NCBI GenBank assembly: GCA_021292105.1
Contig: CM037864.1
Span: 38,688,486-38,752,485 of the forward strand
Direction of reading: 5' to 3'
Source of the DNA: Anadara kagoshimensis
Lineage: Eukaryota > Mollusca > Bivalvia > Arcoida > Arcidae
Length of the DNA stretch: 64,000 nucleotides
Shown: positions 1 through 64,000 of the stretch, piece by piece
Position numbering within the stretch: the first letter of the stretch is position 1
Layout: every line of letters starts with the position of its first letter
Notes under the pieces: model-generated
Databases searched by the model: none
Told to the model about the DNA's origin: nothing
What the model saw: only the letters and a program-made list of their open reading frames with translations
Made by a program: the position numbers and the translations under genes

Positions 1-1077
1 GACTGTCATAATGCGTGTGTACGTCGATAATGCCTTACAGTTAAATCTAACTGTAAACTGTCATAATGCGTGTGTACGTCGATAATGTGCTACAGTTAAA
101 TCTAACTGTAGACTGTCATAATGCGTGTGTACATCGATAATGCGCTACAGTTAAATTTAACTGTCGACTGTCATAATGCGTGTGTACGTCGATAATGCCT
201 TACAGTTAAATCTAACTGTAGACTGTCATAATGCGTGTGTACGTCGATAATGTGCTACAGTTAAATTTAACTGTAGACTGTCATAATGCGTGTGTACATC
301 GATAATGTGCTACAGTTAAATTTAACTGTAGACTGTCATAATGCATGTGTACATCGATAATGCGCTACAGTTAAATTTAACTGTAGACTGTCATAATGCG
401 TGTGTACATCGATAATGTGCTACAGTTAAATTTAACTGTAGACTGTCATAATGCGTGTGTACATCGATAATGTGCTACAGTTAAATTTAACTGTAGACTG
501 TCATAATGCATGTGTACGTCGATAATGCCTTACAGTTAAATTTAACTGTCGACTGTCATAATGCATGTGTACGTCGATAATGCCTTACAGTTAAATCTAA
601 CTGTAGACTGTCATAATGCGTGTGTACGTCGATAATGCCTTACAGTTAAATCTAACTGTAGACTGTCATAATGCGTGTGTACGTCGATAATGCGCTACAG
701 TTAAATTTAACTGTCGACTGTCATAATGCATGTGTACGTCGATAATGCCTTACAGTTAAATCTAACTGTAGACTGTCATAATGCATGTGTACGTCGATAA
801 TGCCTTACAGTTAAATCTAACTGTAGACTGTCATAATGCGTGTGTACGTCGATAATGCCTTACAGTTAAATCTAACTGTAGACTGTCATAATGCGTGTGT
901 ACGTCGATAATGCGCTACAGTTAAATTTAACTGTAGACTGTCATAATGCGTGTGTACACCGATAATGCGCTACAGTTAAATTTAACTGTCGACTGTCATA
1001 ATGCATGTGTCTGTCGATAATGCCTTACAGTTAAATCTAACTGTAGACTGTCATAATGCATTTGTACATCAAAAAAC
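1..1077. repeat. 55-bp satellite, about 19.5 copies, palindromic core
   Basis: Units start at 1, 56, 111 and so on every 55 bases (GACTGTCATAATGCGTGTGT...). Each unit carries tacagttaaatttaactgta, a perfect 20-base palindrome; about half the units have C for one central T. Because the next coding exon (1299) enters mid-codon and no earlier exon is found here, the array probably lies in an intron of the desulfurase-like gene. It starts before the window. Confidence 0.97.
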
Positions 1078-1298
1078 GCGCTACAGTAACGTTAACGTGA
1101 TTGTAGAATGTCATGGCTGACATCTGTTAAGCCACTTTTTTGCATACAGACATTATCAGTCATGAGTAATAAACCCTAAACCTATTTAAAAATATTGAAA
1201 CATTTTCTGATAACAACGGATTATTTCAGTTTATCACGTCATTTTTAATTACCGCGACACTATTAATTATATTACTAGTATATTCATTTTTGTATTAG

Positions 1299-1415
1299 GT
1301 CATTAGCCTTCATTGAAGATTATATACGCAAATATGTCTGTCCGTACTACGGAAATACGCACACTACCACAAGTATCAACTCTAGACAGACATCAAAATT
1401 CCGGGACGATTCAAG
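1299..1415 (+). CDS. desulfurase-like gene, first exon in window
   Basis: Acceptor TATTAG at 1293-1298, donor GTAAAT at 1416. Base 1299 ends a codon started upstream. Residues 1-38 begin SLAFIEDYI and include YYGNTHTTTS, the N-terminal region typical of this PLP family. The last two bases (AG) join G2120 to make Arg39. Confidence 0.88.
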
Positions 1416-4400
1416 GTAAATCAACTTTCATTTTTTGCTAAATTATTTATATGATACATATGATGTATGAATTTAAATTGTTTCTTTTGTTAAACATTTT
1501 AATGACCTTGATATTGGAGATACAAAACGCAAAGGTCTATTTTAATTTAGAATCTGGAGGCGCAAAACTCTATTTTGACATCAGGGCCAGAAGACCCAAA
1601 GTTTTTTTTTGTATTGTGGCCAGACGACGCAAAGTTTTTTTTTTGATATTGAAGCCAGATAACGCAATGTTTTTTTATATTTGAGTCTGAAATGGCAAAG
1701 TTTGATTTTGATATTCATGGCAGATGACGCAAAGTTGTTTTTTATATTTGAGTCTGAAAACGCAAAGTTGTTTTAATTTCTGGGCCAGAAGACGCAAAGT
1801 TGTTTATTGTATTGGAGCCAGAAAACGCAAAGTTTTTTTTATATTAGGACAAGAAGGCACAAAGTTGTTTCTGATATTTGAGTCTGAAAACGCAATGTTG
1901 TTTTTTATATCGGGGCCAGGAGACGCAAATTTTTTAATATTGTAGCCAGACGACGCATAGTTTTTTTTATATTGGAGCCAGAAGACGCAAAGTTTTTTTT
2001 TATATTAGGGCCAGAAGGCGCAAAAGGTTTTTATATTTTATAAGACGAACCATGCTGAACAATCTCCATTTTTTGCTATTTTGTTTAGTTATCATAAAAT
2101 GTTGTTTTACAACTTTCAGGGCAATAATAAAGAAATGTTTAAATTGTTCAAAAGACGACGTCGTCATATTTACCGGAAGTGGCGTAACGGGTACAATCCA
2201 TAAATTGATATGGGCGTTATGTTTGTATGATGCCGACATAGTTAAAACGACGGTAAGTTTTAATGCAGTCAGATTTATTTTAGTTTCTTTTCAAACATTT
2301 TCTGTTAGTTAATGCTCTTTGATTGGTCCTGATTTGTCTTCCAAGCTCTTTTAAAACTACAGAATGCAGATCAAGGAAAGTCCATACCTTATTCCGTTAT
2401 GTGTTCCCTTTTTTTGAAAAAAGTAAAAAAAAAAAATACTGAACATAAATTGGTTTTGTTTTGTTAAAATGGGCTTAGTAAATTAGTCTTTGTATCTTAA
2501 TTAAAAATATGAACGTTATCACAGCGTTGTTAAAATTATAATATCTCTGAATCCTGGATATATTTTAAGTCCCATAGTTCCATCTTTCTTTTATTGTCAA
2601 TTTTGTGACCATACGTGGCGGGTGTAGCTAGCTTGACACTTACCAACCCTTCTAGAGCACCTAGCCTCATTACCATTGTTGAAGTTCAAATGTTACTTCA
2701 TTTGTAAGTTATTCAAGGGTTTCCTTTTATTTTGTTTATTTTGTATTGTGATTTTAACATAAACCGTTTGATCTTTTTCATTATTGTTGTAGAATATTTC
2801 ATGTACATTTGTACTATTTTATCTCTTTAAACTTGAAATATAATGTTTTATTTCAGGGTATAATTATAGGTCCATATGAACATCATTCTAATATTCTACC
2901 TTGGAAAGAAACTGGTGCTAAGGTAAGTTATGTTAGACTAAGAATAAATCTATGATAGAAATAATTTCACAATTTCTTTTTAACGTTTCCTTTCAAATAA
3001 ATATCTATAATATGAGAACTCCCAGATAGGGCGAATAAATTGTAAGAGAAACTCTGTGTTACAAAATGGCATGAATAATGGAGTTTTACGTCACGTTGGA
3101 GATTGTTTCACTTATATTGATGCAGTCAGTTCAGGGATGTTGGGGGAAACCGAAGTGCCCGGAGAAAAACCACCGCTAGCATGCGGTATTCAGTTTTGTG
3201 TACGGCAATGGAAGTCATACCACTGTAAATGCTTTTTCTAGAAAGTCCAATGGTTAATTGCTCTAAACACCCCTTCATTGTTTTTGGTTATGACTTTATA
3301 TATATATATATACTTTATACATATAAATATATATTATTTGATAGTTAACATATATAAAAGAAACGAAGAATGGCAAGGTGGATACACAACATTTAGAAGA
3401 GGTGCTAAAGGTAACTACACGTTGTTTTATTCTTTGCACAGTGTTTACTTTTCTACCCAGAGTTATAGCCCTTTTACCTAACTACCACCTCTATCAATCA
3501 CTACGGAGGGTTTATAAATGTAAAATATAGCTATGCCCGCTTCATGATGGTGCACTATTTCGTCAAATTATCACGGAAACATTTCTTTTTTAGAGTTAAG
3601 ATTATTTATGTTAATTTTGATGAAATACAATGTACTCTTATGAATTGGCCTTCTTCAAAATCTTTCATCACCTGTATGGCACTAATGCACGGAGTAGGAT
3701 ATGAAAGATAGAATACAGTCCATCGAAGATAGACATTCTTTGCATTTGATTTTGGGTAATGATATTTTCTCAAGGAAAAGTAAAATTTCATTCGTTTATA
3801 TGTCATTAAGTAAAAACAATAATGCTATCAAACCTTGGCTATAATTATTGACAGTCGCTGACAGAGGTGATAGTGACAGAATGGAGCGATATTTATGGGT
3901 AGAATTTGGTTATTAATTTGTTGGTTTGATCATTTGTCAATAAATTTTTTATGTTTGGATTTGAATCACTAATTTTCTCACAAATAATATTTTGCAAAAT
4001 TAAAATAGAAAACGGAAAAGGAAATTTTGTAAACGTGTAATTCTTGTTATTTTATGTAAGCTTTGTTAGACAACTAACACTTTACTGAACTGTGTCACAA
4101 TATTTGTATCAGAATCACAATAATATTTGTTTTAGTTGTGTGTCAATTAACCTTGGTAGGTTGAAGTGTCTAACCAATGGCGTCTAAAATTCCAGAATCA
4201 TTAATGGAATTGATGCATTATAAGATCATGTAAGTATGCATGTGTTGATGTAATATGTATTGTTGTGTGTATAATCACGACCTGTTAACTTAATTAAAAA
4301 GCCCTGGACCTTTCTCCAGAATTAAAATTACCAAAAATGCTATTTTTGAAGTTGGAGATGTATTTATTGATACTTTTTAAAGCAAATGAAATAGTCTGAT

Positions 4401-7400
4401 TGATCATAACTTCCTCTTTGATATTCCTTCTCAAAATGTGATACAAAGACGACGGAAAAGTTCAATAAAGAAGAACAAATCAAGCAAAATAATGCTGCTT
4501 ATGTTCAAATTACAGTTCCAAAAGCTAAGTAAAAACTAAGGAAATTATGTTCATAAAACATTTTTATTGCATATCATTTAGTTGTGCTTTTAACTATTTT
4601 AATTGATATAATAAAACAAACATACTGATGTATATCTGAAAGTCAGCGTTATCTTTTGATAATCAAATTTACGAATTTCGAATCCAGTCGGAAACAAGTT
4701 TCTTGCTACATAGATGTCTGGTCATGGAGCATGGTTTTGTGTAGTTACAGAGGAAGCTTTTGCAAATAAATTGTTGACACAGGGAATTACAAGCCTAGGG
4801 TTTTCAAGGAACTCAAAATTTTTTATTGCCATCATCACAATATTGTTGATAAGTATGATGTCTCTGTCAAGGATTACGCTGGATATATTTGATGTCCCGT
4901 AGTTCCATGGTCCTTTCATTCTCAATTTTGATTACACAAATGGTGGTGTACTAGTAGCTAGGTTAACAGTAGGTGCTCATCCTTACAGAACATCCGGTAT
5001 CACTTCCCTGTTTGAAGTTCACGTGTTTAACTTGATTTGCCAGTGTCAAAGTTTAAAGTTCGCTTTGGTATTGTGATTTTGACATGGATTGGTATGTTTG
5101 TTTTGGATTAAACATACTACTAAGATGTTTTATAAGCTGGTATTCTAAAATGAATTAGAATAATCTGCATTTTTTGAACTGATTTTAACTTGCTTATTGA
5201 CAGTTATTCCTTTAATTTAATTTTTAGAACTAATTAGACTTTATCCTGTAAAAGTATATCCACTTCAATATATCGGATTACTTTTCAAACTGTTTTTTGG
5301 ATTAGTTTAACCATTCCGTATGAAAGCGAATATACCAGAAACACGGCCAAAATGCATTGCGATTATGTCTGCATAGTCAACTGCAAAAAGCGGTTTAAGA
5401 GTAAAATACCCAATTTTTTCATCTTTTGTGTTCGTGTACTTCGTTGTACTGACCATTGTTAAGTAAATATGTTTTTAGTCTTTAAGTTTCCCTACTTTGT
5501 CTTCTCACTAATTTAATGTCATTTTACATGTACATAATATATCGAAACAATCGGATGTTTGAATACCGTTTGTTAGTGACGCAGCAACGACGGGGTCTTC
5601 ATCGGCACTGATCAGTTATTTTGTCAATATGGCGATGAAGACTATTTCGCAAAATGTTGAATCAACGTTTTTGTCAGATTGCAAATAAAACTTGCGTTTT
5701 CGCATATGAAGCCAGATTTAAAGCATTTAGTTGCAATCTTGAAATCATTATCTTTCACAGTAATCTTGTAGTTTCCCTTTTACATACTGTTATATTTTGC
5801 TGTGCTTATTGTTGGTATTTTAAGGAGCATCAACAGAAAATTGTTAATGACAGAAAGCTTCTTTGAAACAATTACTAAATAAACCACATTAAACATCATT
5901 CATATAATCTAGATATTATCTTTCCAATATTTAGAAACTCAAGCAAGAGAAGAAGATAATTGCTGCGTTTTCAGCAGCGAGCAATGTAACGGGTATAATG
6001 ACAGACACGGATGCCGTATCAGAGCTGATACATCAATACGGAGGTTATGTTGTCTGGGATTACGCAGCCGGAGGTAAGTGTACACTCAACAATGTTGATT
6101 GTATTTGTTCCTTATTTTTCGAACATTCCATATTTTATTTTATGTTTCTAACTTTCTAGTGCTTTATTATAATTTAAAGGCATTGTTGTTCAATTATTGA
6201 AAAACAGGCATAGCGAACTACATTTACGTCACAATCCAAAAAAAACAAGTAAAAACTGGCAAAGTTTAGTTAAACACGCGATCACCAGGAATGTGAGGCC
6301 GGGTGCTCCGAAAGGTCAATCATCTAACTAATTTATCACCATTTTCTTGAACACAATATTCATACTTCATACTTATTTTAACGGATATGATATACACGGA
6401 ACAATAAAGGATTGTTTTTTACTTCCGAAGAAATCCATGAATTTAAAAGTATTTACACTAATTTATTCTGAAAATTTTTTATCTTATGACAAGACAGAGG
6501 TTAATTGCTATTTTTTATGCTGAGCTATCTATGACATGTTACATTATCTCTATCTGATTGTGGATTAAGTTATTATAAGTGATGGATAATAATAATATTA
6601 CAATTGTAAATAAGGCTTTACTTATGCTCTCTAATTTATTTTAGGTCCATATATGAAAATTGATATGAATGCGTCAGAGAAATCGTAAGTTTAATTTCCT
6701 CCTTGATTTTATGTCTATAATCAACAAATTTCAAAGTTACAACTGTATATATTACATATTATACTAGTGTTAATTTTACGGCACTAGATGGTCGTTTCGA
6801 AATACAATTCCGCATAAGTAGTGCTTGGACCAAAAGTTTAATGAAGGCGTTGAAAAAATATCCAAAGGATGTTTCTTCTCACAAAATGAAGCTAGGGAAA
6901 TACTGTGCACGAGGGAGTACATCTAAAGAAACAAATGCCTTCGTTATTATGTCGAATATGCAATAAATAGTAAATACATGGTCATTGACGGTGAATAAAG
7001 GTTGTATTTGGTGAGGGTGAGAAAACGTGTAGAAAGCGAGGCTCTGCCGAGCTTTCTACACGTTTTCGCCCCCGAGCCAAATACGACCTTTATTTACCGT
7101 CAATGACCATGTATTTACTTTATACTGCAACAGATACGTCCTAAAATTATAATTGTAACTGCGTGTTATACATCTTTTTGACTTGTTTGTTTACACTCCA
7201 AGCGCAAGGATACAAATGTTTACGTGACGTCACGCTACCCCATCACACCCGTACTTGTCATTTTCGCTCAGTCCGACGTTCAAGCACATGTAGTTCTCAA
7301 TTATTTAGATAAATAACTACAATACGATATTATTTTCATATTTAATATATGTAACAAAATCTTAAATTCTTACAATAATAATATTAAAATAAATATTCTT

Positions 7401-10400
7401 TGATGAAATGTTGCAGACGTTTTTCTGTATTTCTGCCATATTCTAAAAGCCTCCGGCGGAATAAAGTAACAACTTATAATTTTTCATATTATTTTTAAAT
7501 CATATTTATATAACTACGTGTATTTTAAAAAAAAAATCAATCTTTTTTAAAAAAAATATTCAAATTTATGAATTTATAAATCTTGTTTATTATACTGTGT
7601 TTTGTTTACATTGAGAATGGGGTTCATTTTGGTCAAAGGTTACGTCAAATGTTGAATGGAAAAAGTAGTGCCGTAACTGTGACGTCACAGTTAGCGCGTG
7701 GCTTTATTGAGTCAGTGACCGAATAAAGATAAGGTTTAATCGGCAGGCTTTATAATGTCAATGTACACGTTAGTTGCAGGATAAAATTATTTATCTTTGG
7801 GGAACATATTTTTTTCATTAATATGAAACATGTTTTTTTGTCATGAAAATAAATTCATAAATTCGTACATGTATATAAACTACATAAAATAAGAATGTAG
7901 ATTCTGCTATGTACATTTTTATTTAATTAAGATGTTTTCTCAATTCAGGTATAAGGATGCTGTAATGATCAGTCCACACAAATTCGTTGGCGGACCGGGA
8001 ACTCCAGGTAAGTATCCTTTTCACTTAATTGATTCTAGGTTTCCGTTTTCAAATCTTGTAAGCTTAAGAACGTGTAGTTGCTTACCAGTGAATGGTTGAT
8101 GCTTCGTATCTTGTTAATGTTAATATGTAATCTTAATATTTTTTAAAACATGTCTCAAGTCTTAAGGAACGTGTAGTTGCTTTCAATGGAACGGTTTATG
8201 TTTATTGAGCTATTTTAAATCATGAGTTTCTATTTCAATAAAGATGCTTCGGAACTTGTTATTTTCAATATTTATCATATTGATGTTACGTTAACAAATC
8301 GTCACGCCCACTATGTTGTGACAAAGGGTCGGCATGCTTGAATGACACGCAAAAAGAATGAAAACTCGGCCTGAATTGTGCGGTTTAATGACGTCACTTA
8401 CACTAGAACGTCATTAGTTGCCGTGACGCTGCTTTGGTACAGTGATGGCGGCCAGTGTCGGAACATTGTGGGCGTGGCCGGCGATACGCAAACTAGCAAA
8501 TTAAGTTCAACACATGACTTTTCACAAGGGAATTGAGGCAAACTTCTGTACCCTGTCTAGCAAGGTACATCCGCAAGTTTGAAATCAAAATTGAGAATGA
8601 GCGTACATGGAACAAGGAGACATCACATATACATGTACATCTCATATATCACATCACGTATAATTAACCACACACATGTTTCTGTGCAGGTATTTTAGTC
8701 GCAAAGCGGTGGATGTTTATGAATGCTGTACCTGGTAACTGTGGTGGTGGAACTGTTTTATATGTAAGTATTAACATAATTCTTTTATCATAATATTGTA
8801 ATATTCAATTTCGCGTGTACTTTTTTGAGGGTATATGAAATTACGAAAATCTGCGTAGTTTAATTTTTGCGTTTTCAAACATGCATTACAACACAATTAG
8901 CGTAATATAATTTTTACTCGATATTAATTATCGCGTAACTCAAACGACGGCGAAGTAAGCGAAAATAAGTATATCGCCAAAATAAATATGTTTACAGTAT
9001 ATGGAAAGAAATAATATTTAGATTAATAGAATGATTGCATTGATTATCACTTGATAGTCGAAGCCAAGTATATTTCGATCATTTTAATTGCCCTCTACTC
9101 CCACTACAATAATTCCTTTCAGGATCGGTATATGGATGAATAAACCTTTGGTTTTTAGATATTAATGAATTTATTGCCATCTTTTATTTCATGTTTTTGT
9201 TTCATTTATTTCATTAAGGTGACCTCTGATACTCATGCATTTTTGAAGGACATAGAAAGTCGGGAGGAAGGTGGAACGCCATCGATCATAGAATCAATAC
9301 GAGCTGGAATGGTGTTTCAGTTAAAGGAGGTATTAATAACGTTTTGTTTTTTTACTAACTAGTGTAACTTTTCCAAATTTGTCTGCGACATATTTGACGT
9401 CGCATGTTACTTCCATTCCAAATCTGAAAATTATGCGTGGCGGTCATAGATAGCTAAACAGGAGACGCTTGCCCTTCCTGAAACAGTTTATGTTCCGGAG
9501 CACCCGAAGCGCTTTACTAGTAACTAAATCTGCCAATGTTCTAAAGTTTACTTTGGGTTTTGGGTTGCAGTTTCAACATCAACTGGTATGTTTGTCTTTA
9601 ATGATAAATCCTATGTTAAAACTGTGTCCTCTGTATAATCGATTCAAAGCTATTTAAAAACTGCCAATGTTCCATTATTAATTTTTTATTTTGATGACAC
9701 TTGAAGAATTCTTTCACGCACATGCCTTTGATCAATGTATAATTTTAAAAAAGAAAGAATAGTTAAATAATATAAAATATCACATAACCCTCTTGTTTAT
9801 TGATTGAATAAAACGATGTAATATTTTTCGTATTACACAGGTACCCATGTAATATCACTTGATTGTGACGTAATTAGTTATCACGCTTCTGATTGACGTA
9901 GTGGTCGTGCCTATAATGACGTCATATGAAAACTGTGTCAGTCTGTTGTTTATTTATAGACTTTTGAAGACTTTCCGATTCTTTGAAAAATAATTTTGAT
10001 GCATTCGGAAAAATATTATAATTTAAACTTACAAACTGATTACTAGTCTTTTTTTTCTAGGTGATTAATTTACTTTTACTATAACTAAATAAAACTATAT
10101 TTTTACTTGCACAGTTAATTTGGAGGTGATTTGTCTGACCTAGATAGAAATCGTCTGATTCTATATGGCATCAAATAATATGTACATGTCATTATGCCTC
10201 GGTATTTTGAGTTATGTGATATATAGAATCTTAGACTCGTGAGGGTTTAATATGAAATTTATTAAACTCGTTCAATAATTAAATATGCCACTCGCCGTTG
10301 CATATTTAAATATTAAACTCGTTTAATAAATTTCATATTAAACCCTCACGAGTCTAAGATCCTCTATATATGGTACTGTAGAGAAGCTTACCAAGCTATT

Positions 10401-13400
10401 ATGTATCCTTTAAGTATGCTTAGCAAGTTAAAATCCACATCAAAACAAAAACTAATGGAATGGAAGTTTCCCCTTTATAGTGGAGTTCTATTTTACATGA
10501 ATGCTTCTACCCTAGTTAAGTAAGTAAGAACTGTTTTATCATAATCGTTGTAATATAAATGGAACCGTTAGGATTCTTTTCAAAATATTGTTTCTTCATG
10601 TTAATAAACGTTCCAATTTCTTTTTGAATTCTAATTCAAAATTAATTAAATTTTTATCTACATTCCAGGATATAGGTTATGACGTGATTGAAGAGAGAGA
10701 AAGGTATCTTTGCAGGTTTGTATAAAATGTTTCTCGAGTTATTCGTACATGCAAAGGTTAGGGAAAATGATTGCCCTTCTTTTTAATAAGTTCAAATAAT
10801 TCACTGTTCTTTTGTTAAAATAAAATGAACTATGACTCGTATTTATATTGACTATTTTATTGTACAATATATCATTTACAGGGGGTTGGGTGTGGAGGTT
10901 TTTTAAATATTGAAATCTTACCCCCTTGCACATGCTATTTATACTTAAATGATATGTACATGTTTTTAGTGGAATTGATATTGGAACAGCACACTTGTTG
11001 AAGTGGAATATTACAATTTGCTTATAGAAAGTAAGTTACACTTTTATATTTTTTCAGAAAAGCGTTTGCAGCATTTCATAAAAATGAAAACATCATAATA
11101 TTAGGCAGTCATTCTTCAGAGAGGATTCCTATATTTTCTTTTCTTGTTAAACACGAAGAAAGTGGTCATTTACTTCATCATAATTTTGTATCATCATTAT
11201 TGTGCGATTTATACGGTGTACAAGCAAGAGGAGGATGTGCATGTGCTGGTCCTTATGCGGTGGTAAGTCCAATATTACTTCATATAATTTGTTATCATTC
11301 TGTTAGCAGAGAGAGTGTTTATAAACATGTTTCCAATGATGTAGACAAAATATATAGGCAAACAACATTGACCTGTCCGTTTGACCTTTCTTTAGGAATA
11401 TTCCTATGGAAGGGTCCACCCAATACATAGGTAGTGTTAAGATTCACAGTTAATACATTTACACATTGTCCATGATTAGTGCTCACATCAGGTATGCGAA
11501 ATATACATTCATGACCCCTATTACTTGAATTTACTCGTCCATAATGAATATATAAATTAAAGGTCAAGCGGACAGGTCAATGTTGTTTACCTATACAGCT
11601 GTGTCGCATATACCAAAATGTTCTTTTAATATGTCAAACGAACAGGTTTGTGTTGTTTTCCTTTATATAGTCGCATCTTTTCACGCATTAGTTTTTATGA
11701 TAACTCCTAAACACAAAAGGTTAGCGGCATACATTGGTAAAAGATTATTAAGGAATTATGCATCAATTAATTTTCGATTCTTTGTCAAAGAGGTGCACTT
11801 CAGGGTTATCCTCATGGAATCATTTGAATATAAAAAATATAAGGAATATTTTTATACCTCAATTATGGCGCCCACGAAAGGCTACATTTGAAACTCTATG
11901 ACAAACGTGATGTCTTCAATTTTTCTATGGCCAACTTTCTTTTCTATGCAGCAATATACCTGCTTCTCCTGCTTATGTGTATTTATTTCCCAATTGATAC
12001 GCTATGGTAGAGCTTGTTCCCACTACGGGACTTTGAACAACGAAGTAGTCTGCTTGCAAATAAATTATTGAACCAAGGATATTGCAAACCTAGGCTTATC
12101 AAGGGCCTCAAAAAGTTTTATGGCCGTCATTACAGTATTGTTGATGTCTCTGTGTTTAGGATTGCCCTGGATATACTTGACGTCCCTTAGTTCAATGTTC
12201 CTTTCATATAATTTTGATTACACACGTGGCGGATGTAGCTAGCTAAACAGGAGATGCTTACCCTTCCGGAGCACCCGGCCTCACTACCCTGGTGAAAGTT
12301 CACGTGTCTAACCTAACTTGTCAGTTCCAAAGTTTTAACTTTGCTTCTGGATCGTGATTCGGACATGTATTTGTATGTTTTTTTAATGATAACGACACTT
12401 CCTTTTATATTTTAAAGAAACTGCTCGGTATGACAGAAGAACAAACGCAAATATTTGTAGGATTGCTAGAAAACACCGAGTAAGTAGTCTTATTTCTATA
12501 TTATCCTTGATTAGAATGTAAGTTAGATTAACTAATGGTTACTCAGGTCAGCGAGTGTATTGGCTTAGTGGTATAATTTCTACTTTGGTAATTGCCAAGA
12601 ATAAGTGTTTCAGCTTTACATGATGGTATTCAATTAATGATGTTTCGGTTCATGTATTTTTTAAATTCTGTCTATATTTCACGAATATAATTCATATTAT
12701 ACAAGTTTTAATTTTACAGCACTAGACGGTCGTTTCGGAATACAATTATTCATCAGTAGTGCTTGGAACAAAATTTATAAACCAAAACGTTTTCCCAAGA
12801 TGTTGAATAGAAACCCAAAGGGCATAGTTCACCTTTAAATATCTTGTTTATTCAGAAACCTTCATTGAGGTGCTGTTGGCTGCATGTATTTTCGAGTTAA
12901 GAGTTAAGTTGTAGATCGACATAACGATGTTGTTTTTATTTATTGCAGGGTCAATGGCAAACAGAATCAATCTATGGAAATTATGAAGTAAGCACTTTCA
13001 CCTTGATATTTTAGTGAATATTTCTAAATTCTCATATACATTCAGTAAAGTCGCATGCTGCTTTATATAGACTGACCTAAAGTAGAACTTTTGTACTATA
13101 CCATTTATTTTGAAAGTAGTTTTAGTAGTTTACAGACTTCCGGATGCTGAATAACATATTTAGGTTATCCTGAACACTTGCATTCATATTTTGCGGTGTG
13201 AAGAAAGAAATGAAAAACGTTTGATGGATTAAAACCAGTTTATACCAATACACATCATGTTTCCTCAATATTTTCTATGAAGAAAGATCTTAATACGTAA
13301 TTATTTGACCTTATTGATTACATACTGATGAACAGAACGAACATTTAAAATAAAACAGTCCAAAACATACATACCAATTCATATCTAAATAACAATTCCG

Positions 13401-15726
13401 AAAGAAAAGTAAAAACTTTGAAATTTGGCAAACTAACTTAATCAAGTAAACTTCCACTTGGGAATTGATCGTAAAATAACATTGTAAAAAGAGGGGGAAA
13501 ATGAGACAATGTTACGTTAAATATACTGTAAAAGTATTTAATTTCGCGTGTATTTATTTTAGCGGTATAGGAAATTTTGACATATCTGCGTAGTTAATTT
13601 TTTTTGCGTTTTTGAAATATGCACTGTAACACAATAAGCATAATATAAGTTTCACGCAAAACAGACGACCGTGAAATAAGCGAAAATTAGTACACCGCGA
13701 AAATATAAATACGTTTACAGTATTTAATTGCATTTAATTTGGAAATGTATGGTAGAATATTTGTTTTTTTATTGTAGGCCTGGTTTTACACGTATAAATA
13801 TGCCGTTTTTCTACAGTGAAGAAGATATTGATTATATAATACATGCAGTGGATATGGTAGCAAAGTTTGGCTGGAAATTACTTCCTTATGTAAGCAGGAA
13901 TTTGATAATTTTAATCTAAATTCTCACATTAACTGAATGAATACAATACAAATGAAACTGAAATGTATGCTGAAGAACCGTTGACTCCAAACACCACTAG
14001 ATACCGTTTTGCTTCAAGATCTAGTGTACGCCCGTCTTCAATATCGGATGTATGAAAACATTATTTTTGTATTGTATTTTTCTTATTAGATTAGCTTTTT
14101 GTTTTGTGTTCTTATTTTCATTTTTATAAATTCACATTGTTTAGCGTTCGATGAGTATTTTGGTCAGGATAATTGAAACTATTAATTCAGCAATACACCT
14201 CCTTATAGTTTGCAATCGCAGCCACAACAGTGTTTTGTATAGTAATTCTGAATTATTTTGCGTTAATGCAATAGTATTAGACTTAGAAATGTTTTATTTT
14301 ATATTTTATTTTTAAATTTTCAGATGATTTTTTTTGTTTACTTTGATATAGACTTTATTATTAATTTTGAATTTCAGTACACATACAGCATTACAACAGG
14401 CAATTGGCAACATAGAACATTTTGGAATAAACACCAGATGATAAGTCTAAAGGACATTGGTTATACAGACAAAGGAATGGACAAAGGAAGAGTAAAATCA
14501 CCTAGATATATGAATCAGGAGAGATATAAACTGGTATATAAACTTATTGTAATTCTAGAAATAGTGTTTGGTTATTGCAAAATAAATGTTTTCAATATCA
14601 AATTATGACTGATAACAATTTTATTTGTATGTTTTGGGATATTAATTGTGTCAAACATTTGTAGGTGTAATTTCATGCCCTTTCATTTCATTTATAGCAA
14701 GCAAAAAATTTCCGACTCGTGACGGATAGTATACACAAATTATGAAAGCATTAGAAATATAGTGTATTTTTCTGTTAATTAGCAAGTCTGGCATTTTTTA
14801 AATACTTTTTTGAATAAAATTGTTGTTTATGTATTATAATAGATTCAGTCGGCAGAAGCAGATGTCATTTTGCAGAAAGCAGAAAAGGAATTAGATGTAA
14901 GTCACTTAACTTTTATTATATTAATTGATAGCAGACCAATATACTTCTAGACTGATAAAAATTGTTATATAATTTTGCCCATTATCATACTGATAGTTTT
15001 TGATTTATTCACAATATACATTATATAAATTATACTTACAATATTACTATGTATTGACAATACCAATGTCAAGAATACTGGCATCTTGTTGGAGACAACA
15101 CGACATCTTAAAGCTTTGGGATTCTCGCAATGGTGTAATTAAATGTTTTCTCGTGATTTCTCTGAATATCTCGGGTATAAGTAGTACATGCATTATTTTA
15201 TTTTTTATTGACGACATTGTGATGGCGTCCATAAAACGTTTTGAGGACTCCTACGATATAAATTACTCCAAAATTTATTTGTAAGCAGCCTGTTTCGTTA
15301 ATCAACTTCTCCGTTGATGAAAGTATCCTTAGTGGGAACAAAGTATGCCATAGCGTTTCGGGTAATGTAATAATGGCTTTGAGAAATTGATGTCGAACAT
15401 TATACATTGTATGTCGATAACGGATTTAGTCTGTTTTTACATGTTTGTTGATTACTTTGGCTATTGCAACATATATGTTATTCGTGATTTACATCTTGTT
15501 TTATGTTTCACGCAACATCTTCATTTATTTATTGTAGCAATCGCTTATCAAAGAAGATGAGAATTTAGACTCATTAATACCTGAAAAATATAGGCATCTC
15601 AGGTGGTTCCTGACACCATTCGAAGCTCTGGCATACCTGCAAATAGCAAAGAAAAAAGAAACAGAGTTGCCTTTTCAATTAAAAAGAACTTACACAGTCC
15701 TTTCAAATATAGATGAAACGGCATAG
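1299..15726 (+). CDS. SufS-like class V aminotransferase / cysteine desulfurase-like gene, 17 exons, 5' end outside window
   Basis: Exons: 1299-1415, 2120-2252, 2857-2922, 3345-3410, 5935-6073, 6645-6684, 7949-8007, 8690-8763, 9219-9329, 10669-10715, 11058-11262, 12418-12479, 12949-12987, 13778-13889, 14378-14533, 14843-14896, 15538-15726. Every intron is GT-AG and every join keeps frame, giving 555 residues plus a TAG stop. Seen in the protein (numbering from S1 at 1300): FTGSGVTG (residues 57-64), PYEHHSN (89-95), SAASNVTG (140-147), WDYAAGG (168-174, Asp169 would bind the pyridine nitrogen), SPHKFVGGPGTPG (Lys198 would form the PLP aldimine), EEGGTPSIIESIRAG, and RGGCACAGP (341-349), which fits the RxGxxCAxP loop of SufS-type desulfurases with Cys346 at the catalytic place. 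The core fold ends near residue 423; a tail of about 130 residues follows. Family knowledge: these are cytosolic-type PLP enzymes acting on cysteine, selenocysteine or related amino acids. The actual substrate is not shown by the sequence. The first base of exon 1 completes a codon begun upstream, so at least one exon lies left of the window. Confidence 0.9.
1540..2035. repeat. degenerate T-rich minisatellite, about 35-40-bp period
   Basis: Repeats of GCCAGAAGACGCAAAG followed by a T run and TATTG/TATTTGAG. About 13 diverged units in the intron between 1415 and 2120. Open frames here reading ARRRKVFF are products of the repeat. Confidence 0.85.
2120..2252 (+). CDS. desulfurase-like gene, exon 2 in window
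   Basis: Acceptor CTTTCAG, donor GTAAGT. Residues 40-83 hold DDVVIFTGSGVTGTIHKL, the glycine-rich strand-turn that contacts the PLP phosphate in fold-type I enzymes. The reading frame stays open upstream of the acceptor to 2052, but that part is intronic: splicing from 1415 gives the family-like SRAIIKK junction. Confidence 0.9.
2535..2790 (+). repeat. family B dispersed repeat, plus orientation
   Basis: Shares gtcccatagttcca, tggcgggtgtagctagc and a ttgtgattttaacat end with the fuller copy at 12001-12385. Intronic (2253-2856). Confidence 0.65.
2857..2922 (+). CDS. desulfurase-like gene, exon 3 in window
   Basis: Phase 0 at both ends, 22 codons, residues 84-105. Contains GPYEHHSNILPW; the His of this motif is expected to stack on the PLP ring. 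Donor GTAAGT. Confidence 0.9.
3080..3225. other. GC-rich unexplained intronic patch
   Basis: Contains gggggaaaccgaagtgcccg then gagaaaaaccaccgctag, clearly richer in G+C than its surroundings. The open frame 3056-3241 across it resembles no family I know. Its composition suggests a fragment of a dispersed repeat rather than an exon. Confidence 0.3.
3345..3410 (+). CDS. desulfurase-like gene, exon 4 in window
   Basis: 22 codons, phase 0 at both ends, residues 106-127, read as LTYIKETKNGKVDTQ then HLEEVLK. Acceptor GATAG after a weak TA-rich tract, donor GTAACT. It fills exactly the segment the family needs between the WKETGAK of exon 3 and the KLKQEKKII of exon 5. The frame with the longer open stretch here is not the coding one. 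Confidence 0.82.
4725..5115 (+). repeat. family B dispersed repeat, near full length
   Basis: Aligns end to end with 12001-12385: gcaaataaattgttga, attacaagcctaggg, gatgtcccgtagttcca, tcacttccctg, ttcacgtgtttaac and gtgattttgacatgg occur in the same order. Intron 3411-5934. Confidence 0.8.
5935..6073 (+). CDS. desulfurase-like gene, exon 5 in window
   Basis: Residues 128-173 plus one base. Contains FSAASNVTGIMTD and VVWDYAAG with the PLP-binding Asp169. Acceptor TTTAG, donor GTAAGT, outgoing phase 1. The intron before it is 2.5 kb, the longest in the gene. Confidence 0.92.
6185..6320 (-). repeat. family B fragment, minus orientation
   Basis: Carries gtaaaaactggcaaagttta and gtgaggccgggtgctccg, the reverse complement of the 3' half of family B. 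Intron 6074-6644. Confidence 0.65.
6645..6684 (+). CDS. desulfurase-like gene, exon 6 in window (40 bases)
   Basis: Completes Gly174 and encodes PYMKIDMNASEK (175-186); ends with TC, completed by the next exon to Ser187. Acceptor TTTTAG, donor GTAAGT. Confidence 0.88.
6771..6885 (+). repeat. family G repeat
   Basis: Contains ggcactagatggtcgtttcg then aaatacaatt and agtagtgcttgga, shared with 12703-12815, 50640-50745, 54946-55050 and 57312-57405. Confidence 0.7.
6969..7119. repeat. 151-bp hairpin with about 70-bp arms
   Basis: Left arm 6969-7038 and right arm 7050-7119 are near-exact reverse complements (starts agtaaatacatggtcattga, ends mirror it). Loop of about 11 bases. Lies in the intron 6685-7948; looks like a foldback MITE. 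Confidence 0.92.
7118..7790. mobile_element. possible TIR element with CRE-like palindromes
   Basis: Weak inverted ends tttatactgcaac (near 7120) and its complement gttgcaggataaa (7776-7788). The inside holds gtgacgtcac near 7224 and the 20-base palindrome taactgtgacgtcacagtta at 7674-7693. The short ends could be chance. Confidence 0.3.
7949..8007 (+). CDS. desulfurase-like gene, exon 7 in window, PLP lysine
   Basis: Residues 188-206, YKDAVMISPHKFVGGPGTP. The lysine codon AAA at 7980-7982 (Lys198) is the expected Schiff-base residue. Acceptor TTCAG, donor GTAAGT, outgoing phase 1. Confidence 0.93.
8690..8763 (+). CDS. desulfurase-like gene, exon 8 in window
   Basis: Completes Gly207, then 24 codons (208-231) with ILVAKRWMF and the CGGGTV turn that follows the PLP lysine in this family. 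Acceptor GTGCAG, donor GTAAGT. Confidence 0.92.
8796..9002. mobile_element. family H MITE, about 207 bp
   Basis: Ends are inverted: aatttcgcgtgtac on the left, and cgccaaaataaatatgttta then cagta on the right. The second copy, 13522-13723, shares tctgcgtagtt, catgca..acaacaca and cgaagtaagcgaaaat. Intron 8764-9218. Confidence 0.75.
9219..9329 (+). CDS. desulfurase-like gene, exon 9 in window
   Basis: 37 codons, phase 0 at both ends, residues 232-268. Contains DIESREEGGTPSIIES then IRAG, the segment linking the large and small domains. Donor GTATTA is weaker than its neighbours. Confidence 0.92.
9395..9605 (+). repeat. family B fragment
   Basis: Shares gcgtggcggtcatagatagc then taaacaggagacgcttgccc, gttccggagcacccg and ctggtatgtttgt with the consensus. 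Starts about 65 bases after exon 9. Confidence 0.7.
10221..10380. repeat. 160-bp AT-rich hairpin
   Basis: Arms about 10221-10282 and 10300-10380: cttagactcgtgagggttta is mirrored by taaaccctcacgagtctaag, and ttaaactcgtt by aactcgtttaa. Intron 9330-10668. Confidence 0.9.
10669..10715 (+). CDS. desulfurase-like gene, exon 10 in window
   Basis: Residues 269-283, DIGYDVIEERERYLC, and two bases of Arg284. Acceptor TTCCAG, donor GTTTGT. Confidence 0.88.
11058..11262 (+). CDS. desulfurase-like gene, exon 11 in window, cysteine loop
   Basis: Longest exon, residues 285-352. Holds IPIFSFLVKH, LHHNFVSSLLCDLYG and the loop QARGGCACAGPY. Cys344 (11236-11238) and Cys346 (11242-11244); Cys346 falls on the desulfurase position of RxGxxCAxP. 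Acceptor TTTTCAG, donor GTAAGT. Confidence 0.93.
11353..11596. mobile_element. family C TIR element, about 244 bp
   Basis: Terminal repeats of about 30 bases: tataggcaaacaacattgac then ctgtccg on the left and the complement (cggacaggtcaatgttgttt, then acctata) on the right. A further, more decayed end of the same family lies at 11637-11668. Intron 11263-12417. Confidence 0.88.
12001..12385 (+). repeat. family B dispersed repeat, best copy
   Basis: About 385 bases: gctatggtagagcttgttcc, attgcaaacctaggcttatc, aagggcctcaaaaagtttta, tggccgtcattacagtattg, ttgacgtcccttagttcaat, acacgtggcggatgtagcta, ttccggagcacccggcctca, ttcacgtgtctaacc, ending about tcggacatgtatttgtatg. No clear TIR, poly-A tail or tRNA-like head is visible, so the class is unknown. 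Some 16 full or partial copies occur in the window on both strands. Confidence 0.85.
12418..12479 (+). CDS. desulfurase-like gene, exon 12 in window
   Basis: Residues 353-372, starting KLLGMTEEQTQ, plus two bases of Glu373. The acceptor (TTTAAAG) lies only about 30 bases after a family B repeat, so that insertion supplies sequence close to the branch-point region. Donor GTAAGT. Confidence 0.88.
12703..12815 (+). repeat. family G repeat
   Basis: gcactagacggtcgtttcgg then aatacaatt, cagtagtgcttgga and cccaagatgttgaat. Most complete copy of the family. Intron 12480-12948. Confidence 0.75.
12949..12987 (+). CDS. desulfurase-like gene, exon 13 in window (39 bases)
   Basis: Completes Glu373, then VNGKQNQSMEIM (374-385) and two bases of Lys386. 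Acceptor TTGCAG, donor GTAAGC. Small, but phases on both sides fit only this exon. Confidence 0.82.
13350..13475 (-). repeat. family B fragment, minus orientation
   Basis: acataccaattcatatc, agtaaaaactttgaaattt and gtaaacttccacttggga match the complement of the 3' half of family B. Ends about 45 bases before the family H element at 13522. Confidence 0.6.
13522..13723. mobile_element. family H MITE, second copy
   Basis: Clear inverted ends tatactgtaaaagtattta on the left and aaatacgtttacagtat on the right; about 200 bases. Intron 12988-13777; its right end is about 55 bases before the exon 14 acceptor. Confidence 0.85.
13778..13889 (+). CDS. desulfurase-like gene, exon 14 in window
   Basis: Completes Lys386, then 37 codons (387-423): PGFTRINMPFFYSEEDIDYI and a segment with FGWKLLPY, the last part of the conserved small domain. 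Acceptor TTGTAG, donor GTAAGC. Confidence 0.92.
14378..14533 (+). CDS. desulfurase-like gene, exon 15 in window
   Basis: 52 codons, phase 0, residues 424-475, beginning YTYSITTGNWQHR and containing ISLKDIGY. This starts the C-terminal extension after the aminotransferase fold. Acceptor TTTCAG, donor GTATAT. Confidence 0.88.
14843..14896 (+). CDS. desulfurase-like gene, exon 16 in window
   Basis: 18 codons, phase 0, residues 476-493: IQSAEADVILQKAEKELD, likely a short amphipathic helix. Acceptor ATAATAG, donor GTAAGT. Confidence 0.85.
15190..15362 (-). repeat. family B 5' fragment, minus orientation
   Basis: Reads as the complement of the head of 12001-12385: gtgggaacaaagtatgccat then agcg, and gtgatggcgtccataaaacg. 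Intron 14897-15537. Confidence 0.6.
15538..15726 (+). CDS. desulfurase-like gene, terminal exon
   Basis: 62 codons (494-555) then TAG at 15724-15726. Contains LRWFLTPFEALAYLQ followed by a lysine-rich stretch. Acceptor TTGTAG. The open frame fills the whole exon and uses balanced codons, unlike chance frames nearby. Confidence 0.88.
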   Translation, partial: QSLIKEDENLDSLIPEKYRHLRWFLTPFEALAYLQIAKKKETELPFQLKRTYTVLSNIDETA

Positions 15727-16762
15727 CGACACAATTGTCATTATAACGAGGCCAGGATTCCTAACTAGTGGTTCCGTTAGTAAATCATATAAATCCATCA
15801 TTAAGTTGGATTCTAAAGCTACACAAAACGTTGTTTTAGGATCTAGTTGAATTACAACAAGAAGTGTATACAAAAATAGTTAACGTTCATTCTACAAAAA
15901 TGACATGTTTTATCTATTAAACCGAAAGCGATACTCATTGAGTTCGTATAAATCAAAAGTAGAAAGGCTACTTAAACGTAAACATGTATTTTTTCTAAGT
16001 CCTTTGTTTTTTGACTGTCTGAAAACATGAAGGGATATAAATTCGCTAAGTAGTTTTTCCACAGAAATTATACACTTGTGAATTCAAACGAAGTTTATTA
16101 ACAGGAGATACATGCTATTGACATTATTCCGTCAGTAAGAAATTCACAAGTGTATATCAAAAGACTAAGGGCATTATGTTTCCAACTAACGGTTATAACA
16201 TATTTTGATTTTACATTTTTAATAAGTAAAAATTCATTTTTGAGTAATTTGATAAAAAGATGAACAAGTCTATCACTACGCTTATTAATTCATTTTAATA
16301 TGACGACAACATTACTAGATAATGGCTCTATTTTCAGTCATTTTTATCGGACGCAATATACCCCCATCTTTACCATAAATGGTCTTTTTTTTACAAATCA
16401 TAATTTTTATAATTATCACAGAATGTAAAATTATTCTTTTATTTTTTGCATTTCTACTGACCATTGATCAATTTTGTTTTCACATTTGTTACATCTTTAG
16501 AAAAAGTGGTTGTAAATTTTAATTAGCATCTAAAATATTGGTACAGTTTTTTAAATTCTATGGAATTGCGTTGAAAGTTTTGCATTAGTGGAGATCTACC
16601 GTATCTGAAAAACTTGGTTTAAAAGCGTTTTTATCTGTCCTACAATTCCTTCTGTCATGTATTGTTTTTTTGGAATTTTTATTAAAATAATGCAATAAGG
16701 AAAACAGCACATGATTATAATATCACTGTACAGACAGATGAACAAGTACCATTGTCTATAGA
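15727..16762. other. 3' flank of the desulfurase-like gene, no further gene seen
   Basis: Probably holds the 3' UTR. The only variant poly(A) signals seen are ATTAAA at 15916-15921 and 16681-16686; no AATAAA stands out. Holds a small inverted repeat, tacacttgtgaattc near 16071 mirrored by gaaattcacaagtgta near 16142-16157. Confidence 0.5.
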
Positions 16763-16976
16763 TACAGTACAGACCTGTTGAAAGTTTGAAACTTAGCTAA
16801 CGGCAGCTCATCTCGGCCACTCGAGCTCGATCAAAAGTCACATGACAGCTGCTATCTCTCTGTCGTCTGCTAGGACGCTTTTTAGCCACTAGTTATCCGT
16901 ATCTCGGCCATTTTGCAGCCGAAATTCGGCTCCTTTTGTTACCTCAGTTTTAAACTTTCGACAGGTCAGTACTATA
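16763..16976. mobile_element. family A MITE, copy 1 (Tc1/mariner-like)
   Basis: Ends TACAGTACAGACCTGTTGAA and ttcgacaggtcagtactata are inverted. Length about 214. TA at both ends and a CAGTA start are typical of Tc1/mariner-derived MITEs. This copy belongs to the subgroup with ggctcatctcgg-type interior. Confidence 0.88.
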
Positions 16977-17179
16977 TGGTATTTATTGTTTTTATTTATT
17001 AATTTATTTATTTAGTTTGTTAAATGTGGCTACTCTTATAAATTACACATGTTAGTCTACTGTTTTAGTAAAATTTAGAATTGATGGACACTGGTTAGAA
17101 TATAATGTGGTGTTTATTGATGAGGCCTTCTATACCACATTAATGAACATTCTTGACTTGCACCCCAATAGAAAGACAG

Positions 17180-17365
17180 GTGTGTATGTGTTCTGTCGGA
17201 TGTAATTTGTGTGCGTGTGTGTGTTCTGTTGGATGTAATTTGTGCATGCGTGTGTGTGCGTGCGTATGTGTGTGTTTTGTTAGATGTAATGTGTGTGTTG
17301 TGTTGGATGCATTGTGTGTGTGTGTGTGTGTTTTGTTGGATGTAATGTGTTCTGTTGGATGTTGG
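17180..17365. repeat. TG-rich minisatellite and microsatellite
   Basis: Imperfect units of ttctgttggatgtaattt separated by (TG)n runs. Any open frame reading CVCVC here is repeat-derived. Confidence 0.85.
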
Positions 17366-17739
17366 ATGGTATTGACTCGTTTATTATCACATGTTGATGA
17401 TAGCTTTTGTATTAATATTGTATATTACATTTTAAATAGATGTACATATATTGAGAATATTTATAGATGATATATCATTAAAGTTATTTAAATACAAGCA
17501 CATGTGTGTATGTTCTACTTTAGCTATTCTTTTATTATTACACCTTATGTATATTTAAACGCTTTTCATTGGATGTTTTCAAAACATGATGTGTAACAAA
17601 TGCGATATTCCTCACAAAATTACTTTCAGCGTGTGACAATCTCTCACAGCCATGTGCTAATACTATTATCACCCGGTGATAACCCGGTGCAAGGGAAATA
17701 ACTCGTACAACAGGGCCATGTTGTCATTTGGTTAACAAT

Positions 17740-17830
17740 AACAATGGCGGCCAGTCGTCTTTTGCAGTTCGTCGGAAGCGGACTTGTAATAGACCCCTTT
17801 CACATTCCAATGCGCACGCGCTAAATTTTG
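17740..17830. promoter_or_regulatory. promoter-like GC-rich patch with YY1- and NRF1-like motifs
   Basis: acaatggcggcc (17742-17753) fits the animal YY1 initiator-type motif, and tgcgcacgcgc (17811-17821) fits the NRF1 palindrome. Both are typical of TATA-less animal promoters. No transcript is supported by the sequence, so this is motif evidence only. Confidence 0.3.
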
Positions 17831-18316
17831 CCAAACGCGGTTATCTCCCCTAAAATCGGAACTCTTTTATCAGCTCAGGGGGCAAGTCTACTTTCGCTTT
17901 ACATAGTAAACAGCAGGGTCGTTTGATGTTCACTGGTTTAAACATAAATGTGTCGCCGATTTGACCATCCATCGACGTAAAGCCAAAGCGAGAAGAACGA
18001 TTATGTTCACCTGTAAAAGCGGTAGCCATTAAAACTTATATTATTCATTTAATTTCATTCCAGATAGTGTCGTCTGACAGGTTAGGATACCCCTCCCCCG
18101 ATATTGGTTTAGTTGTGACGGGACAGTAACAGACTAACCACGACGGGGTGAGACTGTCTTTTCCTTTCCCTCGGTATCGACAAGTGGTCATTTGGTAGAA
18201 CAGAAAGAAATTATTTGATCCATTGTGAAATAATGAATCACAGAACATAAGACGGGCGGTGTTCATTGTAGAAGGCACATTGACCCCCTTATTTTGCAAA
18301 ATGGCACTATTGTTAA

Positions 18317-18460
18317 GACCTTAGTAGCCATATTTGATAAAACATTAATGCAAAATATTAATATCATGATGTTTTAGACAAAAGTTTTGAAAACGACCCA
18401 TTCTGAAAAAATCTAAGATTCAAAACTGAAGCTTTCAGTGAAAGAGTCCACTGTCTGAAC
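18317..18460. repeat. family D repeat, copy 1
   Basis: gaccttagtagccatatttg, ttaatgcaaaatatt and cattctgaaaaaatc recur in order at 33109-33255. Confidence 0.6.
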
Positions 18461-18815
18461 AGTACTTGTTACAAGTGCCTTCAAAACTAAAACATCATTT
18501 AATAATTTTTATTTCATTATATCCATTGTTTTGATTTTTATAACTGGTGTCTTAACATGTGGACCAATGTTAGCCTGTCAAAAGCTATACCATACATATC
18601 TGCTCCCACCAAACCAGTTTATTCTGGCCTAGCAGTATCCATGTAGCCTTATTCTAGCTGCTAAGATATATGTTTATCATACTCCACTGCCCAACCAAGA
18701 TTTACTAAATCTTGCGCTAGCTATAGCCTGACAGTATCTGTATAATATAATATTATACTGACATACCAAGAGAAAAACCATGCTTACACTTCTTTGTCAA
18801 AATCTACTGAGTTTT

Positions 18816-19460
18816 ACACTGGCCAGTCAAGATTAATGCACAATTGCACTGGCCAGCCATAGCTATACTGTGTACGTACTGACCCGTCAAAGCTATACTG
18901 TGTAGCTACTGACCCGTCAAAGCTGTACTGTATACATACTGGCCGGTCAAAGCTAAACTGTAAACAAACTGACCCGTCAAAGCTGTACTGTCTAAATACT
19001 GGCCTGTCAAAGCTATACTGTATACATACTGGCCCGTCAAAGCTATACTGTATATATACTAGCCCGTCAAAGCTAAACTGTAAACATACTGACCCGTCAA
19101 AGCTATACTGTATACATACTTGCCGGTCAAAGCTAAACTGTAAACATACTGACCCGTCAAAGCTATACTGTATACATACTTGCCGGTCAAAGCTAAACTG
19201 TAAACATACTGACCCGTCAAAGGTATACTGTATACATACTGGCCGGTCAAAGCTAAACTGTAAACATACTGACCCGTCAAGGCTGTACTGTATACATAAT
19301 GGCTGGTCAAAGCTAAACTGTAAACATACTGACCCGTCAAGGCTGTACTGTATACATAATGGCTGGTCAAAGCTATACTGTAAACATACTGGTCTGTCAA
19401 AGCTGTACTGTTTACATACTGGCCAGTCAAAGCTATACTGCATCCAAGATGTATGCATGC
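18816..19460. repeat. 30-bp minisatellite with 60-bp higher-order unit
   Basis: About 21 units of ctgacccgtcaaagctatac then tgtaaacata, alternating with ctggccggtcaaagcta-type units, so the true repeat is 60 bases. As 30 is a multiple of three, frames stay open on the minus strand for over 200 codons (QYSFDGSVCL repeats) and in a second frame (YSIALTGQYV). I treat this as non-coding. Confidence 0.95.
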
Positions 19461-19514
19461 TTGCACTGCCCTTACAAAGATTATTCCATACATGTACTGG
19501 CAGTCAGGCTCCAT

Positions 19515-20575
19515 ATATGCTTCTTAGTATTTATGTAAGCTTATATTGGTTAGTCAGTAATGTATCTATTTACCAGTGGATTGTAAAAACCAACTCTTCA
19601 TGGTATTTATATACAATATTTGTGTGAAATACATATAGTGGCATTTTGTATCAAATTACAACTAGAGAAGCTTCTTTGGTAGAGTATTTGTTCTGTAAAC
19701 GGCTTTTGTGTTTGAATACAAGACCTGAGAAATGGAAGTGGTTACTATTGCATCTCGATATGAAAATTCTGCTGGTTCCAGTCATTCCTTATTTGAGATT
19801 TTCCTCAACTTGAATTTAGCCAATTTGAAAACTTAATATTTTATTTAGTATTCAAAAATCCATAAATTTAAGTTGTCATTAAGAAGATCATTCTTAAGTT
19901 TTTTACATTTATATTCGAATTTTGTTGAAACTTTATTTGTATAAAATTATTGTCAAAAGTTGTCAGATTTCAATGAAGGAAAATCTTATAAGTTGAGAAA
20001 TGATTGTAAAACTGGAATCAAATATGTAAATCCAACACTATACTTTTAAAGAATTCCCACTTAAATTGAAATTAAATGACAATCATGTCCTTTTAAATTC
20101 AGTTGGGATTTACTAGTTTCAGTGATTTGACTGATTATAAATTTGTTGATTTTGGAAGCAGAAAATGTCAATTTAGAATTATTTATGAAAGCTCTTTTCT
20201 GTGTACCTTTGTGTTTGGCATAACTGAGGTGTTGAATTTGTTAATAAAACAAACTTTTAGTGAATATGGATGGGGATTTTAGATTTAGATACAACCCTTT
20301 TGTAATGTAACACTACTGATTTTGAAACCCAATCTTCTTGATTTTCAGCTTGGTTCTTGCTATTTTGCACATTTTGTTGTACATACACTTTAAACATTTG
20401 AGCTGCATTGAAAAACATAAAACCAAATTTGCATTTAATTTTCTGCCAATGATAATGCCTCATTCAGAAATGGGTGACCAAGGAAGACTGATTGGTGTGG
20501 TGTATACTGTTATTTTATATTCAAACTGATTACCACTTTGTCTTTGTGCCATATAGGCTTATTCTTTATAATAGA
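19515..20575. other. no gene or repeat recognised
   Basis: AT-rich sequence with short chance frames only. Confidence 0.5.
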
Positions 20576-20637
20576 TTGGTTATCTCCATACAACTGGTAA
20601 GATGGTTTGGTTATCTCCATACAACTGGTAAGATGGC
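20576..20637. repeat. 31-bp tandem duplication
   Basis: ttggttatctccatacaact then ggtaagatgg occurs twice in direct succession with no differences over 30 bases, so the duplication is recent. Confidence 0.9.
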
Positions 20638-21350
20638 TTTATTCAGTCATAAATAATTAAAATACAATACTTGACAGAGAATGCAAATCTAGACTCCTCT
20701 TTGCACCAATATATTGTATATATGCAGGTGGATAAATTGAAAATAAAGAAGGCTGTTGCAGTTTTGGAAATTTCAGCTGATAGCTCAGCACTGTCCCAGT
20801 GTCTGTATAGCCACTGTTGGCAGTTTGAAGGTGATCCTTTGATACATGACCAGGCAGTCATTTGGATTTAGCCCACTATTTAATTTTATTTATTTTTCAT
20901 TATTTTTTTTTGTGTGGAAAATGTGCTTATTTTAAATATTAATATGTATGGTCCATCAGTTTTTTTTGGCAATAGAATGAAACAAAGTATCATTACCCAG
21001 CCCTAACTCTGTGTACACATGGAGTTCTGGTGAACTGATGTAATACTCTGAAGAAATAAAAATTTTAACCTAAATGTTGCTGATTTGGAGTGGAAAAAAT
21101 AAGTTTTGTTTATTTTGTTTAAAAGGAAGGAAGATTCCAAATATCAATTCAACTTTAAAATAAAAAAATCTTATTTTTACTAGATCTACCTAAATCAGAA
21201 AAATATAACTTGTCTCTGCCTAAATCATGATGCAGTATGACCTAACCAAAATTATTCTACTAACAAGATTTAGCGGTAGTGTTATGTGACAATTATCATA
21301 AAGATACGCCATAAGAACTTTAGTTCGGTTAACGTTCACGAGTGTATAAA
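20638..21350. other. no gene recognised
   Basis: AT-rich; frames at 20643-20871 on both strands are short and match no family I know. Confidence 0.45.
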
Positions 21351-21351
21351 G

Positions 21352-21561
21352 TACAGTCCTGTCGAAAATTTAACACTAAGTTACCGAATATTGGTCCCAA
21401 ATCTGGCTAATTCCTGTAGTTTCTTGCATATATCTATATATCGGCTGTATATATCTCGACAATTTTTGGCAGCTGCTATGCTTATTTCAACAGCTTTTTC
21501 TTTCTAGCGTCGAATCAACTTCGTTAGCTCAGTGTTAAACTTTCGACAGGTCTGTAACGTA
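21352..21561. mobile_element. family A MITE, copy 2
   Basis: tacagtcctgtcgaaaattt on the left and actttcgacaggtctgta then acgta on the right. About 210 bases; lies within the 17789-21900 interval. Confidence 0.88.
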
Positions 21562-21904
21562 GTTCTAATCGCGATTACTAGCTAGGCCTAGCCCCCACCC
21601 ATCTTGTTTTCGCCAAAACACATGGGCGCCGCCATTATTGTTATTGTTTTTGTGTGAATCACGTGGTCGAAAATAGTACTTGAAAATACAGACCGATCTA
21701 ATCCGAGTCGTTTTGCGAGGAAGGACATTTTTTTTAATGTTTGCCTGGCAGCCCATTTTATGCCATTGTCTCACTCGCGCACTTGCCCCCTGGAACAAAA
21801 TCCCGCGTGGTTTTGTAAATTCGCGCGAGACTTAGTCTAGAAATTTCGCTGTCGTCAGTAGATACAGGGCATGCGCATTTGAATGTGAAAGGGGTCTATT
21901 GATT

Positions 21905-22024
21905 ATGCATGTCAAAAATGCAGAAAAAACACAAAAAAAAGTCACCAAAGCTTCAGTGAAATTACTAGAACGGTATTTGATGGAAAAGGAAAGAGAGGTA
22001 AACCTTGATTCTGTGGAATCTTAA
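21905..22024 (+). CDS. possible 39-residue ORF or first exon, unrecognised
   Basis: ATG at 21905 gives MHVKNAEKTQKKVTKASV..., lysine-rich and helical in look, ending ..NLDSVES before TAA. A splice donor (GAGAG|GTAAAC) lies inside at about 21997. It starts 5 bases after the right inverted repeat of the 4.1-kb interval and follows a GC-rich stretch with NRF1-like (catgcgca) and YY1-like motifs. Composition looks coding, but no partner exon or homologue is recognised; chance is quite possible. Confidence 0.2.
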   Translation: MHVKNAEKTQKKVTKASVKLLERYLMEKEREVNLDSVES

Positions 22025-22140
22025 CTTGAGTATGCTTACTTACCTACTATTTATTTAGCCTATTTCGGAGAAAGCAATATCACAAAATATTTTATAAATT
22101 TCAATATGACGGGTACAAAAAAAGTTTCTTTTACTTAATA

Positions 22141-22640
22141 CATGAGCCGAGTCGTTACTAAAAATTTCTGTTTCGTCCCCATCCGTGTTTCATTTTATGC
22201 GACAAATATAACTTGGATGGGTGTTTACAATCATTTTTTTCAACAAAAAGACGGGGTCCTTATGTTACGTGACGAAAGAGTTGACTATTTTCGTAGGTTA
22301 GTGCAGCTCAAGAACGGATGGATTTTGTGTAACTTGGATGACCAAAATTAATTTAATAAAGAAATAAAGTGAACTACCTTTCTGCATTTTCAAACTTTTG
22401 AAAAAAATAACGTAAATTCAAAGTTTTAAACTCAACCCGACCTATAAGCTACCCCTTGCGAACCTACGTATATAATAAATAAATTCTTCCGTCATCATTA
22501 CGTCACACGAAAGACACCGCCATTTTGTCAAAATTGTAATCATTGTAAGCACCCGTCCAAAAAACATTTTGGTGTATTAAAAGGGTTATAATGCATGGAT
22601 TACATCGAAATTAGGATTATTAGCAACGACTCGGCTCATG
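22141..22640. mobile_element. family E foldback element, about 500 bp
   Basis: Ends catgagccgagtcgtt (22141-22156) and aacgactcggctcatg (22625-22640) are exact complements. Similarity runs inward for about 130 bases on each arm: tggatgggtgtttacaat on the left against attgtaagcacccgtcca on the right. The middle is AT-rich and unique. An open frame at 22142-22351 lies over the left arm and is not taken as a gene. Confidence 0.85.
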
Positions 22641-22782
22641 TAAGTAATTTATTAATTAATTTTTAACCGTGTCATTCAAATCTTTGAGATATTAGCGTTG
22701 TTTCTTTCTCTGCAGCAGAGTAAACATACATTAGCTAAAGGAGTGTTACCTTGTTCCCAACTCTGTTAGTTCAGACGTCTGT

Positions 22783-23400
22783 TTGGCCGAGCATTCTGCC
22801 GACAATGACAATAGTGATGACGACAATGAACATAACGATTGTCATCATGCGGCTATGCCTACTGATACTCCACCTATTTTGATTCTACCGCCAGATGATC
22901 ATAATGGAGATATACCCGAACAAGAAGTTATTACTGAACAATGTAATGGAACAAATGCTCTACATAACCCATCCACTATACCAGACAGGCCTAAACGGAA
23001 CCACAGACCCCCGAAATATCTTGATGACTTTATTACAGACTAAATATCATGTATTTTGTGACATTTTATGTTTTAATTGTTACCATACATATGCCAGGCA
23101 GGCTTTGACTTTATTTACGTAATATTAACAAATAATCAATAGAAGAGAGAAAAAAGGGTCGCGCCACTATATTAATTATTGTTGGTAGTTATTTCCCTTT
23201 ATTAATTAAGGTAAGAGAACCGGAGTTAGCTCCCTTCTCTTTTCTGTTGTCACGTTGTTCGCACTTGTTGCAATAATATAACCACAAGAAGAATATTGTG
23301 TTCCTGTGTGGTGTTTTCCTCTTCACTGGCGCTTGTTCTTTCATCTCCTTGTCAACTGATCTTCTCCAAGTCTTGAGTATGCAGACGAGCATAAAAGGAT
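22783..23400 (+). mobile_element. old LTR retrotransposon, 3' remnant (likely Ty3/Gypsy-like)
   Basis: Fossil. Parts visible: the polyprotein tail (22783-23043), acidic then basic, with the RPKRNHRPPKYLDDF-type ending common at the end of pol in Gypsy-like elements; a polypurine tract near 23141-23158; and sequence to about 23400 that is probably part of the 3' LTR. The rest of the element is absent from the window, so it is broken and incomplete. Family call is from the tail motif and is tentative. Confidence 0.5.
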
Positions 23401-23489
23401 AGTTGAAAGTGTAAACTGTCAGTATTTAATTTCATTTAAAATTTAAATATTGTCTGTGTCAATTGTAAGCCATGTTTTGGTATAAGAAA

Positions 23490-23618
23490 ATAATAATTGC
23501 CCTCTAGGTATGTGAACATCCAGAATTGTCACCCATCAGAAGGGTTTTCACCCTCGAGAGACCCCTATTGTCAGGTGACAATTCTGAATGTCCACATACC
23601 TAGAGGGCAATTATTGTA
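23490..23618. repeat. about 127-bp hairpin (foldback MITE)
   Basis: ataattgccctctaggtatg, then tgaacatccagaattgtcac, is mirrored by gtgacaattctgaatgtcca then catacctagagggcaattat. Arms of about 43 bases, loop about 40. Confidence 0.93.
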
Positions 23619-24261
23619 TATTGTACTTCACTGAGATGGCAGATAATACAGTTGTCATATACCACTTTCTGAAATTCAAAAATTGGTTTATGACACAGTA
23701 TGTCTTTTGCACTTACATGAAGGCAATGACAAAGTGGGGATGCAATTATAGGAACAAAATAAGAATAATCAGATGATTTAGTATAACAGAAAGAGCAAAT
23801 GAAATTAAAATAAATTTTTAAAATAATTTTAACTTGGCCACCAACGCATTCAATAAGAACAATTGAATGAGGAAAGACAATAAGAAATTCGAAACACTTA
23901 TAGAGACTACTGATTAAAAATCATGAATAGTAAAATGACAAAGATGGCCCAATAGTGGGTTTAAGTACTTTTGGTGGGCAAACCAGTCCAATTTGTTTTA
24001 CAAGCATAGATTTATTAGAACTTTCATCATTATGTAATGAAAACTTATCACACTCGTTCACTTTCAACAACCATTGTTGCGTTATCAAAACTTGTCACAT
24101 CCACCATTTTACTTCAAACAAACTAATAATAGACGTACCACTGTAGATGCTTGTACTTTATGAAACAAACTGAAAGCCTTTTAGTATTAGCTTATTACAG
24201 CTCTCTAACCGTGTGGTTCTGTTGCAGGTCACAAAAGTCTCTTAACAAGCAAATTTGAAAG

Positions 24262-24477
24262 TACAGCAGGCCTGTCGAAAGTTTAACACTAAGCTAAAAA
24301 ATTAGTGCCGAATCGACGGCTCATCTCTGCTCCTCGTTAGCTCTATCTCGGCAGCGTTCCGGCAGATGGTACAATCTTCTCGGCATGTTTTTGCAACTAG
24401 CTATCAATATTTTGGTGGCTGAGCTTCGGCTCCTTTTCGTCAGCTTAGTGTTAAACTTTCGACAGGCCCGCACTGTA
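24262..24477. mobile_element. family A MITE, copy 3
   Basis: tacagcaggcctgtcgaaag on the left and tttcgacaggcccgcactgt then a on the right; about 216 bases. Confidence 0.9.
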
Positions 24478-24528
24478 TGTATTATACACTGATGAATAAA
24501 AATTGTTTAAACTAAACTGACTACTAGT

Positions 24529-25739
24529 AGTACTACTATTGTTCCAGGGAACTTAGATAGTCGCTTTATCTTAATATAAAATCAAGTATTGTAATATTAG
24601 TATTTATTTTGATATACCCGTAAATAAAATCATATCACCTAACAAACCTATGAGGTTTGCTGACTTAAACTTGAATTACAAAACAGGTACATAACGAAAC
24701 TTTTGTCGTTTTTAATAACAGAGAAAAACCAATGTGTTGTATATATACCTAAATGTACCTCAGATAGGTGTATATCACACCTGGTTGACCTGCATACTCA
24801 TTATTATCACACGGGTAAAACAAGGTTGTCTTTCAGGCGTGCGGTTCGGGTTTTACTCGTGCTCACGTATATGTATAATAATTACCCTTCATGTAATGCT
24901 CTAAATTTGCATACGAGGCACGGATAACGAGAGGGCATATGTGCAGTGTTTGAAAAACAACCAATTTTCGGTATGTAGAGCAAAACCAGAGGGCTGTAGA
25001 ACACCAATGTTTTGACATTTAACTGGGCTTTTATATTTTAGATTCAAAATGTATAACACTGAATATAAATCATTAAACATAAAAGCTTAATTGATAAAAA
25101 AGCAACTACCTAAGTTACCTGGAACAATAATAGTACTACTATTGTCCCAGGTAACTTAGGTAGTCCCTTTTTTGTCAATTAAGCTTTTATGTTTAATGAT
25201 TTATATCTAATGTTATATATACTTAATCTAAAATATAAAAGCCCATTTAAATGTGAAAAAATAAGTGTTCTACAACCCTCTGGTTTTGCTCTACATACCG
25301 AAAATGAGTTGCTTTTCAAACGTTGCACATATGCCCTCTTTTTATTCGTGCCTCATATGCAAATTCAGAGCAATGCATGAAGGGTAATTATTATACATAT
25401 ACATGAGTATGAATAAAACCTGAACCGCACACCCGAAAGACATCCTTGTTTTTACCCGTGTGATAATTAGTATGCAGGTCAACCAGGTGTGATTTACACC
25501 TATCTAAGGTACATTTAGGTATATATACAACATTGATTTTTCTTTGTTATGAAAAAAGACAAAAGTTTCGGTATATACCTGTTTTGTAATTCAAGTTCAA
25601 GTCAGCAAACCTCATAGTTTTAGTAGGTGATATGATTTTATTTACAAGATTATCAAAATGAGTACTAATATAACAATACTTGATTTTATATTAAAGATAA
25701 ATCGACTATCTAAGTTACCTGGAACAATTGTAGTATCAT
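24529..25739. mobile_element. 1.2-kb palindrome: two inverted copies of one TIR element
   Basis: Symmetry centre between 25134 and 25135 (tagtacta). The two arms of about 605 bases are roughly 88-90 percent alike by eye with small indels. Within each arm the two ends are also inverted repeats of each other: ctattgttccagg...acttagatagtcg at the outside and ctacctaagttacctggaac then aatag at the centre. So this is a head-to-head dimer of a 600-bp element rather than one simple foldback. No long coding frame in the arms. Confidence 0.93.
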
Positions 25740-25984
25740 CGATATCAGTAATTTGTTTAACGGGGATTGTGTCCCTTTGTGTGTGGATGTGATTAATCAA
25801 TTTCTTTGCCCGTATTTATATTCAAGAAATTGAAATGAATTCTCATGATGCACACTCTAAGACATAAATAAAGCTATATATCTTTAGACATGATATTTGT
25901 GTTTTAAATAACGTCTTATACTTCCCTTGTGTTTTAGTTTGATTTTTTACGGCAGAGACTATATAGGTTAAACAACCCAAATTA

Positions 25985-26100
25985 AACATACCGGTCAATG
26001 TCCAAAGACCAATCGCAACAGCGAAGCAAAGACGTTAAACAGGTGAACTTCCAGCAGGGAAGTGATGCCTGTTGTTCCGGAAGGACAAGCACATTTTTTA
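25985..26100 (-). repeat. family B fragment, minus orientation
   Basis: acataccggtcaatgtcca, ggtgaacttccagcaggga and gttccggaagg match the complement of the 3' half. Confidence 0.7.
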
Positions 26101-26929
26101 TATTTTAAGACAACGTTAAAAAATAAAAATACGTAAACTAGAATTCTTAAAATACCGGAATTTTAATAAATACATGAAAAATAAATTTACTTAATATACA
26201 AAAATAAATATTGTAGTGTGCTTAAATTTACACTTTTATCAATAAAAAATTGTACAAATATGTAAAATATATAAACACCTGCATTTTAGAATTGAAAAAA
26301 AAAAAACCCACATCCATTTAAATAAAACAACTTTGAAATTCGTATTAGTTTAATACAAAATATTCAATATGTAGTATGTATATTTACACTTTCAACTGTG
26401 AATAAGAAAAATTGACTTCCATTCATTAGTAGGCGAAACTAGCATCTGGTCCGATGATCATTCAACGCAAAGTACTACATCAACATGCATTTTTAAAAAA
26501 TCAAATTCATTAGACATCCCAATGAACTTCCCCGTCTGTTGTGCAAGATCAAACAGTTAAAATGACAAGATTAGTTGTAATGTTGCTCCTATATGTCATT
26601 TGTGTATAAATGTAAGTGTTTATAACATGTGTTATATGTATAAAGTTTATGTGCAATAAATGCATAAATATGATCATTGGCGATAATTTTAAAATCTGGT
26701 ACACGTTACCTTAGGTATAAAGTTTTCATCTGAATTGAATAGCGTGTTTAAAATTACAAAATGAGTTATTGGTTCAATCCTTTACCCTCTTACAAAAACA
26801 GAATAAATAAGTATGTTAATTTCAAAAGAAAAAAGGTCCATGGATCTGTTTGATGTAACAAAACCACATTTAAAACATTCATTGCTATTTCTTGTTTTAT
26901 TGGAGAAGAAAACACACAGTAGAACAACA

Positions 26930-27065
26930 TACAATGTCTGTGTTCAAACACAATGCTGAAAAACAATCCAATCCTAAAAGCGAAGTTGAAACATTAAATT
27001 AAGTTAACAGGTGGGGTCTAAAAAGGGAAGTGAAACAAGTTGCTTCGGAAATATAAAAAATACAA
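26930..27065 (-). repeat. family B fragment, decayed
   Basis: acaatccaatcctaaaagcg then aagttgaaac, aacaggtgggg and gaagtgaaacaagttgcttc follow the same order as better copies, with many changes. Confidence 0.45.
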
Positions 27066-27684
27066 TTATCAAATACCTACATGTATAACAGCATTCTGCT
27101 AGTTGAGACCTCTGTTAGCTGAATCAGAGTTCATTTATGAAAATTCGTATCATGTACATTGTTAAACAGTATTTGTTTTAGTTTTAATGAAAAAAGTGAG
27201 CCCATGGTTAATTATTTTCATTATCAGAGGGTACTAATATTATAAAGCTTATCTTCAATGGAACCGATTAATTTAACTGTCTAAAGAAATTTCTTTAAAA
27301 AAAAGTATGCGTAGTTATGAAAAACTGCATGAAAAGTTATGGGTTTGTAAAGACCAAAATGATTATATTAATATTTATCCGATTTTAAGTTGAAGAATTT
27401 ATAACCAGCAGTCTTAATACAATGTTTAAGTATAGTTTCATATTTTGTCCTTCCTTCTTGTTGTGACATACTCTTGGTAACGTTGACTTCAGTTTTGTCT
27501 ATACTCCGTTCTTAGAACTAAAACTTGGGTTACATAACCGCTACAATGATCGTTAAAGTTTTAGAAAGCAGCATAATAAAATATTGAATTTATGCTTGTT
27601 TTTAATTTCGCATCAGAATAGTTCATGTATAAACATTGTAAAATTCGGGTCCAGACATACCTCTTTACATCGAATTTATAAAAA

Positions 27685-27790
27685 CAAACAAACATATAAG
27701 TCCATGTCCAAATCATAATCCAAGAAACAAAGTAAAAACTTTGAAAACTAGCTTTAGCCAAACACGTAAACTTCCACCAGCTGACCAATA
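27685..27790 (-). repeat. family B fragment, minus orientation
   Basis: gtccatgtccaaatcataat, aaagtaaaaactttgaaaac and cgtaaacttccacca match the complement of the 3' half. Confidence 0.65.
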
Positions 27791-28412
27791 TAAACATTTG
27801 TACTATTTAGACTGAAGGTCAGAAAAAATTCTACTTTAACTTTCTTTAAAGTGATCGTAAAAAGTTGTTTTTGTCGTTAATGTGTTTCCATACTTATCTG
27901 TTATATAAATACCGTAAGGTGAATGGTTCCCCAAGGTTGACCATTAAATTGAAAGTTTGTGTAGAAAGCAATAACCAGAAAACTGACGTCCATTTATCTA
28001 GCAGTTTTCCACGGACGTTTATCGATAATTTCAGTAAAGCACTTTTGAACCTATCCCTGGAGAGACCAAACTCAATAGTTCTTAACCAGATGGAATTCAT
28101 TACGAAAATGTTGTGGTGAATAGACTTAAAATATACAGAACGGTAGCTTCAATAGGACAATAAAATACGAATCAAAACAGATAATGGGAGCTGATAAGTT
28201 CAAATATAATAAATAAAGTTTAAATCTTAGTGCGACTTGCTCTATAGAGGACTTTTATATCAGATTTGGCATAATAAAGAATATCGTTTATTAATTTATT
28301 GAAAGCTGATTTTTTAAATCTTATATAACTTCAAACAGACTTGAGTACTAAGAAGGCAGGATCCGCCCCGTTACAATCAAAAATGCACATAAATAATTTT
28401 TGAGACGAGATG

Positions 28413-28759
28413 CAGGGGCGTAGCTGGGGTGTTTATAATGTGGACGCCTAAAGAGGGCAGGGGGTTTGGGGGCCGCCCTGATGCGAATTTTCGGCCCTCC
28501 AGGGCGCTATTTATTAGAATTTTTCTTATAATTTTATGCTATGCTGTGGTAGTTTTTGTCGTTCTTTTGAGGACTGGTTCATTCTTAAACCTGAAGACGA
28601 GTTACAAGGGGATCTGATGTATGGCATAAGAACTACGAAAACAACACTCAATAATTGAGAAAGTCAAGTTAAAATGGGAGTTCAATTAATGTAAATATAT
28701 TTGTAAACGAAACGATGTGGACGTTTTTGCGTACAAACGTATGCCTGGCTACGCCCCTG
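28413..28759. mobile_element. hAT-like MITE, 347 bp
   Basis: Terminal repeats CAGGGGCGTAGCTGG and, inverted, CCTGGCTACGCCCCTG. gagatg flanks both sides (28407-28412, and 28759-28764 if the last G is shared), a likely part of the target duplication. The left third is unusually GC-rich (gggggccgccctgatgcg). CAGGGGCGTAGC ends are common in animal hAT-derived MITEs. Confidence 0.8.
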
Positions 28760-28858
28760 AGATGTAATGATGTTTTAGTTGTATATTATTAATGGAGTGT
28801 ACACTATAATACAGTTAAATATGATTGGTTGAGACATCTGTTCATTATATAATTATTA

Positions 28859-29480
28859 TAGGGTTATTGAATTTTATTATATAGCAAAATAAATTTCGTT
28901 TATCGTCAAGTATTTCATCTAAAAAACCATTTATCGTACATTACATAAATATCTCACTAGTTCTTGTAAATGGATATAAGAACTAGTTAAATATGACAAC
29001 AACACAGTGATGACGTCGACAACAATCGAATGACGCCATAAATGACAGCGTCATGTGACAAAGCGTGCAATATGAAAAAATGATTCGAGACACCTCGGAC
29101 TGAAACAAAGTTAGCGTGCAAATATCGGTATTTATTGCACACTAACATCTCGGGATTTATCGTTTAATTTCTATGCGAGGCATATATTGCTATATAATAA
29201 TGTTAAATATTGTCCTTCTTTAACTCGAAATTTCGAGTTAAAGAGGGACAATATTTCACAATATCAGTTCAATAACCCTTTATTATATAGCAAAATAAAT
29301 TCCGTTTACTTCCGTCAAGTATTTCATCTAAAATTCCGATTTGTCATACAATACATGTAAATGGATATTAGAACTAGTGCAATATGACAACAACACAGCT
29401 ATGACGTCGTCAGCTATGTCACAACAATCGTATGACGTCATTAACAATAGCGTCATGTGACAACGCGTGCAATGTGCAGT
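28859..29480. repeat. two direct copies of about 215 bp around a palindromic spacer
   Basis: 28859-29076 and 29268-29480 share tttattatatagcaaaataa, tcaagtatttcatcta, gtaaatggatat, tatgacaacaacacag and agcgtcatgtgacaa. Both carry several tgacgtc (CRE-type) motifs. Between them lie a hairpin with gttagcgtgcaa/ttgcacactaac (29112-29148) and a near-perfect 52-base palindrome (29205-29256). Confidence 0.85.
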
Positions 29481-29675
29481 GAGTTTTATTTAGCCTGTCA
29501 CGCCTACCGTGCCAAGGGCTTCGGTTTTTTCAAAGATCTCATTCACAAGATCCGTGACTTTCATTTCTAATTGCTGAAGACTACCACTGTTCAAGTCTTT
29601 GGTCTGTCTGACGGGTATTCGAGCCTCGACCTTCCACATACGAAGCGAGCACTAAACCAACTGAGCTACCGCATT
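29476..29675 (-). mobile_element. tRNA-derived SINE, minus orientation, partial
   Basis: Minus strand reads the A box (tagctcagttggt) and the diverged promoter head, then cgtgccaagggc and tgacaggc-type body. The 3' tail is missing. It abuts the CRE-rich repeat on its left. Confidence 0.8.
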
Positions 29676-29882
29676 TACCATAGACAATGACGAGTCACTA
29701 AGAGTTTGCAAAAGCACTAGTCGGAAAAACATCCTGCTATGAAAATCTTATTTGACTCTGACAGCAATCTACTGAAATAAAGTCAAAAGTTCTCTTTCAT
29801 TTAACGATTTCAGTATAAAGTTTTTACCTAATACAATGTGTAATACTCCGACTTCAAATTGCGTGTTTTTCGATTAAATATC

Positions 29883-30003
29883 TCAATATTCCCGGGGGAG
29901 GATCTCTGACCCCCTCAAAACTCCCCCCGCACCTTCGCCCATCGGCGCTTTGCGCATCATTCGTCTGTGCCTACATGATATATTGGACCCAGCTACGCCC
30001 CCA
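29883..30003. repeat. GC-rich fragment, possible hAT-MITE end
   Basis: Cytosine-rich with cgcccatcggcgctttgcgc, ending cagctacgccccc, which resembles the hAT-like terminus at 28744-28759. Confidence 0.35.
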
Positions 30004-32270
30004 TATGACTTGATATCAAAAGTGCACAAAATATCTAAACAACTTAGTCGACAGTAAGCAACCAATTGTTGTAGTTTAGACTTTATAACAAAATTTCTAA
30101 AATTCTTTAGAATACATGTATCAAAATACTGGCTGGTGAAATATTTATGACTTTTTACTTCAGTTTTCAAAAACCATTTTATAAGTTAAGATAAATACGA
30201 AAATTAAAGCTTGAAATTTGAACAATCTTGTTTATTTTCAAGATATTCAGAAATCCATGATGCCATTTCGTTAATTTACTAACGCAAATTGCACGTGTTG
30301 TATAGTTTTGTTAAACACGTTTATTTGTAATACAATAAAAAAGGTTAAATAAAAAGCTAAGAAACAGCCTAGTTTAGAAATGATTCAAAACTTAAACCTG
30401 TTCTTGGCATGTTTAATTCTTTATAAACCTTCTGTCAAATTAGGGTTTGAATATTAAAAAATTAACATGTACAATTACAAAATTACTCTTCCTTTTACAT
30501 ACCCTTTTCCCAAAATAATTCCAGTCTACATGAAACCTATATCCAGAGCTATAAATTTGTGTTGTCCCAAAAGCATGAAACAATTTCATTCCATTATGAA
30601 CCTATATTCAGAATTACAAATTTTGTTGTCCAAAAAATAACAAATCGAACATCTGTCGGGGCACTTATCGTGTAGTATGTAAAATAATTCATCTGAATAA
30701 TAATGCATCTGAAACGCCTATAGTAACGTCCCTATAGTACATAAAATTTTAATGGCTTACATGGCTAGTTAAAATCTCTCCATGTTCTGAAGCACCGATT
30801 TATATAAAAAGCTTAATTATGACTCGAATGTTTATTGATAGGGACTTTCCGTGTCTCTGATTCGTTCTGATTACCATTTCCGTACCTTGAAAAAAACATT
30901 TCTGTTTGATGTTTTTGGTTTAATTACTACAACGTTTTACTGAGACAATAGAATAATTGGCATCAATCACGTGACATGGTGGTAATTAGTGATTGTAATC
31001 AAGGAATATTGATAACTATACATATTGGGATGAGGATCTCCAACACTTTGGTTCCCAAGTTGCAGAGAAAATTCCGCTGATGAAAATCAAACGTATACGC
31101 CAGGTAGGATCACGTGACTTGTATACTAAATCGGATATTGGATGTTTCCACATAACATCGAACGCATGGATTAATAAAGAAGCTTCATTCCGACTCTGAT
31201 CAATACTTGTCATGTCTATTGTAAGGAATCTGTCCATCTCTGCCTGCTAAAGGTGTATTAAAGGAGGTGAAATTGTGAAAAAAAGTCATTTAGGAGCGAA
31301 TCATAGGACCATTGAATCATCAGTCTTTGAATTTATTTTGTTTCTGTAAAATTCAATTTACTAATGGACTCCTGGGACTTGTGACTATAAAGTTGTAATA
31401 TATTGTAACAACAACAAGTGAATCCAGTCAAACACAAAGGGAAATACTGTAACATTATTAACTGTTTATCCAAAAAACGCCAATGTAACTTCCACAACTG
31501 CGCATAAATATTTTAGAGACTTCGCTGGTCTTTGATTGGTTCAAAGTATTGGCACGTTCAGCAGTCGGTGAAGCCCTAAACTGGAAGGCTTTACTCCTAC
31601 GCATCTAAAGTTTAACAATTCATTTCGTTTTCACAAAGGGATTCATTTCCATATTATCCCGCAATTCATGCCTCTGCAACTGCATCTTTTTTACTTTGCT
31701 TGATGCTTGTATGTATAAAAAAGTTTCTTTGGTAATTCGATACACTTTAACTTGAAAATTAAGTACACCAAGTGAACTTTTAGTACCATGCCTTTTGGAA
31801 ACATTCAGCAGAATATGAGAGAGAGGGTCTTGTATCCCGTTCTGGATAAAGCACAACAAACAAAATCCTCTATCGGCAGGTGAGTTTTTATAATTTGTTA
31901 AAATTAACTTTTTATAAATTAATTTTACTGTTTAATACCAAATATTTCAATTTCCCCCGCTCAATTATGTAGAACAAAACGGTTTTGTGAAGGTTTACTG
32001 TCCCGCAGCATTGTAATAGGAATGTTTCATACTTTATGATTTTTACCCTTTTCTGTTCTTTTTTTAATTTAGTTTTTGTATTTATACTGTTTTTATCTCT
32101 CGTATAATTTTCATATTTTTATTTGTTTTCTTTTCTTATATATGCATGTTTTTTTTTAAATTTTATATCATGTTTTTTTTGCAATAAACTAGTATATCAA
32201 CGACCTTTTACACATATCCACTACAGCCTTAGTCAAGGATTTTTTGAAATTTGCATTTTAGAGTAATTCT
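30004..32270. other. gene-free as far as can be supported
   Basis: Two minus-strand open frames (31016-31237 and 31620-31870) have plausible composition, but each ends in its own stop and neither is recognised. No repeat family stands out. Confidence 0.4.
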
Positions 32271-32405
32271 TTTTTACGCACCGACCAAAAGCGAAAATTT
32301 TTCACATTGGGAATTTGAGATTACAATTTTTACGCACCAGCCAAAAGCGAAAATTTTTCACATTGGACATTTGAGATTACGGTTTTTACGCACCAGACAA
32401 AAATA
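32271..32405. repeat. 56-bp tandem repeat, about 2.4 copies
   Basis: tttttacgcaccgaccaaaa then gcgaaaatttttcacattgg recurs at 32271, 32327 and 32383. Confidence 0.92.
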
Positions 32406-32980
32406 TCAATTAGCACCAGTAATTCAATTAAAGGTGCAGTAGTATGTTGCATGCGTCTATTTTACAGATGAAGCGTAATTAATTTTTAACACTCGGTTAT
32501 GAAATTCTTACTAATAGTATTGAAATCAAGAGAGAAAATAATGATTTGGTTTTTTTATAAATCATTTTTCACAATTTTTCACTTTGGGAAACTAATTCGA
32601 ATGTTGTTCAAGTTCACACAATAATATCCAAACCGGAAAGACCATTTCGTTACCGGCTTCATTGCAGTTTTAAGCAGGAATTTTTAATCCGGAATGTCTT
32701 CAACATATTTGTTTGTGAAAGTTATATGTTACAAACAACATGATCATAGACAAAAACAGATTCTGTAATATCGATTTTAATGAATGGATTCAATTTAGTT
32801 TACAGTACAATGGTTTTTTTATTTGAATTAATGGCGATATTAATGCGTTATTACATTCATAATTTAACTGGCCGATACTGTATTCCTCACAAAATATATT
32901 GTACAGATACCTACACAAAAGGAAATATGGAATTATGATGGCTTCTAATACAAATTGTCAACACACACATACATTCTCTA

Positions 32981-32982
<2 letters not shown>

Positions 32983-33013
<31 letters not shown>
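32983..33013. repeat. (CT)n microsatellite
   Basis: About 15 CT units. Confidence 0.98.
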
Positions 33014-33016
<3 letters not shown>

Positions 33017-33108
33017 ATTTGTACTTGTAATGGTAGTTACGCAGTGCTCATTCTAAAAACAATGGACCGTAGGTCCATGGATCATTGATTCCCTATTATG
33101 TCAAATGT

Positions 33109-33255
33109 TAAGGCCTTAGTGGATCATATTTAACATTACATGAATGCAAAAAATATTGATGTTATGGCGTTATAGAATTTTTTTTTTTTTTTGAAAATGG
33201 CCCCTTCTGAAAATCCGAGATTAAACACCACAGTAGTAGCTTGAAACCAATGTGT
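33109..33255. repeat. family D repeat, copy 2
   Basis: aggccttagtggatcatatt, atgcaaaaaatatt and cttctgaaaatccgagatt in the order seen at 18317-18460. A T run interrupts it at 33178-33192. Confidence 0.6.
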
Positions 33256-33948
33256 TAAATAGAATGCAAGCGTTTAATTTCTCTATTAAACGTTAAGCTA
33301 AAACGTGTATCGTGTTTTGAAAATAAACGGTATATCAGAACCAGACATGCTTTATCAGAATTATTCTGCAGTAATATTACAAAAAAGTACAACCAACTAG
33401 GTACACAGCAACACGGGGACATAAATTACACGAGTATAATGTATAATGTATAATGATAATTAAACATTCCAGTTGCTTATCGTCAAATTATGTGTTGGTA
33501 TAAAAGCTTCTGTTTCTGTATAGATAGATCGATACTGTAGATAAATGTTTAGGAGAATTTTCGTCTCTGGTTAGAGATCTATTGTAATTTTTATCGATTT
33601 TAAAGATTTTATATCTAGTGTTTAGTATCCTACCTAATGCAGTTTTTGTTTTTAAAATTCTCGATTTTACATGTTTGGAATTTTTAAGTAATTGTGTGAT
33701 AACACGTGGCATCAGATGGTTTATACAAAACTTGCAGAAATACCAACTAAAATATAAATATTCCAAATTGTCATTTAAAACCTTTCCTATATAATATTTA
33801 TAATCAGTTCCTCCTTCATCTATTAGATGGTAATTTTTTCTTATCTTTATGGTTCTAAGTCAGAAAAGTTAAGATTTTATTAATTTTTATAAGGTTTTTT
33901 TTATTACACATATTAAAATGAACCAATTTTTGTTTTCTTCTTCCAAAG

Positions 33949-34212
33949 ATGGTTTTTTCTTTGTCGCAATTTTGTTGACATTTTCAAAATAAATAATGCG
34001 GAAATGGTTTGAAGTTGACATTGCATGTCTTTCAAACCAAGATATTATTCTGGTTAAACTTGCCCACAAAACCCCGTTCTCAGAAAGCCGATAGAATTGT
34101 CTTAAACGTGTTTTTTCTTCCAACGATGGTCTTTTACGTCACAATATGGTTAAGATTTGGGTAAGTTGGTAAAGCATGTTCTTCAAACCAAGATATTACT
34201 CTACTAAACTTA
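33949..34212. repeat. two diverged direct copies of about 90 bp
   Basis: gatggttttttctttgtcgc with cttcaaaccaagatattatt...aaacttgc (33949-34057) matches gatggtcttttacgtcac with cttcaaaccaagatattact...aaacttac (34125-34212). Confidence 0.6.
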
Positions 34213-35944
34213 CAAACAAAAACTCAACTATTGAAGCTGAAAGCATCTTCTGAAAGCAAATACTACATATTGTAAAATATTATATAAAATTGTTTTATCA
34301 ATAGCAAGGTTTCGGCGTTAAAGCCAACTTGCAGTTTCACGTTTATTTATTAGAAGCATAAATATGTTGATAGTACCCTAAGAGTGCTTAAAAAATCTAA
34401 AGACTGGTAGTATCTCTGGACACTCTTATGGCTGTTTCCTCCATCATTCATGAACTGATCGCTTCGATATAAGCGAAAGATTCTTGATTGGGACGTAAAA
34501 CGTACTGCATTGCTTCACTCAATTCCATTAGCAAATACATGTAAATATTTGTCAGGCGTAATAGCGCACTTTTACTTTCGACTACATACAAACATATGTC
34601 ACTCACGCCTATCTGTCATGTTTAAAAGTTTAAAGCTAATTAAAGATTTTATAATTCGAAATTAGCGTATATCACGCCTCTACATCAAACATACAGATTT
34701 TACATAAAATTAAAATGTTTTTTAATTTAACACAAAATATTTTTATTTGAATAAAATAATGCAAGCGTAGCTTATTTTTGCAATGAAATATGAAGGTAGA
34801 ATATAGTTTATAGACAGAGGTATTTCAATTGCGTAAAATTGCAGCGGCAGACTATCTATTGTAATATTATTTGTCTATATAATTTCCATTTACCTCAATA
34901 CACTCAAGTCCACTTCACTTTCAGACTGTTTATGTCTTTTAAGCAGATGTTTTCGCTTTAGTCATCAAATTACGCCTCTGTTACAGCCTTGAATTCATGA
35001 TCATAAAGAAATCTGATACTCCCAAATGGGTTTTTCAAATTTCTAAATCACAAAGCTCGGATTCTAAAAAAAATGAAAAAATGGTAATTTCATGCTACAT
35101 TAAATTGTTGTAGCTTAACCAACCTTCAGGACATTTAAAAAAAACCTGGTCATTTCTTGCGATGTAAGATAGCAATAAAACAGATAGGGTACTAAAGCAA
35201 AGATGAAGTTACAGACATGACAAAGGGTGTCTTCTGTAAGAAGTACAGAAGAACAGAGATAACAGAAATGGCACATAGCAGCTTTTTTCGAACTACAGAA
35301 CAACCGGAGACAGTAGACATAGGAAAGGTTGACAGAGATGACACCAGAAAACAAAGTCCAATTCAAAACCGTTACATGCATAGTTTCTGAATGACACTAA
35401 AATCTAACTCAAGTCACAAACGATAATCTTTGGTTCAACAATGGCGCTGATGAACTTAAATATTGTACTGGACGTATCCAGAGAATGCGAGCTTGTGCTT
35501 AAAGACCGTCATATCAAAATGCAGTACTTCAAAGGTCATTGTAAATTTTACCTCAGAGAATAAATTGTTAATGATCGTGAGTTATCTACAGGTGTTGTTA
35601 TAGACAAGACTGACTGTATATCTGTATTTGATACAGCCATATTGACCTTCAAGGTGTTAAAAATAGCATCGATGTTCCTGTCATGAAGTGTCATCATGGG
35701 AATGAAATTTTATCCAAATTTGGCTGATGAGATTATTCAATCTGTGAACAAAATTTTACCATCTGATGTGAATGTCGGTATTAATTAACTAATGCAGGGA
35801 TGGCTTAATAAGATTAAAACACAATTCTAATTTTGTCATACAGCGAAGATTGGATTTTGTTTTAGATTATCAGGTAATTCCAGCAATAGCATTACAATGT
35901 GCTGTCTAAAAAATATGAAGTTACGAATTCAAACATTAGCACAC
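34213..35944. other. no gene recognised; one SINE tail
   Basis: 34455-34530 (tcgatataagcgaaagattc, ttgattgggacgtaaaacg) matches the 3' end of the window's SINE family. The rest is AT-rich, with chance frames such as 35115-35381 on the minus strand. Confidence 0.5.
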
Positions 35945-36258
35945 GATAACATGTCACTGGTGGTAGAGAGTAAGGTTGTGGGTTCGATCCCCAGCCGGGT
36001 CTGACTAAAACTTGAAAGTGGGTAGTGACTGTTCTTTCGCCGAGCACTCAGTGTTACGAAATGAAAGTCACAGTTCTTAAAATAAACGAGGTCCTATTCA
36101 CGGTAGGCGTGGTACAATTAAGACACCTGCTGTATAATGTCATCAGCGCAACACACAGGCACAATTTCTTCACATTCGGTAAAGCTGGCGATGTCTCGAT
36201 AAAAGTGAAATATTTTTGACTGGGATGTTAAATACCTTTACTCGACTAAATTCAACTC
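35945..36258 (+). mobile_element. tRNA-derived SINE, head shortened
   Basis: Retains the B box (gggttcgatcccc), gactgttctttcgccgagca, the body and a degenerate ctcgacta..ttcaactc tail; the A box is lost. About 314 bases. Confidence 0.85.
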
Positions 36259-37189
36259 TTTGGCCTTTAAAATAAGTAAAACTTTTATATAAGATGACCT
36301 TTAAGGCAAGTTTGGCTGTATAGATTTCATGATACACGTTTTAAGAAAGGAATTTTTAGAATAAACTTATTGATTATTTCGAGTTTTATCACTTGTACTA
36401 TACACACTTGCTTAATTAGAGATCAGAAATTCATCTATATTGTCTTCTTTAATTAGTACTGACAGCTAATTAAAACATCATGTACGAGGTGCTCTTAGTT
36501 CGGTTTAACAACATTAACAGTTGTGTTTCTATGATTACAAAACTAATCCAGGGATAGAAATTTAAATCCATTCAACATGTTCTAAATTTTCTATTTCAAA
36601 TCTAATTTTCTCATGGGTTTATTCAATATAATCCCTTAAAACACCTTTTGTTAAAATATCCTAATTGTCATTCCAGTTTCTCAAATAACTGTTGAGATTT
36701 TTTAAAGAGCGTGTGTAAAATATTTACATAATAGTTGAACAACCTTGGTTTACAAATATAACGGAAATTCTAACTCTGAATGTAGAATTTGAAGATGTAT
36801 TGAAGAACAATTATTTTGGCTGCTTGTCAATAGCAAACCTTTGGCACAAATTCGATTGCATACTTGAAAAACAAAACTCTCTAAGAAACATGTACATGTT
36901 AATGAACGTATGCCGCATATATTGGAACAATTATAACATGTATGCAATATATAATCTGAATGGAAAACATTTTAGCATCATAATTCAAGACATCACGTAT
37001 ACCATAAAGAAAATATCTCAATATAAATGATACCTGGCGTTTTTCAGTATGATTTAATATTGTTTGCTGACTAACTTGAATTAATTCCATATCTCTTGTT
37101 GGGGAATTGGGCCAATTTTTACATGGTTTTCGTAATCAGCTTCTTTTTACTGAGTATAATTATTAGTCCTAATACACCCAACCTAGATG
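36259..37189. other. no gene recognised
   Basis: 36262-36320 holds a decayed family I-like piece (gacctttaaggcaagtttgg, ctgtatag). Otherwise AT-rich. Confidence 0.4.
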
Positions 37190-37445
37190 GTTAGTTTGTG
37201 TCAATCAGCTTTTCATCCTCAGGCGAGTTGCCTGCCAAGACTTATGAGGCCTATCTGCTAGAGTTTGGAATCAGAGTTTTCCTCTCCTATGTGAGCTGTC
37301 ATACGACTTTTGGAGTCACACCTACCCCAGCACTGGTCATGCCCATGACCCCCTTGCTTGAAGGAAGGACAAGAACATGTTTTAACATAGCTCTTGTCAC
37401 TCGCTTCCTGTCGCTTCTGCTATGGTATCACCATGCCCATTAGCA
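37190..37445. other. GC-rich block of unknown origin, about 250 bp
   Basis: Markedly richer in G+C than its flanks, open in one plus frame for 81 codons (37198-37443, alternative start, no ATG). No family recognised and no flanking duplications found. May be a fragment of a dispersed element or an exon. Confidence 0.3.
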
Positions 37446-37820
37446 TTTGTTTTTCATTTTGAAAAGTTTTACCTGTGTATTACAAACCTACTTTAACGAT
37501 ATACGTCGTGTCTTTTATCCATTTTTAAAAATATATCATCTTTAAACTGAAAAATGGATCAACTCACTGTTTGTACATTTCAGTTTCAAACTATACGGTA
37601 TACTTTAACAGGGCTTATGGAGCGAAGAAACATTTGCAAAAAAGTACGTTAAGTACAATAGATTCTGTTTTTGAAGACCTGTTTTTTAATTCATGTTGGT
37701 GCAATCTTGTATTCTTTTTACAAATTCCTGTTAAGCTTTTGACAAACCGAAATTGACATATTTTACTAAAGTTAAGACTTGCATTTACTTGTTGCCGGAT
37801 TAAGGCCATACGATTTTTTT

Positions 37821-37952
37821 ATCTCGTTCCCACAAGTTAGCTATTTCGTTCCCTCAAGTTAGCTATCTCGTTCCCTCAAGTTAGCTATCTCGTTTCCACA
37901 AGTTAGCTATCTCGTTTCCTCAAGTAATCCATCACATTGCCTCAAGTTAATA
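37821..37952. repeat. 22-bp minisatellite, 6 copies
   Basis: Units of atctcgttccctcaagttag then ct start every 22 bases; the last two are diverged. Confidence 0.95.
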
Positions 37953-39915
37953 TATTTGACATGGAAGAGCTACAAATTACATTATTTTTAAACTGTAATA
38001 GTGATGGTGCCCCTATATTTTATTGGTAAGACTACTCGTGTTTTGTCTATGGTGCTGCAGGCAAAACAACAATCTTATCACTTATTTAGATGATTGAAAT
38101 CATAGTATTTTTCCTACAGACAGCAGTCTGAATGTTAATGTAAGACATAAGGTAAATTTATTGCTCGCTAAATGCCATAATGCCGGATCGGATTTATCTA
38201 TATTCTCATTTTTACTCTCATATAAAATGTATATATTGCAGTAATATTGCAGTCGTCTTCATGATGTATTTCAGTAGAAATTTTTCCACAAAAAATTGTT
38301 CCAAGGACAGTTTCCATGCAGGAGTTTAATCAAAACGGAATGTATCCTCGGGTGATTTACAGTCTCTTTACAAACTTAGCTTACCTTTAGTTTATATTTC
38401 TGTTTGGACCCTAAATATACATATTAGCTTTCATGTTTACAGGTTAAAAACAATAAACAAACAAATAAGCTCATCAGGAGGTGCTTACGATTCCGCAGCA
38501 CCTGACCTTACTTCTCTGGTAGAAGTTGACATGTTTAACCTAATTTGCTAGTTTTTCAAAGTTTTTGCTTTTAGGATTGTGATTTGAGTATGGATTGGTA
38601 TGTTTGTGTTTGATTCTTCTCTTTTTCAATCTAAATTGTTATAATTAAAACACAAGAAGAGGGTGTGTTAGAAGTACAATCTTCAAAAATACAATCCTAG
38701 AACCTAAGCCTCTTGGGGTTTTTTATGGAAGATATTAGAATTATTACTACTGGGAACAAATTGGACATATTTCTAAATGGAACTATCATCTTCAAGGCAA
38801 TACATTATATCAGAGGTGGTAATTAAAGTCACAAAGTTATTACAAACCCTTGACAGGAAGTCATAAATTAAATAATATTTGTGCTAATGTCTGTATTACA
38901 TGTTAGTCTTGTATAACTTAGAGAAGTCTAGCCCCATGTTGTCTTGACCAAGTCTTAATCCGTCCAGTAATTACACTTCAGAGGAAAATAAGTGTTACTT
39001 ATAGATACAAAAATTCACAATTATTTCCATCATAATCAATAAAATATGAAAACGAAGCATACATTCTTACCCAGAATTCCCTAGAGTCATTCACATAACT
39101 TCCTGTTTGTCTGGAAAGTATCGCTTCATTTCCCTACAGCTCTCCTGAGAGAACGGGGATACATTTATCAACTAGTAGATGTGAGGCTGGCTTTATTTAA
39201 AATCATTAATCAATTTCTACATGTCTTATTCGATTATAAGCTAAATACAATGTAAATCTAAACACCCATAAAATATACAAGTTTTAGGCTAGATCAAGTT
39301 TTCCCAATAGGGTTGTCCGAAAACACGTGCAGGCAGGCATGTTCCTACGCAACAAACCCATATACTACACGATGCATGTGTTAGTTTCAGACGGTGGTAT
39401 ATATAATACTATGAAAATCCTTCAATAAATTGGAATTTTTAATAAATTGAAAAAAAAAAATAATGAAAAATAAGATAAAAACGTTCATCTTTAACAGAGT
39501 GTGCCTTTTTTTTAAATGCCCTTGCTCTGCTATCGGTAAAATAAAGCATTTTCCAATCCAAATGAGATGTAAACTGCAATTATTACGGAAGGCTTTGGTT
39601 TTGAAAAATATGGTGGTGGAGTTTATAGAAAGGATACCTAACATAAATATTAAAAAAACTAGTAATGTTTAATTCTTTTATTTGAAATTATGACCTTAAA
39701 ATATGACATGCTGACTTTTTTGTAGAGAGTATACGTTAAAGTCAATATGGACCGTGTTTTACATACCAGACATTCACCTTCGACTTTCTCATTAAATTTT
39801 AAGTCATAATCTTCTTAAGACGCACATTAAGACAATGACATTCTGAGAACAAAGACGCAGGTGCAGATACACAAGTAGAATTTCACACAGTTGTCAAGAT
39901 TTCTAGTTTCAAAGA
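37953..39915. other. no gene recognised; one family B piece
   Basis: 38470-38615 carries gaggtgcttacgattccgca then gcacctgacc, tagaagttgacatgtttaac and gtgatttgagtatggattgg of family B (plus). Remaining sequence shows only chance frames. Confidence 0.5.
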
Positions 39916-40130
39916 TACAGTACAGACCCGTCGAAAGTTTAACACTAAACTTCAGACTTAATGTCGAATCGACAGGATATCTCGTCTCCTCGTTAGCTAT
40001 ACCTCGGTAAATGCTATCTTTTATCGGTAACTTTTCGGCACCGGGCTATCCGCATCCCGGCTACTCGGCAACCGAGCTATGACGCATTTCCGTTAACCCA
40101 GTGTTCAACTTTCAACAGGTCTGTACTGTA
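39916..40130. mobile_element. family A MITE, copy 4, best termini
   Basis: Starts TACAGTACAGACCCGTCGAA and ends caacaggtctgtactgta, near-perfect inverted ends with TA on both sides. 215 bases. Confidence 0.92.
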
Positions 40131-40384
40131 GAAGTAATGGATTTCTCTAAACAATAAAACAACGGTTTTAATTAGAGCCAATCCCAAAAGTACACATTTT
40201 TCTAGACGATTGTTTACGTGCACTTTACAAGTAAGTCGCCTTGCTTTACAAACTCATACATCAGCGATTTTTTTTGTAAAAAAAGTGTTATTTCTTAAAT
40301 GTTCTTATTTGGAGACCACTGGTGCTACAGTAAATTTAAAGTTGTTAGGAACTTGCAATCACGACGCTTTTTATAATTTTGTTA

Positions 40385-40555
40385 TTATACCCAGTTGTTA
40401 TCCCCCATTCTATCAATTTCCCGGGTAACCCGGTCTCACTTCCCTGGTGGAAGTTCACGCGTTAAACTTAGTTTGCCGATTTTCAAAGTTTTTACTGTCC
40501 TTTTGGGATGGCAATTTGAACATGGACTGGTACTGTAGTGTTTGATTTTGTATTT
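40385..40555 (+). repeat. family B fragment
   Basis: ggtaacccggtctcacttcc then ctggtggaagttcacgcgtt, and ggcaatttgaacatggactg; the 3' half only. Confidence 0.7.
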
Positions 40556-40712
40556 TCCTTAGCTATAATCCGCCTCGTTGTATTATTCTGTTATTGCCAG
40601 TGTCTAAAATAGTTCTTCAGTGTTCTGTGTTTTGCTTGTTTTGAATATTAAGTTCAGGTTACTCAACTTAATTTTATATGAAAGTGAAAAGCATTTGATA
40701 AACAGATCTAGA

Positions 40713-41047
40713 TACAGCACAAACCTGTCGAAAGTTTAACACTTAGCTAACCAACCAGGGCTGGGTAACTCGAAGCTCTTTTAGCAGTTACGAACACTTT
40801 GTGCCTATAAAATTCAAAGGCGTTAAGTGTTCGTAACTGCTAAGATAGCTTCGAGTTACTCAGCTCTTTACCGAATAAGGAACTTATCTCAGCTCCTTGT
40901 TAGGTAGAGATCGGCAACTTTTTGGCAGTTGCTTATCTCTGGACAGATTTTCGGTTATTACTTATCCATATTTCGACCACATAAAGGTTGAATTTAAATT
41001 TCTTTTCTTTTTGTCCAGTGTTAAACTTTGGCCAGGTATGTACCGTA
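40713..41047. mobile_element. family A MITE, copy 5, with a hairpin inserted
   Basis: tacagcacaaacctgtcgaa on the left, tggccaggtatgtaccgta on the right. Longer than other copies because of the 103-base hairpin listed next. Confidence 0.88.
40761..40863. repeat. 103-bp hairpin nested in family A copy 5
   Basis: Arms 40761-40799 and 40825-40863 (gtaactcgaagct...agcagttacgaacactt and its complement) with about 3 mismatches in 39. Confidence 0.9.
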
Positions 41048-41218
41048 AATCTTCCTCTCGTCAATTGAAATTCATTTCACATACGATCTCATTTTTAATA
41101 ATTGTTTTACATAAGTAAATCTGATTCTAAAATATCCCAGAATTGACTTTAAAATTATAGAAAATAGAAATATAATGCCCTTTAGTGTTTTTTTCTCATC
41201 ATAAAATATATTGATATT

Positions 41219-41365
41219 CAGTACAGACCTGTCAACAATTTAACACTGCTCTAACGAAACGAAGTCAAAGCTCGATTGCCGAGTGACCGGTTTATCGAAA
41301 GCTAGTTGTCGAAAATGTATCGAGGGAAAGATAGTCAGTGCCGAGTGCGTACATACATGTATATG
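41219..41365. mobile_element. family A MITE, copy 6, one end only
   Basis: cagtacagacctgtcaacaa then tttaacac at the left; interior agtcaaagctcg matches copies 9 and 10. The right end is missing. Confidence 0.7.
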
Positions 41366-41446
41366 CACAGTACGGGCCTGTCGAAAGTTTAACATTAAAC
41401 CAACGAATTAGTGCTGAGTCACCAGCTTGTCTCGTCCCCTCGTTAG

Positions 41447-41734
41447 AACCACTGCGGTAGCTCAGTTGATAGAGTGCTGGGTCCGTAAGTTGGAGGTCGT
41501 GGGTTCGAACTCCGGCCTGGTCTGACCCAAGACTTAAAAATGGATAGTGACTGTTCTTTCGCCATGCATTCGACATTACGAAATGGTAGGCTTGTCACGA
41601 TAAAGAAACCTGCTGCATAGTGCCATCAGCGCAACACACAGGCAAAATTTCTTCACCTTCGCCTATAGCTGGCGACGTATCGATATAAGTGAAATATTCT
41701 TAACTGGGACGTTAAACACCATTACTCAACTCAA
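41447..41734 (+). mobile_element. tRNA-derived SINE with target duplication
   Basis: A box tagctcagttgatagagtg, B box gggttcgaactcc, body with tgttctttcgcc and gctggcgacgtatcgatata, tail actcaac. Flanked by ctcgtcccctcgttag (41431-41446) and ctcgtctcctcgttag (41735-41750), a 16-base duplication with one mismatch, so both ends are fixed. Confidence 0.94.
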
Positions 41735-41820
41735 CTCGTCTCCTCGTTAGCTATAACATCAGTTGCTTTCTATCTTTCGTCAGCTTTTCAGCCACTTGCT
41801 TATTACATCCCAACCACTTG

Positions 41821-42170
41821 GTACCACTGCGTAGCTCAGTTGGTAGAGTGCTCGCTCCGTAAGTGGGAGGTCTTGGGTTCGAACCCTGACCGGGTCTGAC
41901 CCAAGACTTGAAAGTGGGCAGTGACTGTTCTTTCGCCAAGCACTCGGCATTAAGAAATGGAATGGTTCTTTCGGATGGGAACTTAAAATAAACCAGGTCC
42001 CGTGCCCCGGTATGGGTAGCACGATAAAGAACCCTGCTGTATAATGCCATAAGTGCAAGGTACAGGCAAAATTTCAACACCTTCGCCTATAGCTGGCGAC
42101 GTCTCGATATAAGTTAAAATATTCTTGACCGGGACGTTAAACACTATCACTCAACTCAACTCAACTCGAT
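41821..42170 (+). mobile_element. tRNA-derived SINE, longest copy
   Basis: About 350 bases: tagctcagttggtagagtgc (A box), gggttcgaaccc (B box), ggacgttaaacactatcact and a (CAACT)n-type tail. Longer than 41447-41734 because it keeps the aaataaaccaggtcccgtgc segment. No clear target duplication seen. Confidence 0.92.
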
Positions 42171-42207
42171 TCGACTAGTGTTAAACTTTTAACAGGTCTG
42201 TACCGTA

Positions 42208-42796
42208 TATACTCGTTCAAAAGTCTCCAACTACAGTAACATGATAACGAAAATTTAATCTAATGCAATTCCCATCCAAATATATTAAAAACCTATTAAA
42301 ACGATAAAGGTTTCCATGGCAACGGACATTCTTCTTACATTACAATGAAATTTATTTTCCTTTCATTCTTGTTTTAAGGAAAATTAATCTAACATAGAGA
42401 ATAGAGAATAGAAGGAGAGGCATAACCTGATATTACTTAGCTCATATATCGCCAGTAAATCAGTCGATGAAAGGAGAATTCAAATTTTGATATTGTTGGG
42501 TGGAATTCACGAAAATAAAAAAAAAACTTTCTGTAATGAAGAGTAGGAGAATTTGTTTTACTTCTACAAAAAAGAATACGTTCTTTATGATCTCGAAGTG
42601 ACTAAAGTGCATGTATCTTAAAAGATACAATGTGTTCAGAGAACACTACCCCAGCAATGGATATCAGTGAATTTCAGGAACAGAAACAAATCTGCAAAGT
42701 TTATTATCGAGATCAGCAGATCTATGATTTTCATTGTGTTTTAACGCGTATTTAGTATTGAATGCTTGTTCCATAGGCAACACTTTGCAAACGGAA
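42208..42796. other. no gene supported
   Basis: Holds a 41-codon frame at 42630-42755 (starts MCSENTTPAMD) of plausible composition; no homology or splice partner recognised. Confidence 0.35.
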
Positions 42797-43918
42797 GCAT
42801 TTCAATATCCCTATTTGATATCACACTTTCAATTTATATGTCTATATTTAACCGTATTTCAGTACCCTGCCTGTGATATCAAAGTCTTTAGTACTTCGGT
42901 ATCCCTGCTTGATATCAATACCTTCTGTCAATATTTTATGTCAAATGTCTGACTGCATTTCAGTATCCCAGTGATACCTGATATAAGATACTAATGTATT
43001 ATGAGACACTGTTTAATCCCCTTGCTGCCGGAAGAACAGGTTTCAATGAATTTTAAAGTAACATAAAGGATCCTTATGTCATACAGGACTATGGGAAATC
43101 TTAGAGCGTTTGCATAATGGAATATGTAAGACTTTTAAATATTTTTTTCATGATGTAAATTGTCGTTTCATGACGCTAAGCTGTGAAAATGACGTCACAA
43201 AACAACCATACCGTTTTATTATATTTGATTCCTTTTGCAAGCTTTTGCATCACTAATTAGTCATGATTTTCAAGTCCTATATCTGTAGAATCTATCCGAC
43301 ATGATTTGGATAGTTTCTTGATAGTTTCATTGAAATAACGCACTTCAAATACTACCAAATTTATCGTTGAGAAAGTATTTTTCATTAACTATTCCATTAT
43401 CTGGTAATAGTACCCTGCTTGATATTAATACTGTCAGCATATTATTTTAGCCGTCCTGGTGGATATAAATTCCATCTGTTCAAACGAACTTGTCATATGT
43501 TTAGCTGTTTCTCAGTATCCGTGCTTGATATCTTCAGTCCCTGCTTGACAGTAAGACCTTAAGTTTATATGTCTATGCCATGTGTCTCGCTTCATTTCAG
43601 TATCATTGATTGATATCAATGAACTCAATACTTAAGTTTTCCTGCTTGATGCAATGCCTTCTGTTTATATGTCCATGACATACGTCTGACTGCCTATTAG
43701 TATCCCTGCTTGATATTAAAACCTTCTGTTGAAATATATATGGCATATGTCTGGCTGCATTTCAGCATTTCGGTTTCCCTGCTTGGTATTAATACCTTCT
43801 GGGTAAATCTATATGTCATATGTCTGGCTGCATGTCAATATCCCAGTATCCCTGCTTGATACCCATACCTTCAGTTGATGCAATATTCCTGCTTGATATC
43901 AATATCTTTAGTTTTTAT
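42797..43918. repeat. degenerate tandem array, about 65-75-bp units, in two blocks
   Basis: Units of catttcagtatccctgcttg then atatcaataccttctgtt and tatatgtcatatgtctggct recur in 42797-42995 and 43409-43918; 42996-43408 is unrelated sequence. About ten diverged units. Confidence 0.8.
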
Positions 43919-44079
43919 ATCTCTTTTATACACACAATATATGTGTAGTTGCTGATTAGTAACCGTAGATAAACTACCAGAACATAAAATGTAACATTAT
44001 ATAAACTATCTTAGAAACATTTATGACGTGAAATTACATGTTCAATCACGAATGACATAAATATGTATTATAATTTGTA

Positions 44080-44220
44080 TTTAGCAGTAGGTTAATGGGG
44101 GAACCTGTGGGACACCAGTAACAACCCGACTTGTATTATACATGCATCGTGACGCATACATATATAGATTGATTGTACTGTTTATTGGGAATTAATTGCT
44201 CGACTATTGAACGACAGTTT
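44080..44220 (-). pseudogene. possible non-LTR (LINE) reverse-transcriptase fragment
   Basis: Minus strand near 44096-44135 reads SRVVTGVPQ and then, after one apparent base loss in caggttccccc, GSP, matching the GVPQGSP motif of LINE reverse transcriptases. About 20 codons before it are open. No other RT motif was found. Low certainty from one short motif. Confidence 0.25.
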
Positions 44221-44650
44221 ATTGAGTTATCCAAATTACAACCACAGCATGATAGATAGTGTTTCATCCTACGGGACTTGATCACCAATAATAGTAAACA
44301 TTGAAAGTCAAGAGCGAGTGACTGATGGTATCATTGATAGTATCGAAGTGAGTTGATGCCAAAAGTGTCAAGCCTCGATAACAGAGCATGACCAGCTTTA
44401 CAATGTCTGGTGGCTTTTATTCTCAGAACATAAAGAATAAATTAAATAGAAATGGTTGTCATGGATACGGTACTAAAATGGGTTTTAATGGCTTTTTAAA
44501 ACTTGATACACTCCAGACATACCTTGGTCAATTACCAATTATATCTTTGTTACGCAACCAATTGCAATTTGAATGAGAGAATAGTTAGCTAAAGGCATAG
44601 TGTGGAAACTCGATAAAGATATTAAACGCATATTATGTTTTTCTATTCAA

Positions 44651-44652
<2 letters not shown>

Positions 44653-44691
<39 letters not shown>
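44653..44691. repeat. (GT)n microsatellite
   Basis: Uninterrupted GT run of about 19 units. Confidence 0.98.
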
Positions 44692-44692
<1 letters not shown>

Positions 44693-45559
44693 TTTATTCG
44701 AATTAACGTTCTAGTGTGTTTGCTTTACCAGCGTATTCTTTCAATATGTTGCTGACGTGTATTCGTTGTGGTTCTGTTTTATGTTAAATGGAATTAATAT
44801 TGATTCAGTTTCATATTTCTCACATGAACATAAAAGTCATGTTTATTAAAAACAAATGTCATAAACATATGTACAACAAAATCTAGTCTTCTCTGTCACT
44901 GAAAAATTCATTTCGCGAATTTACACAATTTTTTGCTACCTTATTACTATAACTATATACATGTTTTGGGGTTAAGTGATAAAGATTTCGTCAAATTACC
45001 TACATGGCTCAATTACTTTTTATCTTTGTTTGTGTATCTTTGCTTAGCCTTGTTTTGATTTGCAATATTGTTGATATTGTTGCGTTATACCTTTATAAAA
45101 ATTTAAAAGTAGCAACATGACACCTTGAAGCGTTTATACAGAGTTTGAATTAGTACTGTCGTCAATTTTTAAAACTAATCATCACAATTAATGCATTGAA
45201 AACTATATGGCAGTACAAACACTAGCCGTATTTTTATTTGAAGAAAAGCCAGGTAAACTGTCCAATCTGACAACATTTGATTAATTTATCAAGCACGTTG
45301 ATTGAAATCAGAACAAATGTCGGCAAATAAGCAACCATTTATATAACAATCCCCTTAATTACAGACTCTCAATTGACTGGTCATACGAATTAAATTTTTT
45401 TATTAAATAAATGGTTTTGTAGGGAAATACAATCGTTGATTAAAATTGGTACCCAAACAAATTTTTATCGGGTTACAACAAACTAAACAAACGTTTGTAT
45501 AATTATGAAGCTGAGTATTGTTAACCTTCCTCAATTATCCTTAACATAGTGATCAAAAA

Positions 45560-45722
45560 CAAACATACCGGTCGAGCTTCAAACCAGTTTAAAATCAACC
45601 TCTTTGAAGACTGGCAGCATGAAATTAAGTAAAACACGTGAACTTCCACCTAGAAAGGGAGACCGGATGCTCCGGAAGGGTAAGCACCTCCTGTTTAGCT
45701 GGCTACACAGGGCGAGTGATTC
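45560..45722 (-). repeat. family B repeat, minus orientation
   Basis: acataccggtcgagcttcaa, cacgtgaacttccacctag, gaccggatgctccggaaggg then taagcacctcctgtttagct; complement of the 3' half. Confidence 0.8.
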
Positions 45723-45923
45723 TTTGTCATGAATTTGAGTAATTGGGTTACTATCACCTAGATAGAACACTCTTTATGCTTGCGGTTTTTGCTGATATTA
45801 CATTCGCGTGATATTGCCAAATAAAGTGTTATATGCAACATTTATGTTTTAAAGATAAAAATAAAAAATCCTGCACACGGCAAAAAGAAATGGTAAAAAA
45901 CCAGTATAAGGTGATTTTTTACG

Positions 45924-45952
<29 letters not shown>
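45924..45952. repeat. poly(T) run
   Basis: 29 T; could be a degraded tail of a minus-strand retroposon, but no body is recognised. Confidence 0.95.
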
Positions 45953-45954
<2 letters not shown>

Positions 45955-46488
45955 GAAAATTGATAAGCCAAAAATATTAGATGTTCATTATTATCAGGTT
46001 TTACTGTATTAGTATGTTCAATTGACCATTTAAGTACAGTAGGTGCAGCAATAGAATTATGTTGTAAACACTTTTCTGTGTCAAGTAAAAGGTTGATTTA
46101 TTGGAACTATTAGATTTATACTCATTATTATAATTAATGTAGAACAGAATTTCTTTATGACATGTAAGTAATTGTATTGTAACTATTTACAAAGTGTAGT
46201 TTCATTTCTTACATTATTGTTTTTGTTCAACGAAGCTTAAATCCAGCGGAAATTACCAAAACTAAGCTAAAAACTCGGAGAAGAAAAATGTCTTGCATGT
46301 ATAATTGAATTTGTCTGAAAAACGTTTGAAGGTTTAAGGCTGCATTTTATCCAAAAACGTTTATTGCTATTATAGTGATTATTCAACAATAAAAAATATA
46401 AAAATTTCGTCAATAGATTCAATTAATTAGAATGAATTAACGTTTTATATAAGAATTTGATTTGATTAAAATTTCTTTCATACTTCAA

Positions 46489-46491
<3 letters not shown>

Positions 46492-46530
<39 letters not shown>
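46492..46530. repeat. poly(T) run followed by poly(A)
   Basis: 39 T then 8 A. Confidence 0.95.
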
Positions 46531-46537
<7 letters not shown>

Positions 46538-46875
46538 ACCCTGCAAAACGTCACCATAAAGCACATCTAAAATTGCCTCATTGTATCTATTGAATCGGAC
46601 TCAATGCCCCTTAAAAGTTAAAAATCAAAATGTTTTCAGTGCATTTTATAAAGATTTTTGTAAAAATACTTTTTAATTTGTTTTTAATGATAATGCTAAT
46701 GTTAGTGAGAATGAAAAATGAAAACACTGTGATTTTCAAGTGTCAGCAGAATGAATCCCGATTTCCCTAAAACACTGATAGTCACTCGGCAAAGTGAATT
46801 CATAAAACAGAAGTTTTCTTAAATATCTGGTGTACAAGATTGAAAAAAACAAACAAATACAAAGTTATATCATTT

Positions 46876-46932
46876 AGAGAGAGAGAGAGAGAGAGAGATG
46901 ATGATGGTGGTGGGTGATGGTTTCAAATGTAT

Positions 46933-46973
<41 letters not shown>
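46876..46973. repeat. two (GA)n microsatellites flanked by a short duplication
   Basis: 46876-46898 and 46937-46973; tttcaaatgtatt occurs just before and just after the second run. Confidence 0.95.
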
Positions 46974-46977
<4 letters not shown>

Positions 46978-47637
46978 AAATGTATTTAATTGATTGTATT
47001 AATACCTAAGTATACTTTTCTTGTATATTCCATTATGACGTAAATTGATGTTGATTTCATTTCTCCCTGGTACATCAGACATCAGATGTATTCCCGCCAT
47101 TTTGTCCCAGTAGATACTCCGTCATTGTACATTAGTGTAATTAAATTTATTCTGTAATTTTCTGTTCTTTTCTATATATCGACTAAATGTATCGTTATTC
47201 AGTCCCAAGAGAATTCTGGCTAAATCTATTTTCAAAGGCAGTTTGGGTTTATCAAAAAACCCACAAACTATTCGAAATACTCATCGAGAACTCTGATTGA
47301 CAAAAAAGTAAATATTTTTTTCCAATCTCGCAGTTTGCATCATTTACTTTGAATTATATCTGCGATGGTGTAATTAATGACCTATTTTGGCCCACGGGGA
47401 AAACTTCGTATTGTTAACAGGTGATAGATCAATCGCTCTTGTCAAGTACATGGGGGTCAGTAGTAGAGAATAGTCAGTGTACAGCATTATGTAGACTTTT
47501 AGGGATTGTTCACTGACAGAATGATAAAACCATGTTTTTAAAAATTATAATACATATACTCTCTTTTTAAAAAAACCCAAAAGGTATGCCGTTGGTATAT
47601 TTCCAATATCTTTTATTTACAATACAGATTATATCAA

Positions 47638-47950
47638 ACACATACATAACAGCTAATGTCCAAACCACAATCCCAACAGCAAAGTTAAAACTACATGAAC
47701 AATGAAAAATGGTAAATTAAATTAAACACGTGAAGTTACAGTGGTAAAGTGAGACCGGGTGCTCCCGAAGGATTAGCAACTCTGGTTGAACTAGCTACAT
47801 GGCTAGAATAAAAGGAACTACGAGACGTCACATATATCAAGGATAGAGTAAAACATCATTTACAATATCGTGATGACGGCCATAAAACTTCTTGAGGTCT
47901 TTGAATAGCTTAGGCTTAGTAATATGAATATCCCAACAATTTATTTGTTA
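47638..47950 (-). repeat. family B repeat, near full length, minus orientation
   Basis: tgtccaaaccacaatcccaa, aacacgtgaagtt, gaccgggtgctcccgaagg, actacgagacgtcacatata then tcaaggat, gtgatgacggccataaaact then tcttgaggt. Covers most of the 12001-12385 consensus. Confidence 0.85.
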
Positions 47951-48603
47951 GCAAGTTTCTTTGTTGTATAAAATCCCCGACAAAACATTAAATTTTTGCA
48001 TTCTACACTTTTCGTCTATTTCAACCTTTCCGCATAACATGTAGTAAACTGGCATGTGAATGGTTAGTTTTTAAAATTCAATGTTTAAAAGTACATGTAA
48101 TGAAAATAAGAAAAACTTAGAAAGCTACGCAATGGGTTATAAGTTCTTAGTTTAGAATTTTCGTCAAAACCGTCACGCGATTTGTGAAATTTTATCATGT
48201 GATATATGATAAAAAGATTTTGAAAATAATTGAAATTCAGAATATCAGAGCGATATGGCGCCATCACTTGAATGTTTTATTCCTGTGCCCGGATGTTTTA
48301 ATGTCGAACCTGTCAATCGTTAACCAAATGACTTGTGATAATTGAATTTTAAAATTGGAAGATTTCGATAAGTTCAGTACAATTTCATTACACCAATATC
48401 AACGCCGACATTCTCATGGAATTGAAATCGTGAAATAATGTTATTCTTCCATACAGATAAAACATAGATTATCATCGGTTCGGTCTAGCATTGATCTAAA
48501 ATAGACAGTCTTGTTTTTCTGAAACTCATTAAGGAAGTAACATAACGCTAAAGGTGATGATATAGGGATTTCTATGTTTTAAATCCGACCTTCATATAGA
48601 AGC

Positions 48604-48651
<48 letters not shown>

Positions 48652-49629
48652 AAAACGAGGAAGATTATATCGTATTCTTTCCCGCGATGTAGAAACACAA
48701 ATACCAGATTATTAAGTTGTTTCTTAACAACAATATTGTGGTGTCAATATTTCTAAATAATATTATATTTATGTACCTAAACAAATTCCAAAATCGCTGT
48801 CTTGTAATTTTTCCCCTTGAAACACATTGCAAGTTTCCTTTTCACACTTTATCGAAATTTTCTAATTTACAAAATGATAAAGTACCCCAAGAGAGCATCT
48901 GTACTTTGTTTTGCTGAATATGCATTTATTAATATTTCGATTTTAAAAAACACTACAGAATCGTAATTGCATTTTCTTCGCAAACTATCATGATTTGTGA
49001 TCTTTCCAAACGCAGAGAAATATAGCTCACTTCGTGAACGTTAAAACTATTAAATTTGATTATTTTCCTACACATTTCGTCAAGTATTCCCTTTTGAATC
49101 GGTTTCCATAGTAACACACATTTCTGTTTTTTGAGTTGTTACTTTTTTTTGCAAATGGAACTATAAAGAATAAATGATTTCAAATTGGTGATACATGTAG
49201 CAAGAATATATTCGGTCCCCTCGGAAGAATCATTCTGTTTAATTAGCACGGGTATGAAGAGATTGGCGCTAATTGGCATTTTAATTCTTTTTAGTGATGA
49301 CAACATATAGCACTTTATATTCTTTAATGAACCAATAGAGATTTGAATAAATTTTATTGGAGCATTATGATGTTACGAGTTTAGAGAATTGTGGTATTTT
49401 TTCTGCGAGTAAGATAATTGCATATATGGTCAGGTTATGTATGATGCAAAATCATGATAGACCACGTGATCCAAAAGTTACAATTTATTATATAACCTGT
49501 TCAATAATTAATGATGTGTTTTTTTAAGAACTTTGAAATCTGTAGATAAAGATGACAATAATTTTGTTGTTGAAACACAAGCTTTAGGTTTAACCCTGAT
49601 ATTTAGCAATGCTGATGATGCAAGCTGGC
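47951..49629. other. no gene recognised; one microsatellite
   Basis: (AG)n at 48605-48650. Remaining sequence is AT-rich, with chance frames. Confidence 0.5.
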
Positions 49630-50060
49630 TTAAGTACACCAGCACTTACCGAGCTAAAATCTCGAACTTGGGCCAGGATTTTAGTCTAAATCTAATTCTC
49701 CAAAATATCTCCAATTTTGCTGATTTTTCAATGCAACAGATTGTCTTGGAGATTACAGATATACGAGTACACCTGTAGTTACTGAGCTAAAACCTCAGAC
49801 TTTATCCAGGCTTGGATGAGACTCAAATGGCGTTTTAACTATAAAAGTAGAATTTAGTCTGAATCTATTTCTCCAAAATATGTTCTATTTTGCTGGTATT
49901 TCAATGCCACAGATTGTCCTGGAGATCAGAGGTATACGAGTACATCAGCACTTACAGAAATGTTCAGACTTTCATTCTGGCTTCAATGAGACTTAAATTG
50001 GTGTCTTTACTTTTAAAGTAGATTTCAGACTGAATCTTAGTCTCTAAAATGTATCTTATA
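49630..50060. repeat. degenerate tandem repeat, about 170-bp unit, 2.7 copies
   Basis: agtacaccagcacttacc, ttttagtctaaatctaattc then tccaaaatat, and cagattgtcttggagat recur at spacings of about 130 (one unit shortened) and 170 bases. Confidence 0.8.
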
Positions 50061-50639
50061 AATACCGTTAAGAGTACATTGCCTTATTTTTATTTCTGCC
50101 CTCTGTTACGGACTCTTTATTGGCAAGTCGCTTCGTTCTCTTACACAAATCAATTTGGACAGCCTTTCAATTCTGATTAAAAGACAGTGGAATGTATGGT
50201 AAATTTTATTAATAACTGTTTCATGGTGTTTTCTTACGACTGAAGATGGCGCGAGAAGAAGCGTGACTAGAATATTTACCGGTGTAATGGGAATTTTCGT
50301 CTCATTTCACTCTCAGCTCACGTGTTCGGCTTGCTGCAGTTGATGTAATCAAAAGACAGGCAATACACACATAGAATGAAATGAAATTGAATCTTCAGCC
50401 CAAATAAATTGGATCTTATCTGATTCTAATTTAATATAAATATTAGAACTTGAAAATACTAGTAAACAAAAATCAACAAATTTACGATATGTTTTCTCAT
50501 GTAATATGATATCTCTCAATACAAAATCATGTTTGCATATTGTTTAAATTTCCTGCAAGTTAAAATTTGAAATTTCTCAAAAACTAAGGTATACTCCCTC
50601 ATGTGGGGTGTTTCCTTGGCTTAGTTTGGTGGAGTATGT

Positions 50640-50745
50640 TTTAGTCCTTTGGACGGCTTTTCGGTATGTTCAAAACGATTTTGGTTTCATGGTTTTGGTC
50701 CAGGCGCTGCTGGTGGGGGGTTGTGTTCCGAAACGGCCGTCTGGT
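50640..50745 (-). repeat. family G repeat, GC-rich variant
   Basis: Minus strand reads gcaccagacggccgtttcgg then aacacaacc and gcgcctggaccaaaacc, the family G order but with several A/T positions turned to C. Confidence 0.6.
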
Positions 50746-50935
50746 GCTGTGGGGTTGGAGCTGGTATAAAATGTAATTTACACAGTAAAACAAAGATAAT
50801 ATTTAATTGACTACCAGGAAATTGAAATTGAAAGAATAATGTAACCAAGAACACGGAACAATAAAAACAAACACAAAAATGACAAACACATATTGGAACA
50901 ACAGTCAAACATCTATAAAGACCAACGTAGGGAAC

Positions 50936-51083
50936 CAGTAAAAGTGACCTTTATGGGCAGGTGGCATTTATATACAGGTTCAAATATATAAAGAAGGAAC
51001 AATTAGGATACAATTCTACTTCCTTTATAAGCAGGTGGCCCTTATATAGAGGTGGACTTTAAGGCAGATTGGACTGTATATAA
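50936..51083 (-). repeat. decayed family I MITE-like sequence
   Basis: ttatatagaggtggacttta, then aggcagattggactgtata, parallels the complement of the clean copy at 55806-55912; a second partial unit (gggcaggtggcatttatata) precedes it. Confidence 0.5.
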
Positions 51084-51818
51084 TATAAAATTACAAAACC
51101 GTGAGCCCATAAAAGCCACTTTTTACTGTTTCCCTTGGATAACCTTTATAGACAATTTTCACTGCACATGCATATTTGCTATACTTATATATATATTTTT
51201 AAATTGTTGAATGTTTATAGCATTAAAAACGTTTGGTTGTAGAATCCTTTAACAGTATGACCAATGGCTGTCCAAAGCCGAACATTTTTTACAAGATGAA
51301 CACCTCGAATGGAATCTTGAATTAAACTTTAATTGTATACCCAATGATATGTAACCATTAAACATATAAATGATCATTCAAAACATCTCATTTCAATAAT
51401 TTTAAGCAATTCAACTATCGTGTTTATCTTTTCATTTACTTGTGTTTTAATTTTTTGTGATACAGTCTAACTGACTCTGGTAAGATTGAGCAGTTGCGTT
51501 TTCTTCTCAAATTCTTCACGGGGGCGTTTAACTTCATACAATAAATCATTTCATTTTTCTGAATATCGTGTTTTAAATACGTCCTAAAAACAACATCCAA
51601 ACTTTTTGTTTTAATTTGTTTTAATGTTTTTTTTTAAATATGACTTTTGCAAACTTGGTCATACCTTATACTTTAAATGTTTTACAATTCGGTTCTTTTT
51701 AAATAAATACGGTTTAACTTCGATTCATTGAAACCATTTGTTCGGTCAAATTCTGGCATTATAAAGGGGTTTGGCGATAAAATGAGGGAAGCTTCTAAAG
51801 AAAATAACAGAGACGTCG

Positions 51819-52063
51819 TCAACCATAGGCGAAGGTTTAGAAATTCCATGTGCTTTGCGATGACATACAGCAGGATTCTTTATCGTGCCATGCCTACCGT
51901 GTCACGGGACTTCGTTTATATAAAGATCCGTGGCTTTCATTAAGTAATGTCGAACGCCTGGCGAAAGAACAGTCCCTAACCACTTTCAAGTCTTTGGTCA
52001 GACCCGGTCGGGATTTGAATCCACGGCCTTCCACTTAATGAGCGAGCACTCTACCAACTGAAG
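51819..52063 (-). mobile_element. tRNA-derived SINE, minus orientation, ends shortened
   Basis: Complement shows the B box (ggattcaaatcc-like), gaaagaacagtccctaacca in minus sense, and ataggcgaagg at its 3' side; both the A-box edge and the CAACT tail are cut. Confidence 0.85.
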
Positions 52064-52523
52064 GAAAAATATTTATGAACTTAAAAAATGTGGCAAAGTT
52101 ACCGATGGACGCTATAATAAACGATGTTTTACCGCACATACCTTTGCATTCAAACAAATAATATTTGTTTCTGCTTACATAGCTACATTGTTAGTTAAAT
52201 CAACTATCGATTAAAATGGATGAAATAGCAATTTGTCACGAAACAACAGCATCTTGTTTCAATTTTAATATCAAAATAGACTTTATAAAATAAAATTCAG
52301 AATCAATAAACTGCTCTGTCAGTATGTTTAGGTATTATACTGGTTTTCCGGAATACGGTTAGTTAGGGTATCGATGATTGATGAAATGATTGATGGTCAA
52401 GGTTCTCTTGATGTTTTACGACATGGGCGAGCATTGTCAAGTAACAAAACAACTGTCGTAGTTCAAGGTATACGGTATTATACTGCCGAGCATTGTTGAC
52501 CTACAAAATTGCGACGAATCAAA

Positions 52524-52775
52524 GTATAGGCAAACAACATTGACCTGTCCGCTTTACCTTTAATTTAATTCATTATTTTGAACAAGTATAGATAGAAACT
52601 GTTATATAGGGAAACAGAATTACATAATGGGAAACACTATTACTATTTTAAAAGTTAACACCAGCATTGTGTATGTATTAACTGCGAATCCTAACACTAC
52701 CCATATAATAAGTGGATCGTCCTATTTGAATATTCCTAAAGGTCAAGCGGACAGGTCAATATTGTTTAACTATAC
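52524..52775. mobile_element. family C TIR element, clean copy
   Basis: gtataggcaaacaacattga then cctgtccgc on the left; gcggacaggtcaatattgtt then taactatac on the right. 252 bases. It splits another repeated sequence: gcgagcattgt..acaaaacaactgt occurs on both sides (about 52432-52460 and 52799-52830). Confidence 0.92.
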
Positions 52776-53008
52776 ACATTATATGATACGATGCGTGGTC
52801 GAGCATTGTTGGCTTTCAAAACAACTGTGGGTGGATGAAATCTCTAGTGAGAAATTTGATATGATCCTGGTTGATCTTTTGAACTTGTGTCAACAATTTT
52901 ATGTTGATGCTGTAAAATAAAACAATTGATATACCTTAGCTCTGGATCATCAATATATGTAGGTAGAAATAAAATAATGTGTAAAGTCATCTGTGGGTGA
53001 AACAGAAG

Positions 53009-53217
53009 ACAGTACAGACCTGTCGAAAGTTTAACAGTAAGCCAGCAAATTGGCTGTTTATCTTGCGTCCACTCCACAAGAGTTTTTCGCCAGTGGCTAT
53101 CTATCTCTCTAGTGGTCACTATTCGGCCACTGGTTGTCCATATCTCGGTCAGTCCGAAGCCGAGTTTCGTCTCCTTTTCGTTATCTCAATGTTAAACTTT
53201 CGGCAAGTCTGTACTTT
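53009..53217. mobile_element. family A MITE, copy 8
   Basis: acagtacagacctgtcgaaa on the left; actttcggcaagtctgtact then tta on the right. Confidence 0.9.
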
Positions 53218-53856
53218 ACATTTTAGCGAAAACCAAAACAATCCTATCATTTTGTTATGATCATCAAGATCTTCACATACCATGTTCAAGGTCAGATAGC
53301 GAACCGAAAACCTTTTAAATAATTGAAAATAATTATGATCATCAAAAGGAATCTTGTCTTCAAATCTCGCGTCCTTTATGTACAATAAATGTATTTATAT
53401 CGAGCTTTTTACAACAGAACAGTTATTACGACTGCAATATAACAGTTCCATGTTAAATTATGCATGATTTCGTTTTCCATTATGGTGACATAGATCACGC
53501 CATTTTCTGATCACAGAAACGCTTACTTGCACCTAAAATTTACCTTACCATTTCTAAGACAGCTTTTATCAGAATGAAATGATCTGTCATATCTTGATCA
53601 TCTTGAAAATTGAAATTGTTGATTTTTAAAATAAGTAAAAAGCCTACCTTTGGAGTACCTCCTTGATTGGAAGTTGCTTGTGTAATTTATCGATTTATTT
53701 ATCTATTAGCTAGACCATTGTTCTTTTACCATGATGATAAAACGTACTTAATTGAATTTGTTCATCCATAATATTATGTTTGTGTTTATATTCTGAATAC
53801 CAACATCTAGATGTCATCAGCTGAATATGCAACTGAACCATATCTCAAACACTAGA

Positions 53857-54183
53857 GTTGAGTTGAGTAATGGTGTTTAACGTCCTAGTCAAGAATATTT
53901 CACTTATATCGAGACATCTCCAGCTATAGGCGAAGGTGCATAAATTTTGCCTGTGCGTTGCGCTGATGATGGCATTATACAGCAAGGTTCTTTATCGTGC
54001 CAAACCCAGTGACACGGGACCTCGTTTATTTTAAGTTCCCGTCCGAAAGAACCGTGATGCCGAGTGCTTGGGGAAAAACAGTCAATACCCACCTTTAAGT
54101 CTTGGGTCAGACCCGGTAGGGACTCGAACCCACGACCTCTCACTTACGGAGCGAGCACTCTACCAACTGAGCTACCACAGTGG
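53857..54183 (-). mobile_element. tRNA-derived SINE, complete, with target duplication
   Basis: Minus strand carries A box, B box (gggttcgagtcc), body and tail (actcaactcaac). Flanked by tctcaaacactaga at 53843-53856 and 54184-54197, an exact 14-base duplication, so the copy is fairly young. Confidence 0.96.
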
Positions 54184-54466
54184 TCTCAAACACTAGAAGT
54201 GAAAATATGGAACTGAACCATAAGTCAATGCTAAAATGAACATGTGTAAAAGAACCATATCTCAGTACCAGCATACAGGCGACGTCAGAATATGGAAAAG
54301 AACACACATCAACACCAATATAATGGTGATTTAAAAACTATATTTCGATACAAAACACAATATGGTAGAGAACCACATTTCCATAGTGACATACAGATGA
54401 CGTCAGAATATTGAAGAAAACAATATCTCAATAGAGTTCAGCGTATGCATACATACTTAATCTCAA

Positions 54467-54471
<5 letters not shown>

Positions 54472-54512
<41 letters not shown>
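54472..54512. repeat. (AG)n microsatellite
   Basis: About 20 AG units, 67 bases left of the perfect palindrome. Confidence 0.98.
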
Positions 54513-54514
<2 letters not shown>

Positions 54515-54578
54515 TGTGTTTTACTGTATGCTGTCTCATTGACGTTGCAATGATGTTGCCAAATATGAAATAGTATAC

Positions 54579-54748
54579 AAAAAAATAGCCATTTTATTTA
54601 AGTGATGTTTGAAACCACAGATAAACCAAAGGTCTATAGACATCTGTTAAAAGACATAATACATGTATTATGTCTTTTAACAGATGTCTATAGACCTTTG
54701 GTTTATCTGTGGTTTCAAACATCACTTAAATAAAATGGCTATTTTTTT
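54579..54748. repeat. perfect 170-bp palindrome
   Basis: Centre at 54663/54664 (acatgt). Each 85-base arm is the exact reverse complement of the other with no spacer and no mismatch; symmetry stops sharply at 54578/54749. Confidence 0.97.
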
Positions 54749-54786
54749 TAAACATTTTGCATGAATTATACCAACATCTAATTATT

Positions 54787-54897
54787 TAAAAGATGTCTCC
54801 ATTGAACTATTCAAACACGGAGTCCATACTGTTCCAATACATTCCAATGCTGTAAAAACAATCTAGTTGCCAGTTACGGTAGTGGAATATATTGCAA
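54787..54897. repeat. family F repeat, copy 1
   Basis: gagtccatactgttccaata, tccaatgctgta and agttacggtagtggaatat recur at 57055-57160. Confidence 0.75.
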
Positions 54898-54945
54898 TTC
54901 GCAAGAGTGAATGGCCACAAAAAATGTGCTTATTATAAATAAATC

Positions 54946-55050
54946 TGTTTTTTGTAGCACTAGACGGCTGTTTTGGAATAGATTTGAAGTGCTCGAACCT
55001 AAAATGTAGAAAATCAAAAATATTTAAGATGTTGAAATGAGAAAAAATAG
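54946..55050 (+). repeat. family G repeat
   Basis: gtagcactagacggctgttt then tggaatag, and ttaagatgttgaaatgag. Confidence 0.65.
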
Positions 55051-55357
55051 AAGTACACATGTACCAAAATGAATTCTCTCAAATCCACATAAAACAATAC
55101 TTTGAACATAGTGATTTTAAAACAATTTCCCGTAGCATACTTCAAGGCCACGTGTTTTTTTACGTTTTGTTTTGGTAATGGAATATGTCATTGTTTAGCA
55201 ACTAATTGCTATGTCATCTGATATTCATTTAGGTTTATCAATTACTATACACACATGGGGCACTTGATTAAAAATCATGTCTGCTATATAAACAGGATGG
55301 TATCTTCTGTTTTTTATTTCAGAAGGAAACGTGAATAATTTAATCAAGTACAATGCG

Positions 55358-55558
55358 TACAGTATAGACCTGTCGAAAGTTTAACACTGAGCTAATGAGA
55401 GAAGTCAAAGCTCGTCTGTCAAGCGAACGGGATATATGTCTGGATATCTTATTGCCCAAAACGTTTCCGAAAGATAAAGCTAAAATTGGCGATGCAAGTT
55501 GTCGATTTGACACTTATTCGTGTTATTGGTGTTAAACTTTCGACAGGCCTGTACTGTA
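55358..55558. mobile_element. family A MITE, copy 9
   Basis: tacagtatagacctgtcgaa on the left and tcgacaggcctgtactgta on the right, TA at both ends. Interior gagaagtcaaagctcg places it in a second subgroup with copies 6 and 10. Confidence 0.92.
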
Positions 55559-55763
55559 ATTAGATAATGGAATCTTCATTTTGTATTTTTATATAGTGTT
55601 TTTTTCCATTGGAAATATAATATATCATTTTTGTGATACATCAGGCTAAAACAATATCGTTTTAATGCATCGGTTACTGAATGATATGAATAAACATCAA
55701 GTTTGTATAAACGCTGCTACGTGCTATTTTTGAATGTATTATTTCATAAAAATTCCAAAGTAG

Positions 55764-55968
55764 CACTTGACAACGCTACTATGGAATAAATAGCATTATA
55801 AAGTATACAGTATAACCTGCTATAGAGTCCACCTCTATATAAAGTCAACCTGTCTATTAAGTCCACTTTTGCTCAGTCCCCTTGGTGGTCTTTATACACA
55901 GGTTATACTGTACTTCAATTTTGCCACTTGACAACGCTACTATGGAATAAATAGCATTATAAAGTATA
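55764..55968. repeat. direct duplication of about 44 bp around a MITE
   Basis: cacttgacaacgctactatg, then gaataaatagcattataaag, then tata, is at 55764-55807 and again at 55925-55968; ttcaattttgc follows both. Confidence 0.93.
55806..55912. mobile_element. family I MITE, 107 bp, TA-flanked
   Basis: tacagtataacctgctatag at the left and acacaggttatactgta at the right. The second copy of the surrounding duplication (aaagtatacttcaa) is the empty site and shows a single TA. Confidence 0.9.
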
Positions 55969-55969
55969 C

Positions 55970-56145
55970 TTCAATTTTGCTTTTATATGTGGCGGCTGTA
56001 GCTTGCTGGGCAAGAGATGCTAACCATTCCGGAGCACACAGTCTCACTTCTCAAGTGGCAGAGCACATGTTTCACTTAATTTGTCAGTTTTCATTTGATT
56101 TTGTTTTTGAGATTGTGATTTCGACATGGTCCGGTATGCGCGACG
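55970..56145 (+). repeat. family B fragment
   Basis: atatgtggcggctgtagctt, ccattccggagcacacagtc and gtgatttcgacatggtccgg. Confidence 0.75.
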
Positions 56146-56534
56146 TCAACTACTAATCACATGGTTAACCCATGGTGTCATGTTTTAGGAATTTTTAATT
56201 CTATTTGTACCGCAATTTTGTATAAACCTAGAAGGAATCTCTTAGTGAAGTATGAATACAAGACATAAAATGTTATCCATGCAAGTATGAATAATAATAG
56301 CCAGTCTGCGTTCTTTTAAGATTCGCTTCTGTTAGATTATATGCACGTAATAATAACAACGTTTATGTACTTCAGTTTTCAAGTTTTCCATCATTGTAGT
56401 AATAAAGAGAAAATAGAAATTTAAGTATCATAGCTTGATGGTTTTCAAATATCAAATTATATATGAATTTGTAAAGAAATTAGCTGGGGGTTTTGTGTGA
56501 CAATAACCAAAACTATAAAAGTTATAAGGACAAC

Positions 56535-56751
56535 CAAGTCAAACAACATTGACCTGTCCGCATTGGGAATATTCATAAAGGAAGATCCACCTAATACATG
56601 GGTAGTTTTAGGATCAGCCGATAATACATAAACATTGCACGTTTTCATTATTAGACGAAATTGACATCTTTTCCCTATGCATTAATCTATGGCTCCATAA
56701 TAAATGTTTAAATTAAAGGTCAAGCAGATATGTCAATGTTGCTTGCCTGTG
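56535..56751. mobile_element. family C TIR element, third copy
   Basis: gtcaaacaacattgacctgt then ccgc on the left, aaaggtcaagcagatatgtc then aatgttgcttgcc on the right; ends more decayed than at 52524. Confidence 0.85.
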
Positions 56752-57054
56752 CAAAGATCAAGCATGTCAAAACAAAAACAAAACCTAACGCTTTTGTTAT
56801 AGTATGGCCTATATAACGGCGTACTCCAGTTTGGTAATCACATTAAGCATATTGGTGTGATATTAAGTATGCCTTTGTGACATTTACGCTAACAAGTGTT
56901 TATGTTTGTCAGTCGCCAGTTCTCTGGGTAATTTAATTTTTTCTCTCGTTAAGATGAAACTGTTTATGGGTGTTCAAAAGAAGAGCATCGGTCGTAAATA
57001 TTTCAAAGTACATTGTATAAGCGAGGTGCTTTTGAATTTTTGTTAAAGGATCCA

Positions 57055-57160
57055 TTCAAAAGTACCATTGCACTGTTCAAACAATGAGTCCATACTGTTC
57101 CAATGCTGTACAAATGCTCTAGTTGTCAGTTACGGTAGTGGAATATTTTGCAATATTATC
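57055..57160. repeat. family F repeat, copy 2
   Basis: aatgagtccatactgttcca then atgctgtac, and gtcagttacggtagtggaat. Confidence 0.75.
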
Positions 57161-57236
57161 AATATAAATAGGAATAGTTCAATGTTTTTATTTTCACTTT
57201 GCTGTTTGTTACCTTTATGTCCTATTTTCGGTGCAG

Positions 57237-57311
57237 GAACTTAACAGCCAAACAAATGACGCCATATCACGCAATGAACTTGCTCATCTGAACGTCATCG
57301 GTCTACATTTG
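57237..57311 (+). CDS. isolated exon-like segment, 25 codons, unrecognised
   Basis: Pyrimidine-rich acceptor ending tttcggtgcag, then 75 open bases in phase 0, then donor GTAATC. Reads ELNSQTNDAISRNELAHLNV then IGLHL. Richer in G+C than its flanks, and open only in this frame over its full length. The intron side continues straight into a family G repeat. No partner exon was found within the window, and the protein family is not recognised. Confidence 0.3.
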
Positions 57312-57405
57312 GTAATCTTATTTTTCTCCTTTCAACATCTTAAAAAATATATGTCCGAGCACTACTGATGAATCATTTTCTTCTTCCGAAACCCCCGACT
57401 AGTGC
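57312..57405 (-). repeat. family G repeat, minus orientation
   Basis: Complement of cctttcaacatctta, ccgagcactactgatgaatc and ccccgactagtgctgc. Confidence 0.65.
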
Positions 57406-59440
57406 TGCAAAATTAAAACAGGTCTAGTAATAATAAAATGTTTTATGAAGTTAAAGCACTATATATCAAATACAAAACCAAACTTACATAACAAAGCCAA
57501 ACAAAGTGTCCCATTTGAAACTATAACAAAACATGATGGCATCATGTTGGTGGAACTAATTCTTTTCAATGTCACTGACTCATTAATGATATAAAATAAT
57601 ACTATTGCGATCAATTTCAATTTAACTCCAAACTCAAAAACTCGTAACTGATTTTATTTCTGACTTTTATTTAATTAAAATATCTGAATATCGTCATGTA
57701 ATAAAATTAGTGAAATCTCCTTTTCATTTAAGAAATCTAATCATTCAAAATCCGAAACAGTTTTGCAAAAAACGAAAAAGTGCACTAAGGAACTCACATA
57801 CCGAAAGTTCAAGTACCAACTCTTAATCATTGGGATGTTTGTTTCATTTCCGGTGACACTCTTTAATTACGGAGGCGATATTTTTTTTATTGATTAACTC
57901 TTCTATAAAAAAGATAGTAAGGAGTAGCACGTGTGAAAATAACTAAATTTGTAAGGACCAGACATAGAAAACTGTCTTTTAATATACAAATTAAATCTTG
58001 TTACAATTTAAAACGTTGGCAGGTGCGGTGGCATGTTCTTTTCAACCGGGAGCTGAAATCAATGCAAACGAAGTTATAAAACATTGTATCATTGGATAAT
58101 TTTGTTTTCGACTTGTGGAGGTGACAGGATACGTCTTCTTAGTTGAATTAGAAAACATTGTTGCACCTAAAATTGCCATCTAGTGTTCTATTGTAATTCT
58201 CAATAATCTGTTTCTTAGTGATAATTAGATTTAGAACATCAATAAATGGAGACGGAAAATTATATTGCAGACTCTCTTCTATGTAATATTGTCAGACAAT
58301 ACAAAACATTAGTTATCATTATCGAAGTAAGATGAATATTATGTCAAAGTCGTGAAAATGGAAAACATTAGCAATTATTGAGTAAGATGAAAATTATGCT
58401 AAAGTCATGAATTGAATTATTACACGACATAATCATATTGTAACTCGATATTTTAATTTGGGTAAATCAGGTAGAATTTGTATAAATATGTCCCATAAAT
58501 ATACGTTATTTGAAATATAAGATAATAAAAAAAAATAAAACTAGAAAGAAAAGAAATAACTGATCCATATTGGAGGGTTCCAGATATAATTTTCGGGATG
58601 ACTTTACAATAATTATGAAAGCATTCCAAAGATCGTTTTCATTCTTTTGTTGCAGATGCTTCTATAAATATTTATATTTTTATCATGATACGAAAAATAC
58701 AACTATCAAAATGTAGGCGTAATAATTGTTATTTTATAAATCTTTGAGTTTTTTCTGAACGATTATTTGGCATAATTTGAATGTCTCATTTTATATAGAA
58801 CATGACAAATTAACCAGCTGAACCACCGTTACCAAGATCACACAATAATCAAAATAGTGCCAGAAAGAAGTCATGAACATAAATTGAAAGCACTTACAAT
58901 TGATTCATCAATTTACCATTAACACCGAATTTTGATTCAAAGCCATGTCACTGGTTATACCCTGAAAGTACTTAAATCAAACGAAGGTTTTGACAATTAG
59001 TCCATTGCCTTCCAAATCTCCATATGTTTATCTTGTCTGCTTTTCATTGTCTTTGTTTCTTTACGTGTAATTGTTTTGGTTATGTATTATTGCATACAAT
59101 ACATTTACAAAAAGACCTGTAGATAGATATCAATCGAACCTTATTAAAGCGGGGATTGTCTTTCAGTTATAAAAGTTTCTTTTTTTTTTATTGAAATTTG
59201 AAAAAGACTACCTTGAAATGCTGGTCTTAATATATAAATGGTATTTATATAGAGCGGTTGCCAAAGTTGGTTTTTACTATATACGGTTCAGCTACAAACA
59301 ATTTCCAATTTCGAAATCGACCTCTAAAATGCATTTAATAACAGGTACATGTATTTTTAACCCAATTTGGATTTGACCATAATGTTTTTATGATGTCCAA
59401 AATATATAATTTATTTATTTTAAATTTAAATTTTCTATTT
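57406..59440. other. no gene or repeat recognised
   Basis: AT-rich throughout, short chance frames only. Confidence 0.5.
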
Positions 59441-59444
59441 ATTT

Positions 59445-59555
59445 ATAAACATTCTTGACGTCCCATAGTTCAATGTTCTTTTCATTCTCAGTGTGGAATG
59501 TTAAGTTAACCGAACAGGAGGTACTATCTCTCCAGAACACCCGGCCTCAAACATT
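59445..59555 (+). repeat. family B fragment
   Basis: cattcttgacgtcccatagt then tcaatgttc, and aacacccggcctc; middle part of the family. Confidence 0.65.
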
Positions 59556-62500
59556 TCACTTTGTATAAGATTGTGACTGTTTTTATTATAGACATAAATG
59601 TAGACCAGAATCTTCAAACATCAAAGTTTCAACCAATTCTAAGACAAGCTTCAGACTAAGCAAAATAACAAATTAAGATTGCCTGTCTAACGGATCGCTT
59701 TATTCCCTCATTAAGAGTGTGTTATGCATCAAACCATTTCTCTAGTGTACATATTGTTAATATTTCTCAGCAAAAGATTAATCTTAAATTTCAAATTTGA
59801 AAATTAACTGACATTTATCAACTGTATGGGTATGATTCATGTATATGAAATATTCTCTAGAGTTTATCAGATGTTTTCTATGTTATACATTAAGACGACG
59901 TTGACAACCACAAGCCAGACATACTTCCAAAGGTCGCCTACATTAGTAAAACTGCGACAGAACTCGTGATTTACGCCTGTATATTTCAAATGTGTCAACA
60001 CGGCACATTATCCTCTCGAAACACGCCTCTTGTAAACTGTTCTGTTTTCAGAAATGAACGAAATTCAAGAATTTCCAAATATTCAATAATGTTTAGTTTT
60101 CTTTTTATCATAATGACTACTAAAAACAAACTTTTGATGACTATTAACTAATAAATTAAAGTGACGTATTTTATAGTCAAACCCTTTTACGTCATGCAGT
60201 CGCCCGAAGAGTGACAAAGGAGGTTAGGTGACATAAGCAACCTGCCAAATGCATATATCTTGACTCCTGAAACTTTTTGCTCCGACATGAGCAAATATCC
60301 CATGTCATTTTTAATTCATTTGTGGGCTGTAAAAGCAAAATGTGTGTGATGATAGCAGTTTTTATTGATTCACGCTGCGTGTGTAGAACCTCAGTAGGAA
60401 GTGACTAAGGGGAGATAATTTAATCAAATCTGATTGATATGAATTATAAATGCAATTCATCCAACATCAATCTGATATTCCAGGGAATCTCGATATTAAA
60501 TCTTGTTGTCATGGTTACGTGACGTCATAAAAACCCGACAATACTACATATATAGTATGTATTTTAAAAATTAATGAGCAATTTTTCCCTAGGACCTAAG
60601 ATAACAATCAGAGCCCGCCAACACTCTGCAGACGAAACTTAAACAAGAGGGCAAACAAAGTCATGATGCTTAATAAACTGAAACAAAATTGCTGCGAATT
60701 TGATTAATTTTTTTACAACTGATTTATATTTTTGTTTTTGATTTAGACAATTGCACAATATATATAAATTAAACCATCCTTTTTGAATATAATACATGTA
60801 ACTGATGATTAATAAATTAATGTCACTTTTGGGATATTTCAGGCTTTTGATAATATATTGATCCATACCTACCAGTCTTGATCGTACGATGTATTTCTGT
60901 CCCGTATTTCCGATACCGTTTAAAGCAAAAACAAAGCATTTTAATTTTTTGTGAAACATGATACTTTTTTAAAATGTACACAAAAGTGTGAAAAATCTTT
61001 TGTACTGCGTCACATTTTATGGGTACCACGTACAGTTTTTAAGATTTTGAGGAAGATACTTATTTTTTTTAATAGTTGCCAAGTTGGCAAGAACTAAAGC
61101 AACCAATAACATGATACAACCAATGAAGGCAACGTGGCACACATTGAGATCACCGATTACAAAAATGCATGAGCTCAAATATCGAACGAGAAAATTCTAA
61201 GACACATAAGTGCAAAAAGGGAGATGAAGTGGGATAGTATTAATTGGCAATAAAAATGTATGATAGACTGTGTAAATTATTTTTTTCTTTGTAACCCACA
61301 CGCTAATAACATTAGCTACGTCATTAGATCCCGGATAACAGGTTCGGTGTCGTTACTTGTCCATTCATATATTAGTCACTACAAGCACTAGAAGTTATAA
61401 ATAAAATACTATGTATGAAGTAAGCATAAGTAATTGCGATTTTCTAGTCTCCATTAGGGATTGCCCTCTAACACGCAACAACTGAAATAGCACATCAATG
61501 AACCTACCCATATCTTACTTAATTATTGATGTAAGCGGGCTCCTGATTAAGGTTTAAAGTGTCAGTGGGAGGTCAGCAAAACGCTTACTTCTTTTGAGTG
61601 CAATGGCTTTGCAAAGCAGCTACACTTTCTTGAGAAAATAAAACGGGATTAATCATAGACTTATAATTTTTGTAATAGATTTAACTTAATGATACATCGT
61701 ATATAAGATTTTTTGTAACCCTTCACTACGAATAATTAGTACTAATATATGACGTGTGAAAGAAAACTCTTATTTTCTTACGATAGTAAAACAAGGCGTC
61801 TTAAGGAACGTGGGACGTAATAGTCTGCGAATCTGACATTAATCAAAATGAAATAAGACACATATGCCACTTTTGGAACTCGTCATTCACAACATATAAT
61901 CATTTGACATTTTTGATATTTTATATAAACGCTTGAAGTTTCTTAATCCAATATCCCCAAATGATGATGCGAGGCATAGGTCTTTGTAGTTTACGTATTC
62001 TTCTTCCGCTTCCGCTTTGGAACATTTCTCAAAGATAGGTTGTCCGAGGATAATTTTGAAACTTTATGGGAAAAATGATGGATGGAAATACTTGTGCCCT
62101 TTGGATTTAAGTCATTTAGTCAATTTTGGGGTGCCAATTTGGTTTTCTTTGTAATAGTAGAATGGCCATCCTAAACCATATAATTAGTACGTAATTGTTC
62201 TTTAGCTACATACTAAATCCATTGGGTCCATTTTTACTCGACCGTGTTTCGATAAACACTCTTTAATCTTGTACATGAACATTCTTTCTTAGCGTTCTAT
62301 ACTCATTTCATATATCAGTACGGTAAACTTGCATCAATTTTGGATTGGACCATTTGTGGGTGTTTCTTCTCTTCGTAATCATAAAAACACACAATCAGTT
62401 TCCAATTTTGAATTAAAAATTTGCAAACCAGAACTTCTGTTGGATCGTTTGGGCTTAGGATTGAGTAGGGTGGAGGTCGGTTGGTATTCAGATAAATGAC

Positions 62501-63365
62501 CTTTCATTACAATGAACGCTTGTTCTTTTGTGTGACTATTTTTAATGAGAAATACGGCAGTCAACTTGTTATAATAGTTTCACTTTAGATTTTACATTAT
62601 TGACAAATATTAGTTTAACAAAATTGTTATTTTTATGATCATTGAATTATTAATAACTGTTTATTGAGGGCATTAAGAACAGTGCTGTTGTACCAGGATA
62701 GAAATATTACATAAAAGTATTTAACATCATATTTATAATAAAACATTAGGATTAAAGTATTTCAGAATTCCATTTCCAAAAAAGGGAAATTAGAAAATTG
62801 ATACTAAAGATGATTATTGATTCTGCATCCCTTTTATTTATTTATTTATTTATTTTCACAAAAAATCCCTAATCTAAAATCGATTTGTTTGATGATACAT
62901 ATAGGTTTTCAGATTATTTCTTTTCAAACAAACTCTTTCTGTTGATACAGTTCTGATTTGGTCGGCTATATTTGTGTTGATTTAATAAAGAGTTTTGTTA
63001 AAATGAATTGAACAAACATTGGCGATAATGATGTTTTATTCATTTCATCAATATTATTGGAATCTATTTCACTTGATGGAATACATCTGTATGAGTAGTT
63101 CAGACTGATCGGTAGACTAGCGCAAAGTAAATTATTTATATTCCAATCTAATGGGTTTGTTTGCTTTCATAATGACGATGATTCAGGTAAAATAAGGATT
63201 TTCGATGGAATTTGTAATAAAAATTTACGTGATATGAATTTAAATAATAGGTAAATTATTAAAACGCCTATTAATTTTTTTGATTAGACATATCTTTATA
63301 TGGATAATGCATGTTCATGACTGTTCAGAATATTAGTTTGACGTCACTGACTCCAAAACACTAAG
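59556..63365. other. no gene recognised
   Basis: Longest gene-free and repeat-poor stretch. (TTTA)n at 62832-62855. The 106-codon minus frame at 60639-60959 is AT-rich, low-complexity and treated as chance. Confidence 0.5.
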
Positions 63366-63566
63366 GTGCAGACCTGTCCGAAGTTTAACACTGAGCTAAC
63401 GAAAAAGAGTCAAAAATCAACAGCAAAGCGACCAATATATGGTCAGCAAGTGACCGATAGCCGTCGAGAGGTATATAGCATACTGTCCAGATATAAGCAT
63501 CAAGTGGCAGAGATTCAGCAACAATTTGTTAGCTTAATGTTTAACTTTCGACAGGCCCGTACTGTA
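63366..63566. mobile_element. family A MITE, copy 10
   Basis: gtgcagacctgtccgaagtt on the left; ctttcgacaggcccgtactg then ta on the right; agtcaaaaatc interior as in copy 9. About 200 bases. Confidence 0.88.
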
Positions 63567-64000
63567 ATTATCATTTCAGCAATTTTAGTATAACCGTTCT
63601 GGCTTTAGAATTTAACCATTAAATGTATTGACTTAAGACTGGTAAATTTGGATAATTATTCCAAGTTAAATAATCATACATTGAACTTTTTATAATGATT
63701 ATTGACCCAGAGATGTACCTGGTACTGTCGGGAGAGATAATATCTGATGTCCATTAATACATGTACAGGGGGGAGGATACTCATCACCAATGGATACTAA
63801 AAAATGATAACGATGCAAAATGTGCAACTCGTGTTATTTCCCTTTTGAAAAGGGCTTTTTAAATTACGTTATAAGAACACACCGATAGACAAAATAGACA
63901 TGTACAATTTCTATATCGTGATTTTAATGTAAATAATTCAAATACGGGTATAATTTGATTCCATGCATTTTGTTTGTCAAAGATGTCTATTAAAAATCCA

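Follow-up and report, generated by a model that had tools for sequence, protein, structure and literature searches.

How did a 1.2-kb palindrome, built of two arms that each look like a terminal inverted repeat (TIR) element, come to stand in the genome of the bivalve Anadara kagoshimensis? The palindrome lies in the window, i.e., the whole stretch of 64,000 nucleotides analysed here (assembly GCA_021292105.1, contig CM037864.1, hereafter C8, positions 38,688,486 to 38,752,485), and an earlier note made from the sequence had described it as one TIR element doubled head to head. The comparisons presented below point, with high probability, to a different origin, namely two TA-duplicating MITEs belonging to two subfamilies, which would have inserted independently at neighbouring sites and in opposite orientation. 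This origin is preferred because the arms fall into different subfamilies, the junction reads TA-GTAC-TA, the family occurs elsewhere as single copies and a second copy of the locus holds the subfamily-B element only.

The geometry of the locus agrees with the earlier description. A 1.2-kb inverted repeat was found where it had been reported, its self-complementarity blocks covering 24531-25735: 24817-25134 with 25135-25452 (318 nt, 88% complementary, 0 nt spacer), 24735-24804 with 25463-25532 (96%), 24571-24745 with 25520-25694 (89%) and 24531-24572 with 25694-25735 (93%). The centre, at 25134/25135, falls within TAGTACTA (25131-25138), a sequence identical to its reverse complement, and the arms do meet at this 8-base palindrome. 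With element ends placed by comparison with other genomic copies, the arms extend over 24536-25130 and 25139-25730 and are about 89% alike (88.8% identity by BLAST, 89.5% over aligned bases), a length and a likeness that would not be expected by chance. The palindrome is indeed a composite of two TIR elements, as had been proposed, each arm being a complete element (595 and 592 bp) with inverted ends of its own. Its parts, with the basis of their assignment, are the following:

24528-24535, no strand: outer left flank TAGTACTA, whose last bases are the TA of arm 1; the same 8 bases as at the junction (sequence)
24536-25130, + strand: arm 1, complete 595-bp TIR element (MITE), subfamily A (ends from other copies; 26/26 diagnostic columns)
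24537-24567, + strand: left terminal inverted repeat of arm 1 (31 bp, 90% to 25099-25129)
25099-25129, - strand: right terminal inverted repeat of arm 1, at the junction (pairs with 24537-24567)
25131-25138, no strand: junction TAGTACTA, read as arm-1 TA, GTAC and arm-2 TA (two-TA reading from the family rule)
25139-25730, - strand: arm 2, complete 592-bp TIR element of the same family, subfamily B, opposite orientation (23/26 diagnostic columns)
25139-25170, + strand: junction-side terminal inverted repeat of arm 2 (87.5% to arm-1 positions 1-32)
25699-25728, - strand: outer terminal inverted repeat of arm 2 (90% to arm-1 positions 564-593)
25731-25732, no strand: outer right TA of arm 2, followed by G (sequence; ends from other copies)

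No stop-to-stop frame of at least 120 aa was found in 24536-25730, and the two Rfam matches of the window both lie outside the dimer. The latter are tRNA matches at 41831-41890 (+) and 54115-54175 (-), in stretches that match the same sequences as those at 35973 and 51810 and that, judging from these matches, probably belong to a tRNA-derived SINE family. The window is rich in other repeats. Adjoining the dimer, 206 bases at 24266-24471 have 47-nt inverted ends (83%), and related pieces recur at many places of the window (e.g., 16925, 21348, 39907, 41375, 53159, 55413, and 63504). At 23500-23607, about 900 bases left of the dimer, stands a hairpin whose 50-nt arms (82%) enclose a loop of 8 nt; it may extend further, the searched stretch having started at 23500. 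A 55-bp satellite array (copies 93% matching) at 1-1087 continues past the left end of the window, and a 60-bp minisatellite at 18861-19440 has open frames on both strands, of 254 aa (+) and 229 aa (-).

The search for relatives of the arms covered 1.115 Gb in 36 contigs. With arm 1 as query, the 40 scored of 610 first-look candidates (a candidate count, and no verified copy number) gave long matches that were 91-96% identical and mostly near full length, the window's own arms returning at 100% and 89%. Copies are many, and 57 distinct places other than the window's dimer were examined; they remain of 70 loci (L002-L072, L009 excepted) once 13 repeated places are discounted, include the second copy of the locus (L010) and comprise a few fragments. 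In a set of 47 copies picked for near-full length, with ends taken from the BLAST matches, the median length was 593 bp (range 540-601). Copies mostly terminate in CTATTGTTCCAGG...CCTGGAACAATAG, and the inverted ends of the listed copies resemble those of arm 1; these terminal letters had no match in the literature searched, a statement confined to that scope.

Among 48 distinct flank pairs, which include those of the two arms and a few that are near-repeats of each other through local duplication, 44 have a flanking direct repeat of just 2 bases, TA. Two of the remaining pairs have one matching base, one has none and one, that of arm 1, has eight, the only such case. An 8-bp target duplication was considered as the rule of the family and rejected, TA alone being found in the 44 pairs. 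Elements have TA on both sides in 45 pairs and not in the other three, and the target context of those 45 is CTAG in 22, TTAG in nine, CTAA in seven, TTAA and CTAT in three each and TTAC in one, i.e., YTAR in 41. Short and uniform length, TIRs, the TA repeat and no frame of at least 120 aa together fit a MITE family with TA target duplication, and the TA, taken by itself, suggests a transposase probably of Tc1/mariner type. MITEs that duplicate TA are known as Stowaway-type and are mobilised by Tc1/mariner elements; the present family resembles them in being short and flanked by TA, and in having TIRs, many copies of similar length and no long frame.

Within the family the two arms take different places. 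The tree of the arms and the 47 copies, the bootstrap of which was not quite settled, contains a split (100/99) separating B, made of arm 2 and six copies recovered with arm-1 or junction queries, from A, made of arm 1 and 41 copies. At 26 diagnostic columns picked without the arms (three of them representing one gap), arm 1 agrees with A in all 26 and arm 2 with B in 23. The nearest of the 47 copies to arm 1 are L019 (96.1%, the best within subfamily A) and L011 (96.0%), and the nearest to arm 2 is L018 (95.8%), of subfamily B. The divergence between the arms is, by these sequence comparisons, mostly subfamily divergence and mainly older than the dimer, and is therefore unusable for dating it.

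At the junction, TA, GTAC, and TA stand between the elements, each of which has a TA of its own, 4 bases apart, so that the two do not share a junction end as had been suggested. All four element boundaries in the dimer are C-TA or TA-G. When both elements are removed by eye, with one TA each, the site reads ...GACTACTAGTAGTAC-TA-GTAC-TA-GTATCATCG..., a short repeat of TAGTAC, and at each of the two insertion points the context is CTAG, which the family uses more often than any other. The restored junction fits what would be expected from two independent insertions at neighbouring sites. No site free of both elements was found in the genome searched. The preferred course of events would start from a non-autonomous, TA-duplicating TIR family, probably mobilised by a Tc1/mariner-type transposase that would be encoded elsewhere and would insert the elements by cut and paste. 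A short TAGTAC-repeat stretch would have offered neighbouring preferred TA targets in CTAG context, where a subfamily-B and a subfamily-A element would each have inserted at a TA, 6 bases apart and in opposite orientation, the B insertion presumably preceding the A insertion.

The order of insertions can be viewed against the second copy of the locus, L010 (C8:38421339-38424445), about 290 kb upstream of the dimer. Its left flank matches the window at 2368 of 2436 aligned bases (97.2%, i.e., 2.8% divergence), and its right flank, much less alike, at 444 of 524 (84.7%). L010 carries the B element alone (554/584, 94.9% to arm 2), the subfamily-A element being absent. The flank preceding the element reads GACTACTAGTAGTACTT in L010 and, in the window, GACTACTAGTAGTACTA before arm 1 and TAGTACTA before arm 2. 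The likeness extends well beyond the locus: in the probed parts of both ranges, stretches of C8:38398031-38556000 match stretches of C8:38686000-38842645 in conserved order, with blocks longer than 2 kb 93-97% alike, shorter blocks down to 68% and some parts unmatched. Positions 1-54943 of the window recur largely in order at C8:38400068-38452839, and C8:38551269-38556000 corresponds to 38838000-38842645. From its sequence, this near-duplicate neighbourhood may be either a segmental duplication of large size or a second haplotype that the assembly left uncollapsed.

Whether arm 1 was gained in the window or lost from L010 concerns the history of the locus and not the origin of the dimer, as a loss would be compatible with two independent insertions. 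According to the loss alternative, which we hold as a tentative one, both elements predate the split of the locus copies, and recombination between direct repeats removed arm 1 from L010. The junction-side TIR of arm 2 repeats the left end of arm 1 in the same orientation and may serve as a deletion substrate, the likeness being extended by the identical TAGTACTA upstream of each. Removing arm 1 together with one TAGTACTA from the window yields the L010 flank except for one base and leaves no 6-base discrepancy. A gain meets with more difficulty here: L010 is shorter by six target bases, so that acquisition of arm 1 by a plain TA-duplicating insertion needs a longer original target, and adjacent insertion as such, which leaves these six bases unexplained from the L010 sequence, would need a longer target, a slippage step or the loss of the A element from L010. 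Set against the split of the locus copies (2.8% in the left flank), arm 1, with a terminal branch of 0.024, does not stand out as younger, and branch and flank divergence fail to separate gain from loss. Against the loss, the element end in L010 has no base that must derive from arm 1, and no third copy of the locus that could polarise the change was found, a right-flank query giving long matches at the window and L010 alone (40 scored of 905 candidates). In our judgement gain is somewhat favoured, because it requires no loss of a complete element.

Adjacent insertion of two elements has further to be weighed against the doubling of one, through replication fork switching, hairpin replication or aberrant transposition, to which the head-to-head geometry and the palindromic centre had given rise as a hypothesis. 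If one copy had been doubled, each arm should have the other as its closest relative; this is not so, as each has its best match in a different subfamily and both matches exceed the identity of the arms to each other, and doubling is on this account rejected. Forcing arm 1 and arm 2, a pair specified by the original finding before the tree was built, into one clade costs 102 log-likelihood units and is rejected under the model used (p-AU 4e-6). The subfamily difference runs along the length of the arms, and each arm has its separate TA. Near the junction the arms do have in common two non-consensus bases, at arm positions 574 and 582, as a doubling might leave; however, the base at 574 also occurs in 4/41 A copies (0/6 B) and that at 582 in 10/41 A and 1/6 B copies. 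Arm-to-arm gene conversion at the centre is, with the same two bases present in other copies, unsupported except, possibly, over a few bases. Doubling appears in sum very improbable, and among the origins listed in the earlier note the one retained is insertion at, or next to, a copy already present, whereas fork switching and aberrant transposition are set aside since the arms are not closest relatives.

No more credit can be given to an assembly artefact, i.e., a folded read or a mis-join, for which a large near-duplicate region, possibly an uncollapsed haplotype, would be a plausible setting. A fold would give arms of one subfamily, whereas the present ones are about 10% apart with consistent subfamily markers; moreover, the outer flanks on either side have their match in L010 and the window contains no N. 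The divergence of about 10% had been offered as proof of a real structure, and a fold is in fact unlikely, yet on the strength of the differing markers along the arms, the divergence itself being mostly at subfamily level.

The searches turned up no second dimer of this kind. A search for its junction motif at the original spacing, with 3 mismatches at most allowed, gave a single place in 1.115 Gb, the window (reversed control, 0), and of the 40 candidates scored out of 390 for a 200-base junction query, the window alone spanned it. The single copies that the earlier note proposed to look for were found at the 57 other places, so that its refuting case of a family made of dimers alone does not hold, with a second element copy at none of them within the flanks examined (mostly about 300-1500 bases per side, and 100 on one side of L068); L014, L020, and L037 are single copies interrupted by inserts. 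Head-to-head dimers with spacers of 0-30 were also sought: an exact 12+12-base pattern gave none (reversed control, 0) and an exact 8+8-base pattern matched 7 palindromic places, fewer than the 13 of the control, and none of the 7 reads CAATAG...CTATTG. Both patterns miss the window's own dimer by one changed base and, with the left 8-mer intact in 38 and the right in 42 of the 47 copies, the 8+8 pattern sees about 7/10 of dimers. There is no sign of a 1.2-kb unit moving in its own right, and a mobile foldback element is the least probable reading, since its long inverted arms and outer ends resembling insertion boundaries are outweighed by a junction found once in the genome, by single copies as the rule among the places examined and by the one-armed L010. 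Foldback elements such as Galileo and Tetris likewise have long inverted arms; unlike them, the long-armed unit described here was not found again in this genome, either by the junction search at its own spacing or at the 57 other places.

Two independent insertions this close are themselves in need of comment. For 610 copies, the expected number of family neighbours within 10 bp by chance ranges from 0.003 (uniform placement) to 0.016 (CTAG sites), and a chance pair is unlikely for a single family. The pair may have its reason in a true copy number above 610, in local hopping, in the CTAG cluster or in the large number of families that could have produced one, and the after-the-fact selection of one case among many repeat families would soften the argument.

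Comparable arrangements have been described in other systems. Jiang and Wessler reportedly found, in 2001, nested and multimeric MITEs, in which one MITE is inserted in or beside another; the present dimer is a single case in which the insertion lies beside, and not inside, the other element. Non-nested, end-to-end arrays of SaTar MULEs in microsatellites are reported in PMC5907723, with 8-11 bp duplications, arrays of mixed families and flanking repeats that may differ from the empty site. The likeness would consist in intact elements standing end to end in a short repeat target, here two elements in one TAGTAC stretch as a single case, and the difference lies in a TA duplication and a single family, 8 bp being found in 1/48 flank pairs (arm 1). 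The dimer would work like a two-element analogue of a SaTar array, but with its TA duplication and as a single dimer it is not a member of SaTar.

The dimer is most likely a small genomic accident of known kind. Its meaning lies in the fact that a striking long palindrome can arise from two ordinary insertions where geometry alone suggested self-doubling, the origin being indicated by the combination of subfamily markers with target duplications and with a second copy that is half filled. Long head-to-head repeats can be fragile sites, and the window and L010 are a natural case for tracking the gain or the loss of one arm. Should the loss from L010 be true, such dimers would be unstable and would revert to single copies. 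It is conceivable, though rather doubtful, that dimers of this family form at CTAG clusters and are soon resolved to single copies by recombination between same-facing ends; if so, the absence of other dimers would be explained, and the window and L010 would represent formation and resolution within one genome.
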